A DNA stretch of 64,000 nt from an uncultured Granulosicoccaceae bacterium (GTDB lineage Bacteria > Pseudomonadota > Gammaproteobacteria > Granulosicoccales > Granulosicoccaceae): the NCBI GenBank assembly GCA_937920585.1, contig CAKZSB010000010.1:1-64000 (forward strand), read 5' to 3'. Made by a program: the position numbers and the translations under genes. This document shows, piece after piece, positions 1-64,000 of the stretch (position 1 is the first letter of the stretch; each line of letters opens with the position of its first letter). The notes under the pieces are model-generated. The model made no database searches. It had not been told where the DNA came from and was given only the letters and a program-made list of their open reading frames with translations.

Positions 1-1737
1 ACCGATGTCATCGCGGAGTCCGGTGGCCGCGAACGCGGTTCGGGCTACAACCCGCTGCGAGGGGATGAAGTCGTGCGCTACAGTCGCGATTTGCTCGATC
101 GCCATTTCCCGCTTGAGCACGGCTCGCACCACCATATGCTCAGCTATCAGATCGAAAACGGTCAGCTCACCGCACGCAGTGGAACCGGCGAGACAATCGC
201 GTTGCTGGACACAGCCCAGTTCAAGGGTTTTCGCGGCGAAGCTGACAAGCCCGTGTCGATCCTGCTGGGCAAGAACGGCCTGCATGCGGACATAAAATTC
301 GACGCCACTCATCCGATCGGCAAACGCGATCATGCCGGTATTTGCGATATCGAACTTGAATCGGCGGTCACAACGATCATGGATTGCGAGGACTCGGTCG
401 CCTCTGTCGATGTCGATGACAAGGTCATGGTCTACCGCAACTGGCTCGGCCTGATGAACGGCACTTTGCGCCATGAATTCTCGAAGGGTGGCGTGAAGAT
501 CGATCGCAAACTGCAGCAGGATCGCGAATACACAGCACCCGATGGCAGCACCCTGACCCTGCACGGACGAAGCGTCCTGCTGGTGCGCAACGTCGGCACC
601 CAACTCGAGATCGATGCAGTCCTGCTGAATGATCAGCCGGTGCCGGAAACACTGCTCGACGCCATGTTTACCTCTTTGTGTACCAAACACAATCTCGGCG
701 CCGATCACGACATGATCAACAGCCGCAGCGGTTCGGTTTACATCGTCAAACCCAAAATGCACGGCTCCGATGAAGTCGCGCTGGCCAGCGAGCTGTTCGG
801 GCGCGTCGAGGACGCTCTCGGCATGGAACGCAACACGCTCAAAATGGGCATCATGGACGAGGAGCGCCGCACTACCGTCAATCTGAAAAACTGCATCAAC
901 GCGGCCAGTGATCGCGTTGCATTCATCAACACCGGCTTCCTCGATCGCACCGGCGATGACATCCACACCAACATGGAAGCCGGGCCGATGTTGCCCAAGG
1001 CTGAAATCAAGCAAGCACCGTGGCTGGTTGCCTACGAAGACAGCAATGTCGACGTCGGACTCGCCTGCGGCCTTAAGGGCCGCGCGCAGATTGGCAAGGG
1101 GATGTGGGCGATGCCGGACGAAATGGCGGCGATGATGAAAAACAAGGTTCAGCACTTGAAACAGGGTGGCAGCACAGCCTGGGTACCCTCGCCCACGGCG
1201 GCCACCTTGCACGCGATGCACTACTTTATGCTCGATGTACCCGCTTTGCAGGACAGACTGAAAACTCGCACCGCGGCACAGGTTGACGACATCCTGAAAA
1301 TTCCGCTGCTGCCGGCTGGCAGAAATTTGTCAGCGGACGAGATTCAACGTGAACTCGACAACAACGTTCAGGGCATCCTGGGCTATGTCGCACGTTGGGT
1401 TGGTCAGGGAATCGGCTGCTCAAAAGTGCTGGATATTAACAATGTGGCACTAATGGAGGACTGCGCAACGCTGCGTATTTCCAGCCAGCACATCGCCAAT
1501 TGGCTGCACCACGGCATTCTGACTGAACAGCAGGTTATCGAATCCATGCAGCGTCTGGCCGAGTTTGTCGATCGACAGAACCAGCACGACCCTGATTACA
1601 CACCGATGGCCCCTGATTTTGATTCCAGTGTCACCTTTCAGGCATCGCTGGATCTGGCGTTAAAAGGCCGTGCACAACCCAACGGCTATACCGAATTCAT
1701 TCTCTACGATCGCCGCCAGGAAGCGAAGGCCTCTTAA
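1..1737 (+). CDS. glcB: Malate synthase G, 3' part (5' end outside window)
   Basis: Condenses glyoxylate and acetyl-CoA to malate in the glyoxylate bypass (cytoplasm). The frame is open to the left edge, so the internal ATG at 73 is not the real start. About 578 C-terminal residues are present against roughly 720 in the family, so about 145 are missing. Family-typical stretches seen include MDCEDSVASVDVDDKV (Mg/glyoxylate-binding region), GKGMWAMPDEMAAMM and the C-terminal segment around CSKVLDINNVALMEDCATLR. No frameshift is visible. A strong hairpin follows 13 bp after the stop. Identification rests on motif recognition and length and is secure. Confidence 0.95.
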   Translation, partial: TDVIAESGGRERGSGYNPLRGDEVVRYSRDLLDRHFPLEHGSHHHMLSYQIENGQLTARSGTGETIALLDTAQFKGFRGEADKPVSILLGKNGLHADIKFDATHPIGKRDHAGICDIELESAVTTIMDCEDSVASVDVDDKVMVYRNWLGLMNGTLRHEFSKGGVKIDRKLQQDREYTAPDGSTLTLHGRSVLLVRNVGTQLEIDAVLLNDQPVPETLLDAMFTSLCTKHNLGADHDMINSRSGSVYIVKPKMHGSDEVALASELFGRVEDALGMERNTLKMGIMDEERRTTVNLKNCINAASDRVAFINTGFLDRTGDDIHTNMEAGPMLPKAEIKQAPWLVAYEDSNVDVGLACGLKGRAQIGKGMWAMPDEMAAMMKNKVQHLKQGGSTAWVPSPTAATLHAMHYFMLDVPALQDRLKTRTAAQVDDILKIPLLPAGRNLSADEIQRELDNNVQGILGYVARWVGQGIGCSKVLDINNVALMEDCATLRISSQHIANWLHHGILTEQQVIESMQRLAEFVDRQNQHDPDYTPMAPDFDSSVTFQASLDLALKGRAQPNGYTEFILYDRRQEAKAS

Positions 1738-1749
1738 CCACTGCGAACA

Positions 1750-1783
1750 CCAGGCCTGGCGTCGCTTTTGACGCCGGGCCTGG
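1750..1783 (+). terminator. Long hairpin after glcB
   Basis: CCAGGCCTGGCGTC (1750-1763) faces GACGCCGGGCCTGG (1770-1783) across a six-base loop, giving a 14-bp stem with at most one imperfect pair. No U-run follows, so it may be a Rho-assisted terminator or an RNA-stabilising 3' end rather than a classic intrinsic terminator. It separates glcB from the next operon. Confidence 0.5.
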
Positions 1784-1903
1784 CATTGAAACCTCGGTTC
1801 AACATTACGATAGGGCTTTTAACGACGGTTTACTTTAAAGATTTTGAGCAGACTGAGCGCTAGTTATTGAACAGGCTATGCCGCAACACCCGAAGGCCCC
1901 CCA

Positions 1904-2581
1904 ATGGCTCAGGTTATCGTATCCGAAGCGTCCGACCACGCTGGCAGCACACCGGCAACACGCTCTTCTGATCCCTATCGATCGGTTCTCATGTTGCGAT
2001 TTGCACTGCTCAATGTGCTCGCCTTTGCGTTACTGGGTGCTGCGACCATTCAGGGTTACGTCGGGAAAGTACTGGAGGCCGACCAAACCTATCTGTCAGT
2101 GATTATTTTTATTGTGTTCCTCGCAGGACTCGCCATTTGTACCCATAAGGTATGGCAAACGAGCAACGAAATCGACGCGTTGAACGCGCCCGAAGGGATC
2201 AAATCTGCCGCGATCGCCCATTTGGTTCAGCGCGACCAGAACGGCGAACCCGCGATCCGCGACGGCTCTATGCGGTTGCGCCTCGCTCAACGTATCTCCG
2301 CCGTCCGCCACCTCGCGAACACGCTTGTACTGCTGGGCCTGATCGGCACCGTGCTCGGGTTCATCATTGCCTTGTCGGGTGTGAGCCCTGAGCAGGCGGC
2401 CGACGTGAATGCCATCGCTCCAATGGTGTCAACGCTGATTCGCGGCATGTCCACCGCGCTCTACACCACACTGATCGGATCTATTCTGAATGTCTGGCTG
2501 ATGGCCAACTTTCAGATTCTTTCCGGCGGAACTGTGCAGTTGATGGCGCGCTTGTCAGACCTGAGTCAGCAAGATGCGTGA
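1904..2581 (+). CDS. MotA/TolQ/ExbB-family proton channel protein
   Basis: Predicted inner-membrane stator subunit of a proton-driven motor. Four hydrophobic segments (about residues 28-53, 63-83, 137-158, 182-204) with a roughly 50-residue cytoplasmic loop between the second and third match the family topology. The signature is in helices 3 and 4, with GLIGTVLGFI and the Gly/Thr-rich ALYTTLIGS. At 225 residues it is about TolQ length. The ATG at 1904 follows a GAAGG ribosome site. It overlaps the next gene by 8 bp, and that gene encodes a one-helix protein with a MotB/ExbD-like Asp, so the two probably form a stator. It is not tolQ or exbB of the usual operons: no tolA, tolB, pal or tonB lies nearby. 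The driven process is unknown. Confidence 0.75.
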   Translation: MAQVIVSEASDHAGSTPATRSSDPYRSVLMLRFALLNVLAFALLGAATIQGYVGKVLEADQTYLSVIIFIVFLAGLAICTHKVWQTSNEIDALNAPEGIKSAAIAHLVQRDQNGEPAIRDGSMRLRLAQRISAVRHLANTLVLLGLIGTVLGFIIALSGVSPEQAADVNAIAPMVSTLIRGMSTALYTTLIGSILNVWLMANFQILSGGTVQLMARLSDLSQQDA

Positions 2582-3176
2582 ACTCGATCTGTTTGATGAA
2601 GACAGCAGCGCGACCCTGTTTCGCGATGTGATCATGCTGGCGCTGGCAGGGTTCGTCACGCTGGTGATGCTGCTTTTACCACATATCAATCCAAAGGCCC
2701 TCGCCGAGGAGGCGGCAAAATCCCCCGGCAATCTGACAGTGGAATTGCGCTGGCCGGACGATATCAATGCCGATGTCGACCTGTGGGTCGAGGCCCCCGG
2801 CGACCGGCCGGTCGGCTACTCGAACAAGGGCGGCCGGGTATTCAATCTGCTGCGCGACGACCTGGGTGACACAGCAGACCTCACCGGCCTTAATTACGAA
2901 TTCACCTACAGCCGGGGCGTACCGGAAGGCGAATATGCAGTCAATGTACACCTCTATCGCAATCCGGCGAAAACCTATCCGGTACCGGCTACGGTTGTCG
3001 TCAGTCTGAAGCGGCCGGGATCCAAGACCGCAAAGCAGATTCTGGTCAGCAAGCTGGAACTGACTCATCAGGGTGAAGAGGCGACTGTCTTTCGATTCAA
3101 TCTGGATGAAAAAGCGAGCCTTGTCAGCGGCAGCGTAAACAACCTGCCGAAAAAACTGCGGAATAAAAAGACATGA
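2574..3176 (+). CDS. ExbD/MotB-like one-helix protein with beta-rich periplasmic domain
   Basis: Probable partner of the upstream channel. One transmembrane helix (about residues 17-37) starts with RDVIMLALAGF, placing Asp18 where ExbD, TolR and MotB keep their proton-carrying Asp. The rest (about 50-200) should be periplasmic. It has no OmpA-type peptidoglycan-binding domain but contains a segment (VELRWPDDINADVDLWVEAP, then GYSN) resembling the start of DUF2135/YfaP-type beta-sandwich domains. It overlaps the previous gene by 8 bp and shares ATGA with the next. The DUF2135 resemblance is from memory and weak; the stator role is inferred from the helix, the Asp and the neighbour. Confidence 0.6.
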   Translation: MRELDLFDEDSSATLFRDVIMLALAGFVTLVMLLLPHINPKALAEEAAKSPGNLTVELRWPDDINADVDLWVEAPGDRPVGYSNKGGRVFNLLRDDLGDTADLTGLNYEFTYSRGVPEGEYAVNVHLYRNPAKTYPVPATVVVSLKRPGSKTAKQILVSKLELTHQGEEATVFRFNLDEKASLVSGSVNNLPKKLRNKKT

Positions 3177-3685
3177 ATCCGGTTCTGCTCTGGTTTGGCA
3201 CAGCGGCCCTGATTATCGGTGCGCTGGCCTCGATCGCGATCTGGTCGCCAAGAGATCGCAAAATCAAGCTCGGCGCGCTGGCTTGCGCCACTGCACTGCT
3301 ACCCGTTTGCTACTTCAGCCTCGACGATCTGCTCGGCAGACCCAAGGCAATCGACCTCGAAGCAGCCATCGGCTACACCGAGGAGGCGGCCGTACTTAGC
3401 TCGGTTGTCGAGGAAGACATTGCGATTTACCTGTGGCTGAAGCTTGAAGGTATCGACGAGCCTCGTTCATTTGAATTGCCGTGGAACAAGCAAATGGCTG
3501 TCGACCTGCATCAGGCGCAGCAACAGGCGGAAGCGGAAGGAACCAAGGTCAAGATGCGCCGGCCGACCGAAGATTCTCTGGATGACCAGGAACCGGTATT
3601 CTACGCTGCCGCTCAACCGGCACCGCCGCCAAAGCAGGCGCCGGACGAGAGTCCGCTGGTTTTCCAGGCAAGCCGACCGGACTAG
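3173..3685 (+). CDS. Unrecognised two-helix membrane protein of the channel operon
   Basis: I do not recognise this family. Residues 3-24 and 32-49 are hydrophobic, joined by a short basic loop (SPRDRK). About 120 soluble residues follow, containing YLWLKLEGIDEPRSFELPW and a Gln/Ala/Glu helix, then a Pro-rich tail (PAPPPKQAPDES). The ATGA overlap with the preceding gene means coupled translation, so it probably works with the two stator-like proteins as a third subunit or effector. If the short loop is cytoplasmic, the soluble part is periplasmic. Confidence 0.6.
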   Translation: MNPVLLWFGTAALIIGALASIAIWSPRDRKIKLGALACATALLPVCYFSLDDLLGRPKAIDLEAAIGYTEEAAVLSSVVEEDIAIYLWLKLEGIDEPRSFELPWNKQMAVDLHQAQQQAEAEGTKVKMRRPTEDSLDDQEPVFYAAAQPAPPPKQAPDESPLVFQASRPD

Positions 3686-3761
3686 CAAATCGGGGCACCC
3701 CGAACTACCCGCGAGTGCGCCGCCTGAAGTACACTGCGGCGCCCCGTTTAAGTAGATCCAC

Positions 3762-4130
3762 TTGCCGCAACCGAAGCCACCAGTCAATAGTCAGCCGCAC
3801 GGCAGGCACTTGCTGATTGACCTGTACACCTCGTCGTCATCTCTGGCTGATCCGGTATTGATGGAATCGGCGATCAAGGCCGCAGTCGAGGCATGTGGCG
3901 CACACTTAATTCAGTATCGCTCGCATACCTTCGATGGCGGTGGCCTGACGGCATTCGCCATGCTTGCCGAAAGCCATCTCTCGGTACACACCTGGCCGGA
4001 ATTGGGTTTCGCCGCCTTCGATATATTCACTTGCGGCCCGAATACGGACCCCCATCGCGCAAGACGCGTGATTGAAGAATTCTACCCGCCGCAACGCATT
4101 GAACTGCGCGATATCACGCGCGGCGACTGA
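3762..4130 (+). CDS. speD: S-adenosylmethionine decarboxylase proenzyme (class 1B type)
   Basis: Makes decarboxylated SAM, the aminopropyl donor for spermidine. The 122-residue chain fits the short Thermotoga/Bacillus-type enzyme, not the 264-residue E. coli form. The self-cleavage site is in LAESHLSVHTWPE: cleavage before Ser71 would create the pyruvoyl cofactor. The downstream FDIFTCG contains the usual catalytic Cys. The GRHLLIDLY start motif is intact. The only usable start is TTG at 3762, with no clear ribosome site, so expression may be low. No spermidine synthase is in the window. Confidence 0.9.
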   Translation: MPQPKPPVNSQPHGRHLLIDLYTSSSSLADPVLMESAIKAAVEACGAHLIQYRSHTFDGGGLTAFAMLAESHLSVHTWPELGFAAFDIFTCGPNTDPHRARRVIEEFYPPQRIELRDITRGD

Positions 4131-4153
4131 CTGGTATTACACCTGGAATGCGG

Positions 4154-4173
4154 CATTGCGCCCATTCGCAATG
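4154..4173. terminator. Small hairpin between convergent genes
   Basis: CATTGCG and CGCAATG pair around CCCATT in the gap between speD and the oppositely oriented GH12-like gene. It could act as a shared transcription end, but no T-run is present on either strand. Confidence 0.3.
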
Positions 4174-4199
4174 GAACAGCTATTCTTCCTCAGGCCTTA

Positions 4200-5090
4200 C
4201 TAACGGGCTCCGACGGATACGCTGAACTGGTCGAGTACAAATTCCCCCTGCCCCCACCAGATTTCAGATCCGAATTCCAGCGAGCCGACACACCAATGGG
4301 GTTGCAATGGCTCCAGGCCCATCAAGGGTGCATTTTTTTGCGTCCATTCCAGAAAGGCATTCCAATCGAGCGAGCCACTGGTTTGCGTGTCTTCCAGCAC
4401 GAAGGCGATATAGCTGGTGGAGCGGGATGCATCGGCAAATACATACCACAATTGATCCTGAATCACTGCCATCGTCAGCGGCTCACGATAGGGGTATTTG
4501 TCACCCGCCTGTACCCACACCATCATTTCATAGACACGATTATCGCCGGCCGAATTGCCCGGCCCCTTGATATCGCAGCTTTCGTGAAGAAAGGACTCGG
4601 CGGCAACGTTGATCTCACGGTTGGCAGAACCCGATTCCCGATAGGCGTAGTTCATTGTCAGTCGGGGCAGACTGTCCAGCCGTTCCGGCAGGCCGGTTGC
4701 AGCCTTGTCGCCTGAAATCTCGATGCCGTGTTTATTGCCATAGATCACTTCTGGATAGGCTTTTACTGCCGATTGCTCGCCATCAATGCTGGCGAGCCAG
4801 TCGTATGACCAACCAACCGGCAATCTAAAACCGGCGCCCGATGCAGATCCATGGATACACTGTCGCCATTCATCGCTGTTTACTTTACCGCTGCCCCAGG
4901 TATTGTTGGACAACAGAATTGTTGGCCCGGCAACGCTTAAGGTATCCCAGCTTGCGCACTGGCTTTGCGTACCGGCAAGCAGCGCTGTGTCGGCGGCAAC
5001 TTGCTGCAAACACCCCGCTGCCAGCATGGCGGGAAACAACAGGCGCCTGATCACCACGGACTGCGCGGACAGGTTTAGCATGCTTTGCAT
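4200..5090 (-). CDS. Secreted GH12-like endoglucanase/xyloglucanase
   Basis: Predicted beta-1,4-glucan hydrolase exported from the cell. Residues 1-34 look like a signal peptide (basic IRR, hydrophobic core, AAGC then VAAD). A lipoprotein cleavage before Cys27 is possible but its lipobox is poor. GH12 hallmarks are visible: NNTWG near 62, WSYDW near 94-98, YEMMVWV with candidate nucleophile Glu188, and FGSEIWW with candidate acid/base Glu276. Length (296) suits one catalytic domain without a carbohydrate-binding module. The start lies 16 bp inside the upstream gene, so the two are coupled. Substrate (cellulose, xyloglucan or other beta-glucan) cannot be told from sequence. Confidence 0.75.
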   Translation of the reverse strand: MQSMLNLSAQSVVIRRLLFPAMLAAGCLQQVAADTALLAGTQSQCASWDTLSVAGPTILLSNNTWGSGKVNSDEWRQCIHGSASGAGFRLPVGWSYDWLASIDGEQSAVKAYPEVIYGNKHGIEISGDKAATGLPERLDSLPRLTMNYAYRESGSANREINVAAESFLHESCDIKGPGNSAGDNRVYEMMVWVQAGDKYPYREPLTMAVIQDQLWYVFADASRSTSYIAFVLEDTQTSGSLDWNAFLEWTQKNAPLMGLEPLQPHWCVGSLEFGSEIWWGQGEFVLDQFSVSVGAR

Positions 5091-6055
5091 TTTGTTTGCT
5101 CTTGAGCGTTTATCGTTCTGACAGAAACTGTGATTAATTGATCATCACGCGCTAGCAGCAGAGGCACTGACTGGCCGATCTGCGTGTTGTTCCAAAGCTT
5201 CTGATAAAGCTGATCGCGGCGGCGAACCCGTTGATTATCTATTGCGATGATTTCATCGCCGGGTCTGATATCGGCGTATCTCGAAGGCCCGGCCGGAACG
5301 GTTCCGAAAACAAGCAAATCAGCATCCACAGACAACCCCAGCCAGGGACGTTCGGAAGCGCTGGAGTGGCCGTGGATCAGCAACTCACCCATCACGTCGA
5401 TCAATTCGTCGATCGGTATGAACAGATTGCCAGCGGGCGACCGAGGCGCATTGTCCTCGACACTGGCCACACCGTAGGCGCCGATACCCAGCAGCCGCGA
5501 CTCTCTGTCAATCAATGCGGCGCCGCTGAAGTGCTGTCGCACTGGCGTGGTGCGCAGGGCATCGGCAAGAAAATACTCGGCGGCGCCTGAAAACGGTGCG
5601 CGCGAGACCAGCTCAACGGCACCCGCAGCGGTGCGGCCGCGGTAGTCGACCGCAAGCAGCCGCTGGCCCACTATCGCTGCGGACGCAGTACCGATTTCCA
5701 GCGCCAGCGTGCCGTTGGGCAGATCGGCGCGCAACAGTGCCAGACCGGAGGCGATGTCATGGGCTATTACACTCGCCGGCACTGCTTCGCCAGATTGAAA
5801 ATACAATGTGATATAGCGGGCGTGCAGCACCAGGTAGGCCGCGGTCACCAGCAGGCCATCGCCGCCAATGACAATCGCACTGCCCTGCCGTTCTGTGCCG
5901 AGCGAGGCCGCACTGGCCGCCGTTGCCGGCACGGCTGCGCGAAGCTCGACGATGCCGGTTAAAAATTCGTCGACATCAGGCTCTGCACTGACAGCGAGCG
6001 AACAAGCAATAAAGACTATTGCTGAAAGACAGCGAATTCGCCGTAACAAGCTCAA
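5075..6055 (-). CDS. HtrA/DegS-like pseudoprotease with PDZ domain
   Basis: Has the layout of an exported S1C protease: N-terminal signal or anchor (about 5-24), chymotrypsin-like domain (about 55-225) and a PDZ-like domain (about 235-315, with YADIRPGDEIIAIDNQRV). The catalytic sites are degraded. The usual TNAHVV reads TAAYLV (His replaced by Tyr74), the DLAVL Asp is Gly104, and GNSGGPL reads HFSGAAL, keeping Ser177 but not the following Gly. Proteolysis is therefore unlikely, and a binding or scaffold role is more plausible. TTG start, no strong ribosome site. It overlaps the GH12-like gene by 16 bp, suggesting the pair works together at the envelope. Confidence 0.7.
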   Translation of the reverse strand: MSLLRRIRCLSAIVFIACSLAVSAEPDVDEFLTGIVELRAAVPATAASAASLGTERQGSAIVIGGDGLLVTAAYLVLHARYITLYFQSGEAVPASVIAHDIASGLALLRADLPNGTLALEIGTASAAIVGQRLLAVDYRGRTAAGAVELVSRAPFSGAAEYFLADALRTTPVRQHFSGAALIDRESRLLGIGAYGVASVEDNAPRSPAGNLFIPIDELIDVMGELLIHGHSSASERPWLGLSVDADLLVFGTVPAGPSRYADIRPGDEIIAIDNQRVRRRDQLYQKLWNNTQIGQSVPLLLARDDQLITVSVRTINAQEQTKCKAC

Positions 6056-6103
6056 TTGATTTTCGCCGCCGCATTTTTCAAAAAGAGCAACCAGTTTAAC
6101 GCG

Positions 6104-6128
6104 ACAAGCCGGCTTAGCGCCGGCTTGT
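6104..6128. terminator. Strong hairpin between GH5-like gene and pseudoprotease gene
   Basis: ACAAGCCGGC (6104-6113) and GCCGGCTTGT (6119-6128) form a perfect 10-bp stem with a five-base loop. It lies just past the 3' end of the minus-strand GH5-like gene. No clear T-run follows on the minus strand, so termination may be partial and the downstream pair could be read from the same transcript. Confidence 0.5.
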
Positions 6129-6173
6129 AGCAGGAAAACACATTACGCACACTATGTGCGCACCACCTAGGTA

Positions 6174-7460
6174 CTATCGATCAGATGGAGGATTGACCGC
6201 CGCTGGCGATGGTGCTTCCTCTGGCGCTGTAGTCTCGGGCTGAGGTGCTGCCACCGCGGGCACTTCATCCACTATACGCGTTGTGGGCTGACCCGGCGCA
6301 GACAAGGGTGCTACGGCAGCCCCGATCGCAGGTTCATCAACTGATGCCGGAGCTGTCGTGCCGTTGCCAGCGATGTTCGTTGCCGGCGGACCTGCCGAGA
6401 TTTGCGTATCGGCGAAATCTTCCAGCTCGCGCAGGTAGCCCAGCCGCTTGCCCGCCAGCGCCTCTTCACCCAATCCCGGCGAATGCGTGATGCGGTAATC
6501 CCATCCGAGTGCTCCGGCATAGCCGTTGTTATACCAGCTGCTCAGCATTTGCTCATGCGTGGCGTCACTCAAGCCCTCAACCGGATACTCACCCATGATC
6601 ATCGGCTTGTCGCCCATACCAAGTTCTGCAGGCGTGCGAGTGTAGGGCCAGTAGGCGTTGACCCAGTCATAGATGTGGATCTGGTAGAAATCGACATCAA
6701 GGTTGCGCCACGCCGGCGCCCATTTGATTGCCGCACTACCGATTGACAGCGGAATATCAGGCGTTGCTGCGCGCAAAACGCTAATGGTGTCGGCCAGAAA
6801 GACTTCCATCTGATCGTGCGTCACATGCTCGAGCTCAGCATTGGGATCGAAGTCCTGACCACCGTACTTGTCGGCTCCGGTCACGGCCCACTCAGGCTCA
6901 TTGATAACATCCCATGAATGCAGCGCATCGCGATGCGGGCTGGCCTGTAGCGCTTCGGCGAAGGGTCGCACGACGTTTTGCATCAGGCCTGCTCGGCGCT
7001 GGTCATCGATTACGATGTCGCGATAGCCTGTAGCCTGGATTCCGACCACATCGCGGCTGGGGCGAAAACCGTCGAACGAGAACAGACAGAACATGATCCG
7101 GACATTGGCGTTAGCGGCAAGCTCCAGGGCCTTGAGCCCGTCATCGATAGCTTGCTGGCCCAGTTGCTGTGGCACGCCGTTGCCGTCGAAAGTGATTGCC
7201 GTGGTCCAGAGCTCTGGCCAGACCCACCAGCGCACGACTTTTACACCGTGCTCGGCCATTTCGTTCAGCTCGCGGGCATAGCTGTCAGGATCTTGCGCGA
7301 CCCCCTTCTTGGCCCAAACGTCGTTGCCGCCGAAATCATTGGCAAAATGCTGCCAGGCGTAATTGATGCCAAAACTGAATTGCTCGCGCAACTCGGCAGC
7401 CTGAACAGAAACGCTGAGCATCACTGTAAAGACCAGTGAAAGCGCAGAAGTTTTGCGCAT
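6174..7460 (-). CDS. Secreted clan GH-A (GH5-like) glycoside hydrolase
   Basis: Predicted retaining beta-glycanase with a TIM barrel. The first 22 residues are a Sec signal peptide ending VQAAE. The acid/base Glu188 sits in WDVINEPEW and the nucleophile Glu291 in MIMGEYP, the standard spacing for GH5-type enzymes; the IHIYDW strand lies between. About 70 Pro/Ala/Thr-rich residues (356-428) form a tail with no visible carbohydrate-binding module. I chose the ATG at 7460 because GGAGAAAAAT precedes it; the longer TTG frame would start inside that ribosome site. The nearby GH12-like gene suggests joint attack on plant or algal beta-glucan or mannan. Family placement below clan level is uncertain. 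Confidence 0.75.
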   Translation of the reverse strand: MRKTSALSLVFTVMLSVSVQAAELREQFSFGINYAWQHFANDFGGNDVWAKKGVAQDPDSYARELNEMAEHGVKVVRWWVWPELWTTAITFDGNGVPQQLGQQAIDDGLKALELAANANVRIMFCLFSFDGFRPSRDVVGIQATGYRDIVIDDQRRAGLMQNVVRPFAEALQASPHRDALHSWDVINEPEWAVTGADKYGGQDFDPNAELEHVTHDQMEVFLADTISVLRAATPDIPLSIGSAAIKWAPAWRNLDVDFYQIHIYDWVNAYWPYTRTPAELGMGDKPMIMGEYPVEGLSDATHEQMLSSWYNNGYAGALGWDYRITHSPGLGEEALAGKRLGYLRELEDFADTQISAGPPATNIAGNGTTAPASVDEPAIGAAVAPLSAPGQPTTRIVDEVPAVAAPQPETTAPEEAPSPAAVNPPSDR

Positions 7461-7678
7461 ATTTTTCTCCAACCAATTGAAAACATGGTGGAGCGGCGAA
7501 CCAGATCTGACTGATCAGATGCCAGGAACTCATTCGCACTCCCCAACCGATAACAGCGTTAGCGGCAAAGGGCACGACAAACTTCAGAGAACCAAAGGCT
7601 TGCGATAATTGCAGAATGTAAAACTGTGAGCCTTGCGTGACGGAATCGTCAACGCCACGGCCAGGGTCGGGCGAATGC

Positions 7679-8398
7679 TCAGATTAGAAACAGGCCGGAC
7701 ACAAGCCCGATCAGCCCGCCGAACACAGCTCCCCAAACCACCAGCCATCCCAGGTGCTGGCGAATCATGCGCTGGACAATTTCCTTGACCATTTGTGGAG
7801 TCAGTTCATCGAGGCGAGCCTGCACGAGCGCCGATATACGGGCGCTGAAGTCATCACTGGCGGTGACACTACCCAATTGCTTGCGCAAGTTTTCCTGAAA
7901 CGACGGCGCGCTGACCGTCTTGACAAGAAAATCACCCATTTTCTCCTTGAACGGAGCGCGCAGCGGATCCAGCGCCTTCTCGCCCCCCACCATGGCGAGC
8001 ATGCCCCCGAAAGAAGATGCCGTGATGACGGCAACCAGCTGATCGAACGCGTCGTCCATGTTCAGATTGCGGACCACAGGCTCGAGATCAATAGCCTTGC
8101 TATCGCCATCACCGCCAATAAAACGGGCGACGCTGTCAGGGCTGAAAAGATCACGCATCACCAGCGTATGAATCGCGCCCTTGAAATTATGGAATTGATT
8201 GGGGATCACACCAGACCCGTACAATCCAGGCACACGTTCGAACAGCATGTGCACAGCGAGCCAGTTGGTCAGCGCGCCGGACAAAGCAAACAATCCTACT
8301 GTGTACACCAGACGCCCGGTCTCACCGGGCAACATCAAACCAAGGCCGACCAGCGCCAGCGCAATTAGATTGGGAAAGACGTTCTTATCAAACAACAC
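7679..8398 (-). CDS. DUF445 family membrane protein
   Basis: Function unknown. The N-terminal segment ALTNWLAVHMLFERVPGLYGSGVIPN is typical of DUF445 proteins (quoted in part: ALTNWLAVHMLFERV). Hydrophobic stretches at about 8-24, 31-50 and the last 22 residues suggest an anchored protein with a largely soluble middle. GTG start at 8398 with GAGG upstream. It lies 35 bp after the DUF2058 gene and downstream of the metal-import operon on the same strand, but that proximity alone is weak evidence for a link. Confidence 0.75.
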   Translation of the reverse strand: MLFDKNVFPNLIALALVGLGLMLPGETGRLVYTVGLFALSGALTNWLAVHMLFERVPGLYGSGVIPNQFHNFKGAIHTLVMRDLFSPDSVARFIGGDGDSKAIDLEPVVRNLNMDDAFDQLVAVITASSFGGMLAMVGGEKALDPLRAPFKEKMGDFLVKTVSAPSFQENLRKQLGSVTASDDFSARISALVQARLDELTPQMVKEIVQRMIRQHLGWLVVWGAVFGGLIGLVSGLFLI

Positions 8399-8433
8399 GT
8401 GTTTCTCGCCTCGGGAATCGATACGGGAGCCAG

Positions 8434-8976
8434 CTACCAGAGCAAATCGTCTGGCACTTTGAAATCAGCATAGGGATCGTCGTCACCAGTTTCGTCAGTT
8501 TCATCGCGATCGTTCAGCACCACGACGCAGCTTGAGTCACGCAGGGCTATTTTTTCGGCAACTGCCCGGACGACGATTGCATATTTATCGCCACGCCTGA
8601 CCAGTGCGAGCAGCCCGTTGACCAGGTCTCGACGGTGCCGGGTGTCGACGTTAATCGTTTTGATCAAACCATCTTCAGTGAAACTAAATTCAATATCACC
8701 CTGCGATGTACGCAGATCGTTCATCTCGACCAATTGACGAACCTGGGCTGCGACGGCGCGCAATTCGGCCTCCTCGCGCTTGACTCTGTTCAACTCGCGA
8801 TCGTTGTCTCGTTTGGACTTCTCGGCATCGGCAGCAGCCGCGGCGATCTCGTCGTCGACCTGATTGCCGGTACGTTTGAGTTTTTCCTTCGAGTTCTTTG
8901 CTTTACGCGCTTTTACAGCCTGCTTTTTATTCGCAAGGCCGGCTTTGAGCAGCTGATCCTGAAGAGAATTTCCCAT
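8434..8976 (-). CDS. DUF2058 (YaiL-like) protein
   Basis: Resembles E. coli YaiL end to end: N-terminal LQDQLLKAGL, a Lys/Arg/Glu-rich helical first half, then the DUF2058 core QLVEMNDL.., DIEFSFTEDGLIKTI and the near-identical ending DDDPYADFKVPDDLLW. Annotated elsewhere as a nucleoprotein or polynucleotide-associated protein, but I know of no firm biochemical role. The start ATG is unambiguous. It lies 20 bp after the metal permease gene, so it may be read through from the importer operon. Confidence 0.85.
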   Translation of the reverse strand: MGNSLQDQLLKAGLANKKQAVKARKAKNSKEKLKRTGNQVDDEIAAAAADAEKSKRDNDRELNRVKREEAELRAVAAQVRQLVEMNDLRTSQGDIEFSFTEDGLIKTINVDTRHRRDLVNGLLALVRRGDKYAIVVRAVAEKIALRDSSCVVVLNDRDETDETGDDDPYADFKVPDDLLW

Positions 8977-8996
8977 AGTGTTACCAGATATTAGCG

Positions 8997-9854
8997 TCAG
9001 TTTTCGGTGGAGAGTGTTACCGGCGCCGACTCGCGGCGGCTGCCATCGCGCCGCATGGATACGGCAAGCGCCACGATAAACAACGCCATCAGCACGACGA
9101 CAATCGTTGGCGCCGGCGCACTGCCGATGAACAGACTCAGGGTTACTCCGCCCACCGCTGCCAATACCGCCGACACGATTGCCACGCTGAGCATGTCTTC
9201 AAAACGGTCGCATAGTAGATGGCCAATCGCACCTGGAGCAATCAACATGGCGATAACCAGAATCAGGCCGACTGCCTTTAAGCCCGCCACAATCGCCACT
9301 GACAATACCACCAGCAAGCCGTAGTGCAGAAATCTCACGTTCAAACCAATCGTCCTGGCGTGCAGCGGATCAAAGGCGCAAACCAGCAGATCGCGGCGAC
9401 AGACCAGCACCGCTGCGGTAATCGACAGCGCGACGATTGCCATCTGCCAGATGTCCGGCCACACGAGCCCGAGGATATCGCCGAACAAAATATGATCCAG
9501 ATGCAAATCCGTTTCTATCAACGAAAACAGGACGATGCCAAGCCCAAACATGCCGGAGAATATCACGCCCATTACCGTGTCTCTCTTGACACGACAATTC
9601 TCGGCGATGTAACCGGTGGCAAGGGCGCAAACCATGCCGGCGACAAACGCTCCGAATACGATTGGCAGCCCGGCGATATAGGCCAGTACAACCCCCGGCA
9701 AAACCGCGTGAGACACCGCGTCACCCATCAATGCCCAGCCCCGCAACACGAGAAAGCAGGACAGAATTGCCGTCGGTATAGCCAGCAAAATCGCTGCAGC
9801 AATCGCCTGCTGGACAAAATCGATTGCAAAAAGGCCGAGCCAGCTTTCAGACAT
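8997..9854 (-). CDS. Mn/Fe ABC importer permease, second subunit (SitD/TroD-like)
   Basis: Inner-membrane permease of the ABC-3 family with about eight hydrophobic segments. The conserved region ALMGDAVSHAVLPGVVLAY, where the ATPase docks, is intact, as is the later FDPLHARTIGL. I chose ATG at 9854 (285 residues): it overlaps the stop of the other permease by 8 bp and fits family length, while the longer frame adds about 64 residues of implausible sequence. Last gene of the four-gene importer. Two different permeases occur in Sit and Tro systems and suggest a heterodimeric channel. Confidence 0.88.
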   Translation of the reverse strand: MSESWLGLFAIDFVQQAIAAAILLAIPTAILSCFLVLRGWALMGDAVSHAVLPGVVLAYIAGLPIVFGAFVAGMVCALATGYIAENCRVKRDTVMGVIFSGMFGLGIVLFSLIETDLHLDHILFGDILGLVWPDIWQMAIVALSITAAVLVCRRDLLVCAFDPLHARTIGLNVRFLHYGLLVVLSVAIVAGLKAVGLILVIAMLIAPGAIGHLLCDRFEDMLSVAIVSAVLAAVGGVTLSLFIGSAPAPTIVVVLMALFIVALAVSMRRDGSRRESAPVTLSTEN

Positions 9855-10728
9855 TGCCGGCGCTCTGAGTTGTAAGGTCTTCAGCGCGAAGCAGTTGCCG
9901 GCGGCGGGCGCGGCGCATACCGTGCACCGGCGCGAAATAGAACACCAGCAAAAACAATACGAGTTGCAGGGTGATAATAAGCCCGCCGGTAGCGCCATCA
10001 ACAAAATAGCTGAGATAGCAGCCAATGGCAGAAGTTGCAGCTCCAATGCCCACGCTCAACATCAACAGGCGAGGAAATCTGTCCGCCAGCAGATAGGCTG
10101 TGGCGCCGGGCGTGACCACCATCGCAATGACCAGAAATGCGCCGACGGTTTGCAGCGCGGCCACTGTGCAGGCACTCAACAAGGTGAAAAAGATAGCTTG
10201 CAACCAGGTTGGCCGCAGGCCAATCGAGCGCGCGTGTACCTCGTCGAAAAAAACCACCATCAGATCTTTCCAGATCACCAGCAGCACGGTAAGCGAGACG
10301 ATTGCGATAATCGCCAGTTGCAGCGTATCGGCGGGATCAATCGCCAGTACATTGCCGAAAATGATGGTCTCGATGCTGATCGATGCCGGCGACAGCGACA
10401 CCATGAAAAGGCCAAAACCAAAAAAGCCGCTGAAGATCAGGCCGATCACGACGTCTTCTTTCAATCGGGTGCGCTGACTTATCAGCAACATTGCCAGCGC
10501 GGCCAGCCCGCCTGACAAGAACGCCCCGACCGAAAACGGCAGACCGAGCATATAGGCGCCGGCTACCCCGGGTACTACAGAATGCGAAAGCGCATCGCCG
10601 ATCAGAGACCAGCCCTTGAGCATCAGATAGGCAGACAAAAATGCACACACGGCTCCAACCAGCGTTGTCACCCAGATGGCATTCACCATGTAGGCGTAGC
10701 CAAAGGGTTCGAGCAGGCTATCGATCAT
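9847..10728 (-). CDS. Mn/Fe ABC importer permease, first subunit (SitC/TroC-like)
   Basis: ABC-3 family permease. Signature [20 protein letters not shown] near the N-terminus and [12 protein letters not shown] in the middle; about eight transmembrane helices. The start is probably ATG at 10728, which overlaps the ATPase stop by 11 bp; a TTG at 10758 would add ten residues. It pairs with the second permease downstream. Substrate class (Mn or Fe) is taken from the binding protein in the same operon. Confidence 0.88.
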
Positions 10729-11590
10729 GCCGTCGTTCGGCTTCGCCGTAGAGAACAAACGGGCGCTCGTCGTCAGTGATCACGGTCACTTCGCGTGCGT
10801 CGTCATCGTTGTGCAAATCCGCGCCACTGAGAATGTGAAAACGCAGAACACCGCCAAACGCGGCCTCGAGATTGGAGCGGGTGAAAACCCGTTCGGTGGG
10901 ACCGGCTGCCAGCACGGTTCTGTTGATCAACACCACCTGATCGCAGAACGCAGGCACGCTGCCGAGGTTGTGAGTAGACACCAGCATTACCCGACCTTCA
11001 TCGCGCAGCTTGCGCATTAACTCGATGATGGCCTCTTCGGTTTTGACGTCAACTCCGGTGAAGGGTTCGTCGAGCAGGATGACCTGGCCTTCCTGTGCGA
11101 GTGCGCGGGCTAGAAACACCCGCTTTTTCTGACCACCCGACAACTGACCTATCTGACGCTCGCGGTAATCGATCATCCCGACCCGCTCGAGTGCCAGATC
11201 GACGCTCTCCCGATCCCGCTTGGACGGGCGGCGCAAAAAACCCATATGACCATAGCGCCCCATCATCACGACATCATCAACAAGGACTGGAAAGTCCCAG
11301 TCGACTTCTTCACTCTGCGGAACGTAGGCGACGGCATTGCGCCTGGCACCTCGCCCGGCCGGCGCACCAAGTATCTCGACCTGCCCTGCCGCCAATGGCA
11401 CGAAACCCATCAGGGCTTTGAAAAGTGTGGATTTACCCGATCCGTTGACGCCCACCAGCGCGCATATCGAACCGGTGGGAATGGAAAATGACGCATCGAC
11501 GAGCGCGGTAAAACCATTCGGGTAACGCACCGATATACCCTCGGCAACTACCCCCGGCGAATCCGTTCGCTGTACCGGATCGCCTGTCAC
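10718..11590 (-). CDS. Mn/Fe ABC importer ATP-binding protein
   Basis: Energises the metal importer at the cytoplasmic face. Walker [13 protein letters not shown] signature LSGGQKKRV, Walker B VILLDEP and the switch His in STHNLG are intact. The protein ends with about 35 extra residues past the usual ATPase core. The GTG start shares GTGA with the stop of the binding-protein gene, giving tight coupling in the order binding protein, ATPase, permease, permease. Confidence 0.92.
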
Positions 11591-12492
11591 TGGCTCAAGC
11601 CTTCGACAATCGTCTCTATCGTTACGCGCAGCAGATCGATATAGGTTGGCACCGGGCCATCGGGCTTGCTCAACGAATCGACAAACAGCACACCGCCGTA
11701 ACGGGCGCCGGTTTCACGCGCGATTTGGCGAGCCGGTTTGTCCGATACCGTGCTTTCGCTGAAAATAACTGGTATCCCGTGCTCGCGAACTGCATCGATG
11801 ACTTTTCTCACCTGCAGCGGGGTGCCCTGGGAATCTGCGTTGATCGGCCAGAGGTAAAGCTCGCGCAGTTTCAGATCGCGAGCCAGATAGCTAAAAGCCC
11901 CCTCACTGGTCACCAGCCAGCGATGGGCGTCGGGAATGGTGGCCAAACGCTCGCGCAGAGGGGTTAAAGCGGCCTCTATGCGCTGCAGATAGTCGGCCGC
12001 ATTGGCAGCGTAGCTGTCGGCGTTGGCCGGGTCGAGTTCGGTCAGCGCGACGCGTATGTTTTCAACGTAGATGCCGATGCCATCGGGTGACATCCAGGCG
12101 TGCGGGTTGGGTTTGCCGCTGTAGGCGCCTTCGCCGATTCCAATCGGCTCGATGCCCTCTGACACGACAACAGCCGGCACGTGATCGAGCCGCTGCAGAA
12201 ATTTTTCGAACCAGCGCTCCAGATTCAATCCGTTCCAAAGCACAAGATCTGCGCCGCGAGCGCGCAGCAAATCGCGCGGAGTGGGCTGATAACCGTGGAT
12301 TTCCGCGCCTGGCCGGGTAACGGAGACGACCTCGGCGTTGTCACCCGCCACATTGCGAGCGATATCGGCGATAACCGTGAAAGTCGTTAGCACGCGCGGT
12401 TTGGCCAAAGCTGCCGACGCGCTCGCCAGACACAACAAAGCCGCCAGCGCCGCAAACAGCGGTATCACTCGCAACACGGCGACACTTCGCAC
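11587..12492 (-). CDS. Mn/Fe ABC importer periplasmic binding protein (SitA/MntC/TroA-like)
   Basis: Captures divalent metal in the periplasm. The signal peptide (about 1-29) ends ALAKP. Candidate ligands follow the Mn/Fe type: His in EIHGYQPTP, His in NPHAWMSP, Glu in TSEGAFSYL, Asp in FVDSLS. Zinc-binding relatives have a third His in place of the Glu and usually a His-rich loop, both absent here. I chose GTG at 12492 because AGGAG sits 5-6 bases before it; a GTG five codons earlier has no such site. First gene of the importer operon, divergent from mntR. Confidence 0.88.
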
Positions 12493-12521
12493 GAAAGCTC
12501 CTGACACTTTGTCTCCACTAA

Positions 12522-12547
12522 AACTTAGCCAAGACTTATTTTATACA
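12522..12547. promoter_or_regulatory. Candidate MntR operator and -10 box between importer operon and mntR
   Basis: AACTTAGCCAAGACTTATTT (12522-12541) resembles the E. coli MntR box, whose left half reads AACATAGC; the right half matches less well. TATACA (12542-12547) overlaps its end and is suitably placed as a -10 element for mntR, about 22 bp before its ATG. Mn-dependent control of both directions is plausible but only inferred. Confidence 0.4.
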
Positions 12548-12569
12548 TACTGGCGAATATTTCAAGCGT

Positions 12570-13052
12570 ATGCCATACTTCTCTCGATTCAGTATCGGAG
12601 TCAGGACTATTTCAATCGGCAACACGCTGCCCAGCGCAGATGAGCAGGCTGCGCTGTTCAGCCACGTGCGCGAAGCGCACAAATATGAGGCGATCGAGGA
12701 CTACGTCGAGCTGATCGATGATCTTATCAACGCTACAGGCGAGGCAAGGCTTGTGGATATCGCCAATCGAATGGGCATTACCCAGCCTACCGCCAGCAAG
12801 ACAATCGCCCGATTGCAGCGCGAAGGCTATGTAACTTCCGAGCCCTATCGATCCATCTTCCTGACCGACAAAGGCAAAAAGACCGCCGAAAGCAGCCGCG
12901 AGCGACACGAAATTGTCTATCGTTTTTTAATGGCGCTGGGCGTTCAGGAGGAGAATGCGAGACGCGATTCCGAGGGAATGGAACACCATGTGTCAGATGA
13001 AACACTGGCGGTGTTTGAGCGCTTTACAGCGACTCAAAGCAGCAAACAATAA
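12570..13052 (+). CDS. mntR: Manganese-responsive regulator MntR (DtxR family)
   Basis: Represses manganese uptake when Mn is bound. It resembles E. coli MntR closely: REAHKYEAIEDYVELI, the winged helix with recognition segment ITQPTASKTIARLQREG, FLTDKGKK, SRERHEIVYRFL and the metal-site ending GMEHHVSDETL. His and Glu ligands in ERHE and GMEHH are kept. At 160 residues it matches the E. coli form (155). The ATG at 12570 has a poor ribosome site but is the only suitable start. Divergent from the importer, the usual arrangement for a local regulator. Confidence 0.9.
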   Translation: MPYFSRFSIGVRTISIGNTLPSADEQAALFSHVREAHKYEAIEDYVELIDDLINATGEARLVDIANRMGITQPTASKTIARLQREGYVTSEPYRSIFLTDKGKKTAESSRERHEIVYRFLMALGVQEENARRDSEGMEHHVSDETLAVFERFTATQSSKQ

Positions 13053-13104
13053 CTCGATAACCTGCCCGCAGCCACTTGCCACGGGCCTGAAAACAAATAC
13101 TGCT

Positions 13105-16008
13105 TTATATTGCGTGTTGCTCGAAGTCCAGCCCGGCCAGTCTCTCACGCCCGCCTACAACCGCAAGATTCTCGTGTTCCTCGCGCAAGTATTCTGCAGC
13201 GACACGCTTTAAATCATCCAGTTTCACATCAAGCACGCGTTGGCGAAAGTTGCGCTGATAGTCAGCCCCGCGTCCGTAGCGCTCGGCAAAATAGTTACCG
13301 ATCGCCTCACCGGCTGGCGAACCCGGTTTATCTATCCGGCTGATGACACTCAGAATCGCCTCTTCGAGTAGTCGCTCCTCGTGCGTTTCGTTCGCGAGCC
13401 AGTTGAGCGAAGATCTGAAATCGTCGAAGGTCTCCTCGATCCTGGGATCACGATAGGAGTAAAACCGAAACGCCTGGCTGTCGCTGTCGTAGCTTGCACC
13501 ACCACCGTAGGCGCCGCCCTTCTCACGCACCGCGCTGTGCAAAAATCCATTCCCGAGATATTCGCCAAGCACCATAAACGCCGCAGAATCGGCATGTCCT
13601 GACGGCACAGCCGGATAGGCTATAGAACAGTAGTTGACCTGGGCATTCACTGACCACGCAACGCGCGCACGGCCAGCCTGCCAGGCTGGTGCGAAGACGC
13701 CGCTGGTATCGAACTGGGCGAAGTCCCTGGCGCTGGTGGCTGCATCGATTTCGGCCTGCATATCGGCCTCGCTGACAACCAGCCATTCGCGCCGGGCGGC
13801 ACTGACACACTCGTGCAGTGCCACGAGCTTGTCACACAGCGCCGCAGCTGCTGCGCTGTCCTGACGAATGGAATCATCGAGTGCCTTCAGTCGGGTTACC
13901 GCCGCCAGACCACCCCAGTGATCCGATAGTGCAGCCGAAGCACTAAGCCCCGCACTAGCGGCCATCATTGCGAGCGCGTGACCACGGCCGGCGATAGAAC
14001 TCTCGCGTCGGACGCGCGCCTGTGCTATCAGGTCAGCAATCCGGTCCTGCTCACGCAAATTCGCCGAGTTGAGAGTTTCGTCGATGAGCCGCGACATATG
14101 CTCACCGTTTCGATTCAGGGCCTTGGCACTGATCACGAGCGATGAATGCAATTGATTGCTATCACCCAGCACGCTGCGGGTGCTGATTCGAGCGCCAATA
14201 CCACCCAATACTGCAGCCTGCTCGGCCTGGGTTTCAATATAGCTTCGCCCCGCACTACCCACCTCTGCCAGGCACATGGTGTACAGCGGCAATAAATCGC
14301 TGAGCTCCTGCTCAATCGCCGGCAGATCCATCACCAGCTGCTGATAGACCATCCCGTTGGTGCCCGCAGCATAATGTACGGCCGGTAAATTACCGATCTG
14401 TCCGGCGGTGCCCTGCGGCATTCTAAGCTCGGCCGGCACATCATCGAGCGTGACGCGAGGCAACAGTTCGGCATCGTCAACTGCCGACTGCCTGGCTTCG
14501 AGGTCCTCGGCAAGCTTCGCAATTTGCGCTCGCTTTGCATCAGTCAGCTCCGCGGTCATGCGGGCCAGTCTTTGCTTTTCATCGGCCTCCTCGCTGGCGG
14601 CCAGTTTGGCGTCCGGGGTCATCACTAGGCGAATTCGATGTTGGTTGTCGAGCAACTGGGTGCGAATCAGGCGCGGAATGAACTGCGGATCTTCCGCATC
14701 GGCGCGCAGCTCTTCCAGCAACTGATCGATATCCAGCGCAGCCACGGGATCGCCTCCATGCAATGCAGGTGTCAGTGCGCGCATGGCCAGTTGCAATCCG
14801 TACGGAAAGCCATCGCCAGTGACTTCTCGCTGTGACAATTCGAGCTGATGCAACACGGCCATCACGGCAGATTCCGGCACGCCATCACGAGCGATATCTT
14901 CCAGTATCCCCAGAATCAAGGCCTCTACCTCATCTGCCCGCTCCGGATCGGTCCCTTCGAGCCCGGCGGCAAAAGTCATTTCGCGGGTATCGTCATCGCT
15001 GCCGCACAGTGGCGACGGCGCGGTACCGAGATCCGTGGTCTCTAGCGCTCGACGCAGTGGCGAGCTGCTGTTGTCGAGCAGCACGTCTGACAAAACCCGC
15101 GCCTCCATGCATTTGCGCATATCGGAGTTGCGATCCAGCAGCCAGCCGAGCACGACGTGCGTCTTGCCGGCCGAATCTTCGTCGTCCAGCGGATAGCTTC
15201 CCTGCATCGATTGCGGCTCGCTGTAGCGACGTTCGTCCGGGATCGCAAATCCGGATACATCGAGCTGTTCGAACTCAGCCAGCGCGCGCTCTTCAAAGCG
15301 CGCCTGCAACTCTGCAGCCGGCAGATCGCCGTAGGTAAACAACACCGCATTCGACGGGTGGTAGTGCAAGGCGTGAAAATCACGCAATTGCTGCCAGGTC
15401 AGATCCGGTATGTTGGCCGGATCGCCACCACTGTCGTGGTGATAGGTAACGCTCGGGAACAAGGCACTGGAAAACTGCTTCATCAACCGGGCGTTGGGCG
15501 AACTGTAAGCGCCCTTCATCTCATTGAATACAACGCCCTTGAAAACCAGATCAGATTGACTGTTGCCGGTTTCCGCGAAATCGAGTCGATGCCCTTCCTG
15601 GCAAAAATCCAGCTCGTTGAGCTGCGGAAAAAATGCGGCGTCCAGATAGACATCGAGCAGATTGAAATAATCTTTGCGATTGCGACTGGCAAACGGATAG
15701 GCAGTCCAGTCGCTGGCCGTGAACGCGTTCATGAAGGTGTTCAGTGAGCGCCGAAGCATCATGAAAAACGGGTCGCGCACCGGGAAGCGCTTGCTGCCGC
15801 ACAAAGCCGTGTGTTCGAGAATGTGCGCAACGCCGGTTGAATCCTGTGGGACGGTTAAAAACGCAACCAGAAAGGCATTTTGATCATCGTCCGCTGCCAG
15901 ATGAATATGGCGTGCGCCCGTTTTGAGGTGGCGGTACTCCTGATACTCAAGGTTCAGGGATGCGATGGGATACCGACGGGTTTCCTCAAACACCACAGAT
16001 TGTTGCAT
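13105..16008 (-). CDS. M16C zinc metallopeptidase, presequence-protease-like
   Basis: Large insulinase-family peptidase of the PreP/Cym1 type. The inverted zinc motif HILEH lies at residues 62-66, followed by ALCGSKRFPVRDPFF and NTFMNAFTASDWTAYPF, all typical of PreP. The 967-residue length fits the two-half chamber enzyme. No signal peptide is seen, so it is probably cytoplasmic and degrades short peptides. I chose ATG at 16008, preceded by GGAGAG; the longer TTG frame has no such site. A 262-bp gap upstream separates it from pilZ. Confidence 0.92.
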   Translation of the reverse strand: MQQSVVFEETRRYPIASLNLEYQEYRHLKTGARHIHLAADDDQNAFLVAFLTVPQDSTGVAHILEHTALCGSKRFPVRDPFFMMLRRSLNTFMNAFTASDWTAYPFASRNRKDYFNLLDVYLDAAFFPQLNELDFCQEGHRLDFAETGNSQSDLVFKGVVFNEMKGAYSSPNARLMKQFSSALFPSVTYHHDSGGDPANIPDLTWQQLRDFHALHYHPSNAVLFTYGDLPAAELQARFEERALAEFEQLDVSGFAIPDERRYSEPQSMQGSYPLDDEDSAGKTHVVLGWLLDRNSDMRKCMEARVLSDVLLDNSSSPLRRALETTDLGTAPSPLCGSDDDTREMTFAAGLEGTDPERADEVEALILGILEDIARDGVPESAVMAVLHQLELSQREVTGDGFPYGLQLAMRALTPALHGGDPVAALDIDQLLEELRADAEDPQFIPRLIRTQLLDNQHRIRLVMTPDAKLAASEEADEKQRLARMTAELTDAKRAQIAKLAEDLEARQSAVDDAELLPRVTLDDVPAELRMPQGTAGQIGNLPAVHYAAGTNGMVYQQLVMDLPAIEQELSDLLPLYTMCLAEVGSAGRSYIETQAEQAAVLGGIGARISTRSVLGDSNQLHSSLVISAKALNRNGEHMSRLIDETLNSANLREQDRIADLIAQARVRRESSIAGRGHALAMMAASAGLSASAALSDHWGGLAAVTRLKALDDSIRQDSAAAAALCDKLVALHECVSAARREWLVVSEADMQAEIDAATSARDFAQFDTSGVFAPAWQAGRARVAWSVNAQVNYCSIAYPAVPSGHADSAAFMVLGEYLGNGFLHSAVREKGGAYGGGASYDSDSQAFRFYSYRDPRIEETFDDFRSSLNWLANETHEERLLEEAILSVISRIDKPGSPAGEAIGNYFAERYGRGADYQRNFRQRVLDVKLDDLKRVAAEYLREEHENLAVVGGRERLAGLDFEQHAI

Positions 16009-16157
16009 GTTCTCTCCACTAGGACGCAATTTGCGCAGACTCGACCGCAGTTATGGGGCCAAATCCCCGCGCTCACAATACTACAGCGTTTTACGCGCCA
16101 GACTGCGCAGCACCAGTTACCGCAGCGTCAGTTAGTCGCAGACAAGAGAACACAGCC

Positions 16158-16174
16158 CGCGGCATTGCGCCGCG
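16158..16174 (-). terminator. GC hairpin after pilZ
   Basis: CGCGGC and GCCGCG pair around five bases, downstream of the minus-strand tmk-holB-pilZ genes and 150 bp before the M16 gene. On the minus strand it is followed by a T-containing but not continuous tract. Plausible end of that operon. Confidence 0.35.
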
Positions 16175-16270
16175 AGGGTATAAAGGATTGCAGCTTGCGC
16201 AGTCCCGAGAGCACAGCACCCAGTGCAAATGTTACAACACCAGAGCCAGCAAACTGCTGGCACCGGTTTC

Positions 16271-16609
16271 TTACATTGTGTTGGTAGCGCGGCCGGAGTT
16301 CATCAGACCACCGAGGTGATCTTCAACCACCTTTTTGGCACCGGCTGCACTGTCACCCTGAAACTGCACACCAATTCCGGCGGTCTCGTTACTGCCTGCC
16401 GCTGTAATCCAGATGACCTTGCCCTGCACTGGTAATCGTTCGGTGTCGTCCATCAGTCCGAACAACAGAAAAACCGAATCTCCGAGCGTGTAGTTCTGAG
16501 TGGTGGGTACGAACACCCCGCCGCCCTCGACAAACGACATGTACGCGGCTTGCAGCGCACCGCGATCGGTAATGGTCAATGACACGATAGCCTTGCGATC
16601 GGTGGTCAT
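16271..16609 (-). CDS. PilZ domain protein
   Basis: Short 112-residue protein of the type found after holB in Pseudomonas and relatives, where PilZ is needed for type IV pilus assembly. The beta-barrel core shows YMSFVEGGGVFVPT, the LGDSVFLLFGL stretch, LPVQGKVIWI and GIGVQF. The N-terminal RxxxR and D/NxSxxG c-di-GMP motifs are not evident, as in founding PilZ proteins that do not bind the nucleotide. The ATG overlaps the holB stop by 4 bp (ATGA). Confidence 0.88.
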   Translation of the reverse strand: MTTDRKAIVSLTITDRGALQAAYMSFVEGGGVFVPTTQNYTLGDSVFLLFGLMDDTERLPVQGKVIWITAAGSNETAGIGVQFQGDSAAGAKKVVEDHLGGLMNSGRATNTM

Positions 16610-17589
16610 GGTGAAGTCTCCGCACGTATTCTGGCTCTGATAATTTTGATATCGGCCAGCACGCCCTCAATTACAGCCTGGGTCTTGAGACTTGCGTTAT
16701 CGAGCTTCATGCTATGCGCCAAAATGCGGCTCACCTCTCCAAAATAACGTCGTCGGGCCCGATTGACCGGCGCACCCGGCGTGCATTCAGCCCCTCTGGC
16801 AATCTCGATCAGCCAGAGCGAGAACAAACTGAGACATTCGCGCGTGGCGAGCATCTTTGCCGAGGCCTCTGCCATCGGCACCACTTCGACTCGACCGAGC
16901 AGAAATTCTCGCCATTGACGCTGTAAATTTTCGATATTGCCGACTGAGTCGTCAGCCGCCAAAACCCGAGCGGCCAGTGGCGCACCGTGCGCACAGGCCA
17001 GCAATGTCTCTGCGTTTTCTATGCCGGCCGTCTCCAGCCACGCAACGCTTTCGGCTCGCGGTGGCAGTGGCATGAGCACCCGCTGACAGCGGCTTCGAAC
17101 TGTAATCGGCAAAGCCGCCTCGCGATCAGCAACCAGAAGCAATACACAGCCTGGCGGTGGCTCTTCGAGCGTCTTCAGCAAACCGTTGGCAGCTGCCGGC
17201 GACATTGAATTAGCGCGATGAACAATCGCCACCCGACGCTGGTCAAAGGTGGCGGTCAGTGCCAGTTTGGTGGTCAGCGATCTGACCTGATCAACGCTGA
17301 TCGTCGTCGCCTTGTCGATCCAGCTCAGCTCGATGAAATCCGGATGAGTGCCGGCTGTGACGAGCTTGCAACGCGCACATTCACCACAAGCGGTTGCAGA
17401 CTGCGCGAATCGCTCACACAACAAAGCGTGCGCAAATGCGCGGGCAAAACCGGTTTTACCGGTGCCGGCCGGACCGCTGATCAGGTAAGCATGATGCAAC
17501 CGGCCGGTCGTGGCGCTATCGGTAAGCAAACGCCATTGCGCGTTTTGCCAGGGATAAGGGCCAGCAGCGCCGGGCTCTTCGCTCAGCAT
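16606..17589 (-). CDS. holB: DNA polymerase III delta' subunit
   Basis: Clamp-loader subunit for replication. AAA+ fold with GPAGTGKT at 39-46, zinc-binding Cys58/68/71/74 (CGECARC) and the SRC-type motif VRSRCQR. Length (327) matches E. coli delta' (334). The start overlaps the tmk stop by 7 bp; the stop overlaps the pilZ start. Order mltG-tmk-holB-pilZ is that of Pseudomonas-like gammaproteobacteria. Confidence 0.95.
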   Translation of the reverse strand: MLSEEPGAAGPYPWQNAQWRLLTDSATTGRLHHAYLISGPAGTGKTGFARAFAHALLCERFAQSATACGECARCKLVTAGTHPDFIELSWIDKATTISVDQVRSLTTKLALTATFDQRRVAIVHRANSMSPAAANGLLKTLEEPPPGCVLLLVADREAALPITVRSRCQRVLMPLPPRAESVAWLETAGIENAETLLACAHGAPLAARVLAADDSVGNIENLQRQWREFLLGRVEVVPMAEASAKMLATRECLSLFSLWLIEIARGAECTPGAPVNRARRRYFGEVSRILAHSMKLDNASLKTQAVIEGVLADIKIIRARIRAETSP

Positions 17590-18239
17590 TCGGCGGCGAT
17601 ACCGAGCCAGGTCTCGAGCTTGCGCCCAAGCAGCTCGCGCACCGCAGCGCGCACTTCTGCCTGCGACGGGTTGGCATCTATCGTTTCAAAACGATCGGGG
17701 TACATGTCGGCTCGACGCAAATAGCCGGTGCGCACGCGTTCAAAAAAGTCATCGCCTTCACTTTCAATTCGATCGAGCGCACCACGCTTTCTGGTTCGTG
17801 CGTTGCGAGTGCTGGCATCGGCATCGAGCAGTATCGTCAGGTCTGGTTCAAGTCCGCGCTGCACCCATCTGGCGATTATTTCGATCCGCTCAAAATCGAC
17901 CCCTCTGCCCGCGCCCTGATAGGCGAATGTCGCATCGGTGAAACGATCGCATACCACCCACGCGCCGCGCTCCAGTGCCGGGCGTATGACATCGGCGATC
18001 AATTGCGCGCGAGAGGCAAACATCATCAGCAGCTCGGCATCGGCCGCGATCGGATCATCACCATTCAGCAGAATCGAGCGCAACCGCTCCCCCACTGGCG
18101 TGCTGCCGGGCTCGCGGGTTTGCACCACTTCGATTCCACGAGCCTGCAACGCCTCGACCAGCACCGGCACCATGGTGGATTTACCGACTCCCTCAGCACC
18201 TTCCAGCGTGATAAATCGAGCTTGCTGACTTGCGGTCAT
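17583..18239 (-). CDS. tmk: Thymidylate kinase
   Basis: Phosphorylates dTMP to dTDP. P-loop GAEGVGKS at 14-21, the substrate-binding CDRFTDATFAYQGAGRG and the LILLDAD-like strand LTILLDADAS are all present; 218 residues is typical. The ATG shares one base with the mltG stop (TAATG), so translation is coupled. Confidence 0.96.
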   Translation of the reverse strand: MTASQQARFITLEGAEGVGKSTMVPVLVEALQARGIEVVQTREPGSTPVGERLRSILLNGDDPIAADAELLMMFASRAQLIADVIRPALERGAWVVCDRFTDATFAYQGAGRGVDFERIEIIARWVQRGLEPDLTILLDADASTRNARTRKRGALDRIESEGDDFFERVRTGYLRRADMYPDRFETIDANPSQAEVRAAVRELLGRKLETWLGIAAEC

Positions 18240-19243
18240 TATTTGTTCAATATGTATTTGCGCACAGCGGCATTGTGCTGTTCGACTGTATCAGAGAAAA
18301 CGTGACCGCCGCTGCCGTCAGCCACAAAGAACAGCGAGGTTGTCTCGGCAGGGTTGACCGCCGCCTCTATCGCACCGATACCGGACATTGCAATGGGCGT
18401 AGGCGGCAGTGCCTTGATCACATAGGTGTTGTACGGCGTTTTGGTTTTTAGATCCTTGCGCGTAATGTCACCGTTGAAGGACGGACCAATGCCGTAGATC
18501 ACGGTCGGATCGGTCTGCAAACGCATTTTTTTGCGCAGGCGATTCACCATCACACCGGCAACGCGATCTCGCTCCTCGACAAGCCCCGTCTCCCGTTCGA
18601 CAATGGACGCCAGTATCAGCGCCTCGTAACTGTTGGCGAGCGGGAGATCCGGTTGACGGCTTTGCCACGCCGCCTCCAGTGCCTGCCGCAGCGCTTGATT
18701 GGCGCGGCGCAAAAACTCTACATCGGTTGTACCGCGCGGAAACAGATAAGTGTCGGGTAGAAATTGTCCCTCGGGATGGACGCCGGGCATATCAAGCAAG
18801 GCCATCAGTTCGGCATCGTCGGCCTCGCCGAGCGTCGCCTCGATCACGGGATCAGCGGCCAGCGCCTCTCGCAACTGCCAGATCGTCCAGCCCTCAATAA
18901 TTGTGAAGCTGTGTTGTTTCTCGCCCCGGTTTGACTGCAGCGCAGCCAGCAACTGAATCGGGTTCATGCTGCCATCGAGGACAAATTCACCCGATCGGAT
19001 CTTGCGAGCCGCCCCGGTGTAGCGCGCGTATAGCTTCCACCAATGGGGCTTGTCGAGCAGTTGACGCTGTTTCAGTTCGCCAGCGATGCCAGCGACTGTG
19101 TCACCGGGTTTTACGAGTAATTCGAATTCGCCGCTACCGACCGGCTGATGCAGAAATCGCCAGGCATCGTAACCTGCCCAGCCGACCGCCAGAATCAGAG
19201 CCAACGATATCAGCACAATCGAGCGCAGCAGAAAGCCCGGCAC
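18239..19243 (-). CDS. mltG: Endolytic murein transglycosylase
   Basis: Cuts nascent peptidoglycan glycan chains at the inner membrane. One N-terminal helix (about 5-24), a LysM-like part around 41-90, and the YceG catalytic domain with LASIVERETG; Glu218 falls at the same number as the E. coli catalytic Glu218. LQTDPTVIYG and the C-terminal YNTYVIKALPPTPI are typical. GTG start at 19243 with GAGG seven bases upstream. pabC, which sits between fabF and mltG in E. coli, is absent; the gap is only 77 bp. Confidence 0.95.
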   Translation of the reverse strand: MPGFLLRSIVLISLALILAVGWAGYDAWRFLHQPVGSGEFELLVKPGDTVAGIAGELKQRQLLDKPHWWKLYARYTGAARKIRSGEFVLDGSMNPIQLLAALQSNRGEKQHSFTIIEGWTIWQLREALAADPVIEATLGEADDAELMALLDMPGVHPEGQFLPDTYLFPRGTTDVEFLRRANQALRQALEAAWQSRQPDLPLANSYEALILASIVERETGLVEERDRVAGVMVNRLRKKMRLQTDPTVIYGIGPSFNGDITRKDLKTKTPYNTYVIKALPPTPIAMSGIGAIEAAVNPAETTSLFFVADGSGGHVFSDTVEQHNAAVRKYILNK

Positions 19244-19320
19244 GGACAGACCTCAGTAGTTAGGAGTAAAAAGCAGGTTTAAGCAGGCGTTGCACTTCAT
19301 GGCGGCAACCCGCTGATTGA

Positions 19321-20559
19321 TCAGAGGCTGCCGAAAGTCAGCGTGGCGTTTGTGCCGCCAAAGCCAAACGAATTCGACAACACATTCTGGATTTTCATCG
19401 ACCGCGCCTCGCCGGGTACATAGTCCAGATCGCACTCCGGATCCGGATTCTCGAGGTTGATCGTCGGAGGTGCCACCTGATCGCGCAGTGCAAGAATTGC
19501 AAACACCGCCTCGATGCCACCCGCAGCCCCCAGTAGATGACCGGTCATGGACTTGGTGGAACTGACCGCCAGCTTGTAGGCGTGGTCGCCAAAGGCGTTC
19601 TTGACGGCAGTGGTCTCCGCTACATCGCCCGCGGAAGTCGAGGTGCCGTGCGCGTTAATGTAATCGATTTGATCGGGGTTTAGTCCCGCATCGTTAAGCG
19701 CATTCACCATGCATCGACGCGCCCCGTCTCCATTCTTTGCAGGCTGTGTCATGTGGAAGGCGTCGCCGCTCATGCCGTAGCCGGTAAGCTCGCAATAGAT
19801 TCGCGCGCCACGGGCCCTGGCGTATTCGAGTTCTTCGAGCACCAGCACACCGGCGCCATCGCCCAGCACGAAACCGTCGCGATCAACATCCCAGGGTCGA
19901 CTTGCCGCTGCGGGGTTGTCGTTGCGGGTTGAGAGCGCGCGCGCTGCACCAAAACCTCCCAGCCCCAGGGGTGATGTAGCCATCTCTGCTCCACCGCAAA
20001 CCATCGCGTCGGCATCGCCGTATTTGATGATCCGAAACGCCTCACCAATATTGTGAGTGCCAGTGGTGCAAGCGGTCGTGATACATACGTTTGGCCCCTT
20101 CAGGCCACGCATGATAGACAAATTACCAGCAATCATATTGATGATGGTCGACGGCACGAAAAAGGGAGACATCTTGCGCGGCCCGCCCTTCAACAGCGCG
20201 CTGTGCTGCACCTCTATATTGGGCAGCCCGCCAATGCCGGATCCAATCGCGGTACCAATTCTCTCGGCATCCAGTGCCTCGACATCGAGACCGGCATCAT
20301 CGAGAGCCTGAACCCCGGCTGCTATGCCAAAATGGATGAACTGATCCATTTTGCGGGCGTCCTTGCCGCTCATGTAGTCAGTGGGATCGAATCCCTTCAC
20401 CGAAGCAGTAAACTTGGTGTTGAAGTCTGACACGTCGAAAAAATCGACGGTCGCCGCACCGGATTTTCCAGCGAGAATATTTCGCCAGGACTCATCAACA
20501 CTGTTACCCAGAGGGGTAACAGCACCAAGACCGGTTACCACTACACGCCGCGTAGTCAT
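19321..20559 (-). CDS. fabF: 3-oxoacyl-ACP synthase II
   Basis: Elongating condensing enzyme of type II fatty-acid synthesis. Active-site Cys164 in [12 protein letters not shown], catalytic His residues in INAHGTST and [14 protein letters not shown] chose ATG at 20559 (412 residues, E. coli FabF 413), preceded by GGTGA; the longer frame adds seven residues without support. Follows acpP by 74 bp in the fabD-fabG-acpP-fabF order. Confidence 0.97.
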
Positions 20560-20633
20560 AGGTTCACCCGAGTTGCGCAATAGCCATAGCAGATGTCAGC
20601 GATACCGCGCACGGTGAGCCGCTCCAGACCAAC

Positions 20634-20870
20634 TTATGCCAGATTGGCGTTGATGTAGTCCACTGCTTCCTTGACGGTAGTAATTTTCTCGGCTTCCTCG
20701 TCCGGAATCTCGCACTCGAATTCCTCTTCAAGCGCCATTACAAGCTCAACGGTGTCGAGGGAATCTGCACCCAGATCATCGACAAAAGAAGCTGCCGTTG
20801 TGACCTCTTCTTCCTTCACACCCAGCTGTTCCACAACGATTTTTTTGACTCGATCTTCGATACTGCTCAT
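20634..20870 (-). CDS. acpP: Acyl carrier protein
   Basis: Carries growing acyl chains on a phosphopantetheine arm attached to Ser37 in [11 protein letters not shown]. The 78-residue acidic helical protein starting [10 protein letters not shown] is standard. ATG at 20870 follows a strong GGAGGGTGA site, which rules out the longer frame. A TGGTAGAAT extended -10-like element lies about 42-47 bp upstream. Confidence 0.98.
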
Positions 20871-20911
20871 CTTATTTTCACCCTCCCCGGGATAAACACA
20901 TATTTTGTGGC

Positions 20912-20917
20912 ATTCTA
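20912..20917 (-). promoter_or_regulatory. Candidate extended -10 element for acpP
   Basis: On the minus strand TGG precedes TAGAAT, resembling an extended -10. No good -35 is visible at 17 bp. The 171-bp gap between fabG and acpP also holds an 8-bp long-range inverted repeat (CGGGTTGC at 20970, GCAACCCG at 21020). A separate acpP promoter would explain the high ACP level known in other bacteria. Confidence 0.35.
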
Positions 20918-21041
20918 CCACGAAGCACCCACGATATTGTATTCAAAGTGGGCACTGTCACGCCAGTAGCGGGTTGCTAAAAGGCGATCGCGAGCTATCC
21001 CGCAACGCCACTATTATGGGCAACCCGCGATAGTTTCAATA

Positions 21042-21785
21042 TCAACCCATGTACATGCCGCCATTCACATGAATGGTCTGGCCGGTAATATAGGCGGCTT
21101 TCTCCGAGGCCAGAAAGGCCACGGTATGCGCGATATCCGCCGGATCGCCGAGGCGGCCCAAAGCAATTTCCTTAACCAGCGCTTCACGCTGTTGCTCGGG
21201 CAGCGCATCAGTCATATCGGAGACAATAAATCCCGGCGCAATCGTGTTGACGGTAATGTTGCGCGTGCCAATTTCACGCGCCAGAGACTTGCCAAAGCCA
21301 ATAATGCCAGCCTTGGCCGCTGCATAGTTGCTCTGCCCGGCATTGCCGGTGGCGCCGACCACAGATGAAATATTGATTATCCTCCCGCGACGCGCCTTGA
21401 CCATGCCTCGAAGACAGGCCTTGCAGGTGTAATGAACCGACGACAGGTTGGTGCCGATGACATCATTCCACTCATCGGCCTTCATGCGCATCAACAAATT
21501 GTCGCGCGTTATACCCGCATTGTTGACCAGCAGCGTTATCGCACCATGCTCCTTGGCGATCGCCTCAATTGTGGCGTTTATTTGCTCCACGTCATTGACG
21601 TTGAGGACGACACCCTGGCCGTTAACCCCGTTGCCGGAGAATCTCTCACTGATGGCAGCGGCACCCTTTTCACTCGTCGCGGTACCGATAACCGTGGCGC
21701 CCTCAGCTGCCAGCTGGTCTGCTACCGCCGCGCCAATGCCACGGCTGGCGCCGGTAACCAGTGCGATTTCACCTTGCAACATCAT
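21042..21785 (-). CDS. fabG: 3-oxoacyl-ACP reductase
   Basis: NADPH-dependent reduction step of fatty-acid elongation. Short-chain dehydrogenase with GASRGIG cofactor motif, LVNNAGITRDNLLMRM, active Ser in INISSVVG and Tyr/Lys in SNYAAAKAG. 247 residues, C-terminal GGMYMG typical. Start ATG overlaps the fabD stop (ATGA). Confidence 0.97.
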   Translation of the reverse strand: MMLQGEIALVTGASRGIGAAVADQLAAEGATVIGTATSEKGAAAISERFSGNGVNGQGVVLNVNDVEQINATIEAIAKEHGAITLLVNNAGITRDNLLMRMKADEWNDVIGTNLSSVHYTCKACLRGMVKARRGRIINISSVVGATGNAGQSNYAAAKAGIIGFGKSLAREIGTRNITVNTIAPGFIVSDMTDALPEQQREALVKEIALGRLGDPADIAHTVAFLASEKAAYITGQTIHVNGGMYMG

Positions 21786-22729
21786 GCTTGCTCCGACGCC
21801 AGTGTATCAATGGCCTTTTGCAGGGTGACTGGCGAATCAACCGGCAATGCCTGCAAACTTCTGTCAATGCGTTTACACAATCCGGAGAGTACTTTTCCGG
21901 GGCCCATTTCGACCACCGCAGTTACCCCCTGCTCCGCCATGTAGCGAACAGAGTCTGTCCAGTAAACAGGGCTGATTACATGCTTCTTTAAAGACGCGAC
22001 CAAAGCGGCTTTGTCGGCGGGCACGCTGGCCGCGGCATTCTGCACCACCGGCAGCATGGCATCTGCCGGCCCGGCAGATTCGATAGCCTGTGACAACGGC
22101 GCCTCAACAGGTGCCATCAGCGAACTATGATTGGGCACAGAGACCGGCAACACCATGGCTTTGCGTGCCCCGTTCTCGCGGGCGACGGTACAGGCGTTAT
22201 CCAGCGCCGCCACATGCCCGGATATCACCACCTGCCCCGGCGAGTTAAAATTGACCGCCTCGACAACCCCGTCGGCTGTGGTGAGTTCTTCACACATAGC
22301 AGTCACGGCGGCATCGTCCATTCCGAGCAGTGCCGCCATGCCGCCAACCCCCGGCGCTACCGCGTCAGCCATCAGTTTACCCCGCAGGGCGACAAGGCCA
22401 ACTGCGTCCGGAAAACTAAACACGCCTGCTGCAGTCAGCGCTGCATATTCGCCAAGACTGTGGCCAGCGACAAAAGCCGGCGCAGGCAGATTTTTTTCAA
22501 GCCAGACGCGCCACACGGCCATACCACTGACGAACATCAGCGGTTGGGTAATCTCGGTTTGCTTTAGTTGATCATCGGAACCATTTTGCGCCAGATCCCA
22601 GAGATCGAATCCGAGTGTTTCCGATGCTTCGCCAAATGTCTTTTCGACGACGTCGTGTTGCTGCGCCAGATCAGCGAGCATGCCGGGTGACTGGGACCCC
22701 TGCCCCGGGAATACTATTGCCAGCTTCAT
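21782..22729 (-). CDS. fabD: Malonyl-CoA:ACP transacylase
   Basis: Loads malonyl groups on ACP. Nucleophile Ser91 in GHSLGEYAAL, catalytic His in VPNHSSLM, FPGQGSQ at the start. 315 residues fits the family (309 in E. coli). AGGA precedes the ATG. In most relatives fabH and plsX lie upstream; here the neighbour is dapB, 45 bp away. Confidence 0.96.
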   Translation of the reverse strand: MKLAIVFPGQGSQSPGMLADLAQQHDVVEKTFGEASETLGFDLWDLAQNGSDDQLKQTEITQPLMFVSGMAVWRVWLEKNLPAPAFVAGHSLGEYAALTAAGVFSFPDAVGLVALRGKLMADAVAPGVGGMAALLGMDDAAVTAMCEELTTADGVVEAVNFNSPGQVVISGHVAALDNACTVARENGARKAMVLPVSVPNHSSLMAPVEAPLSQAIESAGPADAMLPVVQNAAASVPADKAALVASLKKHVISPVYWTDSVRYMAEQGVTAVVEMGPGKVLSGLCKRIDRSLQALPVDSPVTLQKAIDTLASEQA

Positions 22730-22774
22730 GTAGTCCTCATGTGTTCAGATAAAACAATTCGTCGCCCGCAACTA

Positions 22775-23581
22775 TCAGGGCACAGACAGTACATCTGACA
22801 TGTCGTATCGACCGGCGTCGCGCCCCTGAGACAACCAGTCGGCGGCGCGCACTGCGCCACGTGCGAATGTCATGCGGTCAGTGGCGCGATGAGTGATTTC
22901 CAGTCGTTCGCCTTCACCACAGAACATCACGGTGTGCTCGCCGATGATATCGCCAGCCCGGACCGTGGCAAAACCGATGGTTTGCCGATCGCGCGCACCG
23001 GTTATACCCTCACGACCGTACACAGCGCATTGCTGCAAATCACGACCGAGCGCATCGGCAACTGCCTGACCCATGCTAAGCGCAGTCCCGCTCGGTGCAT
23101 CTACTTTGTGATGGTGATGGGCCTCGATCACTTCGACATCGTATTGATCACCCAGCGCTTTGGCTGCGCGTTGCAGCAAGTCGAGGCTGAGGGTTACCCC
23201 GGCGCTGTAGTTAGATGCATAAACCAGCGCAATCGAGCCCGCTGCACTGTCGAGTGCCTGGAGTTGCGCTTCATCGAGGCCTGTCGTGCCGATGACCACT
23301 TGTTTGTTGTGTTGCAGCGCCAGCTGAAGCAGTGCCGTGGTGCTCTGCGGGCTGGTGAAGTCGATAATGGTGTCAAAGTCGTTGGCTATCGCTGCGGCAT
23401 CGGCAACGATCTGCACATCACACGCAGCCTCACCGGCAACAAGACCTGCGTCCATGCCGAGAAAAGTACTTTCAGGGTGCTCGATGGCGGCCGCAAGCTG
23501 TACGCCTTCGCGCTCAAGCACGGCCCGCACCAGTTGGCGACCCATTCGACCGGCGGCGCCGGCAACAGCGATTCTAGACAT
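22775..23581 (-). CDS. dapB: 4-hydroxy-tetrahydrodipicolinate reductase
   Basis: Second dedicated step of lysine and meso-diaminopimelate synthesis. N-terminal nucleotide-binding AGAAGRMG, catalytic EAHHHHKVDAPSGTAL and C-terminal FARGAVRAADWL are intact. I chose ATG at 23581 (268 residues); a TTG four codons earlier is possible. Its place just before fabD is unusual for the family's common contexts (carA or dnaJ neighbours in many proteobacteria). Confidence 0.95.
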   Translation of the reverse strand: MSRIAVAGAAGRMGRQLVRAVLEREGVQLAAAIEHPESTFLGMDAGLVAGEAACDVQIVADAAAIANDFDTIIDFTSPQSTTALLQLALQHNKQVVIGTTGLDEAQLQALDSAAGSIALVYASNYSAGVTLSLDLLQRAAKALGDQYDVEVIEAHHHHKVDAPSGTALSMGQAVADALGRDLQQCAVYGREGITGARDRQTIGFATVRAGDIIGEHTVMFCGEGERLEITHRATDRMTFARGAVRAADWLSQGRDAGRYDMSDVLSVP

Positions 23582-23672
23582 GAACTCGCACAATAAATGG
23601 CAGCCGCCGATGATAACACAGATTACCAGTGGGACATCCAGTGACGGCCTGTTTCAGCCGCTGCAAAGCAGG

Positions 23673-25964
<2,292 letters not shown>

Positions 25965-26012
25965 TCAAGGCGCTCGACACCTCGTGCCGAAAGCGCCTGA
26001 GCAACTAAGGGA

Positions 26013-26906
26013 TCAAGCCGGCGCTGCATGCTTGTGGCGGAAGCTATATTCCTGAATTTCATCACGCAGGTGTTGTTCGGTCTGCTTTGTCATTGTGTTG
26101 CGATTGGCATCACGAACTTGCCCGCCTATTTCATCGGCGAGTTCCTGCGCTTCGCGAAAGAGCAACTCGAATGCTGCGCCAGGCTCAAGGGAGAGTGGCA
26201 ATCGCATGAACAGCGCTATACCCGGCGTTTCGAAATCCGCCATTTTTTCAGGCTCGAACGTGCCCGGTTTCACCATATTGGCGACCGAGAATATCCGTTC
26301 CCCTTCGAACGGGTAATGATAAATCGACATCTCTCCGAACTTGAATCCGCGCAATTCGAAGGCGCTTTCCAGATCGCGGCCACGAAATTTGCGATCGTTA
26401 CCAGCCGTCACGTGCAGGGTGACGATCTTTTCTTCAACAGGTTCTGCAGCCGGCTGCTCCATCCCGCCTTCAGAGTATGGTGTCAGATCGTCGGATAGAG
26501 ACGACTGCGCTTTGCGAACCGCGTTGGCGAGGCTTTTCACCGATTTCTTGAATGGCTTGCCGGAATCGGCTTTTTCTTCGACCTCGGCCAGTTCTTCCGC
26601 GGTGAATTCAGCGCTAACATCGAGCTCCACTTCGATACCCGCTGGCTCGGCATCGTAAGCCACCTTGGGTAGCACTTCGTCGATTTCCGAATCGGGCAGG
26701 AAATCTTCGTTTACGTCGTTAAGCTTGGTTCTGGCTTGCTTGGGCTGGTTAGCCAACGGCACATTGACATCCTCCAGGTCCCTTTCTGCAGCCGCTGATC
26801 TGCGCCTGACAGCCGCACTTTCGTCGACCCGGCGGCGCCCGAGCAAAACTGCCCAGACTAACAGGGCAGCTCCGGCAACGATCAAGACCCAGCGAAGATA
26901 TTCCAT
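26013..26906 (-). CDS. zipA: Cell division protein ZipA
   Basis: Anchors FtsZ to the inner membrane at the division site. N-terminal helix (about 4-23) with RRR after it, a long acidic/charged linker and the C-terminal FtsZ-binding domain (about 160-290) with VTLHVTAGNDRKFRG, MSIYHYPFEGERIFSVANM and the FETPGIALFMRLP stretch. Lies between smc and ligA, the usual gammaproteobacterial order. Confidence 0.94.
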   Translation of the reverse strand: MEYLRWVLIVAGAALLVWAVLLGRRRVDESAAVRRRSAAAERDLEDVNVPLANQPKQARTKLNDVNEDFLPDSEIDEVLPKVAYDAEPAGIEVELDVSAEFTAEELAEVEEKADSGKPFKKSVKSLANAVRKAQSSLSDDLTPYSEGGMEQPAAEPVEEKIVTLHVTAGNDRKFRGRDLESAFELRGFKFGEMSIYHYPFEGERIFSVANMVKPGTFEPEKMADFETPGIALFMRLPLSLEPGAAFELLFREAQELADEIGGQVRDANRNTMTKQTEQHLRDEIQEYSFRHKHAAPA

Positions 26907-26950
26907 CGGTCAGTTATACCTGTTTAATTTGATTTGAACGGCGTGGTGAG

Positions 26951-26968
26951 TTTGTATAGTTTGCATAG
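26951..26968. repeat. Two 9-bp tandem units upstream of zipA
   Basis: TTTGTATAG at 26951-26959 is followed directly by TTTGCATAG at 26960-26968 in the 112-bp smc-zipA gap. Might be a binding site or chance. Confidence 0.4.
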
Positions 26969-27018
26969 TTGCGTGCTACACGGCAACTCAACACGGCTTG
27001 TTTTTCGCCAGACACACA

Positions 27019-30000
27019 TCAGGCAACCGCCAATTCCACAGCCTCGTCGACATCCACCGCCACCAGCCGCGATACGCCGGGCTCCTGCATCGTCACGCCC
27101 ATTAAATGTGTGCTCATCTCCATCGTCGCTTTATTGTGAGTGATGAAAATGAATTGCACCTGACTGGACATCTCGGACACCATTTTCGCAAACCGCCCGA
27201 CGTTGGCGTCATCCAGCGGCGCATCGACTTCATCGAGCATGCAAAATGGTGAGGGCCTGAGATGAAAGAAGGCGAAAACGAGGGCGACTGCCGTCATCGC
27301 CTTCTCTCCACCAGACAACAGATGGATGCTGCTCACACGCTTGCCAGGTGGACGCGCCATCACCGCGACACCGGTGTCGAGCAGATCGTCGCCGGTGAGT
27401 TCAAGCATGGCCTGGCCACCGCCAAACAGGCGCGGAAACAATTCCTGCAGCTTGGCGTTGACGATATCAAAAGTCTCGCGGAACAGCGCCTTGGTCTCGC
27501 GATCGATCTTGCGAATCGCCTCCTCGAGTGTTTCCAGCGCCTGGGTGATATCTTCGTATTGCTCATCGAGGTACTCCTTGCGCTGAACCTGCTCGCGGTA
27601 CTCTTCAATGGCTGCCAGATTGATCGGTCCGAGGCGTTGAACGCGCCGCTCCAGCTCCTCGATTCGCGTTTGCCAGGAGTCGACCGTTGCCTCGTGCGGA
27701 ATCTGCGGCATGAGCTCGGCTCTGTCGACACCTGATTCCTCCAGCTGTTCGTCGATCGTTTTCAGCCGCACGCGCGCTTCCTGCGATTCCATTTTTACCT
27801 GTTGCACCAGCGCTGTTGCGTCGGTGAGTTCCTGCTGCAGGCGGCTGCGATCGCGATCGCGCTGACGCAGCGCTTCGTCGTGTTGTTCCAGCTTGCGCCG
27901 CGCCTCGGCCAGGTTGCGCTCGACATCGTCTCTGGCCTGTTGAAGCTCTTCCTGCTGGGCGACCAGGATGTCGGTATCGTCCTCTTCGGCGTTCTCACCG
28001 ATGCCCAGCTCATCCTGACGGACGAGCAATTGCGAGCGCTGCTGCTCCATTCGTTGCAGGTTGCTGGCAGTGGACTCTCTGACCGACTTCATGGATTCGA
28101 GCTTGACCAGTGCTTGCTGCGAATCCTGACGCACCTCCTCCAGCTTCGCCCGCGCCTGATCGCGGCGCACAACCAGCTCGGCCCGCGAAACCTCCTGCTG
28201 CTCAATCTGCTCGGCCAGCTCCGCACCCTCCGCATCCGCCTCGGCGGCAAGCGTGCGCGCCTCATCGAGCTCCTCGGTAGATTGTTCCAGCGCACCTGAT
28301 ACCTCTTCGAGCTCGCGGCGCACAGCGAGCGTGCGAACGTCGGACTGGCGAATTCGGGCTTCGGTCGATTCGATTTTGCCTGCCAGCGTACTGATCTCAC
28401 GGTGCCGGGCATTGATCACTGCCTGCAGCTTGTCGCGCTGTTGCTCGCAATCGACGACCGCCGCCTCGAAGCTTGTCTGGCGAGTCTCCAGTTCGTCAAT
28501 GCGCGCTCGGTACTGCTCGCTTTGCGCACCCAGCGCGTCGAGCTCTTCCTGCCGCGCGAGCACGCCGCCACCACTTTCCTGCGGGCGCACGCACAACCAG
28601 TGTCGGCCCATCCAGATCCCGTCGCGAGTAACCAGTGACTCACCCGGTTGCAACTGCTCACGCGCATCCATGGCTTCAGAGAGTGACTCACAGACCGTGA
28701 TACCGTGCAGCAATTCGGCAATGCCGGCGGTGGAGTTAACGACGCTCGCCAGCCACTGCTGCTGCTCGTCCTCGGTGTCTTCGGGGTTGTTCTGCAGCGC
28801 TTTGAGGCCAGCATCGGGCTGACTGGCAAGCTGACTGCGAACGTGGTCGAGGTCATCGACGCACACCGCTTCGAGAAAATCACCCAGTACGACCTCGGCT
28901 GCTTTTTCCCAACCGGGATCTATGGTGAGCATTCTGGCCAGTTGCGGCGAATCGGCGAGACCATGCTGCTCGAGCCATTGCAGACGGTTTTTTTCGGTGC
29001 CGCCCAGCGCCGCCTGCTGGAGCGCTTCAAGTGAGGCGAGCCGGCCAGAGGCGCTTTGCAGCTCAGTCCGGCATTCGTCGAGCTCACGGCCATTGGCCAC
29101 CTCGCGCTCGCGCGATTCGGTCAGCGCCTGCCCGGCGCGTTCCAGCGCGATCCGCAGTTGCGACTCTTCGGTGGACAGCGATTCTCGCTCGGTGGTGAGT
29201 TCGGCGAGCGATTCGGCAAGGTCCGCGTCTTCGAGGTCGGCCAGTTCGCGTTGCAGTCGCTCACGACGCAGGTTCACTTCGTTAATGTTCTTTTCGAGTT
29301 GCCGGGCGCGCGCCGATTCGATCTGATGCACCTTCAGGTGCTCGGCATGCTCGGCACCAACCTGCTCGCGGTCTTGCTGCCACTGCTGAAAATCGGCTTC
29401 TGCCTTGTCGCAAATCTGCGCCATAGACTGAAACGCGGACTCACAACGCTCGCGGGTCGGACCGGCATCCGCCAGACCAGCCTCAATTTCTGCCAGCGTA
29501 TTGCGATCGGTGACGATATTCTGTTCCGCTTCTGCCAACTCCTGGATGACGCGTGCGATGTCGCGCTCACGAGCCTCGCGCTGTGAACGCTGGTGCTCGA
29601 TGGTTTGCTCAACCCGCGTGATATCCGCCCCCAGCTGGTAATAGCTTGCCTGGATCTTGTTCATCCCCGCGTCCAGGTCACCGCGGGCCGCGCGCATGTT
29701 GTCAATGGCGAGTTCTGCCTCGGCGTGACCGGCCTCCGCCGCCTCGACGGCCTCATTGCGCTCGGAGAGGCGTTTGTCAAAGCTGCCCAGCGCGTCCTGA
29801 TACTCCTGCCAGCGCAACCCGAGCAATTCCGCCCTGAGTTGTTTTTCCTCAACTTTAAGCGTTTTGTAGCGCTCGGCCATTTTCGACTGGCGCTGCAAAT
29901 GCGCCAGCTGTTTGTCTACTTCCTCGCGCAGATCGTTGAGGCGATCGAGGTTATCGCGGGTGTGACGGATGCGGTTCTCGGTCTCCTTGCGCCGCTCCTT

Positions 30001-30519
30001 GTAGCGCGATATCCCGGCAGCCTCTTCTATATAGATGCGCATATCTTCAGGGCGGGCCTCGATCAACCGCGAGATCATGCCCTGCTCTATGATCGCGTAG
30101 CTGCGCGGCCCGAGCCCGGTGCCAAGAAAGATGTCGGTGATATCGCGCCGGCGGCAGCGAGCAGCATTGAGAAAATACTGCGACTGCCCGTCACGGGTGA
30201 CCTGCCGCTTGACTGATATCTCGGTGAATTGAGAGTACTGACCACCGAGTTTGCCCGCGCTGTTGTCGAACACGAGCTCCACAGAAGCCTGGCCAACCGG
30301 CTTGCGCGCTGAGGAGCCGGAAAAAATCACATCGTCCATGGACTCGCCGCGCAGATGTTTGGCGGATGACTCGCCCATAACCCAGCGCACAGCATCAATG
30401 GTGTTTGATTTGCCACATCCGTTCGGGCCGACAATCCCGGTAAGGTTGCCCGGCAGATTCAAGGTAGTCGGATCGACAAACGACTTGAACCCTGCTAGCT
30501 TGATTTTGCTCAAACGCAT
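27019..30519 (-). CDS. smc: Chromosome partition protein SMC
   Basis: ATPase that loops and condenses DNA. Walker A GPNGCGKSNT at 31-40, two long coiled-coil arms separated by a hinge at about residues 520-640, ABC signature LLSGGEKAM and Walker B CMLDEVDAPLDDANV near the C-terminus. Length 1166 matches the SMC family rather than MukB, and no mukEF is near. ScpA and ScpB are not in the window. No frameshift over the 3.5 kb. Confidence 0.96.
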   Translation of the reverse strand: MRLSKIKLAGFKSFVDPTTLNLPGNLTGIVGPNGCGKSNTIDAVRWVMGESSAKHLRGESMDDVIFSGSSARKPVGQASVELVFDNSAGKLGGQYSQFTEISVKRQVTRDGQSQYFLNAARCRRRDITDIFLGTGLGPRSYAIIEQGMISRLIEARPEDMRIYIEEAAGISRYKERRKETENRIRHTRDNLDRLNDLREEVDKQLAHLQRQSKMAERYKTLKVEEKQLRAELLGLRWQEYQDALGSFDKRLSERNEAVEAAEAGHAEAELAIDNMRAARGDLDAGMNKIQASYYQLGADITRVEQTIEHQRSQREARERDIARVIQELAEAEQNIVTDRNTLAEIEAGLADAGPTRERCESAFQSMAQICDKAEADFQQWQQDREQVGAEHAEHLKVHQIESARARQLEKNINEVNLRRERLQRELADLEDADLAESLAELTTERESLSTEESQLRIALERAGQALTESREREVANGRELDECRTELQSASGRLASLEALQQAALGGTEKNRLQWLEQHGLADSPQLARMLTIDPGWEKAAEVVLGDFLEAVCVDDLDHVRSQLASQPDAGLKALQNNPEDTEDEQQQWLASVVNSTAGIAELLHGITVCESLSEAMDAREQLQPGESLVTRDGIWMGRHWLCVRPQESGGGVLARQEELDALGAQSEQYRARIDELETRQTSFEAAVVDCEQQRDKLQAVINARHREISTLAGKIESTEARIRQSDVRTLAVRRELEEVSGALEQSTEELDEARTLAAEADAEGAELAEQIEQQEVSRAELVVRRDQARAKLEEVRQDSQQALVKLESMKSVRESTASNLQRMEQQRSQLLVRQDELGIGENAEEDDTDILVAQQEELQQARDDVERNLAEARRKLEQHDEALRQRDRDRSRLQQELTDATALVQQVKMESQEARVRLKTIDEQLEESGVDRAELMPQIPHEATVDSWQTRIEELERRVQRLGPINLAAIEEYREQVQRKEYLDEQYEDITQALETLEEAIRKIDRETKALFRETFDIVNAKLQELFPRLFGGGQAMLELTGDDLLDTGVAVMARPPGKRVSSIHLLSGGEKAMTAVALVFAFFHLRPSPFCMLDEVDAPLDDANVGRFAKMVSEMSSQVQFIFITHNKATMEMSTHLMGVTMQEPGVSRLVAVDVDEAVELAVA

Positions 30520-30618
30520 TTACGATGCCGACCACAACCGAGAGTGTTTTGGTACTGATGAATGCACATCATAACCGTACTGACATCTAACTGCAGCACT
30601 AATCGATAGATTCTCGAA

Positions 30619-31497
30619 ATGTTACCAATCTGCAAAGTTGCTTTTATGCCATGCACAGACACGGGTCGCCAAATCCCCGCCTGCGTAGCCCGCGTCATTG
30701 CGACTGCCCTGGTGCTGGTCACAACCGCGGCACAGGCTCTGGATTTGCCATCCCAGCAGCGCACCCCCGGGGGCGTTGCGCTGATTCAGATACCAGGTGC
30801 ACAGGAAAAACCGGTCGTCACCTTCGATGAAAAGCCGGTCGCAGTGCTGCGCACCGGGCCGAGCTGGACTGCCATGGTCGGCATACCTTTGCTCACGCCC
30901 GCTGGCCCGCAAACCCTCGATATCACACATGACGGTACAACCAGCCAGATTGCCTTCGATGTGTCGGGCAAGGATTACCCGGAACAACACCTGACGATCA
31001 CGAACAAGCGCAAGGTCAATCCGAACGAAGAAGACATGAAGCGCATTCGCAAGGACCGCACGTCAATAGCCAATGCCAAACGATATCGCCATCCGTCGAT
31101 ACTTTCGACCTCCTTCGACATGCCGGTTGAAGGCATAAAAAGCAGCTCGTACGGCTCGCGTCGTTTCTTCAACAAACAACCGCGGCGCCCGCACGGGGGC
31201 ATGGATATCGCCGCGGTCAGTGGCACGCCAATCGTCGCCCCGGGCGATGCCTATGTGATAGAGACCGGGGATTACTTTTTTAGCGGCAAGTGTATTTTCC
31301 TGGCCCACGGCGAGGGCCTGCAGACTTTCTACGCTCATCTGAGCAGCATTGATGTAAAACCTGGCGAGCTCGTGACTCGTGGCCAGAAAATCGGCGAAGT
31401 CGGCGCCACCGGCAGAGTGACGGGTGCACACCTGCACTGGTCGGTTGGTCTGAATCAGACCTGGGTTGACCCGACGCTGTTTTTACGCGAGCAGTAG
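30619..31497 (+). CDS. M23/LytM-type peptidoglycan endopeptidase
   Basis: Predicted exported murein hydrolase or activator. A hydrophobic segment ending AAQALD suggests a signal peptide; an ATG at 30646 would give a more ordinary one than the ATG at 30619. The M23 domain (about 185-285) keeps the zinc motifs PHGGMDIA and HLHW, so it should be active. The N-terminal part (about 45-130) looks beta-rich and unassigned. Divergent from smc with a 99-bp gap; no obvious operon partner. Confidence 0.85.
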   Translation: MLPICKVAFMPCTDTGRQIPACVARVIATALVLVTTAAQALDLPSQQRTPGGVALIQIPGAQEKPVVTFDEKPVAVLRTGPSWTAMVGIPLLTPAGPQTLDITHDGTTSQIAFDVSGKDYPEQHLTITNKRKVNPNEEDMKRIRKDRTSIANAKRYRHPSILSTSFDMPVEGIKSSSYGSRRFFNKQPRRPHGGMDIAAVSGTPIVAPGDAYVIETGDYFFSGKCIFLAHGEGLQTFYAHLSSIDVKPGELVTRGQKIGEVGATGRVTGAHLHWSVGLNQTWVDPTLFLREQ

Positions 31498-31854
31498 ACC
31501 GCTTTCTCGCTATCGCCCCCTGTGTCTCGCAGGGGTGGCCTGCGCACGCCTGAAGTTTTCTGCTGTATCCCTGCCCCGTCGCCGGATCAAGTGCAAACCC
31601 TTCCCTGTAGCAGTATCACCTAATTTCACTAAAGACATTCCCGCGCCGGCCGTAAAAGTGGTCCGTGACATTACGGTCACCGGAAATGGCGCACAGAGCG
31701 CTCGTGTAACAGCGATAACAAGAGCAATGCGCGGGGACACCCAATTACACCACCGATACAAGAATAACGATAACAATCGAGGTTAGCCCAACGACGGCCA
31801 ACCATTTAATAACAGACCGGATGAATCCGGCGCTATTGATTTGGGGTTGAGTTA
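31498..31854. other. 357-bp noncoding stretch with two inverted repeats
   Basis: No credible gene. GTGAC and GTCAC form a perfect inverted repeat (31665-31680), and CCGGAT/ATCCGG another (31817-31830), 25 bp before the astacin gene. A GGGGTTGAG ribosome site precedes the ATG at 31855. The repeats may be operator sites for the protease gene. Confidence 0.4.
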
Positions 31855-33363
31855 ATGAACATCACAAAATCGTGCAACGCACGACGATACGCTACGGGCG
31901 TATCGGCAGTACTTCTGAGTTGTTCACTCAGTATGACCGCGGCCGCAGTACAAGCCGCAGCAAACGGGATTTCCACTGAGTCGAAAACAGTGGACATCAC
32001 TTTCAGGAACGACGCCGTTCACCGACGCGTGCTCGAGTCACGCGATGGTATGGCCATCGCCGAAGACGACATGATTGTCGGCTACGCAGCACAGTTTTTC
32101 TCCTCGGACAGAACTATTCGTGGCTTGGGCAATACTGTTTATGGCCGCACCTGGCCTAACGGCATCGTCCCTTACCAGTTCAGCGAAGACCTCAGTGCAG
32201 CGTCCGAGGCAAAGGTTCGCAGCGCCGTGGCACACTGGAACGAGAACAGCAGTATTCTGCTGGTCGAGCGCACCACCCTGAACGCAGGCGACTACCCGAA
32301 CTACCTGAAATTCATCACAGCCTCGCAATGCGCGTCCTGGGTGGGTTTTCAGGGAACCGGTAGTCAGGACGTTTACGTGGGTGACAACTGCACCACCGGC
32401 AGTATGATCCATGAGATCGGGCACGGACTGGGCTTGCTTCACGAGCACACTCGCCCTGATCGCGACGCCTACGTATCGATTCAGTGGGGCAATATTGTCG
32501 ACGGCAAAGAACACAATTTCGATGTCTTGTCTGACGGCGCAGTGGTGCTCGGTGATTACGACTACGGATCGATCATGCACTATGGCACCCATTTTTTCAG
32601 TGCCGGCAGCGCTGCCACCATCACACCTGTGTTGTCGACAACCGCCACGATCGGTCAACGGGTTGCAACCAGTGAAGGTGATCGCGCCGCGATTGGCACG
32701 CTCTACGAGACCGATCTGTCGATCTCGATCAGCGGAGCTGCACAGGTTACCGAGGGCGATAGCACAGATATGGTGTTAAGCGTGACCAACAATGCCCAAA
32801 ACGGGGCCAACACGCTAAGCATCACTTTGCCCGTTTACTCTGACACACAGCTTCTCGCCTATGGCTCGAGCTTGTGGGATTGTACGCAGCTGGCAACCGG
32901 CGCGAGCATAGAATGCACCACTGACCTGCTGGGTGCGGGCCAGACATCGCAAATATCCCTGAGTGTCAACGCACCTGCCGGTGTAGATGAGATGACGATG
33001 GTGCCAGTGCTGGACTCTCGTACCCAGGACAGTTCAGGCAGCAACAACTCCGACAGCTACACTGTTGCGGTGTTATCTAACGACGGCGGTTCGGGATCCG
33101 GTGGCGGCACCACAGAACCTGTCGCAACACCTCCTGAGCCTGTGATCACGCCCGTGACCGAACCTGACCCGGTATCGGAACCCGCAACCAGTGAGCCGGT
33201 CGCGCAAGAGCCTACTGCACCGATCGTAGTAACAAACAACAACCAACCTGCCACGGCGGCCGCATTAAGTGCATCGGGCGGTGGTGCTGGCGGCATGGGG
33301 CCCGGGCTATTGCTTGGCTTTGTACTTCTGGGCATTCGCCGACGTCTGCAACCGTCCAGCTAA
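31855..33363 (+). CDS. Secreted astacin-like (M12A) metalloprotease with GlyGly-CTERM-like tail
   Basis: Predicted extracellular zinc protease. Signal peptide to about residue 35. Astacin zinc motif HEIGHGLGLLHEHTRPDRD at 186-204, with ligands His186, His190, His196 and catalytic Glu187; the Met-turn SIMHY at 239-243 gives the fifth-ligand Tyr. A beta-sandwich-like domain follows (about 285-395), then a Pro/Thr/Glu-rich linker and a tail reading SGGGAGGMGPGLLLGFVLLG followed by basic residues. That Gly-rich, hydrophobic, Arg-ended tail is the plan of GlyGly-CTERM signals processed by rhombosortase in type II secretion organisms. No rhombosortase is in the window. Confidence 0.85.
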   Translation: MNITKSCNARRYATGVSAVLLSCSLSMTAAAVQAAANGISTESKTVDITFRNDAVHRRVLESRDGMAIAEDDMIVGYAAQFFSSDRTIRGLGNTVYGRTWPNGIVPYQFSEDLSAASEAKVRSAVAHWNENSSILLVERTTLNAGDYPNYLKFITASQCASWVGFQGTGSQDVYVGDNCTTGSMIHEIGHGLGLLHEHTRPDRDAYVSIQWGNIVDGKEHNFDVLSDGAVVLGDYDYGSIMHYGTHFFSAGSAATITPVLSTTATIGQRVATSEGDRAAIGTLYETDLSISISGAAQVTEGDSTDMVLSVTNNAQNGANTLSITLPVYSDTQLLAYGSSLWDCTQLATGASIECTTDLLGAGQTSQISLSVNAPAGVDEMTMVPVLDSRTQDSSGSNNSDSYTVAVLSNDGGSGSGGGTTEPVATPPEPVITPVTEPDPVSEPATSEPVAQEPTAPIVVTNNNQPATAAALSASGGGAGGMGPGLLLGFVLLGIRRRLQPSS

Positions 33364-33383
33364 GGGTTGAGCTGAACCAGGCA

Positions 33384-33413
33384 AAGCCGGATTGCTCTCA
33401 GGCAATCCGGCTT
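33384..33413 (+). terminator. Hairpin terminator after the astacin gene
   Basis: AAGCCGGATTGC and GCAATCCGGCTT form a perfect 12-bp stem with a six-base loop, 20 bp after the stop. The tract after the stem (CGCTTCA) has few T, so termination efficiency is uncertain. Confidence 0.6.
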
Positions 33414-33504
33414 CGCTTCATGACCGGCGTCTAAGCGCACGCCGGATCTCCTGCTCGGTGTTACACTTGGCACTCTCGCATAACCACGATTACCAAAACA
33501 CTCC

Positions 33505-34629
33505 TTGAAGACGATCATGGTCAGCGCTGGAGAGGCCTCCGGCGATCTGCATTGTGCCAATTGCATTCGCAATCTACTAAATTCAACCGCTGACCTGAAG
33601 CTTTTCGGCATGGGTGGAAAACACCTTGCCGATTGCGGTATGGAACTGCTGGTCGATATCGACGCCAACTCAGTGATGGGGTTTGTCGAGGTAGTGCGCA
33701 AATACCCGCAGCTTCGCGCACAACTCAATACGATGATCAACCAGCTGCGCGAGCGCAAACCTGATCTGTTGCTATTGGTCGACTACCCGGGCTTCAACAT
33801 GCGACTAGCGAAAACCGCTCGTGAGCTGGAAATACCTGTTCTCTATTTCATCGCGCCAAAAGTTTGGGCATCGCGCCCACGCAGAATCGGGGTGTTGAAG
33901 CAAACCGTGGATAGAATGGCTGTTATTCTGCCATTCGAAACCCGGATCTACGAAGAGGCAGAGATTCCGGTTACCTACGTTGGCAATCCAATTCTGGACA
34001 ACCCCGGGCTTGTCAGTACGGTGGATAAAATCGAGCCACGTGTTCAACTCACATCGATTCAGTCAATTGCCCTGCTACCCGGCAGTCGCACTGCAGAAAT
34101 CGAACAACACCTGCCCGAGATTCTTGCCAGCGCCCAGATCCTCAGCGACAAGTACGCGCGCGTTAAATTCTATCTTCCCGTGGCAGATACAATCGACCGG
34201 TCATCGCTCGCATCCATGATCGAACCACTCGATCTGACCATCGAACTCGTGGCTGCCGACAACTACGAGTCGCTCGCTCGATGTGACGCGGCGATCGTCG
34301 CTTCTGGTACAGCAACGCTCGAGCTCGCCCTGCTTGGCGTGCCCATGGTGGTTGTGTACCGATTGAATACGCTAAGTTATCGGCTGGCAAAACGCATGCT
34401 ATTGATTGACCATGTAAGCCTGGTCAATATCGTTGCCGGGCAAGAGGTCGCCATTGAACTGATCCAGCACGATATGCAAGCCGCCTCAATTGCCCATGAG
34501 ATTGAAAAGCTGGTGCTCGACAACGACTATCGCAGTGTGAAACTGGAACAGCTGGCCTCGGTATGCGATAAAATCGGCGATTCCGGTGCAGCGGCTAACC
34601 TGGCCAGAACAATTTCTGAAATGCTCTGA
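33505..34629 (+). CDS. lpxB: Lipid-A-disaccharide synthase
   Basis: Joins UDP-diacylglucosamine and lipid X to make the lipid A disaccharide at the inner membrane. SAGEASGDLH near the start, GFVEVVRKYP, LLVDYPGFNMRLA, FIAPKVWASRP, LLPGSRTAEI and ASGTATLELAL are family hallmarks. TTG start at 33505 gives the standard N-terminus. The gene runs opposite to lpxD-fabZ-lpxA and ends 29 bp from lpxA, so it has left the shared operon and needs its own promoter. Confidence 0.95.
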   Translation: MKTIMVSAGEASGDLHCANCIRNLLNSTADLKLFGMGGKHLADCGMELLVDIDANSVMGFVEVVRKYPQLRAQLNTMINQLRERKPDLLLLVDYPGFNMRLAKTARELEIPVLYFIAPKVWASRPRRIGVLKQTVDRMAVILPFETRIYEEAEIPVTYVGNPILDNPGLVSTVDKIEPRVQLTSIQSIALLPGSRTAEIEQHLPEILASAQILSDKYARVKFYLPVADTIDRSSLASMIEPLDLTIELVAADNYESLARCDAAIVASGTATLELALLGVPMVVVYRLNTLSYRLAKRMLLIDHVSLVNIVAGQEVAIELIQHDMQAASIAHEIEKLVLDNDYRSVKLEQLASVCDKIGDSGAAANLARTISEML

Positions 34630-34658
34630 TTGCGCTGGCGGCAAACGCCGGTTAACGC

Positions 34659-35429
34659 CTAACCGACATTTCCTCGCTCACTGTTGCGAATGAAATCGAG
34701 CAATTGCGCAACCGCCTCGTGTTCATTGGCGAGTGCTTCAATCTCTTCGAGCGATTCGTCCTTTACGCCCTTCTTCTTCACCATCTTGAGATAGGTTTTG
34801 TGAATCGCTGAAATTGCCTCGGGGCTGAAGCCCCGCCTTTTCAATCCCTGTTTGTTTACACCTTTGGCCTCGACATAATGCCCGCTCACCAGCAAAAACG
34901 GCGGCACATCTTTGTTGATCACTGACCCCATACCGGAAAAGCTGTGGTCTCCGACTCGACTGAACTGATGCACGAGTGAAAAGCCACCGAGGATCGCATA
35001 GTCGCCAACAGTGACATGCCCGGCCAAAGACGCGGCATTTGCGAATATGGTGTTACTGCCAATAATGCAATCATGGGCAACGTGCACATACGCCATTAGA
35101 AGGTTGTCATCCCCTAGCCGCGTTTCACCACCACCGCCTGTCGTTCCACGATTGATCGTAACGAATTCACGAATGGTGTTGCGATCGCCAATCGCCAGAC
35201 GGCTCTCCTCGCCATCGTACTTGAGGTCCTGCGGATCCTCACCGATTGAGGCGAACTGAAAAATCCGGTTATCTTCACCAATTACGGTGGGCCCTGAAAT
35301 CACTGTATGCGGGCCGATTCGCGTGCCTCGCCCGATCGTGACATCAGCGCCGATAATCGCATATGGCCCGATTTCGCATGACTCATGTACCTGCGCGCCG
35401 CTGTCAATCACCGCTGTTGGATGGATCAC
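34659..35429 (-). CDS. lpxA: UDP-N-acetylglucosamine acyltransferase
   Basis: First step of lipid A synthesis. Left-handed hexapeptide-repeat helix from MIHPTAVIDSG through AYVHVAHDCIIG, which contains the catalytic His, and a C-terminal helical part. 256 residues is typical (262 in E. coli). GTG start sharing GTGA with the fabZ stop. Confidence 0.96.
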   Translation of the reverse strand: MIHPTAVIDSGAQVHESCEIGPYAIIGADVTIGRGTRIGPHTVISGPTVIGEDNRIFQFASIGEDPQDLKYDGEESRLAIGDRNTIREFVTINRGTTGGGGETRLGDDNLLMAYVHVAHDCIIGSNTIFANAASLAGHVTVGDYAILGGFSLVHQFSRVGDHSFSGMGSVINKDVPPFLLVSGHYVEAKGVNKQGLKRRGFSPEAISAIHKTYLKMVKKKGVKDESLEEIEALANEHEAVAQLLDFIRNSERGNVG

Positions 35430-35872
35430 GCGTCAATCTCGTTTTGGGCGATCATCACTTCCGCAGAGCAACAGAGCTGGTCGTTGACCGTGGCAGTCGC
35501 TGAGAATCTCCAGATACCGCTGCGCTTGCGTTGTAACTCAACGCTTATCAACAGTTGGTCTCCCGGTACGACCTGCCGCTTGAATCTGGCCTTGTCTATA
35601 CCGACCAGCAGGTACAGCGTTTCAGGGGTCGGGTAACCACCCACTTCACGAAAGGCCAGAATCGCCGAAGCCTGCGCCATAGACTCAAGAATCAACACAC
35701 CGGGAAAGACCGGGAATTGCGGAAAGTGGCCGACAAAAATCGGCTCGTTGATGGTGATGTTTTTAATGGCTTTGAGGCTTTGCCCCTCTTCGATGTCGAC
35801 CACCCGGTCGATCATCAGGAACGGATAGCGGTGGGGCAGATACTTGATAATTTCGTTGATATCCAACTCCAT
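35426..35872 (-). CDS. fabZ: 3-hydroxyacyl-ACP dehydratase FabZ
   Basis: Dehydration step of fatty-acid elongation. Hot-dog fold with catalytic His in LPHRYPFLMIDRV and Glu in PGVLILESMAQAS. I chose ATG at 35872 (148 residues) with GAGGA upstream; a TTG directly before is the alternative. Between lpxD and lpxA, the usual balance point of fatty-acid and lipid A synthesis. Confidence 0.96.
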   Translation of the reverse strand: MELDINEIIKYLPHRYPFLMIDRVVDIEEGQSLKAIKNITINEPIFVGHFPQFPVFPGVLILESMAQASAILAFREVGGYPTPETLYLLVGIDKARFKRQVVPGDQLLISVELQRKRSGIWRFSATATVNDQLCCSAEVMIAQNEIDA

Positions 35873-35942
35873 CAACGCGTTCCTCGAAGTTGTTCACCAA
35901 AAATCGGATACTGCGCGATCGCAGTTTGATGGTTCGTGCCAG

Positions 35943-36983
35943 CTAACATTGTTTTTCCAGACGCTTAACGACCCGCGCGATCGAGTCAAGCTTGTGCAGT
36001 CGAACCGCGTTCTTCCTCCATGAGCGCGTCGGTTCCAGCGGATAGGCCGATGAATAACTTCCAGGTTGCTCAATAGAACGATTGACAAAGGATTTGGCGG
36101 TGACATGCACTTTATCGCAAATGCTCAGGTGGCCGACGATGCCAACTCCACCCGCGATCGTACAGTTGCTGCCTATGGTCGTACTGCCGGCGATGCCGAC
36201 GCAACCGGCAATCGCGGTGTTCTCGCCAATGTGCACATTGTGAGCGATCTGGATGAGATTATCGAGTATTACGCCACTTTCGATTCGTGTATCACCCAAC
36301 GCACCGCGATCAATGCAGGTGTTGGCACCGACACTTACCCGATCCCCCAGGGTTACCACGCCGAGTTGATGAATCTTCTCCCAGCCGTCCGGTCCCCTCG
36401 CCCAGCCAAATCCATCCGCCCCGACTACAGCACCGCTGTGAATTTCACAATCGTCACCGACCACGCAATCATAGTGAATCGTCGCGTTGGCATGCACACG
36501 TACGCGATCACCGATTCGCGCTCGCGCCCCTATAACCACTCCGGCACCTATAACGCTATCGGCCCCGATTTGCGCACCCGCTTCGACGACTGCATTCGCA
36601 CCGATACTGACACCGCTGGACACCGCAACGTTGTCAGCGATTACTGCAGAAGGGTGGATGATGTCTTTACCGACAGTGGGAGCGAACAGCCTGGAGAGCC
36701 GCGCATAACAAAGATAAGGGTCATCGACCACCAGACGAGTAACATGGGTGGCTTGCGCAAACTCTGCCTGCAAAACGATCGCAGACGCTGCTGTTTGTGC
36801 AACTTGCGAGAGGTATTTTCGATCACTGAGGAAGGTGATGCTGCCCGCACCAGCCTGCTGAATAGACGCAATAGAGGTCAGGACAAGTTCCGGGTCGCCA
36901 ATCAGTTCTGCATTAAGGTATTCGGCAATCCCACCTGCAGTCAGTTTGGTTCTGTCTGCCTGCACGCTGTTATTTATCGTCAA
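35943..36983 (-). CDS. lpxD: UDP-3-O-acylglucosamine N-acyltransferase
   Basis: Third step of lipid A synthesis. N-terminal uridine-binding domain (about 12-105, with GSITFLSDRKYL), then hexapeptide repeats and catalytic His in IAHNVHIGENTAIAG. The start is uncertain: TTG at 36983 overlaps the skp stop by 14 bp; GTG at 36965 would give a slightly shorter protein. Neither has a clear ribosome site. Confidence 0.95.
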   Translation of the reverse strand: MTINNSVQADRTKLTAGGIAEYLNAELIGDPELVLTSIASIQQAGAGSITFLSDRKYLSQVAQTAASAIVLQAEFAQATHVTRLVVDDPYLCYARLSRLFAPTVGKDIIHPSAVIADNVAVSSGVSIGANAVVEAGAQIGADSVIGAGVVIGARARIGDRVRVHANATIHYDCVVGDDCEIHSGAVVGADGFGWARGPDGWEKIHQLGVVTLGDRVSVGANTCIDRGALGDTRIESGVILDNLIQIAHNVHIGENTAIAGCVGIAGSTTIGSNCTIAGGVGIVGHLSICDKVHVTAKSFVNRSIEQPGSYSSAYPLEPTRSWRKNAVRLHKLDSIARVVKRLEKQC

Positions 36984-37524
36984 CGGCAGGCAAGTCCGGG
37001 ACGGCTTGTTGCAGTTCCAGCAATACCTGCTTGGTCACATCAATTCGTTTACTGGCAAACAGTACGCCATCGCTAAGTACCAGGTCGTAGTTGTGTAGAC
37101 GGGCAAAACTCGCGATGGCATCCAGTACCGATACCCGAACACGCTTGAACTCCTGGTTTTTTTGAATATTCAGCTCTTCGCGAAATTCCTGCTCATCGCG
37201 TTTCACGCGCCGCTCGATCTTTCTCAGCTCACGCTTAAGATTCGCGCGTTCGGATTCATCCACCGGGCGATCAGTGTCTTCCAGACGATCACTGATTTCA
37301 TCTATTCGCTGCTTCTGTTCATTGATTTGCTCCTGGCGCGGCGCAAACTCACTTTCAAGTCGACTGCTGGCCGCCTTGGACTGGGGTGCCTCGTCGATAA
37401 GATAGGGTATATCGACAAAGCCGATTTTAGTCGTTTGCGCGTGTACGCCCCCCGCACAAACCAACAACAGCGCACAGGCCGCGCGAAGAATCTTTGGCAA
37501 AACCGGACTGACAATTCTCAGCAT
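36970..37524 (-). CDS. skp: Periplasmic chaperone Skp (OmpH)
   Basis: Holds unfolded outer-membrane proteins in the periplasm before BamA. Signal peptide ending VHAQ, start of mature part KIGFVDIPYLIDEAP, then a long charged coiled coil (about 60-130) typical of the Skp arms and the C-terminal beta strand LVLSDGVLFASKRIDVT. Starts just after the bamA stop (TGATCATG). Confidence 0.93.
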   Translation of the reverse strand: MLRIVSPVLPKILRAACALLLVCAGGVHAQTTKIGFVDIPYLIDEAPQSKAASSRLESEFAPRQEQINEQKQRIDEISDRLEDTDRPVDESERANLKRELRKIERRVKRDEQEFREELNIQKNQEFKRVRVSVLDAIASFARLHNYDLVLSDGVLFASKRIDVTKQVLLELQQAVPDLPAVDDK

Positions 37525-37526
37525 GA

Positions 37527-39860
37527 TCAGAAAATTGAGCCAATGGTAAATTGAAATGACTGGCGACTATCCGTTTGTTCATCATTGAAAGTTTCGGACA
37601 GGCTGAATGTCAATGGACCAACCGGTGCGAGCCAGACAAACGATACACCGTAGGAGCCGCGCAACAAATCCGAATCAAAGTCCGATGCATCGCCGTAGAC
37701 CTGCCCTACATCGGTGAACAAGCTCAAGCGGGTCGCACCCGGTGAATCAACAAACGGTGGTGGAAAGATCAGCTCGAGCGATCCCACGGTTCTGAAATCA
37801 CCACCTTGCGCATCATCATTAGAATCGCGCGGACCAAGACTATCTCTGCGATAGCCGCGAACTGACTGAATTCCCCCGGCAAAGAATCGACGGAAAAACG
37901 GCAGTTCGTTTAGATCCCGGTTGCCCTCACCATAGCTGATTCGTGAATTCATAGAGAATGTGTAGCGTTCGGACAGCGGATAGTAAAACTCGAATAAGTG
38001 ACTCAATTTGTAGAATTCGAGGTCGCTGCCCGGCGAGGTCACATCGAGAGTGAGGGAATTTCTGGTGCCACTGGTCGCAAACACAGTGCGGTTGCGCGTA
38101 TCGCGTGCCAGACCAATCGATGCTTCAAATAAATCGTACTGACTACCAAACCGATCGATGAACCGATCGACATCATCAGAACTGTCATCGGTCGCAATAA
38201 CCTCAACATTTTCATAGCCCAAACCAAGACTAAAGGTGGAAAATTCACTCAGCGGAACACCGTATCGCACCTTGGCACCATAACTGTCCAATATATAGTT
38301 GGCTGTGGTGGATAGCTCACTCGTGTCGGTTTGACGCACAAACGCGCGCAGCGTCCTGCTGATTCCGTCGGGTGTGTAGTACGGATCGGTGTAGGCCAGC
38401 GTGAAGTTGTCCTGGCTTTGGGTGTTATCGAAAGAAAGCGCCAACCTCTCACCCGTGCCGAACATGTTTTCCTGAGTGAAGTTGAGATTAAACACAAATC
38501 CGTCTGTACCGAATCCTGCACCAGCCCCGAAAGAACCCGACGATCCCTCGGAAACATCAATGGCAATGTCAATCAAATCATCGGAGCCGGGGACTCTGGG
38601 TGTACTGATGGAAACTCGTTGTATGTAGGGCAGGCGTTGTAGCCGTGTTTGTGAGCGGGATAGAGCCAACGGCGAAAAACGGCTCCCTTCCATTTGTCTC
38701 ATCTCTCGACGCAAAACCTCATCATGCGTCTTGTATTGACCATTAAAGACAATTCTACGAACGTAGACCCGTTTGCCTTTGTCAATTTCAAATTGCAGAT
38801 CGACGGTCTGGTTTTGCTCGTCGATATCAGGCACCACGTTCACACGAGCAAACGCATAGCCATCCTCACCAAGACGATCGCCGAATGCGTTGCTGCTTCG
38901 GGTCAGCAGTTTTCTGGAGTAGGTATCGCCCGAGTTCATTGCCAAAAGGCTTTCGAGTTCACCATCGGGCAGTGCATCATTTGCACCGGCAAAGGTTACC
39001 TCGCCTACCCTGTACTGATTGCCTTCGTCAATGTTTATCGTGATGTTGATGTTGCGCTTGTCAGGACTGATCGTTACCTGAGTTGAGGAAATGTCGAATT
39101 GCAAATAACCACGATCAAGGTACCAGGCTCTGAGCTTCTCGGTATCCGCAGACAGCTTCGCTCTCGAGTATTCATCTCGGGAACTTAAGGGATTTATAGT
39201 TATCCCGGATTGCAGCAAATCCAGCAGTTGCTCTTCACTGAAGGCTTTGTTGCCGACGATATTGATGTTGCGAATCTTCGCGACCGCACCTTCCTCGATC
39301 TCTATATCTACCTTGACCCGATTTCTGTCGAGTTCGGATACGCTGGAGAGAATCCTGGTGCCGTACTGACCACGGCTGAAATACACCTGGCGCAGTTCTG
39401 TCTCGAGGTTGTCCAACACCGAGCGACGAAAGATCCGCCCGGGAGCCAGACCAATGGCCCGTAGCGACTCATCCATTTGGTCAGCTGGCAGTGCTTCGTT
39501 GCCGGAGACATCGACCTCTGCTATCGAGGGACGCTCCTGTACCACCACGATCAATATACTGCCATCGCGAGAAAGCTGTACGTCATCGAACAGGCCGGTT
39601 TCGTAAAGAGATCTGATCACGCGGCTGCTGTCGACGCCGCGCTCGAAGCGCTCGCCGGCACGCATTGGCACATAGTTGAGCACCGTGCCTTTTTCGATGC
39701 GATCGATGCCCCGAACCTGAATATCGGAGATGATAAATGCCGCCTGATCCTGTGCCTGTACGGTGGGCACAGCCACTATCGGGACAAGCCCGGCAGCATA
39801 GAGCAGGATGGCAAATACTGACGCCCCGAGGTGGCGTCGCGATGGGTGACCTGACTGCAT
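37527..39860 (-). CDS. bamA: Outer membrane protein assembly factor BamA
   Basis: Inserts beta-barrel proteins in the outer membrane. Signal peptide (about 1-36, ending VQAQD), five POTRA domains (about 37-430) and the C-terminal 16-strand barrel. Visible landmarks are FIISDIQVRGIDRI, the conserved GGIQSVRGYRRDSLGPRD lid region with the VRGY motif, and the final strand ending QFTIGSIF. 777 residues is close to E. coli (810). Sits between rseP and skp. Confidence 0.97.
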   Translation of the reverse strand: MQSGHPSRRHLGASVFAILLYAAGLVPIVAVPTVQAQDQAAFIISDIQVRGIDRIEKGTVLNYVPMRAGERFERGVDSSRVIRSLYETGLFDDVQLSRDGSILIVVVQERPSIAEVDVSGNEALPADQMDESLRAIGLAPGRIFRRSVLDNLETELRQVYFSRGQYGTRILSSVSELDRNRVKVDIEIEEGAVAKIRNINIVGNKAFSEEQLLDLLQSGITINPLSSRDEYSRAKLSADTEKLRAWYLDRGYLQFDISSTQVTISPDKRNINITINIDEGNQYRVGEVTFAGANDALPDGELESLLAMNSGDTYSRKLLTRSSNAFGDRLGEDGYAFARVNVVPDIDEQNQTVDLQFEIDKGKRVYVRRIVFNGQYKTHDEVLRREMRQMEGSRFSPLALSRSQTRLQRLPYIQRVSISTPRVPGSDDLIDIAIDVSEGSSGSFGAGAGFGTDGFVFNLNFTQENMFGTGERLALSFDNTQSQDNFTLAYTDPYYTPDGISRTLRAFVRQTDTSELSTTANYILDSYGAKVRYGVPLSEFSTFSLGLGYENVEVIATDDSSDDVDRFIDRFGSQYDLFEASIGLARDTRNRTVFATSGTRNSLTLDVTSPGSDLEFYKLSHLFEFYYPLSERYTFSMNSRISYGEGNRDLNELPFFRRFFAGGIQSVRGYRRDSLGPRDSNDDAQGGDFRTVGSLELIFPPPFVDSPGATRLSLFTDVGQVYGDASDFDSDLLRGSYGVSFVWLAPVGPLTFSLSETFNDEQTDSRQSFQFTIGSIF

Positions 39861-39925
39861 TAAAATGAGCGGTTTGGCTGAGTCTGCCGCAGCTTATCAA
39901 CTGCCTGAAACCAGCGTAATTACCG

Positions 39926-39956
39926 ATTCTAAACCTTCTCATTACCGGCGTGACAA
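39926..39956 (-). promoter_or_regulatory. Candidate promoter upstream of bamA
   Basis: On the minus strand TTGTCA (39951-39956) is followed after 19 bp by TAGAAT (39926-39931), or after 17 by TTTAGA. A second candidate in the same 266-bp gap is TTGACC (40082-40087) with GATAAT (40061-40066). No convincing sigma-E site was found by eye. The rseP-bamA gap otherwise holds nothing I recognise. Confidence 0.35.
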
Positions 39957-40126
39957 GTGAGCATCACAGCTCAATATCCAACCCAGACCGGAGGGGCAAT
40001 CGACCGATCGAAGTGCTTCAAATCTAACGTGATTCCTGTAAAAAGGTTTGCAGCGCGATCATTATCATGCGCGCAAACTTCGGTCAACCGAGGGTGCGGG
40101 CGCGCGTCACGGGTGCGCAGCGCTCA

Positions 40127-41500
40127 CTAACTGATAATTCGAACGATATCGTTGTAGAACGCCAACGTCATCAATCCGGCCAGCAGCAGCAATCCGAGCT
40201 GTTGCCCATAGAGCTGGATACGCTCGGACACCGGTTTGCCAGTGACGACCTCAGTGAAGTAATACATGAGATGGCCGCCATCCAGCATGGGTATAGGAAG
40301 CAGATTCAACACACCGAGACTGATCGATATCAGCGCCAGAAAACTCAGATAGTGATCGATACCGACACTTGCCGACTGCCCGGCAAACTGCGCAATCGAA
40401 ATCGGGCCGCTAATATTTTCCACTGACGCCTGGCCCATGACCAGTTTGCCGATCATCTGCACCGTCAACGACATCATCTCCCAGGTTCGCACAAACGCTC
40501 GATGCAGTGCATCACCGACACTGTAGCGTTCAACAATCCGCACCTTGTCGTCGATTACCGATTGCGACAGGGTTTCCCAGGCACCAATAAAGCCCACTGG
40601 CTCACCATCGCCCAAATCCCTGCTACCGGGTGTCAACTCGAGCGTCTGCAAAGCTCCGTTACGTTCAATCTGCAATTCAAGTGCAACACCCGGGCTTGAG
40701 CGGATCATGCCGACCCAGTCGCGCCAGGTCGGCACTGGCTGGCCATCGGTGCTGACGATGATGTCACCAATTTGCAGCCCGGCGGCTGCGGCCGCACCGT
40801 CTGGCTGAACCCCGCCGAGGACCGGATCGACATCCGGCCACCATTGCTGAAAGCCGAGGTTGGCAATCACGTCGCCCTGGCTCGCCAGCAATGCCTTGTG
40901 ATCGAGCTTGAGTGTTCTGGTTGTCGTCTCGCCCGACTGCGTTTCAACCTCAAATGCGACCTCTTCGCTTTTGTCGAGCATTTGATCCAGCACGGCAACA
41001 CGCACGGTATCCCAACTGCCTGTCTTGCTATCACCAACGGCCACAATTCGATCGGCGGGCAGGAAACCGGCCTGTGCCACCGCGCTCTCCTTCACTGGAT
41101 TTCCAACCATCGGCGCAATGCCGGCAATGCCGATGAGATAGACAACCCAGTAGACCAGGACTGCCAGTATCAGATTCGCCACCGGCCCGGCCAGCACTAT
41201 GGCAATTCTGGCCCAGACACTTTGGCGGTTAAACGCGCGCGACAGCTCAGCTTCATCCACGTCGCCCTCGCGCTCATCAAGCATTTTCACGTAACCGCCC
41301 AGCGGTATCGCGGCGATCACATATTCGGTCTTGTCCTCACCCGCGACTTTCTTCCAAAGCGCGCTGCCAAACCCGACAGAGAACCGCAACACTTTCACAC
41401 CGACCTTGCGCGCGACCCAGTAATGCCCGAACTCGTGGATCGTGACCAGCACGCCCAACGCCACAATGAACGCTACAGCACTGAACAAAAAATCCTGCAT
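40127..41500 (-). CDS. rseP: Site-2 metalloprotease RseP
   Basis: Intramembrane protease that cuts anti-sigma-E and remnant signal peptides. Zinc motif HEFGH at 22-26, two PDZ domains in the middle (the second with GAAAAAGLQIGDIIVS), and the third ligand in MLDGGHLMYY near residue 400. 457 residues, four transmembrane segments. Its ATG shares one base with the dxr stop (TGATG). Confidence 0.96.
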   Translation of the reverse strand: MQDFLFSAVAFIVALGVLVTIHEFGHYWVARKVGVKVLRFSVGFGSALWKKVAGEDKTEYVIAAIPLGGYVKMLDEREGDVDEAELSRAFNRQSVWARIAIVLAGPVANLILAVLVYWVVYLIGIAGIAPMVGNPVKESAVAQAGFLPADRIVAVGDSKTGSWDTVRVAVLDQMLDKSEEVAFEVETQSGETTTRTLKLDHKALLASQGDVIANLGFQQWWPDVDPVLGGVQPDGAAAAAGLQIGDIIVSTDGQPVPTWRDWVGMIRSSPGVALELQIERNGALQTLELTPGSRDLGDGEPVGFIGAWETLSQSVIDDKVRIVERYSVGDALHRAFVRTWEMMSLTVQMIGKLVMGQASVENISGPISIAQFAGQSASVGIDHYLSFLALISISLGVLNLLPIPMLDGGHLMYYFTEVVTGKPVSERIQLYGQQLGLLLLAGLMTLAFYNDIVRIIS

Positions 41501-42708
41501 CAGGTAATTTCCGTTGAGGTGGAGGCACTGTCGACAAGTTCGACGGCCAGGTTACGTGCACGACGATCAATTTGCGCAAGATGCTCGACAGACGCCGGTT
41601 GCTCGAGCGGAATTTGCGCGAGCGCCGACTGATTGATCCGGGCGATATCAGCGAATCCGATGCGTCGTTTCAAAAAGTTTTCCACTGCAACCTCGTTTGC
41701 CGCATTGAGAATTGCGGGCGCCGAGCCCCCTTTACCCAGCGCTAGTCTGGCCAATCGCAGACACGGAAATCGCTGCTCATCGGGAGGTTCAAACTGCAGT
41801 GAACCGATGCGCGTGAAGTCAATGGGTGCAACGCCGCTGGCGAGGCGTTCCGGCCAGCCCAGCGCATGCGCTATGGGTGTGCGCATGTCAGCGTTGCCCA
41901 TTTGTGCAATCACCGAGCCATCGGCAAACCTGACCATCGAATGAACGACGCTTTGAGGGTGTACGACGACCTCGATTTCCTGCTCATCGACGCCAAACAA
42001 ATGGGACGCCTCGATTATCTCGAGCCCCTTGTTCATCATCGTCGCCGAGTCGATAGAGATTTTCTGGCCCATGTCCCAGTTCGGGTGGGCGAGCGCCTGC
42101 TCCACGGTCGCACGCTCCATTTGCTCGGCACTCCATTCACGAAACGGCCCGCCAGATGCAGTGAGCACCAGCGAGACAATCTCCTTGCGCCAGCTCGTGG
42201 AATCACCTGCCGGCAGACATTGAAAGATCGCGTTGTGCTCGCTGTCGACAGGCAGGATAGTGGCGCCGTTTTCGCGTGCTGTTGCCACCAGTAATTCGCC
42301 CGCCACGACCATCGCTTCCTTGTTGGCAAGCAATATTCGCTTGCCCGCGGTGGCGGCAGCCATCACCGGTGCCAGGCCCGCATAGCCCACAACTGCCGCC
42401 ATCACGGACGTAACGCGTGAATCAACGGCGATTCGCTCAAGTGAATCGGGCCCGGACAATACGCTGGTTCTACTCCCCGCTCGTTGCAACCGCTGTTGCA
42501 ACTGCGCTGCGGCCCCGGGATCGCTCATGGCGGCAAATACGGGCTCGAATTGCTGGCATTGGCTGGCAAGCAACTCTACGTTGCGGTGCGCGCTCAGCGC
42601 ATACACCGAGTATTGCTCGCGGTTGCGATCGAGTACATCGAGGGTGCTGGTGCCAACCGACCCGGTTGCACCCAGCACAACTACCTGCTGCAACTCAGCG
42701 TGACTCAT
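41500..42708 (-). CDS. dxr: 1-deoxy-D-xylulose 5-phosphate reductoisomerase
   Basis: Makes MEP in the non-mevalonate isoprenoid pathway. NADPH-binding GATGSVGTSTLDVL, LLANKEAMV, metal site PVDSEHNAIFQ, SIDSATMMNKGLE and GNADMRTPIAHAL are intact. 402 residues is typical. Between cdsA and rseP, supplying isoprenyl units for the neighbouring uppS product. Confidence 0.97.
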   Translation of the reverse strand: MSHAELQQVVVLGATGSVGTSTLDVLDRNREQYSVYALSAHRNVELLASQCQQFEPVFAAMSDPGAAAQLQQRLQRAGSRTSVLSGPDSLERIAVDSRVTSVMAAVVGYAGLAPVMAAATAGKRILLANKEAMVVAGELLVATARENGATILPVDSEHNAIFQCLPAGDSTSWRKEIVSLVLTASGGPFREWSAEQMERATVEQALAHPNWDMGQKISIDSATMMNKGLEIIEASHLFGVDEQEIEVVVHPQSVVHSMVRFADGSVIAQMGNADMRTPIAHALGWPERLASGVAPIDFTRIGSLQFEPPDEQRFPCLRLARLALGKGGSAPAILNAANEVAVENFLKRRIGFADIARINQSALAQIPLEQPASVEHLAQIDRRARNLAVELVDSASTSTEIT

Positions 42709-42750
42709 TCAGCAGGTACCGCGTGCTGACTACTGCAGAGCGGCATTTGC

Positions 42751-43560
42751 CTACATCCACAGAACGGCAAAAGCCATGAACGGCACGGCGGCAATCAATC
42801 CATCGAAGCGGTCCAGCGCGCCGCCGTGGCCTGGCAACAATACGCCACTGTCTTTCACTCCGCGACGACGCTTCGCGCGACTAAAGTAGAGATCCCCCGC
42901 GATGGTTGCCGCCGCAGCCAGCATACCAAACAGGAAAATCGGCAGCGCACCGGTTGTTTCGTTGGCGAATGCCTGGGCGGTGAAAAGATTACAGTAGAGT
43001 GCCAGCAACAGCCCGCCGATCGCACCTTCAATTGTTTTGCCCGCACTGATCTGCTCCGCCAGTTTGCGCTTGCCAAACCGCTTGCCGGCGAAGTAGGCAC
43101 CGATATCAGCACAGGCCACCAGCACGATAATGTAGATCACGTAGCCAGGCCCAAGGGGACGCGTGCGGAGCCAGTAAAGACAAATCACCGCGAGCAGCAC
43201 GGTAAAACAGCCCAGTGCCAGAGAGCGGTAGTGCGTGCCACCTGTATCGGGCAGGACCGGACGCAGATACATATCGAGTGCAATGGCACCCCATAGCAAC
43301 ACCCCGAGCAGCACCAGCGGTGTCAGCATACCCATCGATGCCCCCCAAAAACCAAGCAACGTCAGCACCGCCATACCTGCCAGCAGCCCCCACTTCACCA
43401 GCGGCACCTGTGGCAAATTGCACAATTCACCCCATTCGTAGGTACAGAGCAGCGTTGCCGCCAGCAATAAAGCGCCATACCAGAAATTTGACCAGCCCAA
43501 CACGGCCCACAAAATCAGCACCGCCAGAATCAGGCCTGTGATTACACGTTGTTTAAGCAT
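42751..43560 (-). CDS. cdsA: Phosphatidate cytidylyltransferase
   Basis: Makes CDP-diacylglycerol for phospholipid synthesis. About eight hydrophobic helices and the C-terminal signature GVKDSGVLLPGHGGALDRFD, with GDLYFSRAKRR before it. I chose ATG at 43560 (269 residues), which overlaps the uppS stop by 8 bp; the longer frame adds 29 residues of non-family sequence. Confidence 0.95.
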   Translation of the reverse strand: MLKQRVITGLILAVLILWAVLGWSNFWYGALLLAATLLCTYEWGELCNLPQVPLVKWGLLAGMAVLTLLGFWGASMGMLTPLVLLGVLLWGAIALDMYLRPVLPDTGGTHYRSLALGCFTVLLAVICLYWLRTRPLGPGYVIYIIVLVACADIGAYFAGKRFGKRKLAEQISAGKTIEGAIGGLLLALYCNLFTAQAFANETTGALPIFLFGMLAAAATIAGDLYFSRAKRRRGVKDSGVLLPGHGGALDRFDGLIAAVPFMAFAVLWM

Positions 43561-44302
43561 TGTTTTCCAGATCCCGAATTTGCTCGCCGGTCTGCCCGAA
43601 GCGGCGTTCTCTACCGTTAAAAAAACCAATCGCCCGATCGAGTTCATCTACACCAAAATCCGGCCAGAGCGTATCGGTGAAAAAGAGTTCTGTGTAGGCA
43701 AGGTGCCAGAGCAGATAGTTGCTCAGTCGTTGCTCACCGCCGGTACGGATAAACAGATCGGGCTCCGGATCATCACCTATGCTCGTGTGGCGCGCGACCA
43801 GCTCATCGTTGACATCTGCGGCTTGCAGCTGCCCGCCCTCGATCTGAGCGGCAATTCGCGCCATCGCCTGTGTGAGTTCCCAACGCCCGCCATAGTTCAC
43901 TGCGATATTCAGACGCATACCGGTATTGCCGGATGTTTTGCGATCAGCGGCCAGCATGTCTTTTTGCAACCCGGACCGAAATCCGGACAAATCGCCGATA
44001 AATCTCACCCGGATATTGTTCTCGTGCAGTTTATCCACCTCGCCGCGCAAAGTGCCGCGAAACAACTCCATTAGAAAACTGACTTCCTGCTCCGGTCGCT
44101 TCCAGTTTTCACTGCTGAATGCGAAGACTGTCAGCACTTTGATCTCGCGCCGGGCACATCCTTCGACCAGCTGGCGAGTCGCCTTTACCCCGGCCTGGTG
44201 CCCTGCACTGCGCCCCAGACCTCGCTTCTGGGCCCAGCGACCATTGCCATCCATAATGACGGCTATATGCTGCGGGGTTTTGTCAGGCTGATCCCGACTC
44301 AC
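43553..44302 (-). CDS. uppS: Undecaprenyl diphosphate synthase
   Basis: Makes the C55 lipid carrier for cell-wall and O-antigen synthesis. HIAVIMDGNGRWA with the catalytic Asp, GHQAGV, FAFSSENWKRP and the C-terminal ELFFTDTLWPDF are hallmarks. 249 residues. GTG start with GAGG eight bases upstream; no ATG alternative before the active site. Confidence 0.97.
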   Translation of the reverse strand: MSRDQPDKTPQHIAVIMDGNGRWAQKRGLGRSAGHQAGVKATRQLVEGCARREIKVLTVFAFSSENWKRPEQEVSFLMELFRGTLRGEVDKLHENNIRVRFIGDLSGFRSGLQKDMLAADRKTSGNTGMRLNIAVNYGGRWELTQAMARIAAQIEGGQLQAADVNDELVARHTSIGDDPEPDLFIRTGGEQRLSNYLLWHLAYTELFFTDTLWPDFGVDELDRAIGFFNGRERRFGQTGEQIRDLENNA

Positions 44303-44336
44303 CGGCAGCGCCTCACTGTTACCGGAATGAACGTCA

Positions 44337-44894
44337 TCAGACTTCCATCAACTCGGCTTTTTTGGCCTCCAGTAATTCATCGACTTTGGCGACGAACTCG
44401 TCGGTTACCTTCTGAACGAGATCCTGCCCTCTTCGCTCGTCGTCTTCCGAGATCTCTTTTTCGCGCTGCAGTTCTTTCAAATCGCTATTGGCGTCGCGGC
44501 GAATGTTGCGCACATTCACACGGGCACTCTCGGCCTCCTGACTCACTACTCGCACCAGATCGCGACGACGCTCTTCTGTCAGCGGAGGCATCGGAATGCG
44601 GATCACGGTCCCGGCCGTTGAGGGATTCAGGCCAAGATCGGAGTTGATGATTGCTTTTTCGATTGGCCCGACCAGATCTTTCTCCCACGGCGTGACGCTG
44701 AGCGTTCGCGCGTCTTCGATCGTCAGTTTGGCCACCTGATTCAGCGGCGAAGCACTGCCGTAGTAGTCGACCTTGATATGATCGAGCAAGCTGGTGTGCG
44801 CGCGCCCGGTTCGAATTCGGCTGAATTCCTTTTGCAGTACATCGACACTCTTGCCCATTCTCACTCCGGCGTCCTTGGCAATATCGTCAATCAT
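44337..44894 (-). CDS. frr: Ribosome recycling factor
   Basis: Splits post-termination ribosomes with EF-G. The 185-residue protein shows [35 protein letters not shown] and the VRNIRRDAN helix. Strong GAGGAGACAGG before ATG. The preceding 319 bp carry no gene, so pyrH, the usual neighbour, is missing and frr must start its own transcript or rely on read-through. Confidence 0.97.
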
Positions 44895-45213
44895 TTTTAC
44901 CTGTCTCCTCGATTTACCCGGGACTCTGCTGGCTCAACCGCAATAGCGTCAGCCATGTAACCCGATACATTAAGATTAAACACCCGCGGCGGTGTGAATT
45001 GAACACGGCACATTACCATGGTGGCAGCATTCTCACCCGCAAGCCCCCAATGGACTATATCCAGCCTGGGCCATGGCGAGCACAATTTCCAGCCACCGAT
45101 ATTCTGCCCCAAAAAAAAGCCGGACATGGCCCGGCTTTTCGAAAAGCAACAATTACTACACAAGGTCGTAATGCGTCACCGAGAACACTCTTCCGGGCAT
45201 TCCCGCAGCAGAT
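44895..45213. other. 319-bp gap where pyrH is usually found
   Basis: No open frame matching UMP kinase or any recognisable gene exists here on either strand. The stretch holds the tsf terminator (45111-45139) and presumably the frr promoter, which I could not place. UMP kinase must be encoded elsewhere. Confidence 0.7.
45111..45139 (-). terminator. Intrinsic terminator after tsf
   Basis: On the minus strand AAAAGCCGG, loop GCCATGT, CCGGCTTTT, continuing into a T-run of eight. Classic Rho-independent structure 75 bp past the tsf stop, ending the rpsB-tsf transcript. Confidence 0.9.
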
Positions 45214-46092
45214 CTACTCGCCCTTGACCTGTGCCATAACTTCCTCGGCAAAATTTTCCTGCTTCTTTTCGATCCCCTCGCCCACTTCAAAACGCGCGAA
45301 GTATCCAACCGATGCCCCACCCGCTTTGAGCAGCTTTTCCACTGTCTGGTCGGGGTCTTTGACAAACGGCTGTCCGAGCAGGGTAATTTCCGCAAGATAC
45401 TTGCGTAGCCGTCCCTGTACCATCTTCTCTACAATTTCAGCAGGCTTGCCGCTGTCTGCGGCCTCGGCCTCGAGAATCTGCTTTTCTTTGTCGAGCATCT
45501 CGGACGGCACGTCGTCAGCGCCAATGCAGACCGGGCGACTGGCGGCCACGTGCATCGCGATATCGCGCGGCAGGGATTCATCGCCACCAGTGACATCCGT
45601 GATTACGCCAATGCGCTGCCCGTGCATGTACTCGCCCAGCGTACCGCCACTGGACTCGTGGCGGGCAAATCGTCTGATCTGAATATTCTCGCCGAGCTTG
45701 GACACCAGTTCCTGGCGCGTGTGCTCGAGCGAATCGCCACCATTGCTGGAGTCAGCCAGTGCGGCGACATCGGCAGGGTTCTCCGCCAGTACCGCTGCGC
45801 AAACCGCGTCGGCAAATCCCGTGAAATCGTCGCCTTTGGCAACAAAATCAGTTTCACAGTTGACTTCCACCATTGCGATCGTCTTACCGTCCGCTGACAA
45901 CGCAGTCGCGATGACGCCTTCGGCAGCCGTGCGCCCGGCTTTTTTGTCCGCCTTCGCCAGACCCGAAATCCGCATCTGTTCGATCGCGGTATCCATATCA
46001 CCGTCGGCCTCTACGAGCGCCTTTTTACACTCCATCATGCCAGCGCCGGTGCGCTCGCGCAGTTCTTTTACCTGTGCAGCTGTAATAGCCAT
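45214..46092 (-). CDS. tsf: Elongation factor Ts
   Basis: Nucleotide exchange factor for EF-Tu. N-terminal [19 protein letters not shown] with the EF-Tu-contacting region, [10 protein letters not shown] in the core, and the C-terminal [15 protein letters not shown]. 292 residues is typical. Follows rpsB by 120 bp, terminated downstream. Confidence 0.97.
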
Positions 46093-46173
46093 TGTCTATT
46101 GATCATCCTGTATTGCATATCGGCGGACACAGCTCGCCCGCCGACCTGGAAATTCTGTTTGATAACGCGAGCA

Positions 46174-46194
46174 CCGCCCGCACAAGGCAGGCGG
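46174..46194 (-). terminator. Hairpin between rpsB and tsf (possible attenuator)
   Basis: CCGCCCGC (46174-46181) and GCAGGCGG (46187-46194) form an 8-bp stem, allowing one G-U pair in the RNA, with loop ACAAG. No T-run follows on the minus strand, so it would only partly reduce read-through from rpsB into tsf. Confidence 0.4.
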
Positions 46195-46212
46195 CTAGTG
46201 CCGGATTGCGGA

Positions 46213-47181
46213 TCAGGCCTGTGGCTTGTCTGACTCATCCGCGGCGGGCGCAGCTGCTGCTTCAGGGGCAGCTGCCGCTTCGGGAGCGGCTTCTTCAGCA
46301 GCGGGGGGAGCCGCTGGCTCAGGGGCTGCAGGCACAGGTGTTTCAGCAGCCGCCGGAGCAGCTGGTTCCGCCGCCGGGGCTGCAGATTCAGCAGGCGCTG
46401 CTTCAACAGCAGCTTCCGGCGCTGCCGCTGGTGCAGCTTCTTCGGATTTCACTGCCGCGGGCTGTTCCTCGATGAATTCACCGGTTTTACTGACCCCACC
46501 GGCTGTTTTGCCGTTTTGAACCGCGTCGGCTGCGGCATCCGAGAACAACTGAATCGCTCGAACCGCGTCATCGTTGCCTGGTATCACGTAGTCGATGTCA
46601 TCCGGAGAGTTGTTGCTGTCCACGACCGCGATGATGGGTATACCCAGTTTGCGGGCTTCGGCGATGGCAATTTTCTCGTGACCGGTATCGATAACGAACA
46701 GCGCGTCTGGCAGGCGCTCCATCTTCTTGATTCCGCCAAGGCTCTTCTCGAGCTTTTCAAGCTCGCGGCGCAGAGTCAGCGCCTCTTTCTTGCTCAGTCG
46801 TTCTTCACCGCCGCTGGAAAACATTTCTTCCAGTTCAAGCATGCGCTTGACAGACTGTTTGACCGTCTTGAAGTTGGTCATCATGCCGCCGGGCCAGCGA
46901 CGATTGACGTAGGGCATGTTGCAGGCCGAAGCAGCGTCTTTGATCGCATCGCGGGCGGCGCGCTTGGTGCCAACGAACAGAATTCTGCCGTTGCGCGAGG
47001 AGAGCTTGCCAAGGAAATTCAACGCATCATCCAGCGCCGGCACGGTGCTTTCGAGGTTGAAAATATGGATTCGGTTGCGTTCGCCGTAGATGTAAGGCGC
47101 CATCTTCGGGCACCAGAAGCGTGTTTGGTGACCAAAATGCACGCCGGCTTCGAGCATTTGCCGCATACTGACTTTAGACAT
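46213..47181 (-). CDS. rpsB: 30S ribosomal protein S2 with long Ala/Pro/Glu tail
   Basis: Core protein (about 1-237) is a normal S2: [65 protein letters not shown] and [11 protein letters not shown]. The last 85 residues (46216-46470) are almost only Ala, Pro and Glu with a few Ser and Val. E. coli S2 has 241 residues, this one 322. I chose ATG at 47181; the longer frame lies in the leader. First gene of rpsB-tsf, divergent from map. Confidence 0.95.
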
Positions 47182-47540
47182 TATTTTCTCTTTGAGTTGG
47201 GTTGTGCCTCCGCTCCATCCCGCTGCCAACCTGTACGAGACAGGCACCCGACAGTCAGGTTTGCAGGAGCGTGAGAATTTGGTGGCTTCATCGCCACCAG
47301 TGAAATAGCCAGCCACCAGGCCAGCTAACCGCCAAGTATATGTCACTTTTTATCACTAATCTATCCCTCCATGGCAATCGAGGAACAATCAGGTTGATCG
47401 CCCGGGATTTTTTCGGTGCGGACGGCCAACTACCTGAGCTGACCAAAAATGATGCCAGCCGCGGGGCCGAAACCGGTTCCATCCTTGCCGTATAAACGCG
47501 ACAATAGCGAGCCCGATACAGCAATGGACAACAACTCTCG
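47182..47540. other. Divergent rpsB/map intergenic region with structured rpsB leader
   Basis: 359 bp without a gene. On the minus strand the 150-base leader of rpsB has a perfect hairpin GGTGGC-GATGAA-GCCACC (47281-47298) and a longer pairing ACCTG...CAGGT nearer the start codon. In E. coli S2 represses its own mRNA through this leader, so the same is likely here. The map side shows no clear ribosome site. Confidence 0.5.
47335..47340 (-). promoter_or_regulatory. -10 element of the rpsB promoter
   Basis: TATACT on the minus strand is a near-consensus -10. The -35 at 17 bp (TAGATT) is weak. Transcription from here would give a leader of about 150 bases including the hairpins above. Confidence 0.5.
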
Positions 47541-48317
47541 ATGGTACCGCCACAATCAATTCCGATAAAATCACCGTCTGACGTCGAACACATGCGTGTG
47601 GCTGGCCGGATGGCGGCCGAAGTGCTCGACATGATCACCGAGCACGTCAAGCCGGGCGTGACCACAGAAGAGCTCAATACCCTTTGCCATGAGCACATCA
47701 CAGGCAAACTCGGTGCTACCCCTGCCCCGCTAAACTATCGCGGTTTTCCCAAATCGATCTGCACATCGCTCAACCACCAGGTCTGCCACGGCATACCGGG
47801 AGACCGGGTGCTGAAGAAAACTGACATCATCAACATCGATGTCACCGTGATCAAGGATGGCTTCCACGGCGATACCAGCAGAATGTTTCACGTCGGCGAA
47901 CCCAGCGTGCGCGGCCGTCGAATCTGTGATGTCGCACTGGAGAGCCTCAATCGCGGCATCGCCATGGTCAAACCCGGTGCGACCCTGGGCGACATTGGCC
48001 AGGCAATCCAGAGCTACGCAGAGGGTGAACGCTGCTCAGTGGTGCGCGAGTACTGCGGGCACGGTATCGGGCGATCCTTTCACGAAGAGCCGCAGGTGCT
48101 CCACTACGGTGCAGCGGGCACGGGCCTGAAACTCGCCGCAGGCATGACTTTCACGATTGAACCGATGATCAACCAGGGCAAACGCCACGTGAAACTGCTG
48201 GCGGATGACTGGACCGTTGTCACCAAGGATCGCAGCCTTTCCGCCCAGTGGGAGCATACCGTGCTGGTCACCGAGACCGGCTACGAGTTGCTGACCCTTT
48301 CACCGACAGAGATCTAA
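47541..48317 (+). CDS. map: Methionine aminopeptidase
   Basis: Removes the initiator Met from new proteins. Type Ia. Metal ligands lie in NIDVTVIKDGFHGDTSRMF (two Asp), GHGIGRSFHEEP (His), TIEPMI (Glu) and WEHTVLV (Glu). 258 residues. Divergent from rpsB and followed by glnD, as in E. coli and Pseudomonas. Confidence 0.97.
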   Translation: MVPPQSIPIKSPSDVEHMRVAGRMAAEVLDMITEHVKPGVTTEELNTLCHEHITGKLGATPAPLNYRGFPKSICTSLNHQVCHGIPGDRVLKKTDIINIDVTVIKDGFHGDTSRMFHVGEPSVRGRRICDVALESLNRGIAMVKPGATLGDIGQAIQSYAEGERCSVVREYCGHGIGRSFHEEPQVLHYGAAGTGLKLAAGMTFTIEPMINQGKRHVKLLADDWTVVTKDRSLSAQWEHTVLVTETGYELLTLSPTEI

Positions 48318-48390
48318 TCTCGAAACAACCGGGATTGTCGCCATCAGCTCCCAGCAAACAGCCACCATCCAGACAGACAATCTGTCTCAG

Positions 48391-51012
48391 TTGCAAGTCG
48401 CACTGGCCGAGGTCGATGCGGCAGATTGTTCTATTGCCGCTTGCAAAAGAGCACTGCAGACCGGTAATGAATTGCTGCTGTCCGCCTACCACGACGGTGC
48501 ACTGGCAACCGATCTCGTCGCCCGTCAGTCGCTGTTTACCGACCAGTTGCTGCAACGACTCTGGGCGCACCATATTCCGGCTCACACGCCTGAGCAGCTT
48601 TGCCTGATCGCCGTTGGTGGTTACGGGCGCGAGGAGCTGCATCCGCGATCGGATATCGACATACTGATCCTCACCGCACCTGACTACGTCGCACTCGACG
48701 CCGAGATCGGTGCTTTTGTTACAGCGCTTTGGGATGTGGGCATGGATGTAGGGCACAGCGTTCGCGATGTCGCGACCTGCGTTGCCGAGGCCAGCAAGGA
48801 TCTGCACACCATTACCAATCTGCTCGAGTGTCGACTGCTGGCCGGCAGCAATCGACTGCACGCAGACCTGTGCGAGCAAGTGGCGCCGGACAAAATATGG
48901 CCCGCTGCCGATTTTTTCGTCGCCAAGCGCCAGGAGCTGCGCGAGCGCTACATAAAGTACCAGGATACTGCCTATCGGCTCGAACCCAATTTGAAGGAAA
49001 GCCCCGGCGCACTGCGAGACATCCACACGATTCAGTGGCTGCTAATCCGTCAGCATGGCTCGCCTGATCTGCAGGCACTGGTAGCCGATCAGCACCTGAC
49101 CGAATCAGAGCTGTCCGAACTTATTGCTGGCAGAAATCATCTCTGGCGTATTCGCTTTTTGCTCCATCACATGGGCAAGCGCAAAGAAGACCGACTGCTG
49201 TTCGATTTTCAGCGCAACCTGGCGCTGGCATTTGGCTACCCCGATGAGCCTGGCAATGAACCGATCGAAAAATTCATGCAGCAGTACTATCGCACCGTCT
49301 CACGACTTGAACGATTGACATCCATGTTGTTGCAATTGATGCAGGATGCCTTTGTACCTGGCTCCAACTATCCTGACACCGTTTTGAACAAACGGTTTGT
49401 AGCGCGCAACCATTACCTCGAAGCGGCCAGCCAGGATGTATTCGAAAACTACCCGCCGGCGATACTGGAACTTTTCCAGGTTTACGCAGCACACGAAGAT
49501 CTGCATGGCATTGGTGCCAATACGCTGCGACTGTTGCGCAGCCATTTACATTTGATCAACAGTGCATTTCGCGCCGATATGATCGCACGCGAGATGTTCA
49601 TGCAGTTGTTTCGCGAACCGCAGAAGATTACTCGCAAGCTGCGCATGATGAATCGTTATGGTGTGCTGGCAGGTTACCTGCCAGCGTTCGAGAAAATCGT
49701 GGGTCGCATGCAGTACGATCTTTTCCACATTTACACCGTTGACGAACACACGATCATGGTGATTCGCAATCTGCGACGATTCGCGTTGCCACAACACCAG
49801 GATGAATTTCCGCACTGCTCCTCCATCATGAGCAATGTAGACAAACCCGAACTGCTTTACGTGATCGCGCTGTTTCACGATATTGCGAAAGGACGCGGCG
49901 GCGATCACTCGGTACTTGGCGCCGAGGACGCCGATCATTTTTGCAAACACCATGGAATGCGCGCAGCGGACGCACGGCTGGTTGTCTGGACTATCCGCCA
50001 CCACCTCGACATGTCGATGACGGCGCAGCGCAAAGATATCTCCGACCCTCAGGTGGTACAGAGCTTTGCGAGCCTGGTTGGCTCACAGCGCTATCTGGAT
50101 TTTCTCTACCTGCTAACGGTGGCGGACATTCGCGGCACCAACCCTGAACTCTGGAACAGCTGGAAGGAAAACCTGCTGCGCCAGTTGTATGAAAACACTC
50201 AGCGCGCACTCATCAGAGGACTCGATAATCCGATTGATAAATTCGATCTGATCAATGAAAAGAAACTCATGGCGCTTGAGCTTCTGGCCGAAGGGAAAGT
50301 GTCTGCACGAAAAACGGATCGATACTGGAAGGACTGGCAGGACAACTACTTTCTGCGCTACAGCGCCGACGAGATCCGCTGGCACACTGAAAATATCGCC
50401 ACCCACAAAGGCCCGTTACCGTTAGTCGTATTGAGACATGCGCTGGAGCGTGGCTCAACCGAAATCTTCATTCATGCAGAAGATCAGGAACATCAGTTCG
50501 CAAGTGTTGCGAGCGTTCTGGATCGACTGGGTCTGACTATTGTCAATGCCCAGATCATGATGTCGCACAGTGGTAAAACACTCGATACGTTTTTTGTCCT
50601 CGACCGCGACGGCAGCCCGATCACAGAAGCGACGCGATCCAGGGCAATCCGGGATAGCCTCGTCACCGCACTGTCCGACATCGACAACATGCCCGCTCTG
50701 GAACCATTGCCAGCCCCCCATCGATTGCAACACTTCAGCCTTGAGCCAGTCATCGAGTTCGATAACGAGTCAGCGCCAGGCTATACGAGCCTCGCAATCA
50801 CTGCAATCGATCGCCCCGGCTTGCTAAGCGTCATCGGCCATGCCCTGGCCGAGTTCAATGTACGTGTCATAGCGGCCAATATTGCGACCTTTGGCGAAAA
50901 AGCTGAAGACGTTTTCCATCTGCAGGATAGCGACAACAACAAGGTTACCGACCCCAATCTCCTGTCGCTTCTGCACGATACTCTGACCCGAAATCTCGCT
51001 GAAGATAGCTGA
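48391..51012 (+). CDS. glnD: PII uridylyltransferase / uridylyl-removing enzyme
   Basis: Nitrogen sensor that modifies PII proteins according to glutamine. Nucleotidyltransferase motif GGYGREELHPRSDIDIL, HD domain with HDIAKGRGGDHS for the removing activity, and two C-terminal ACT domains (about 690-770 and 800-870) for glutamine sensing. 873 residues against 890 in E. coli. TTG at 48391 is the first standard start; the frame is open further back, so a few N-terminal residues may be missing. Confidence 0.95.
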   Translation: MQVALAEVDAADCSIAACKRALQTGNELLLSAYHDGALATDLVARQSLFTDQLLQRLWAHHIPAHTPEQLCLIAVGGYGREELHPRSDIDILILTAPDYVALDAEIGAFVTALWDVGMDVGHSVRDVATCVAEASKDLHTITNLLECRLLAGSNRLHADLCEQVAPDKIWPAADFFVAKRQELRERYIKYQDTAYRLEPNLKESPGALRDIHTIQWLLIRQHGSPDLQALVADQHLTESELSELIAGRNHLWRIRFLLHHMGKRKEDRLLFDFQRNLALAFGYPDEPGNEPIEKFMQQYYRTVSRLERLTSMLLQLMQDAFVPGSNYPDTVLNKRFVARNHYLEAASQDVFENYPPAILELFQVYAAHEDLHGIGANTLRLLRSHLHLINSAFRADMIAREMFMQLFREPQKITRKLRMMNRYGVLAGYLPAFEKIVGRMQYDLFHIYTVDEHTIMVIRNLRRFALPQHQDEFPHCSSIMSNVDKPELLYVIALFHDIAKGRGGDHSVLGAEDADHFCKHHGMRAADARLVVWTIRHHLDMSMTAQRKDISDPQVVQSFASLVGSQRYLDFLYLLTVADIRGTNPELWNSWKENLLRQLYENTQRALIRGLDNPIDKFDLINEKKLMALELLAEGKVSARKTDRYWKDWQDNYFLRYSADEIRWHTENIATHKGPLPLVVLRHALERGSTEIFIHAEDQEHQFASVASVLDRLGLTIVNAQIMMSHSGKTLDTFFVLDRDGSPITEATRSRAIRDSLVTALSDIDNMPALEPLPAPHRLQHFSLEPVIEFDNESAPGYTSLAITAIDRPGLLSVIGHALAEFNVRVIAANIATFGEKAEDVFHLQDSDNNKVTDPNLLSLLHDTLTRNLAEDS

Positions 51013-51014
51013 TC

Positions 51015-52154
51015 GTGACCCCGACAATCGAACTCGCGCGTGAACTCATTACGCGCCGCTCCGTAACGCCGGATGATGCCGGCTGCCAGAATTTAATCGC
51101 CGACCGACTCGCCAGGCTGGGTTTTACAAACCAGCACCTGCCATTTGATGAAGTCGCCAATCTCTGGTCAACCTGCGGCACACAGGGACCGCTACTGGTG
51201 TTTGCCGGACATACCGACGTCGTCCCGCCCGGCGATGAGAACGAATGGCAACACCCACCCTTTCAGGGCACTATCGACAACGGCATGCTGCACGGTCGCG
51301 GCGCGGCCGATATGAAAAGCAGTATCGCAGCAATGATTGTTGCTTGCGAACGCGTACTGACCGAAAACCACACAGATACGCTGCCCGCACAACTCGGGTT
51401 TTTAATCACCAGCGATGAGGAAGGTCCGGCGATCAACGGCACTAAACGAGTTATGCAGCATCTGGGCGATCTGGGGATAACAATCGACGCGTGTATTGTG
51501 GGTGAACCCACCAGCACAACCCGACTCGGCGATACGATTAAAGTGGGTCGGCGCGGCTCGCTGAACGGCCATCTCAAGGCACACGGTGTGCAAGGCCACG
51601 TCGCCTATGCACACCTGGCAGACAATCCGGTTCATGCGATCGCACCGGCACTGCAGGAGCTGGCGGCCCGACAGTGGGATAGTGGCAATGAGCATTTCCC
51701 GCCGACTACGTTTCAGATTTCCAATATCAACGCAGGCACCGGGGCCGACAATGTCATACCGGCGAGCCTCGATTTGAAATTCAACTTTCGCTACTCAACC
51801 GAAGTCAGCGCCGAACAGTTAAAGCAAATTGTGCTCGAAGTGCTCGAACGACACAGTATCAAACATGAGTTGACATGGCGCCTGTCTGGCGAACCCTTCA
51901 TGACCGGTACTGGCACGCTGGCGCAGTCGGCCAGCAACGCAATACGCACGGTCACCGGGATAGAACCGGAGCTATCCACCAGCGGCGGCACCTCGGACGG
52001 CAGATTCATTGCGCCCACCGGTGCACAGGTGATTGAACTCGGCCCTGTCAATGCAACCATTCATCAGGTTGACGAATGCGTGAATTGCAAAGATCTCGAT
52101 ACGCTAACCGATGTCTACAGCGTGATTCTGCGCGAGCATCTGGCAAACCCTTAA
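51015..52154 (+). CDS. dapE: Succinyl-diaminopimelate desuccinylase
   Basis: Zinc hydrolase in lysine and cell-wall diaminopimelate synthesis. AGHTDVVPPG, RGAADMKSS and SDEEGPAINGTK hold the metal ligands and catalytic Glu; GGTSDGRF and the final NATIHQVDECV are typical. 379 residues. GTG start two bases after the glnD stop, so coupled. Confidence 0.96.
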   Translation: MTPTIELARELITRRSVTPDDAGCQNLIADRLARLGFTNQHLPFDEVANLWSTCGTQGPLLVFAGHTDVVPPGDENEWQHPPFQGTIDNGMLHGRGAADMKSSIAAMIVACERVLTENHTDTLPAQLGFLITSDEEGPAINGTKRVMQHLGDLGITIDACIVGEPTSTTRLGDTIKVGRRGSLNGHLKAHGVQGHVAYAHLADNPVHAIAPALQELAARQWDSGNEHFPPTTFQISNINAGTGADNVIPASLDLKFNFRYSTEVSAEQLKQIVLEVLERHSIKHELTWRLSGEPFMTGTGTLAQSASNAIRTVTGIEPELSTSGGTSDGRFIAPTGAQVIELGPVNATIHQVDECVNCKDLDTLTDVYSVILREHLANP

Positions 52155-52191
52155 TAAGCGAGCATTTAGTTCGCAGCGTTTCTACAGCGGT

Positions 52192-52659
52192 TCAAGCGGT
52201 CCAGGTCGACCACGGATCGAGATAGAGATTGCTGTTTCGGTAGCGCAGATCTTCGGTGACCTCCTGCCCTGCCCAGTTCGGCAGCTCTAATGGTGTGTCG
52301 GCATCCGGCAATTCTATTTCAGCGACTATCAGCCCGTCGTTCGGGCCTTCAAAGACGTCAATCTCCCACAGCATGTCGTTGTGCATGACATGGTGACGCC
52401 GCTTTGAAAGTGGCGCTCTGTCGCAAAGTGTCGACAACATCAGCTCGCCATCAGCAGCGGGAATTTCATATTCGAAATCGTAGTTGCTCCTGTTATCGAT
52501 GCGAGCTTTTACAGACAGGAAAAATTGCAGGTCTTTCTGTCGCACCCGACAAACCAGGTTGTCACGCGACGCGAGATAACCCTGGCGGATTCGAATGGTG
52601 CGCTGCGGCGCAGGCCAACCGTCGGCCGCGACCAGAAATTTTCTTTCAATTTCAATCAA
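52192..52659 (-). CDS. CYTH domain protein (probable inorganic triphosphatase)
   Basis: Single CYTH domain of about 155 residues starting with the ExExK signature IEIERKFLV. Charged strands follow: RIRQGYL, VCRVRQ, FFLSVKAR, FEYEIP, WEIDVFEG, LIVAEIELP. Bacterial members of this size hydrolyse triphosphate rather than make cAMP. I favour TTG at 52659, with AGGGTG upstream and the usual family N-terminus; GTG at 52668 is possible. Convergent with dapE; 82 bp from the ABC operon upstream. Confidence 0.85.
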   Translation of the reverse strand: MIEIERKFLVAADGWPAPQRTIRIRQGYLASRDNLVCRVRQKDLQFFLSVKARIDNRSNYDFEYEIPAADGELMLSTLCDRAPLSKRRHHVMHNDMLWEIDVFEGPNDGLIVAEIELPDADTPLELPNWAGQEVTEDLRYRNSNLYLDPWSTWTA

Positions 52660-52740
52660 TGTAAGCACCCTGGAGGAATGGGCTTAACTAGGCACGAGGC
52701 TTGAGAATACACAATACGCGGCGGTAGCAGCATCGTCTGG

Positions 52741-54378
52741 TTACGCAGCCCTGATTCGCGGCACCGCACTAATCAGCTGGCGCGTGTATTCCTCAGCCGG
52801 GCTTCCACAGACACTATCCGTATCACCAAACTCCACTAACTTGCCGCGATGCATCACCGCTGTTTTGTCACTGATGTATTCAACTACGGAAATATTGTGG
52901 GTAATAAACAATAATGAGAGATTGAAGCGCAGACGCAGATTCATCAATAGCTGCAGCAATTCTGCCTGAACCGATACATCCAGCGCGCTGGTCACTTCAT
53001 CGCACACGATGAATTCCGGCTGTGTTGCGAGCGCCCTGGCAATACCCACGCGCTGGCGTTGCCCACCAGAGAATTCATGCGGATAACGCCATAGAAACTC
53101 ACGCGGCAATTGCACGTCCTCAAGCAATCGGGCTGCGCGCTCGACTCTATCCTCCGCCGATTCACCGATCTCGTGAACCGCCATCGGTTCACACAGGGCA
53201 GTCTGAATATTGAGCCTTGGGTTCAGCGACGACAGTGGATCCTGAAAGACGAACTGCATACGTCTGCGATATGAGTGAAAATCGCGACGAGAAAACCCGG
53301 TCACATTGGTGCCATCGAAATGTATTTCGCCTGCAGTGGGTTTAATCAATCGCACCAATGCACGCCCAAGCGTCGACTTACCACTGCCCGACTCGCCAAC
53401 CAGTGCAACAATTTCGCCGCGCCTGATCTGCAACGACACGCCATCCACTGCACGCACGTAACTGCGCACGGTGCGAAAGAGGCCGCCTCTTCTGGGAAAG
53501 TGCACCTGCAAATCACTAACGCCTGCGAGGACCTCACCGGCCTCGGGAGAGGCGATGTCCGCTGGCAAATTTTCCGGCAGCGCGGCAAGTAATTGCCGGG
53601 TGTAGTCATGTGCGGGATGAAACAACACATCTTCACGCGCGCCGGTCTCCACTATTCTGCCATCGCGCATCACCGCAACTCGATCTGCAATCTGTGCCAC
53701 AACACCAAGATCGTGGGTAATGAAAAGTACCGCCATCGAACGTTCGAGTTGCAACCTTCGAATCAACGCGAGTATCTCAGCCTGCACGGTTACATCAAGC
53801 GCTGTTGTCGGTTCATCAGCAATCAGGATATCGGGTTCGCATACCAGCGCCATTGCGATCATCACCCGCTGGCGCTGTCCACCGGATAGCCGGTGCGGAT
53901 AGTCGTCGAATCGATCCTGCGCGTCATCGATCTGCACTTCTCGCAGTGTCTCGATGGCTATATCGCGAGCCGCGTCCCAGGACATATCGGGATGGCAGAA
54001 CTGCAGCGCCTCGACGATTTGCTCGCCTATGGTAAACACCGGATTCAGCGACGACATCGGCTCCTGAAAAATCATCGCCATTCGGCGTCCGCGAATTTTC
54101 CCCAGCGCCGTCTCATCCAGCGTTAGAAGATCATCGGCTTCGCCGGTGTCTCGTTCTCCGGTGTTCCGTTGCAAACCTATCCTGCCGGCAGGATGCGACG
54201 CAATGGCAGGCAACAGACGCATGATCGACAGAGCCGTGATCGATTTGCCACTACCCGACTCCCCCACCAGACACAGTGTCTCGCCAGCGCGCAAATGCAA
54301 ATCCAGATCGCGAACGACCTGAATTGAATGCTCGCCAATCTGCAGATTCGTTTGCAGCCCTGTTACCTGTAGCAACAT
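52741..54378 (-). CDS. Peptide ABC importer ATPase, fused double unit (YejF/NppD-like)
   Basis: Two ATPase halves in one chain. First: [25 protein letters not shown]. Second: [29 protein letters not shown]. 545 residues as in YejF. Powers uptake through the two permeases encoded upstream in the same transcript. In Pseudomonas the same operon next to fabI takes up peptidyl-nucleoside antibiotics; in E. coli YejABEF takes up microcin C. The natural substrate here is probably an oligopeptide. Confidence 0.92.
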
Positions 54379-54381
54379 GAT

Positions 54382-55608
54382 TTACGCCTTGCCCGACGCC
54401 GTGCGAGCACCGGGCGTTGCCGCGGTGTTTTCAGCGACCAGTGGATCCAGCGCGTCACGCAATGACTCGCCAATCAGATTGTAGGAAAACACCGTCATGA
54501 AAATCGCAAACCCGGGGAACAGTGCCATCCACCAATTGAATGTAGAGGATTGAACAGCCTGATTGAGCATCTGTCCCCAGGAGGGATCATCGACCAGCCC
54601 GAGTCCAAGAAAACTCAGTGTTGCTTCCGCCAATATCGCCGAGGCCACACCAAAACTTGCCGCAACCAGAACCGGCGCGGCCGCATTGGGCAGTATGTGA
54701 CGAAACAGGATGGATTGCAGCGGCAGCCCGGCGACAATCGCCGCCTGAACATAGTCGAGCTGCCGCAATCGGAGAAACTCTGCACGAACATATCTCGCAT
54801 AGCCCGGCCAGCTGGTGAGACCAATAATGACCATCATCATGTAGAGACTACGATCGAAGAACGCGACAAACGTCAGGAGCAAAAAGAGCGTTGGCACCGC
54901 TTCAAAGATCTCAACCACGCGCATACCCAGCATATCGATCCAGCCACTGAAGTAGCCCATCAATCCGCCCAGTAAAACCCCCAGGCCCAGCGCTATGCCG
55001 GTGGCGACAATGCCGATCCCGAGTGCCAGCCGGCTCGCGTGCACCATTCTGCTTAAAAGGTCTGCCCCGTTTTCCTCGGTACCCATGAGATGGACACGTG
55101 AGGATTGAATCAGCGGCGGCTGCAAACCGGTATCGCCAAAGTCACGCAGATAATCCTTCGGCGACCACGGTATCGGAGCGGAAACCAGCCATTCGATCTG
55201 TCCGGCACGTGATGCATCACGATATTGTTCATGCACAGTCAGGCGGGACGGATTAAGTAACTGCGAGCAGAGCAAAAAACACAACAATGACGCAATGCCG
55301 ACAACCGCTATACGCACACTGGCAGACAGCCTGATCACACACACCACTAGCGTGAGAAAACCGGCCAACAACAGCGTGACATCGACGGCGCTCAGGTTTT
55401 GCAATAGCGGGCTCGACAACTGTCCCTCCACGCTCATCACCAATGGCCGGCTGTTGGCGATAAACGGGGCGAATACAGAAATCAACACAAGCACGCCAAT
55501 CCAGCCGGCGCCGATAAGTGCGCCCCGGCGTCTGAATACCAATTGCAGCACACTGGCGCGCTCGGCCTGACTTGCCGAGCCCGACCGTCCGGCTTCAGGC
55601 TCACTCAT
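54382..55608 (-). CDS. Peptide ABC importer permease (YejE-like)
   Basis: Inner-membrane permease with an N-terminal helix pair and a C-terminal transport domain. DLLSRMVHASRLALGIG, the ATPase-contact loop with RHILPNAAAPVLVAAS and WGQMLNQAV are typical of DppC/YejE. A roughly 80-residue hydrophobic insertion after the first helix is notable. I chose ATG at 55608 with GAGGG upstream; it overlaps the previous gene by 8 bp. Confidence 0.9.
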   Translation of the reverse strand: MSEPEAGRSGSASQAERASVLQLVFRRRGALIGAGWIGVLVLISVFAPFIANSRPLVMSVEGQLSSPLLQNLSAVDVTLLLAGFLTLVVCVIRLSASVRIAVVGIASLLCFLLCSQLLNPSRLTVHEQYRDASRAGQIEWLVSAPIPWSPKDYLRDFGDTGLQPPLIQSSRVHLMGTEENGADLLSRMVHASRLALGIGIVATGIALGLGVLLGGLMGYFSGWIDMLGMRVVEIFEAVPTLFLLLTFVAFFDRSLYMMMVIIGLTSWPGYARYVRAEFLRLRQLDYVQAAIVAGLPLQSILFRHILPNAAAPVLVAASFGVASAILAEATLSFLGLGLVDDPSWGQMLNQAVQSSTFNWWMALFPGFAIFMTVFSYNLIGESLRDALDPLVAENTAATPGARTASGKA

Positions 55609-56974
55609 AGCTGACCCTCGGATCAGCAAGTGCATAGAAAAAGTCGGCCAACAGATAACCCACTAACGTCAACACACCACTGATCAGCGTTAGGGAGAGT
55701 ACCAATTCACGATCCCGCCCCTTCACTGCTTCGACGGCAAGCTTGCCCATTCCATCTATGCTAAAAAGGCTTTCCACCACCACCGAACCCGCAAGCAACC
55801 CCGGCAGCAATGCAGCCGCCACAGTAATTAATGGAATTAGACTATTCCTGAATACATGCCGCCATAACACTACACTCTCACTGGCCCCTTTCGCCCTGGC
55901 AGTTCGCGCGTAGTCGGCAACAAGATTTTCAAGGATCGATGAGCGCGTCAGTTTCGCAAGAAAGGCAAGCCCGCCAAACGAGAGGCACAGAATCGGCAGG
56001 ACAAGATGCCAAAGCCTGTCGAACAGAAATCCAGACTCGAAAGTTTGGTTGAGAACATTGAACGCCAGCCAGCAGGCAACCGTGACACCAAGGATTACAG
56101 CGAACCCGACACGCAATCCGCGCGCCCCGTAAACCGCCACCATCACGAACAACACAGCCAACAGGAGCGTTAGCACAGGCACAACGACACTGCCTGAAGG
56201 CTGGCCCACCGATGCGCCCATCGCATAGCCTGCCAGCGCGCCGGTGGTCGCAAACAATATTGAACAAAGCAGTTTGCTGTATTTACTGACGACCACAAAT
56301 CCACTGACAACTGCAACGTTCAGGAGAAAAAATACCAATGCCTGGCTCGCACTTCCCCAGTGGGGTAAAAACGGCATTTCGGCTGCCCCTCGCGACGAAA
56401 GACCCGATTCGGGAAACCAGTGCCAGTTCTGCGCACTGGCAAAAATCCCGATAAGCAAAATACCCGCTAACATCACCGGGACGGACCAAAGCGCCAGCAA
56501 CGCTGTACCGGATGCCACATCAAAGGACTGCCCGCGTTTTGTCGCCGCTTGCACACCGATGATAATGGCTAGCAGATATACGAGCGGAATCGATACCAGA
56601 TTGAGCAACAGCGTGATAGGCAAACGCTCGGCGATCAACTCGGTTACCGGCCTGCCATAAAGAAAACTGGTGCCCAGGTCTGGCGCTTTTAGCAATCCGC
56701 CGGACGGTGAATCTGAATCTGCCTGGTAGGCGCCGAACGGCGAAATATTTTTAAGCCAGTTCCAGTACTGCACCGGAAGCGGATCATCGAGGCCGTATCG
56801 CTGGTTGTAGTAATCCTCCAACGCGCGACGCGCTTCAGGCTCAAGATTGCCCTCTATCAGCCCCTGTGCACTGATACCGCCGGGTGATGCGGCCATCACC
56901 GAAAAGACCACCAATGTGATACCGAGCAGGGTCGGAATCATCAACAACGCCCGGCGCAGCAGGTATGTCAGCAT
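55601..56974 (-). CDS. Peptide ABC importer permease (YejB-like)
   Basis: DppB-type permease. Starts MLTYLLRRALLMIPTLLGIT, has GTSFLYGRPVTELIAERLP, and the ATPase-contact loop RTARAKGASESVVLWRHVF. 457 residues, longer than YejB (364) because of extra hydrophobic segments at about 215-300. Overlaps the next permease gene by 8 bp. Confidence 0.9.
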   Translation of the reverse strand: MLTYLLRRALLMIPTLLGITLVVFSVMAASPGGISAQGLIEGNLEPEARRALEDYYNQRYGLDDPLPVQYWNWLKNISPFGAYQADSDSPSGGLLKAPDLGTSFLYGRPVTELIAERLPITLLLNLVSIPLVYLLAIIIGVQAATKRGQSFDVASGTALLALWSVPVMLAGILLIGIFASAQNWHWFPESGLSSRGAAEMPFLPHWGSASQALVFFLLNVAVVSGFVVVSKYSKLLCSILFATTGALAGYAMGASVGQPSGSVVVPVLTLLLAVLFVMVAVYGARGLRVGFAVILGVTVACWLAFNVLNQTFESGFLFDRLWHLVLPILCLSFGGLAFLAKLTRSSILENLVADYARTARAKGASESVVLWRHVFRNSLIPLITVAAALLPGLLAGSVVVESLFSIDGMGKLAVEAVKGRDRELVLSLTLISGVLTLVGYLLADFFYALADPRVSYE

Positions 56975-57014
56975 GGCGACTCAACGAGCGACCACAATTC
57001 GCTGAAGAACATTG

Positions 57015-58820
57015 TCACTGCTGGTACTTCTGTATCGCACCCGGAACATAGGTCACTACTGGCACGTGGTTCAGATTCAGCCCGAGCCGGGTCTCGGCTA
57101 CGTCGTGAATTCGCTTGTCGACAAACTGCAGTGACTTGCGGCGCATGAGGAACGTGTAGGGCTGTTCGGCGTGCAAAATGGCCTCGGCCTGCCACCACAA
57201 TTGCATGCGCGCCGCTTCATCTACTGTGGATCTGGCCTCGTCTATAAGGCGATCGAGCTCGGAATTTTTGTAGTTGACGAAGTTATCGCCACCATCTTCC
57301 ACTTGCGAACCGTGAAACATCTGATAGATGTCGGTTTCCACACCACTACTCCAGCCCAGTGTTATTGCATCAAAGTTGCGATTGTTCAAAAGATCAATCA
57401 TCACCGACCACTCGGTCGGTTTGGGCACCAGTAAAACGCCGGCACGGGCGTAAAGATCTTTCAGAAACAAAACAATGCGGCGTGTGTCGTCACTGTCCTG
57501 AAAATAGACGAGTTCAAATTCAAATGGCTCGCCCGCATCGTTTTCCAGTACACCATCACCATCCCGATCGGCATAACCTGCCTCGGCCAACAGATCTTTC
57601 GCAGCGGCGAGATCGGACTGCCGGGCCTGCAACTGCGGATTGTGTTGCGGACTGCGGGGATTAAAAGGGCTCACAGCGATCTCGGCATATCCCAACATCA
57701 GCTCGTCGACTATTCGCTGTCGGTCGGTGAGCAACGTCATCGCAACCCGCACCCTGGTATCGGCAAAACGCGTTGGCCCATCACTGCGCTCTGAATTCCA
57801 GCCGATGTAGCTGTAACCGGCAGTCGGACTCATGTACTCGTGATTGTGGGTACTGTTGTCAATCTGCGGATCCGCCAGCAGTTTCCTGAATTCCCGTGGC
57901 TTTGATGAGTAGACGTCGATCGATCCGTTGCGAAAAGCTGCCAGCCGGGCACTGTCGTTTTCAATCACAGACCAGACGATGCGGTTGTAGGGTGGCTGCA
58001 CGCTACTCCAGTAGCGCTGATTTCGCACCAGCTCCACGCGTCCTTCATCGGGTCGCCAACTTTCAGGATCAATTAATCGATAGGGTCCGGAGCCCATCAG
58101 CAGACCGCGGGACTGATTAAACGTCTCTGCATCAGTCAGGTATTTTTCATAGAAATGGCGGGGCAAAATTTTCATTTCGCCCGCCAGGCCCAGACCCTCA
58201 AAATAGGGTTCGCTGAACTCGAATCGAACCCGCTTATCGTCAATGGCAACTACCTGGCTGATCTTTTCCATTGTCGCGCGATGGCGCGGCGCGGCAATCC
58301 GGTCATCCATGATGAATTCATAGGTAAAGGCGACATCGTCTGCCGTGAGAGGCTCACCGTCTGAGAAACCGAGATTGTCGCGCAGACTAAATTCAATCGT
58401 CAGGCCATCATCGCTGATTTGCCAATCGCGGGCGAGCAGCCCCTCCCACTCCAGTGTTTGCGGACTGCGGGCCAGCAATGACTCAAGCACATAGTCCTGC
58501 ACATATGACGCATAGACATCGGATGAAACCAGAGGGCTTATTGTCTTCAAACCGACAGGAAACGCAGACACCAGCCAGTCACCTTCGGCAAAATCCGGCT
58601 TTTGCGAGATCTGCTGCGCCCGGGCAAACACATCCGGTGTCTCTGATGCAGCGCTATTACCTGCAGATGCCGATGCTACCCCAACGCCGCGCGCCTGCAA
58701 CTGGCTCAGGCTCAGACGCAGACCTCGAATGTCATCGGCCTGCTCTGCCATGCTCGCGCGCATTTGCGACATCATGCGCCACTGTCGATCAACCATATAC
58801 ATCGACAGCAATACCAGCAT
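57015..58820 (-). CDS. Peptide-binding protein of the Yej/Npp-type importer
   Basis: Family 5 extracellular solute-binding protein. EFSLRDNLGFSDGEPLTADDVAFTYEF (in part LRDNLGFSDGEPLTADDV) and GSGPYRL are hallmarks; 601 residues. The N-terminus is anchored by one helix and followed by a short coiled coil (about 17-44), not a cleaved lipoprotein signal. ATG at 58820 cuts that helix in half. The frame continues upstream through KKLTFKDFLILLSITAVG without ATG, GTG or TTG before a stop. A GGAG site with good spacing precedes an ATC codon at 58880, so the true start is probably non-standard. The permease follows 40 bp later. Confidence 0.85.
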   Translation of the reverse strand: MLVLLSMYMVDRQWRMMSQMRASMAEQADDIRGLRLSLSQLQARGVGVASASAGNSAASETPDVFARAQQISQKPDFAEGDWLVSAFPVGLKTISPLVSSDVYASYVQDYVLESLLARSPQTLEWEGLLARDWQISDDGLTIEFSLRDNLGFSDGEPLTADDVAFTYEFIMDDRIAAPRHRATMEKISQVVAIDDKRVRFEFSEPYFEGLGLAGEMKILPRHFYEKYLTDAETFNQSRGLLMGSGPYRLIDPESWRPDEGRVELVRNQRYWSSVQPPYNRIVWSVIENDSARLAAFRNGSIDVYSSKPREFRKLLADPQIDNSTHNHEYMSPTAGYSYIGWNSERSDGPTRFADTRVRVAMTLLTDRQRIVDELMLGYAEIAVSPFNPRSPQHNPQLQARQSDLAAAKDLLAEAGYADRDGDGVLENDAGEPFEFELVYFQDSDDTRRIVLFLKDLYARAGVLLVPKPTEWSVMIDLLNNRNFDAITLGWSSGVETDIYQMFHGSQVEDGGDNFVNYKNSELDRLIDEARSTVDEAARMQLWWQAEAILHAEQPYTFLMRRKSLQFVDKRIHDVAETRLGLNLNHVPVVTYVPGAIQKYQQ

Positions 58821-58929
58821 GCCGACCGCCGTAATAGACAGCAGGATAAGGAAGTCCTTGAATGTCAGTTTTTTATCGATGCCGGTGCTCCGCGTTGGCG
58901 CGCGCCAAAACCCTGTTTGTGTTGCACGG

Positions 58930-58935
58930 ATTATA
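58930..58935 (-). promoter_or_regulatory. -10 element for the peptide importer operon
   Basis: Perfect TATAAT on the minus strand, about 50 bases upstream of the proposed ATC start and its GGAG site. The -35 is weak. Its position supports transcription covering the extended N-terminus of the binding protein. Confidence 0.45.
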
Positions 58936-58991
58936 GAAGCTGCACGCCAGTCCGCTCATGACAAGACAAAAGGCCAGCGCCGTTGTTAAGG

Positions 58992-58997
58992 TATAAT
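58992..58997 (+). promoter_or_regulatory. -10 element of the fabI promoter
   Basis: Perfect TATAAT 33 bp before the fabI ATG. No good -35 at 17 bp. A GGAG ribosome site follows at the right distance before the ATG. Confidence 0.6.
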
Positions 58998-59029
58998 CCG
59001 GGCTCAAATTCATACCGTGGCGGAGTCAT

Positions 59030-59815
59030 ATGGGATTTCTAGCAGGAAAGAAGGCGCTAATTATCGGGGTCGCCAGCAAGCGCTCAATCGCCTGGGGCAT
59101 TGCCAGCGCCATGCACCGCGAGGGTGCCGAACTGGCATTTACCTATCAAAACGAGCGTTTGAAAGATCGCGTCGTTGACCTCGCGGCAGAATGCGACTCA
59201 AAACTGGTGCTGCCCTGTGACGTCGAGTCCGACGAACAGATTGCAGAAGTGATGACCGGACTCGCTGGCGAGTGGCAGTCGCTTGATGCTCTGGTACATG
59301 CGGTAGCGTTTGCCCCCCGGGAACAGCTTGAGGGCGACTACGTCGATAGTGTTACCCGCGAAGGCTTTCGAGTTGCACACGATATAAGCTCATACAGCTT
59401 CGCAGCGCTGGCAAAAGCGGCGCGGCCAATGCTCGCCGAGAACGCCGCGTTGCTGACGTTAAGCTACCTTGGTGCGGTACGCTCCATGCCAAATTACAAT
59501 GTAATGGGCGTAGCCAAGGCCAGTCTCGAAGCGAACACACGCTTCATGGCCCACGCGATGGGGCCGGATGGTGTAAGAGTTAACGCGATTTCTGCCGGCC
59601 CTATCCGAACACTGGCCGCAGCGGGGATTGGCGACTTCAAGAAACTACTCAATTACGTGGCGGATTCTTCACCCATGCGTCGCAACGTCAGCATCGATGA
59701 AGTTGGCAACACCGCAGCCTTCCTGTGTTCAGATCTGGCGTCGGGGATTACAGGGCAAATCGTCTATGTAGACAATGGCTTCAATAACGTTGCCATGCCA
59801 CCGTCTACCGCCTAG
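59030..59815 (+). CDS. fabI: Enoyl-ACP reductase (NADH)
   Basis: Last step of each fatty-acid elongation cycle and target of triclosan in other bacteria. Active-site Tyr146, Tyr156 and Lys163 lie in [21 protein letters not shown]-terminal cofactor region [13 protein letters not shown] is typical. 261 residues. Alone on the plus strand, with its own promoter and terminator, between the peptide importer and ppiD as in Pseudomonas. Confidence 0.97.
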
Positions 59816-59866
59816 CTCGCCATCTCGCAGGCAGGTTGCTCAAACCTGCCAGCAGCGCAAGCAGTT

Positions 59867-59902
59867 GGCACAGCGCGATAAAGCGGCACTGTGCCATTTT
59901 TT
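59867..59902 (+). terminator. Intrinsic terminator after fabI
   Basis: TGGCACAG and CTGTGCCA form the outer stem, CGC/GCG an inner one, followed by TTTTTT. A second hairpin (GGCAGGTT/AACCTGCC, 59830-59850) lies just before it. Separates fabI from convergent ppiD. Confidence 0.9.
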
Positions 59903-59915
59903 ACGTCTGGTACGT

Positions 59916-61865
59916 CTAGTAGTTACTTCCACCACCACCGTTGAGCAGGAAGTCGTTCTGCTCAACTTTAGCGCCAGCCTGCAGGCCACTGACCATTGCG
60001 GCAAATTCTGCGGCACCGGCACGTGGCGCCAGCGAAGGAGTCGCAGGGACATTCTCGCTGTCAGCTATTTCGGTGGACTCATCTTGTGCCGCTTCGGCCA
60101 CGCCCGAAAACACAACGATAGCAACATCACCCGCACTGGTTGTCACCTGCCGATAACTATTTTCACCGGCTGCAGGCTTGGCCATTTTGAATAGCTCCGA
60201 AACAATCGCTCGATCGGTTTCACCACCCTGGCGCCCTACCGCTGCTGGCTCAACATACGCCGCACCGTGGGATTCTGCTAAAGCAACAATGTCAGCGCCG
60301 CCTTTCAATTCCTCTATAGTCGACTGAGCCAATTCGTCGAGTTGCTCGCGTGCGCGCTGTTGCTGAAGTTGTTTCACGACATCATCGCGAACCTCTTCGA
60401 GCGCTTTCGGCTTGGGCAACTCGTGCTCCACCGTTCTCAAAACGATGACATGGTCCTCACCAACCTGCACTACCTCAGAGTTTTGCCCGTCATTCAGCAC
60501 GTCTTCCGTCAGTGCGGCGGCGAGCACCTGACGATACTGACCAATTCCGTCTGTGCTGTTGGCGTCGAGCCAGTCTGATACCTTTATCTCAAGCCCGGTC
60601 TCCTCGGCGGCGGGCTCCAGGGAATCGCTGTTCTCGTAACTCGCATTAGACAGCTGCTCTCGCACTTCATAGAAGGCCTGATCAGCCTGTTCTTTACGAT
60701 AGCGCTGATCCAGCTCATCCCTTACATCCTCGAAAGACTTACCCTGCTCTGCAATGATGCTGTTGAGCCGGATGATGTGGTAACCAAAATCGGATCGCAC
60801 GGGCTCGCTGATATCTCCCTCTGCCATCGAGAAAGCTGCCTCTTCAAAAGGCCCGACCATGACGCCTCTTTCAAAAGCACCCAGCGACCCGCCGTCAGCA
60901 CCCGACGCCGGATCGTCGGAAAATTCTTCTGCCAATGCTTCGAAGCTTTCACCGGCATTTATTCTGGCGATCAAATCCAGCGCCTTTTGCCTGGTTTCGT
61001 CCGCCTCGCCTGAACCGGCATCGCTGTCCATTGCCAACAATATGTGCGATGCGTCGCGCTGCTCTGCACTGCGATACTCACGGCGATTTTGATCGAAGAA
61101 TTCCTGCAGCTGCTCTTCTGTTACCTCGAGATCACTGGTGAGATCCTCGGGCTTAAGTTCCAGATACTCAACTTTTACTTTTTCGGGGTTGTTGAAGTTT
61201 GCGGTGTTTTCATCGTAATAGGCCTGGATGTCCGCATCGCTCACTTCAATCGCGTCAGCAGTTTCCTGCAGCGCGAATGTGACGGTAGACAGGGTCCGTT
61301 GCTGGTCGCGCAGAACGGCAACCAATTCAGCTTCTGTGTCGAGCTCAAAAGCTGTTTCAACCACAGAACCCTGTAGCTGTTGTAACAGCAGGTCACCGCG
61401 ATACTGCGCTTCAAACTGCCCGGCATCGATACCCTGCGATTGCAACTGAAGCTGGTAACGGTCTTTGTCGAAGACACCGTCCACGGTGAACGCCTCAGCG
61501 GTTAGGATCTCCCGAGCGAGCGCATCGTCCCCGATTGCCAGGTTGTTGTTGGTGGTGGTCTGTCTCAACAGTTCGCGAGTAACGACGGTATCCATCGCCT
61601 GCTGGCCAATCATGCCGGCAGCGTCAAAGCCTTCGGGCATACGCCCGCCAAATGCCTGACGCAATTGATTGCGCTGAATCTGATAGGCATTGTTATATTC
61701 GGCGAGACCCACTTTCTCGCCGTTTACTTTCGCCGCATAGTCCGGACCGCCACCGCCGAAGTACGAGCCGATGCCAAACAGTGCGAAGGGTACGCAGATG
61801 ATACCCACGAGCACATATTTCAGCCACTTTGAATTGCGTACGCCGTCTCTGAGATCAAGTAACAT
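59916..61865 (-). CDS. ppiD: Periplasmic folding chaperone PpiD
   Basis: Membrane-anchored helper for proteins leaving SecYEG. N-terminal RNSKWLKYVLVGIICVPFAL anchor (about 15-36), SurA-like helical part, a parvulin domain (about 265-360) with ASHILLA, GGSLGAFERG and SDFGYHIIRL, and a C-terminal helical region. 649 residues (E. coli 623). Order lon-hupB-tRNAs-ppiD. Confidence 0.94.
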   Translation of the reverse strand: MLLDLRDGVRNSKWLKYVLVGIICVPFALFGIGSYFGGGGPDYAAKVNGEKVGLAEYNNAYQIQRNQLRQAFGGRMPEGFDAAGMIGQQAMDTVVTRELLRQTTTNNNLAIGDDALAREILTAEAFTVDGVFDKDRYQLQLQSQGIDAGQFEAQYRGDLLLQQLQGSVVETAFELDTEAELVAVLRDQQRTLSTVTFALQETADAIEVSDADIQAYYDENTANFNNPEKVKVEYLELKPEDLTSDLEVTEEQLQEFFDQNRREYRSAEQRDASHILLAMDSDAGSGEADETRQKALDLIARINAGESFEALAEEFSDDPASGADGGSLGAFERGVMVGPFEEAAFSMAEGDISEPVRSDFGYHIIRLNSIIAEQGKSFEDVRDELDQRYRKEQADQAFYEVREQLSNASYENSDSLEPAAEETGLEIKVSDWLDANSTDGIGQYRQVLAAALTEDVLNDGQNSEVVQVGEDHVIVLRTVEHELPKPKALEEVRDDVVKQLQQQRAREQLDELAQSTIEELKGGADIVALAESHGAAYVEPAAVGRQGGETDRAIVSELFKMAKPAAGENSYRQVTTSAGDVAIVVFSGVAEAAQDESTEIADSENVPATPSLAPRAGAAEFAAMVSGLQAGAKVEQNDFLLNGGGGSNY

Positions 61866-61925
61866 GGGTTAGGTATCGAATGCCAACAATAGAGGAAAGG
61901 ATAACTGGAAAACTATAGCATCAGC

Positions 61926-61957
61926 AAAAAAAAAGGGTGCCTATCGGCACCCTTTTT
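61926..61957 (-). terminator. Intrinsic terminator after tRNA-Asp
   Basis: AAGGGTGCC and GGCACCCTT stem with loop GATA, flanked by A-run and T-run on both strands. On the minus strand it ends the hupB-tRNA transcript 6 bp after tRNA-Asp, before ppiD. Confidence 0.92.
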
Positions 61958-61962
61958 CGTTA

Positions 61963-62039
61963 TGGCGGAGCGGACGGGACTCGAACCCGCGACCCCCGGC
62001 GTGACAGGCCGGTATTCTAACCAACTGAACTACCGCTCC
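61963..62039 (-). tRNA. tRNA-Asp (GTC)
   Basis: 77 bases, cloverleaf intact: acceptor GGAGCGG/CCGCTCC, D-arm GTTCAGTTGGTTAGAAT, anticodon GTC in CCTGTCACG, T-arm GGTTCGAGTCC, encoded CCA. Confidence 0.98.
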
Positions 62040-62045
62040 AAAATT

Positions 62046-62121
62046 TGGTGGGTGCTGAGGGGCTCGAACCCCCGACCCTCGCCTTGTAAGGGCGATGCTC
62101 TCCCAGCTGAGCTAAGCACCC
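62046..62121 (-). tRNA. tRNA-Val (TAC)
   Basis: 76 bases: acceptor GGGTGCT/AGCACCC, D-arm GCTCAGCTGGGAGAGC, anticodon TAC in CTTACAA, T-arm GGTTCGAGCCC, encoded CCA. Only 12 bp after hupB and 6 bp before tRNA-Asp on the same strand. Confidence 0.98.
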
Positions 62122-62133
62122 GACTGCAGCTCT

Positions 62134-62406
62134 CTAGTTTACCGCATCTTTTAAAGCTTTACCAGGTTTAAATCGCGGAACATTGGATGCAGCTATATCA
62201 ATTTCCTTACCAGTTTGTGGGTTTCGCCCTTTTCTGGCTTCTCGTCTGCTGACAAGAAAGGTTCCGAATCCAACCAGAGTGATTTGCTCGCCATTATTAA
62301 GTTGATCGCCAATAACATCAACCATCGCATCGATCACCTTTGCAGCATCCGATTTGGCCAGATCAGCCTTATCCGCAATCGCGTCAACAAACTCGGATTT
62401 ATTCAT
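62134..62406 (-). CDS. hupB: DNA-binding protein HU-beta
   Basis: Histone-like DNA bender. 90 residues beginning MNKSEFVDAIADKADL, with GFGTFLVSRREARKGRNPQTG as the DNA-binding arm region (quoted in part: GFGTFLVSRREARKG). GAGGA precedes the ATG. Downstream of lon and directly followed by two tRNA genes, so the tRNAs are probably processed from its transcript. Confidence 0.97.
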   Translation of the reverse strand: MNKSEFVDAIADKADLAKSDAAKVIDAMVDVIGDQLNNGEQITLVGFGTFLVSRREARKGRNPQTGKEIDIAASNVPRFKPGKALKDAVN

Positions 62407-62678
62407 TCAGCAGAGTCCTCGTAAAGAAAAATAAAAAAGCGCGGTTTCCCAACCTTCTTCCCTGGAACACAAGTTTCAGGCAGCAGGCTGGATACCAGAC
62501 GTATTATTGGCCTGCTCTTTCAAGCTGACGGGAGGTGTTGTGTTAGCCAGACTCGGCACACCCTGCCTAACCAAACCACGATTTTATCACATATGGCCCT
62601 ATTGGCGACACACGCCGGAACAATTAATCCCGCTCCGAAGCACAGAGCGAGATTCACCGGCAGCTGACAAAGAGGGCA
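62407..62678. other. 272-bp lon-hupB gap
   Basis: No gene or clear terminator. It should contain the hupB promoter on the minus strand; AATAATAC around 62500 is a possible -10 but has no matching -35. Confidence 0.3.
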
Positions 62679-64000
62679 TCAATGGCGCCGCAAGCCCTCG
62701 TCTTCCTTATTGCTCACCTTGCCTTTCTTGCCCGTATCGACTGCCTCGGCAGCTGGCTCTTCAAGCAACGGAGTCGGCATAGCGAGCAACGCAATCTCCA
62801 GCACGTCATCTATCCACCGCACCGGCTTGACTACCAGATTGTCGGTAACCTCGGCGGGGATATCGGCAAGATCTTTCTCATTCTCAGCCGGAATGATCAC
62901 AGTTTTTATTCCGCCACGATGCGCCGCAAGCAGTTTTTCCTTAAGGCCGCCGATCGGCAGCACTTCGCCACGCAGAGTGATCTCCCCTGTCATCGCGACG
63001 TCGGATCGGACCGGAATTGCCGTCAAGGCTGATACCAGAGCGGTGCACATTCCTATACCGGCACTGGGGCCATCTTTCGGCGTCGCGCCTTCTGGTACGT
63101 GAATGTGAATATCCTGCTTCTCATGAAAATCTTTGCCAAGACCCAGTGACAGCGCTCTGCTGCGCACCACCGTTTGCGCGGCCTGAATGGACTCCTGCAT
63201 TACCTCACCCAGCTGGCCAGTGTAGGTAAGTTTGCCCTTACCGGGGATCACTGCCGTTTCTATTGACAACAGCTCGCCACCAACTTGTGTCCAGGCCAAA
63301 CCAGTGACCTGACCGACTTTGTCTTCGTCGTCCGCCTTGCCGAAACGGAATTGCCAGACGCCAAGATACTTGTCGAGGTTATCGGGTGTCACTGAAACCT
63401 GCTTGACGTCTTTCTGCAAAAGTATTTCGGTGACGATCTTACGGCATATCTTGGAAATCTCGCGCTCGAGATTTCGCACTCCTGCCTCGCGGGTGTAGTG
63501 GCGGATGATGTGTCTGATCGCCTCGTCGGAAATCTCCATCTCGCCAGACTTCAGACCGTTGTCCTCAAGCTTTCGCGGCACCAGATAGTTCACCGCAATT
63601 TTCAGCTTTTCTGTTTCTGTGTAGCCCGGGATGCGAATCACTTCCATTCGATCCAGCAATGGTGCCGGAATGTTCATGCTGTTGGCGGTGGCCACAAACA
63701 TGACATCGGACAGATCGTACTCGACTTCCAGGTAGTGATCGGCAAACGTGTGGTTTTGCTCGGGATCGAGCACTTCCAGCAATGCAGAAGACGGATCACC
63801 CCGGAAATCGGTCGACATCTTGTCGATTTCGTCGAGCAGCATCAACGGATTGCGCGACTCTGCCTTGGTGATATTTTGCAGAATTTTGCCCGGCATGGAA
63901 CCGATATATGTGCGTCGATGGCCGCGAATCTCAGCCTCGTCCCGAACACCGCCCAACGCCATACGACTAAATTTTCGGCCCGTCGCTCTGGCTATGGATT
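62679..64000 (-). CDS. lon: ATP-dependent protease Lon, C-terminal part (5' end outside window)
   Basis: Degrades misfolded and regulatory proteins. The frame is open to the right edge; residues before the ATG at 63962 ([12 protein letters not shown]) match Lon, so that ATG is internal. Walker B MLLDEIDK, arginine-finger region and the Ser-Lys protease domain with Ser in [10 protein letters not shown] and Lys in [14 protein letters not shown] are intact. About 440 of roughly 800 residues are present. The charged tail ([16 protein letters not shown]) is of normal kind. Confidence 0.96.

Follow-up and report, generated by a model that had tools for sequence, protein, structure and literature searches.

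A divergent HtrA-like protein of an uncultured Granulosicoccaceae bacterium and the putative pseudoprotease family to which it belongs

The bacterial HtrA proteases DegP, DegQ, DegS and AlgW (MEROPS S1C; TIGR02037, TIGR02038) combine a trypsin-like domain with a C-terminal PDZ domain and carry an export signal. The protein family described here shares that architecture, its secreted branches share the export signal, and these proteases are its closest solved structures, but it differs from them in having lost the catalytic His and Asp in all members and the Ser in most, in the replacement of the oxyanion Gly, in forming a separate clade and in comprising several branches without a signal peptide. 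HtrA-type pseudoproteases are already known, and the present family adds another one. A 2008 survey of 91 genomes counted 42 inactive serine-protease homologues (PMC2605481). MamO is described as an HtrA-type pseudoprotease and metal binder that promotes MamE-dependent proteolysis without catalysis, with His116 and Asp149 in place, Thr225 replacing the Ser, and a TauE-like transporter domain (PMC4794232). It shares with the present family a degenerate triad, the lack of Gly at position 193 and an aromatic loop L1 residue (PMC4794232), whereas the member analysed in detail here (hereafter the window protein) has Tyr and Gly in place of His116 and Asp149 and ends after the PDZ domain, without a transporter domain. 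RsgI9 of Clostridium thermocellum is a membrane-bound anti-sigma factor that contains an NTF2-like domain; autocleavage is reported for it, and its protease-like domain is described as capable of cellulose binding (PMC12203970). Its ectodomain (PDB 7sjy), like the window protein, places an S1C-like domain in a polysaccharide-related setting; unlike RsgI, the window protein is without a cytosolic anti-sigma domain and a transmembrane helix (PMC12203970; Pfam). A literature search conducted largely without subscription journals found no description of this pseudo-HtrA family among the papers it listed.

The window analysed here is a stretch of 64,000 nucleotides from an uncultured Granulosicoccaceae bacterium, and it contains the following features.

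4200..5090, minus strand: GH12 endoglucanase-like gene, its start overlapping the pseudo-HtrA end
5075..5090, minus strand: ATGCAAAGCATGCTAA, the pseudo-HtrA stop overlapping two in-frame GH12 ATGs
5075..6055, minus strand: pseudo-HtrA gene, with signal-peptide-like residues 1-24, trypsin-like domain 58-191 and PDZ domain 249-313
6174..7472, minus strand: GH5 mannanase-like gene, directly upstream of the pseudo-HtrA gene across a 118-base gap

The pseudo-HtrA open reading frame comprises 326 codons with a TTG start and is open throughout, as the preliminary description of this DNA had stated, and its codon-position G+C (0.66/0.48/0.62) is similar to that of neighbouring genes. In the encoded 326 aa protein, residues 1-24 form a signal-peptide-like N-terminus, as judged by sequence and a hydrophobicity scan, and Pfam identifies a Trypsin_2 domain (PF13365) at residues 58-191 (52.3 bits against a cut-off of 27.6) and a PDZ_2 domain (PF13180) at residues 249-313 (37.9 bits against 27); the same search detected S1C and PDZ domains only, with no transmembrane or sigma/anti-sigma part. 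The closest solved structures by sequence are HtrA proteases (M. tuberculosis HtrA in the PDB, E 7.7e-16), and the first 50 Foldseek matches of an AlphaFold model built from three sequences, a poor model with a pLDDT of 56.7, are all HtrA/Deg proteins. The succession of Trypsin_2 and PDZ, together with these PDB and fold matches, places the protein in the S1C/HtrA fold and agrees with the fold markers and PDZ domain recorded initially. The RsgI9 ectodomain is also among the PDB matches (7sjy, E 7e-8); to our knowledge, RsgI9 has no PDZ domain. Against the curated NCBIfam models the window protein scores far under the cut-offs (57.8 versus 416.2 bits for TIGR02037 and 54.3 versus 422.95 bits for TIGR02038).

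An HMM alignment with other HtrAs places Tyr74 at the column of the catalytic His and Gly104 at that of the Asp, with the Ser kept as Ser177, leaving the window protein without the His-Asp-Ser triad of HtrA serine endopeptidases. Alignments with phmmer to solved HtrAs give the same assignments, and all 39 ordinary HtrAs aligned alongside, which came in with the same searches, have H-D-S at these columns. The His-to-Tyr and Asp-to-Gly substitutions named in the preliminary description are therefore borne out; its claim that the oxyanion Gly after Ser177 is Ala is not, since the local order is His175-Phe176-Ser177 followed by Gly178 and Ala179, so that the residue after Ser177 is a retained Gly. 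We take the oxyanion-hole Gly of trypsin-like enzymes to be chymotrypsin Gly193, two residues before the Ser, which corresponds to His175 in the window protein. Of the 39 HtrAs, 38 have Gly at this position, whereas 74 of 75 family members have another residue. Judged from the alignment, the oxyanion hole of the window protein is degenerate, though at His175 and not at the residue first named. We read the window protein as a putatively secreted, catalytically dead HtrA, that is, a predicted S1C non-peptidase homologue with one PDZ domain.

The window genome contains seven HtrA-like matches to the window protein: the protein itself, two strong matches (C244 and C438; 32-33% identity, E <1e-40) with the same Tyr and Gly, and four weak matches (L004, L005, L006 and L007; E 4e-8 and weaker), all with H-D-S. 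Across 143 genomes of relatives, strong matches end at 4e-36 and weak ones start at 5e-17. A profile built from 31 sequences widened this gap. The sampling as a whole covered Pseudomonadota and the stronger matches on plasmids. In the profile searches, family matches were present in six of 369 genomes of the window's class (E <=1.4e-87; next match 7e-34) and in 35 of 398 genomes of a phylum sample, all at E <=3.1e-87 (cut 1e-45) and with one copy per matching genome, the window's genome excepted. A third sample of 289 genomes, from the class of genome G446, yielded 65 genomes with family matches in 52 of 224 genera, including one partial match (G912, positions 2-176, E 5e-60); this class is probably Alphaproteobacteria, because the G446 protein and its Rhizobium gallicum counterpart (L107 and L072) share 86% identity. 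The three samples partly overlap, and each takes in the genome on which it was centred. The plasmid search located further members in rhizobia and azospirilla, and in RefSeq four members on rhizobial plasmids carry the name "S1C family serine protease" and one is named "signal protein PDZ". Scored with profile A1, of which its own sequence is a part, the window protein reaches 332 bits, against at most 135 for ordinary HtrAs, and thus falls in the upper score set that, together with Tyr and Gly at the His and Asp columns, delimits the family.

Residues were compared in 103 family sequences (75 plus 28), the further matches of the phylum and G446-class samples being counted by score alone. Site 74 is Tyr in 101 sequences, Phe in one and Asp in one (L058), and is never His; site 104 is Gly in all 103. 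Homologues sharing the substitutions thus exist, as the preliminary description had invited one to check, and no relative with an intact triad appears among the 103, so that its own proposed refutation fails for the family. Site 177 is more variable (Gly in 61, Ser in 25, Ala in 10, Thr in four and Gln in three); among the first 75 sequences, 21 keep Ser177 and the other 54 have Gly, Ala, Thr or Gln there, and the preceding residue is Trp or Phe in 71. A triad elsewhere in the chain was ruled out: no His occurs among the family columns conserved at 85% or more, which means that the family has no conserved displaced triad, and no relative has a catalytic His or Asp at 74 or 104. Sequencing error and a lone pseudogene were likewise ruled out as causes of the Tyr and Gly, because both are fixed in the family. 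Other near-invariant residues are specific to the family, namely Arg56, Glu78, Trp159-Glu160-Tyr161, Pro171, Leu194, Asn210 and Trp288 (the Glu78, Trp159 and Leu194 columns hold E, W and L in 74 of 75 sequences), as is a tail after the PDZ domain, S.DR..LK, whose end is fixed. The sequences show the change of His to Tyr and of Asp to Gly, with the gain of an aromatic residue in the oxyanion loop, to be the marks of a large, previously unlabelled pseudoprotease family; that it is a conserved pseudoprotease family is, in our judgement, nearly certain, and we infer from these columns that it is without proteolysis.

The structural comparisons covered a second member and the solved structures. An L009 model (pLDDT 69.1) aligns with DegP, DegQ and AlgW at Z 23-24 (up to 24.3) over about 260 residues; the full-length alignments have a high rmsd of about 10 A, which in this model probably reflects how the PDZ domain is placed, while its protease part superposes at 2.2-3.5 A over 178-196 residues (2.2 A over 178 for H. 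pylori HtrA). A profile search of the PDB revealed no solved structure within the family, the best being DegQ at 119 bits versus about 292 or more for members.

A tree of 51 family sequences (the 75 thinned at 80% identity) and 19 of the 39 HtrAs, with nine columns near the catalytic sites removed, separated the family from the HtrAs at 100/100 support; as inferred from these sequences, it is a split of the family from the sampled HtrAs and not a root position within all S1C. Estimates of dN/dS, finite for 164 of 182 close pairs (72-99.9% identity, none with the window protein), have a median of 0.13 and a range of 0.03-0.29, which indicates that the family is under purifying selection and plainly maintained. 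Clade A consists of the window protein, L011-L014 and L050 (support 95/84). Clades A and B have signal-peptide-like N-termini, and clade B proteins are about 390 aa long with an acidic C-terminus. Clade C and many alphaproteobacterial members start directly before the domain and look cytosolic from their sequences; other alphaproteobacterial members have hydrophobic leaders. The Rhizobium, Neorhizobium and Phyllobacterium plasmid genes belong to the same family, with Tyr, Gly and W-G-G replacing H, D and N-S-G, but unlike the window protein they encode apparently cytosolic forms, whose start codon abuts the domain and which keep a ...LKxPxLQ tail. Among L169-L195, secreted alphaproteobacterial C-termini are often aromatic-ended (...LKxxxSY/TY) and cytosolic ones end in ...LKxPxLH/Q/N. 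Recognition of the family's own C-termini by the PDZ domain is possible. A broader evolutionary picture can be put forward tentatively: the family would be a deep common HtrA branch in which proteolysis was lost once and the fold was rebuilt as a binding protein with a site of its own (GY...EA / D..SG / WEY / W-G-G-A / conserved C-terminal tail), in secreted and cytosolic forms, the latter with a cytosolic HtrA-PDZ fold, and in which the PDZ domain may read its own or a partner's C-terminal tail.

Downstream of the pseudo-HtrA gene, the GH12-like protein matches PF01670 at 42.5 bits (cut-off 27) and the endo-beta-1,4-glucanase 2jem in the PDB (E 5e-8). Its first ATG lies 16 bases within the pseudo-HtrA ORF end, and a second in-frame ATG forms an ATGCTAA overlap with the stop, an arrangement that suggests translational coupling. 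The coupling to a GH12-like glucanase gene proposed in the preliminary description thus holds for the window, where the start overlaps, but not elsewhere, as none of the five other clade-A members has it. The GH12 protein has no match in the 37 other loci searched, and GH12 was on that count rejected as a conserved partner. Genome-wide, GH12-like genes are strongly expanded in the window genome, with 11 matches, and in the neighbouring genus g4, where all 14 genomes have 5-17 each; the 33 other family genomes searched have none.

Upstream, the GH5-like protein matches the endo-mannosidase 2c0h (E 7e-19) in the PDB and has no Pfam match even at E 1. A GH5 mannanase-like gene adjoins the pseudo-HtrA gene in all six clade-A loci (relatives 55-66% identical to the window's), on the same strand in five and divergent in L043. 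Synteny reaches DUF445 and ABC-transporter genes in four of the six, so that the GH5 adjacency is partly plain gene-order conservation. Within g4, several of whose genomes are incomplete, 13 of 14 genomes carry GH5-like genes and five of 14 carry clade A, the clade-A pseudo-HtrA being missing in eight of the 13 with GH5-like genes; in view of these eight genomes and of the unrelated genes within the synteny, the link to glycanases may reflect nothing more than gene order. Elsewhere in the window (1904-3685), a MotA/ExbB-like gene precedes two genes with no Pfam match reaching the cut-off, and L040 and L043 keep this block next to their clade-A locus.

The wider neighbourhoods are varied, in counts that leave out 17 loci whose family gene was missed in gene picking. 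In the alphaproteobacterial neighbourhoods, shared partners are confined to a few rhizobia, which have DUF992 and glycerate kinase genes: the rhizobial cytosolic members of L068, L070 and L073 are flanked by a DUF992 gene (hypothetical in L073) on one side and a glycerate kinase/hydroxypyruvate reductase gene on the other, with pca genes near those of L068 and L070. Clade-B genes (L058 7545-8945 and relatives) adjoin a gene for a secreted repeat protein of about 470 aa that has PG_binding_1 at its end; DUF1508, CAP and GGDEF genes are also in the vicinity. In a gammaproteobacterial MAG, the family member (L008 4860-5897) directly follows two glutamate synthase-like genes, which are presumably gltB and gltD.

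Whether the gene is "kept as a pseudoprotease", as the preliminary description held, has to be answered separately for the family and for the copy in the window. For the family the claim stands, given the loss of His and Asp in all 103 sequences and the low dN/dS range; for the window copy it is weaker. The window protein has no close relative (40% identity to the nearest and 30-40% to relatives overall) and the longest branch among family rows (1.59 versus a median of 0.47). It deviates at six of 38 positions conserved at 95% in the others (family median 0; only L160 deviates more, at 7 of 39), including Glu78 to His, Trp159 to Ala and Leu194 to Tyr, and it is without the conserved C-terminal S.DR..LK tail, its last codons overlapping the GH12 start instead. 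The copy is either specialised or relaxing, and it may be on its way out. That it is a decaying gene within an otherwise functional family strikes us as unlikely: the long end branch, the altered conserved positions, the lost tail and the absence of clade A from nine of 14 genomes of the neighbouring genus speak for decay, but the 326-codon frame is still intact despite the distance to every relative, its codon-position G+C is like that of neighbouring genes, and the copy is coupled to an intact GH12 frame.

In the explanation we favour, the window protein would work without cutting: its PDZ domain and blocked protease groove would bind exported proteins at unfolded or C-terminal segments and hold or escort them, and clients in the window genome could be the co-encoded secreted GH5/GH12 glycanases. 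As a whole, this account of a secreted dead HtrA from a divergent pseudoprotease family acting as a non-cutting holder or escort seems to us almost as probable as not. A holdase or escort function is the most likely role by analogy with inactivated HtrAs, which are reported to keep proteins from aggregating in vitro and to rescue stress phenotypes (PMC11642142), and with an inactive HtrA that gave higher amylase yield in B. subtilis (PMC10715036); we advance it with some reserve. A role specific to glycanases, to which gene order points, is doubtful, and no one client class fits all members, since many of them are cytosolic or have different gene neighbours.

Other readings of the same protein deserve weighing against a holder or escort. 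It could be a ligand sensor whose dead S1C groove binds a glycan or small ligand and reports it, as proposed for RsgI9: the 7sjy match, the cellulose binding described for the RsgI9 protease-like domain (PMC12203970), the GH5 and GH12 neighbours and the GGDEF gene and PG_binding_1 protein adjoining clade B fit such a function, but the window protein has no transmembrane or sigma/anti-sigma part according to Pfam, cytosolic members would not meet extracellular glycans, and RsgI9 itself is reported with autocleavage (PMC12203970), all of which makes us regard a sensor as rather improbable. An adaptor or partner that switches on or aims an active HtrA, as MamO does for MamE, would suit the four H-D-S HtrAs of the window genome and the MamO-like non-Gly at 193 (74/75) and aromatic residue in loop L1, with MamO reported to promote MamE-dependent proteolysis non-catalytically (PMC4794232). 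No active HtrA gene, however, adjoins the pseudo-HtrA gene within the window's first 12 kb, and cytosolic members could not meet periplasmic HtrAs; we consider this reading more improbable still. Catalysis by a displaced triad or by Ser alone would be compatible with the Ser177 kept in the window protein and in 21 of 75 family sequences, yet the Ser is replaced in the other 54, no conserved column supplies a His, His and Asp are lost in all 103 sequences and the oxyanion Gly in 74 of 75, and we regard retained proteolysis as extremely improbable.

Annotation pipelines name members of this family serine proteases, while the whole family is without the cutting machinery. A natural non-catalytic HtrA lineage would test the disputed non-proteolytic roles of HtrA proteins as chaperone, sensor or adaptor, and the occurrence of members in culturable, sequenced rhizobia and azospirilla, together with the single copy per matching genome in the phylum sample (the window's genome excepted), makes the question genetically testable.
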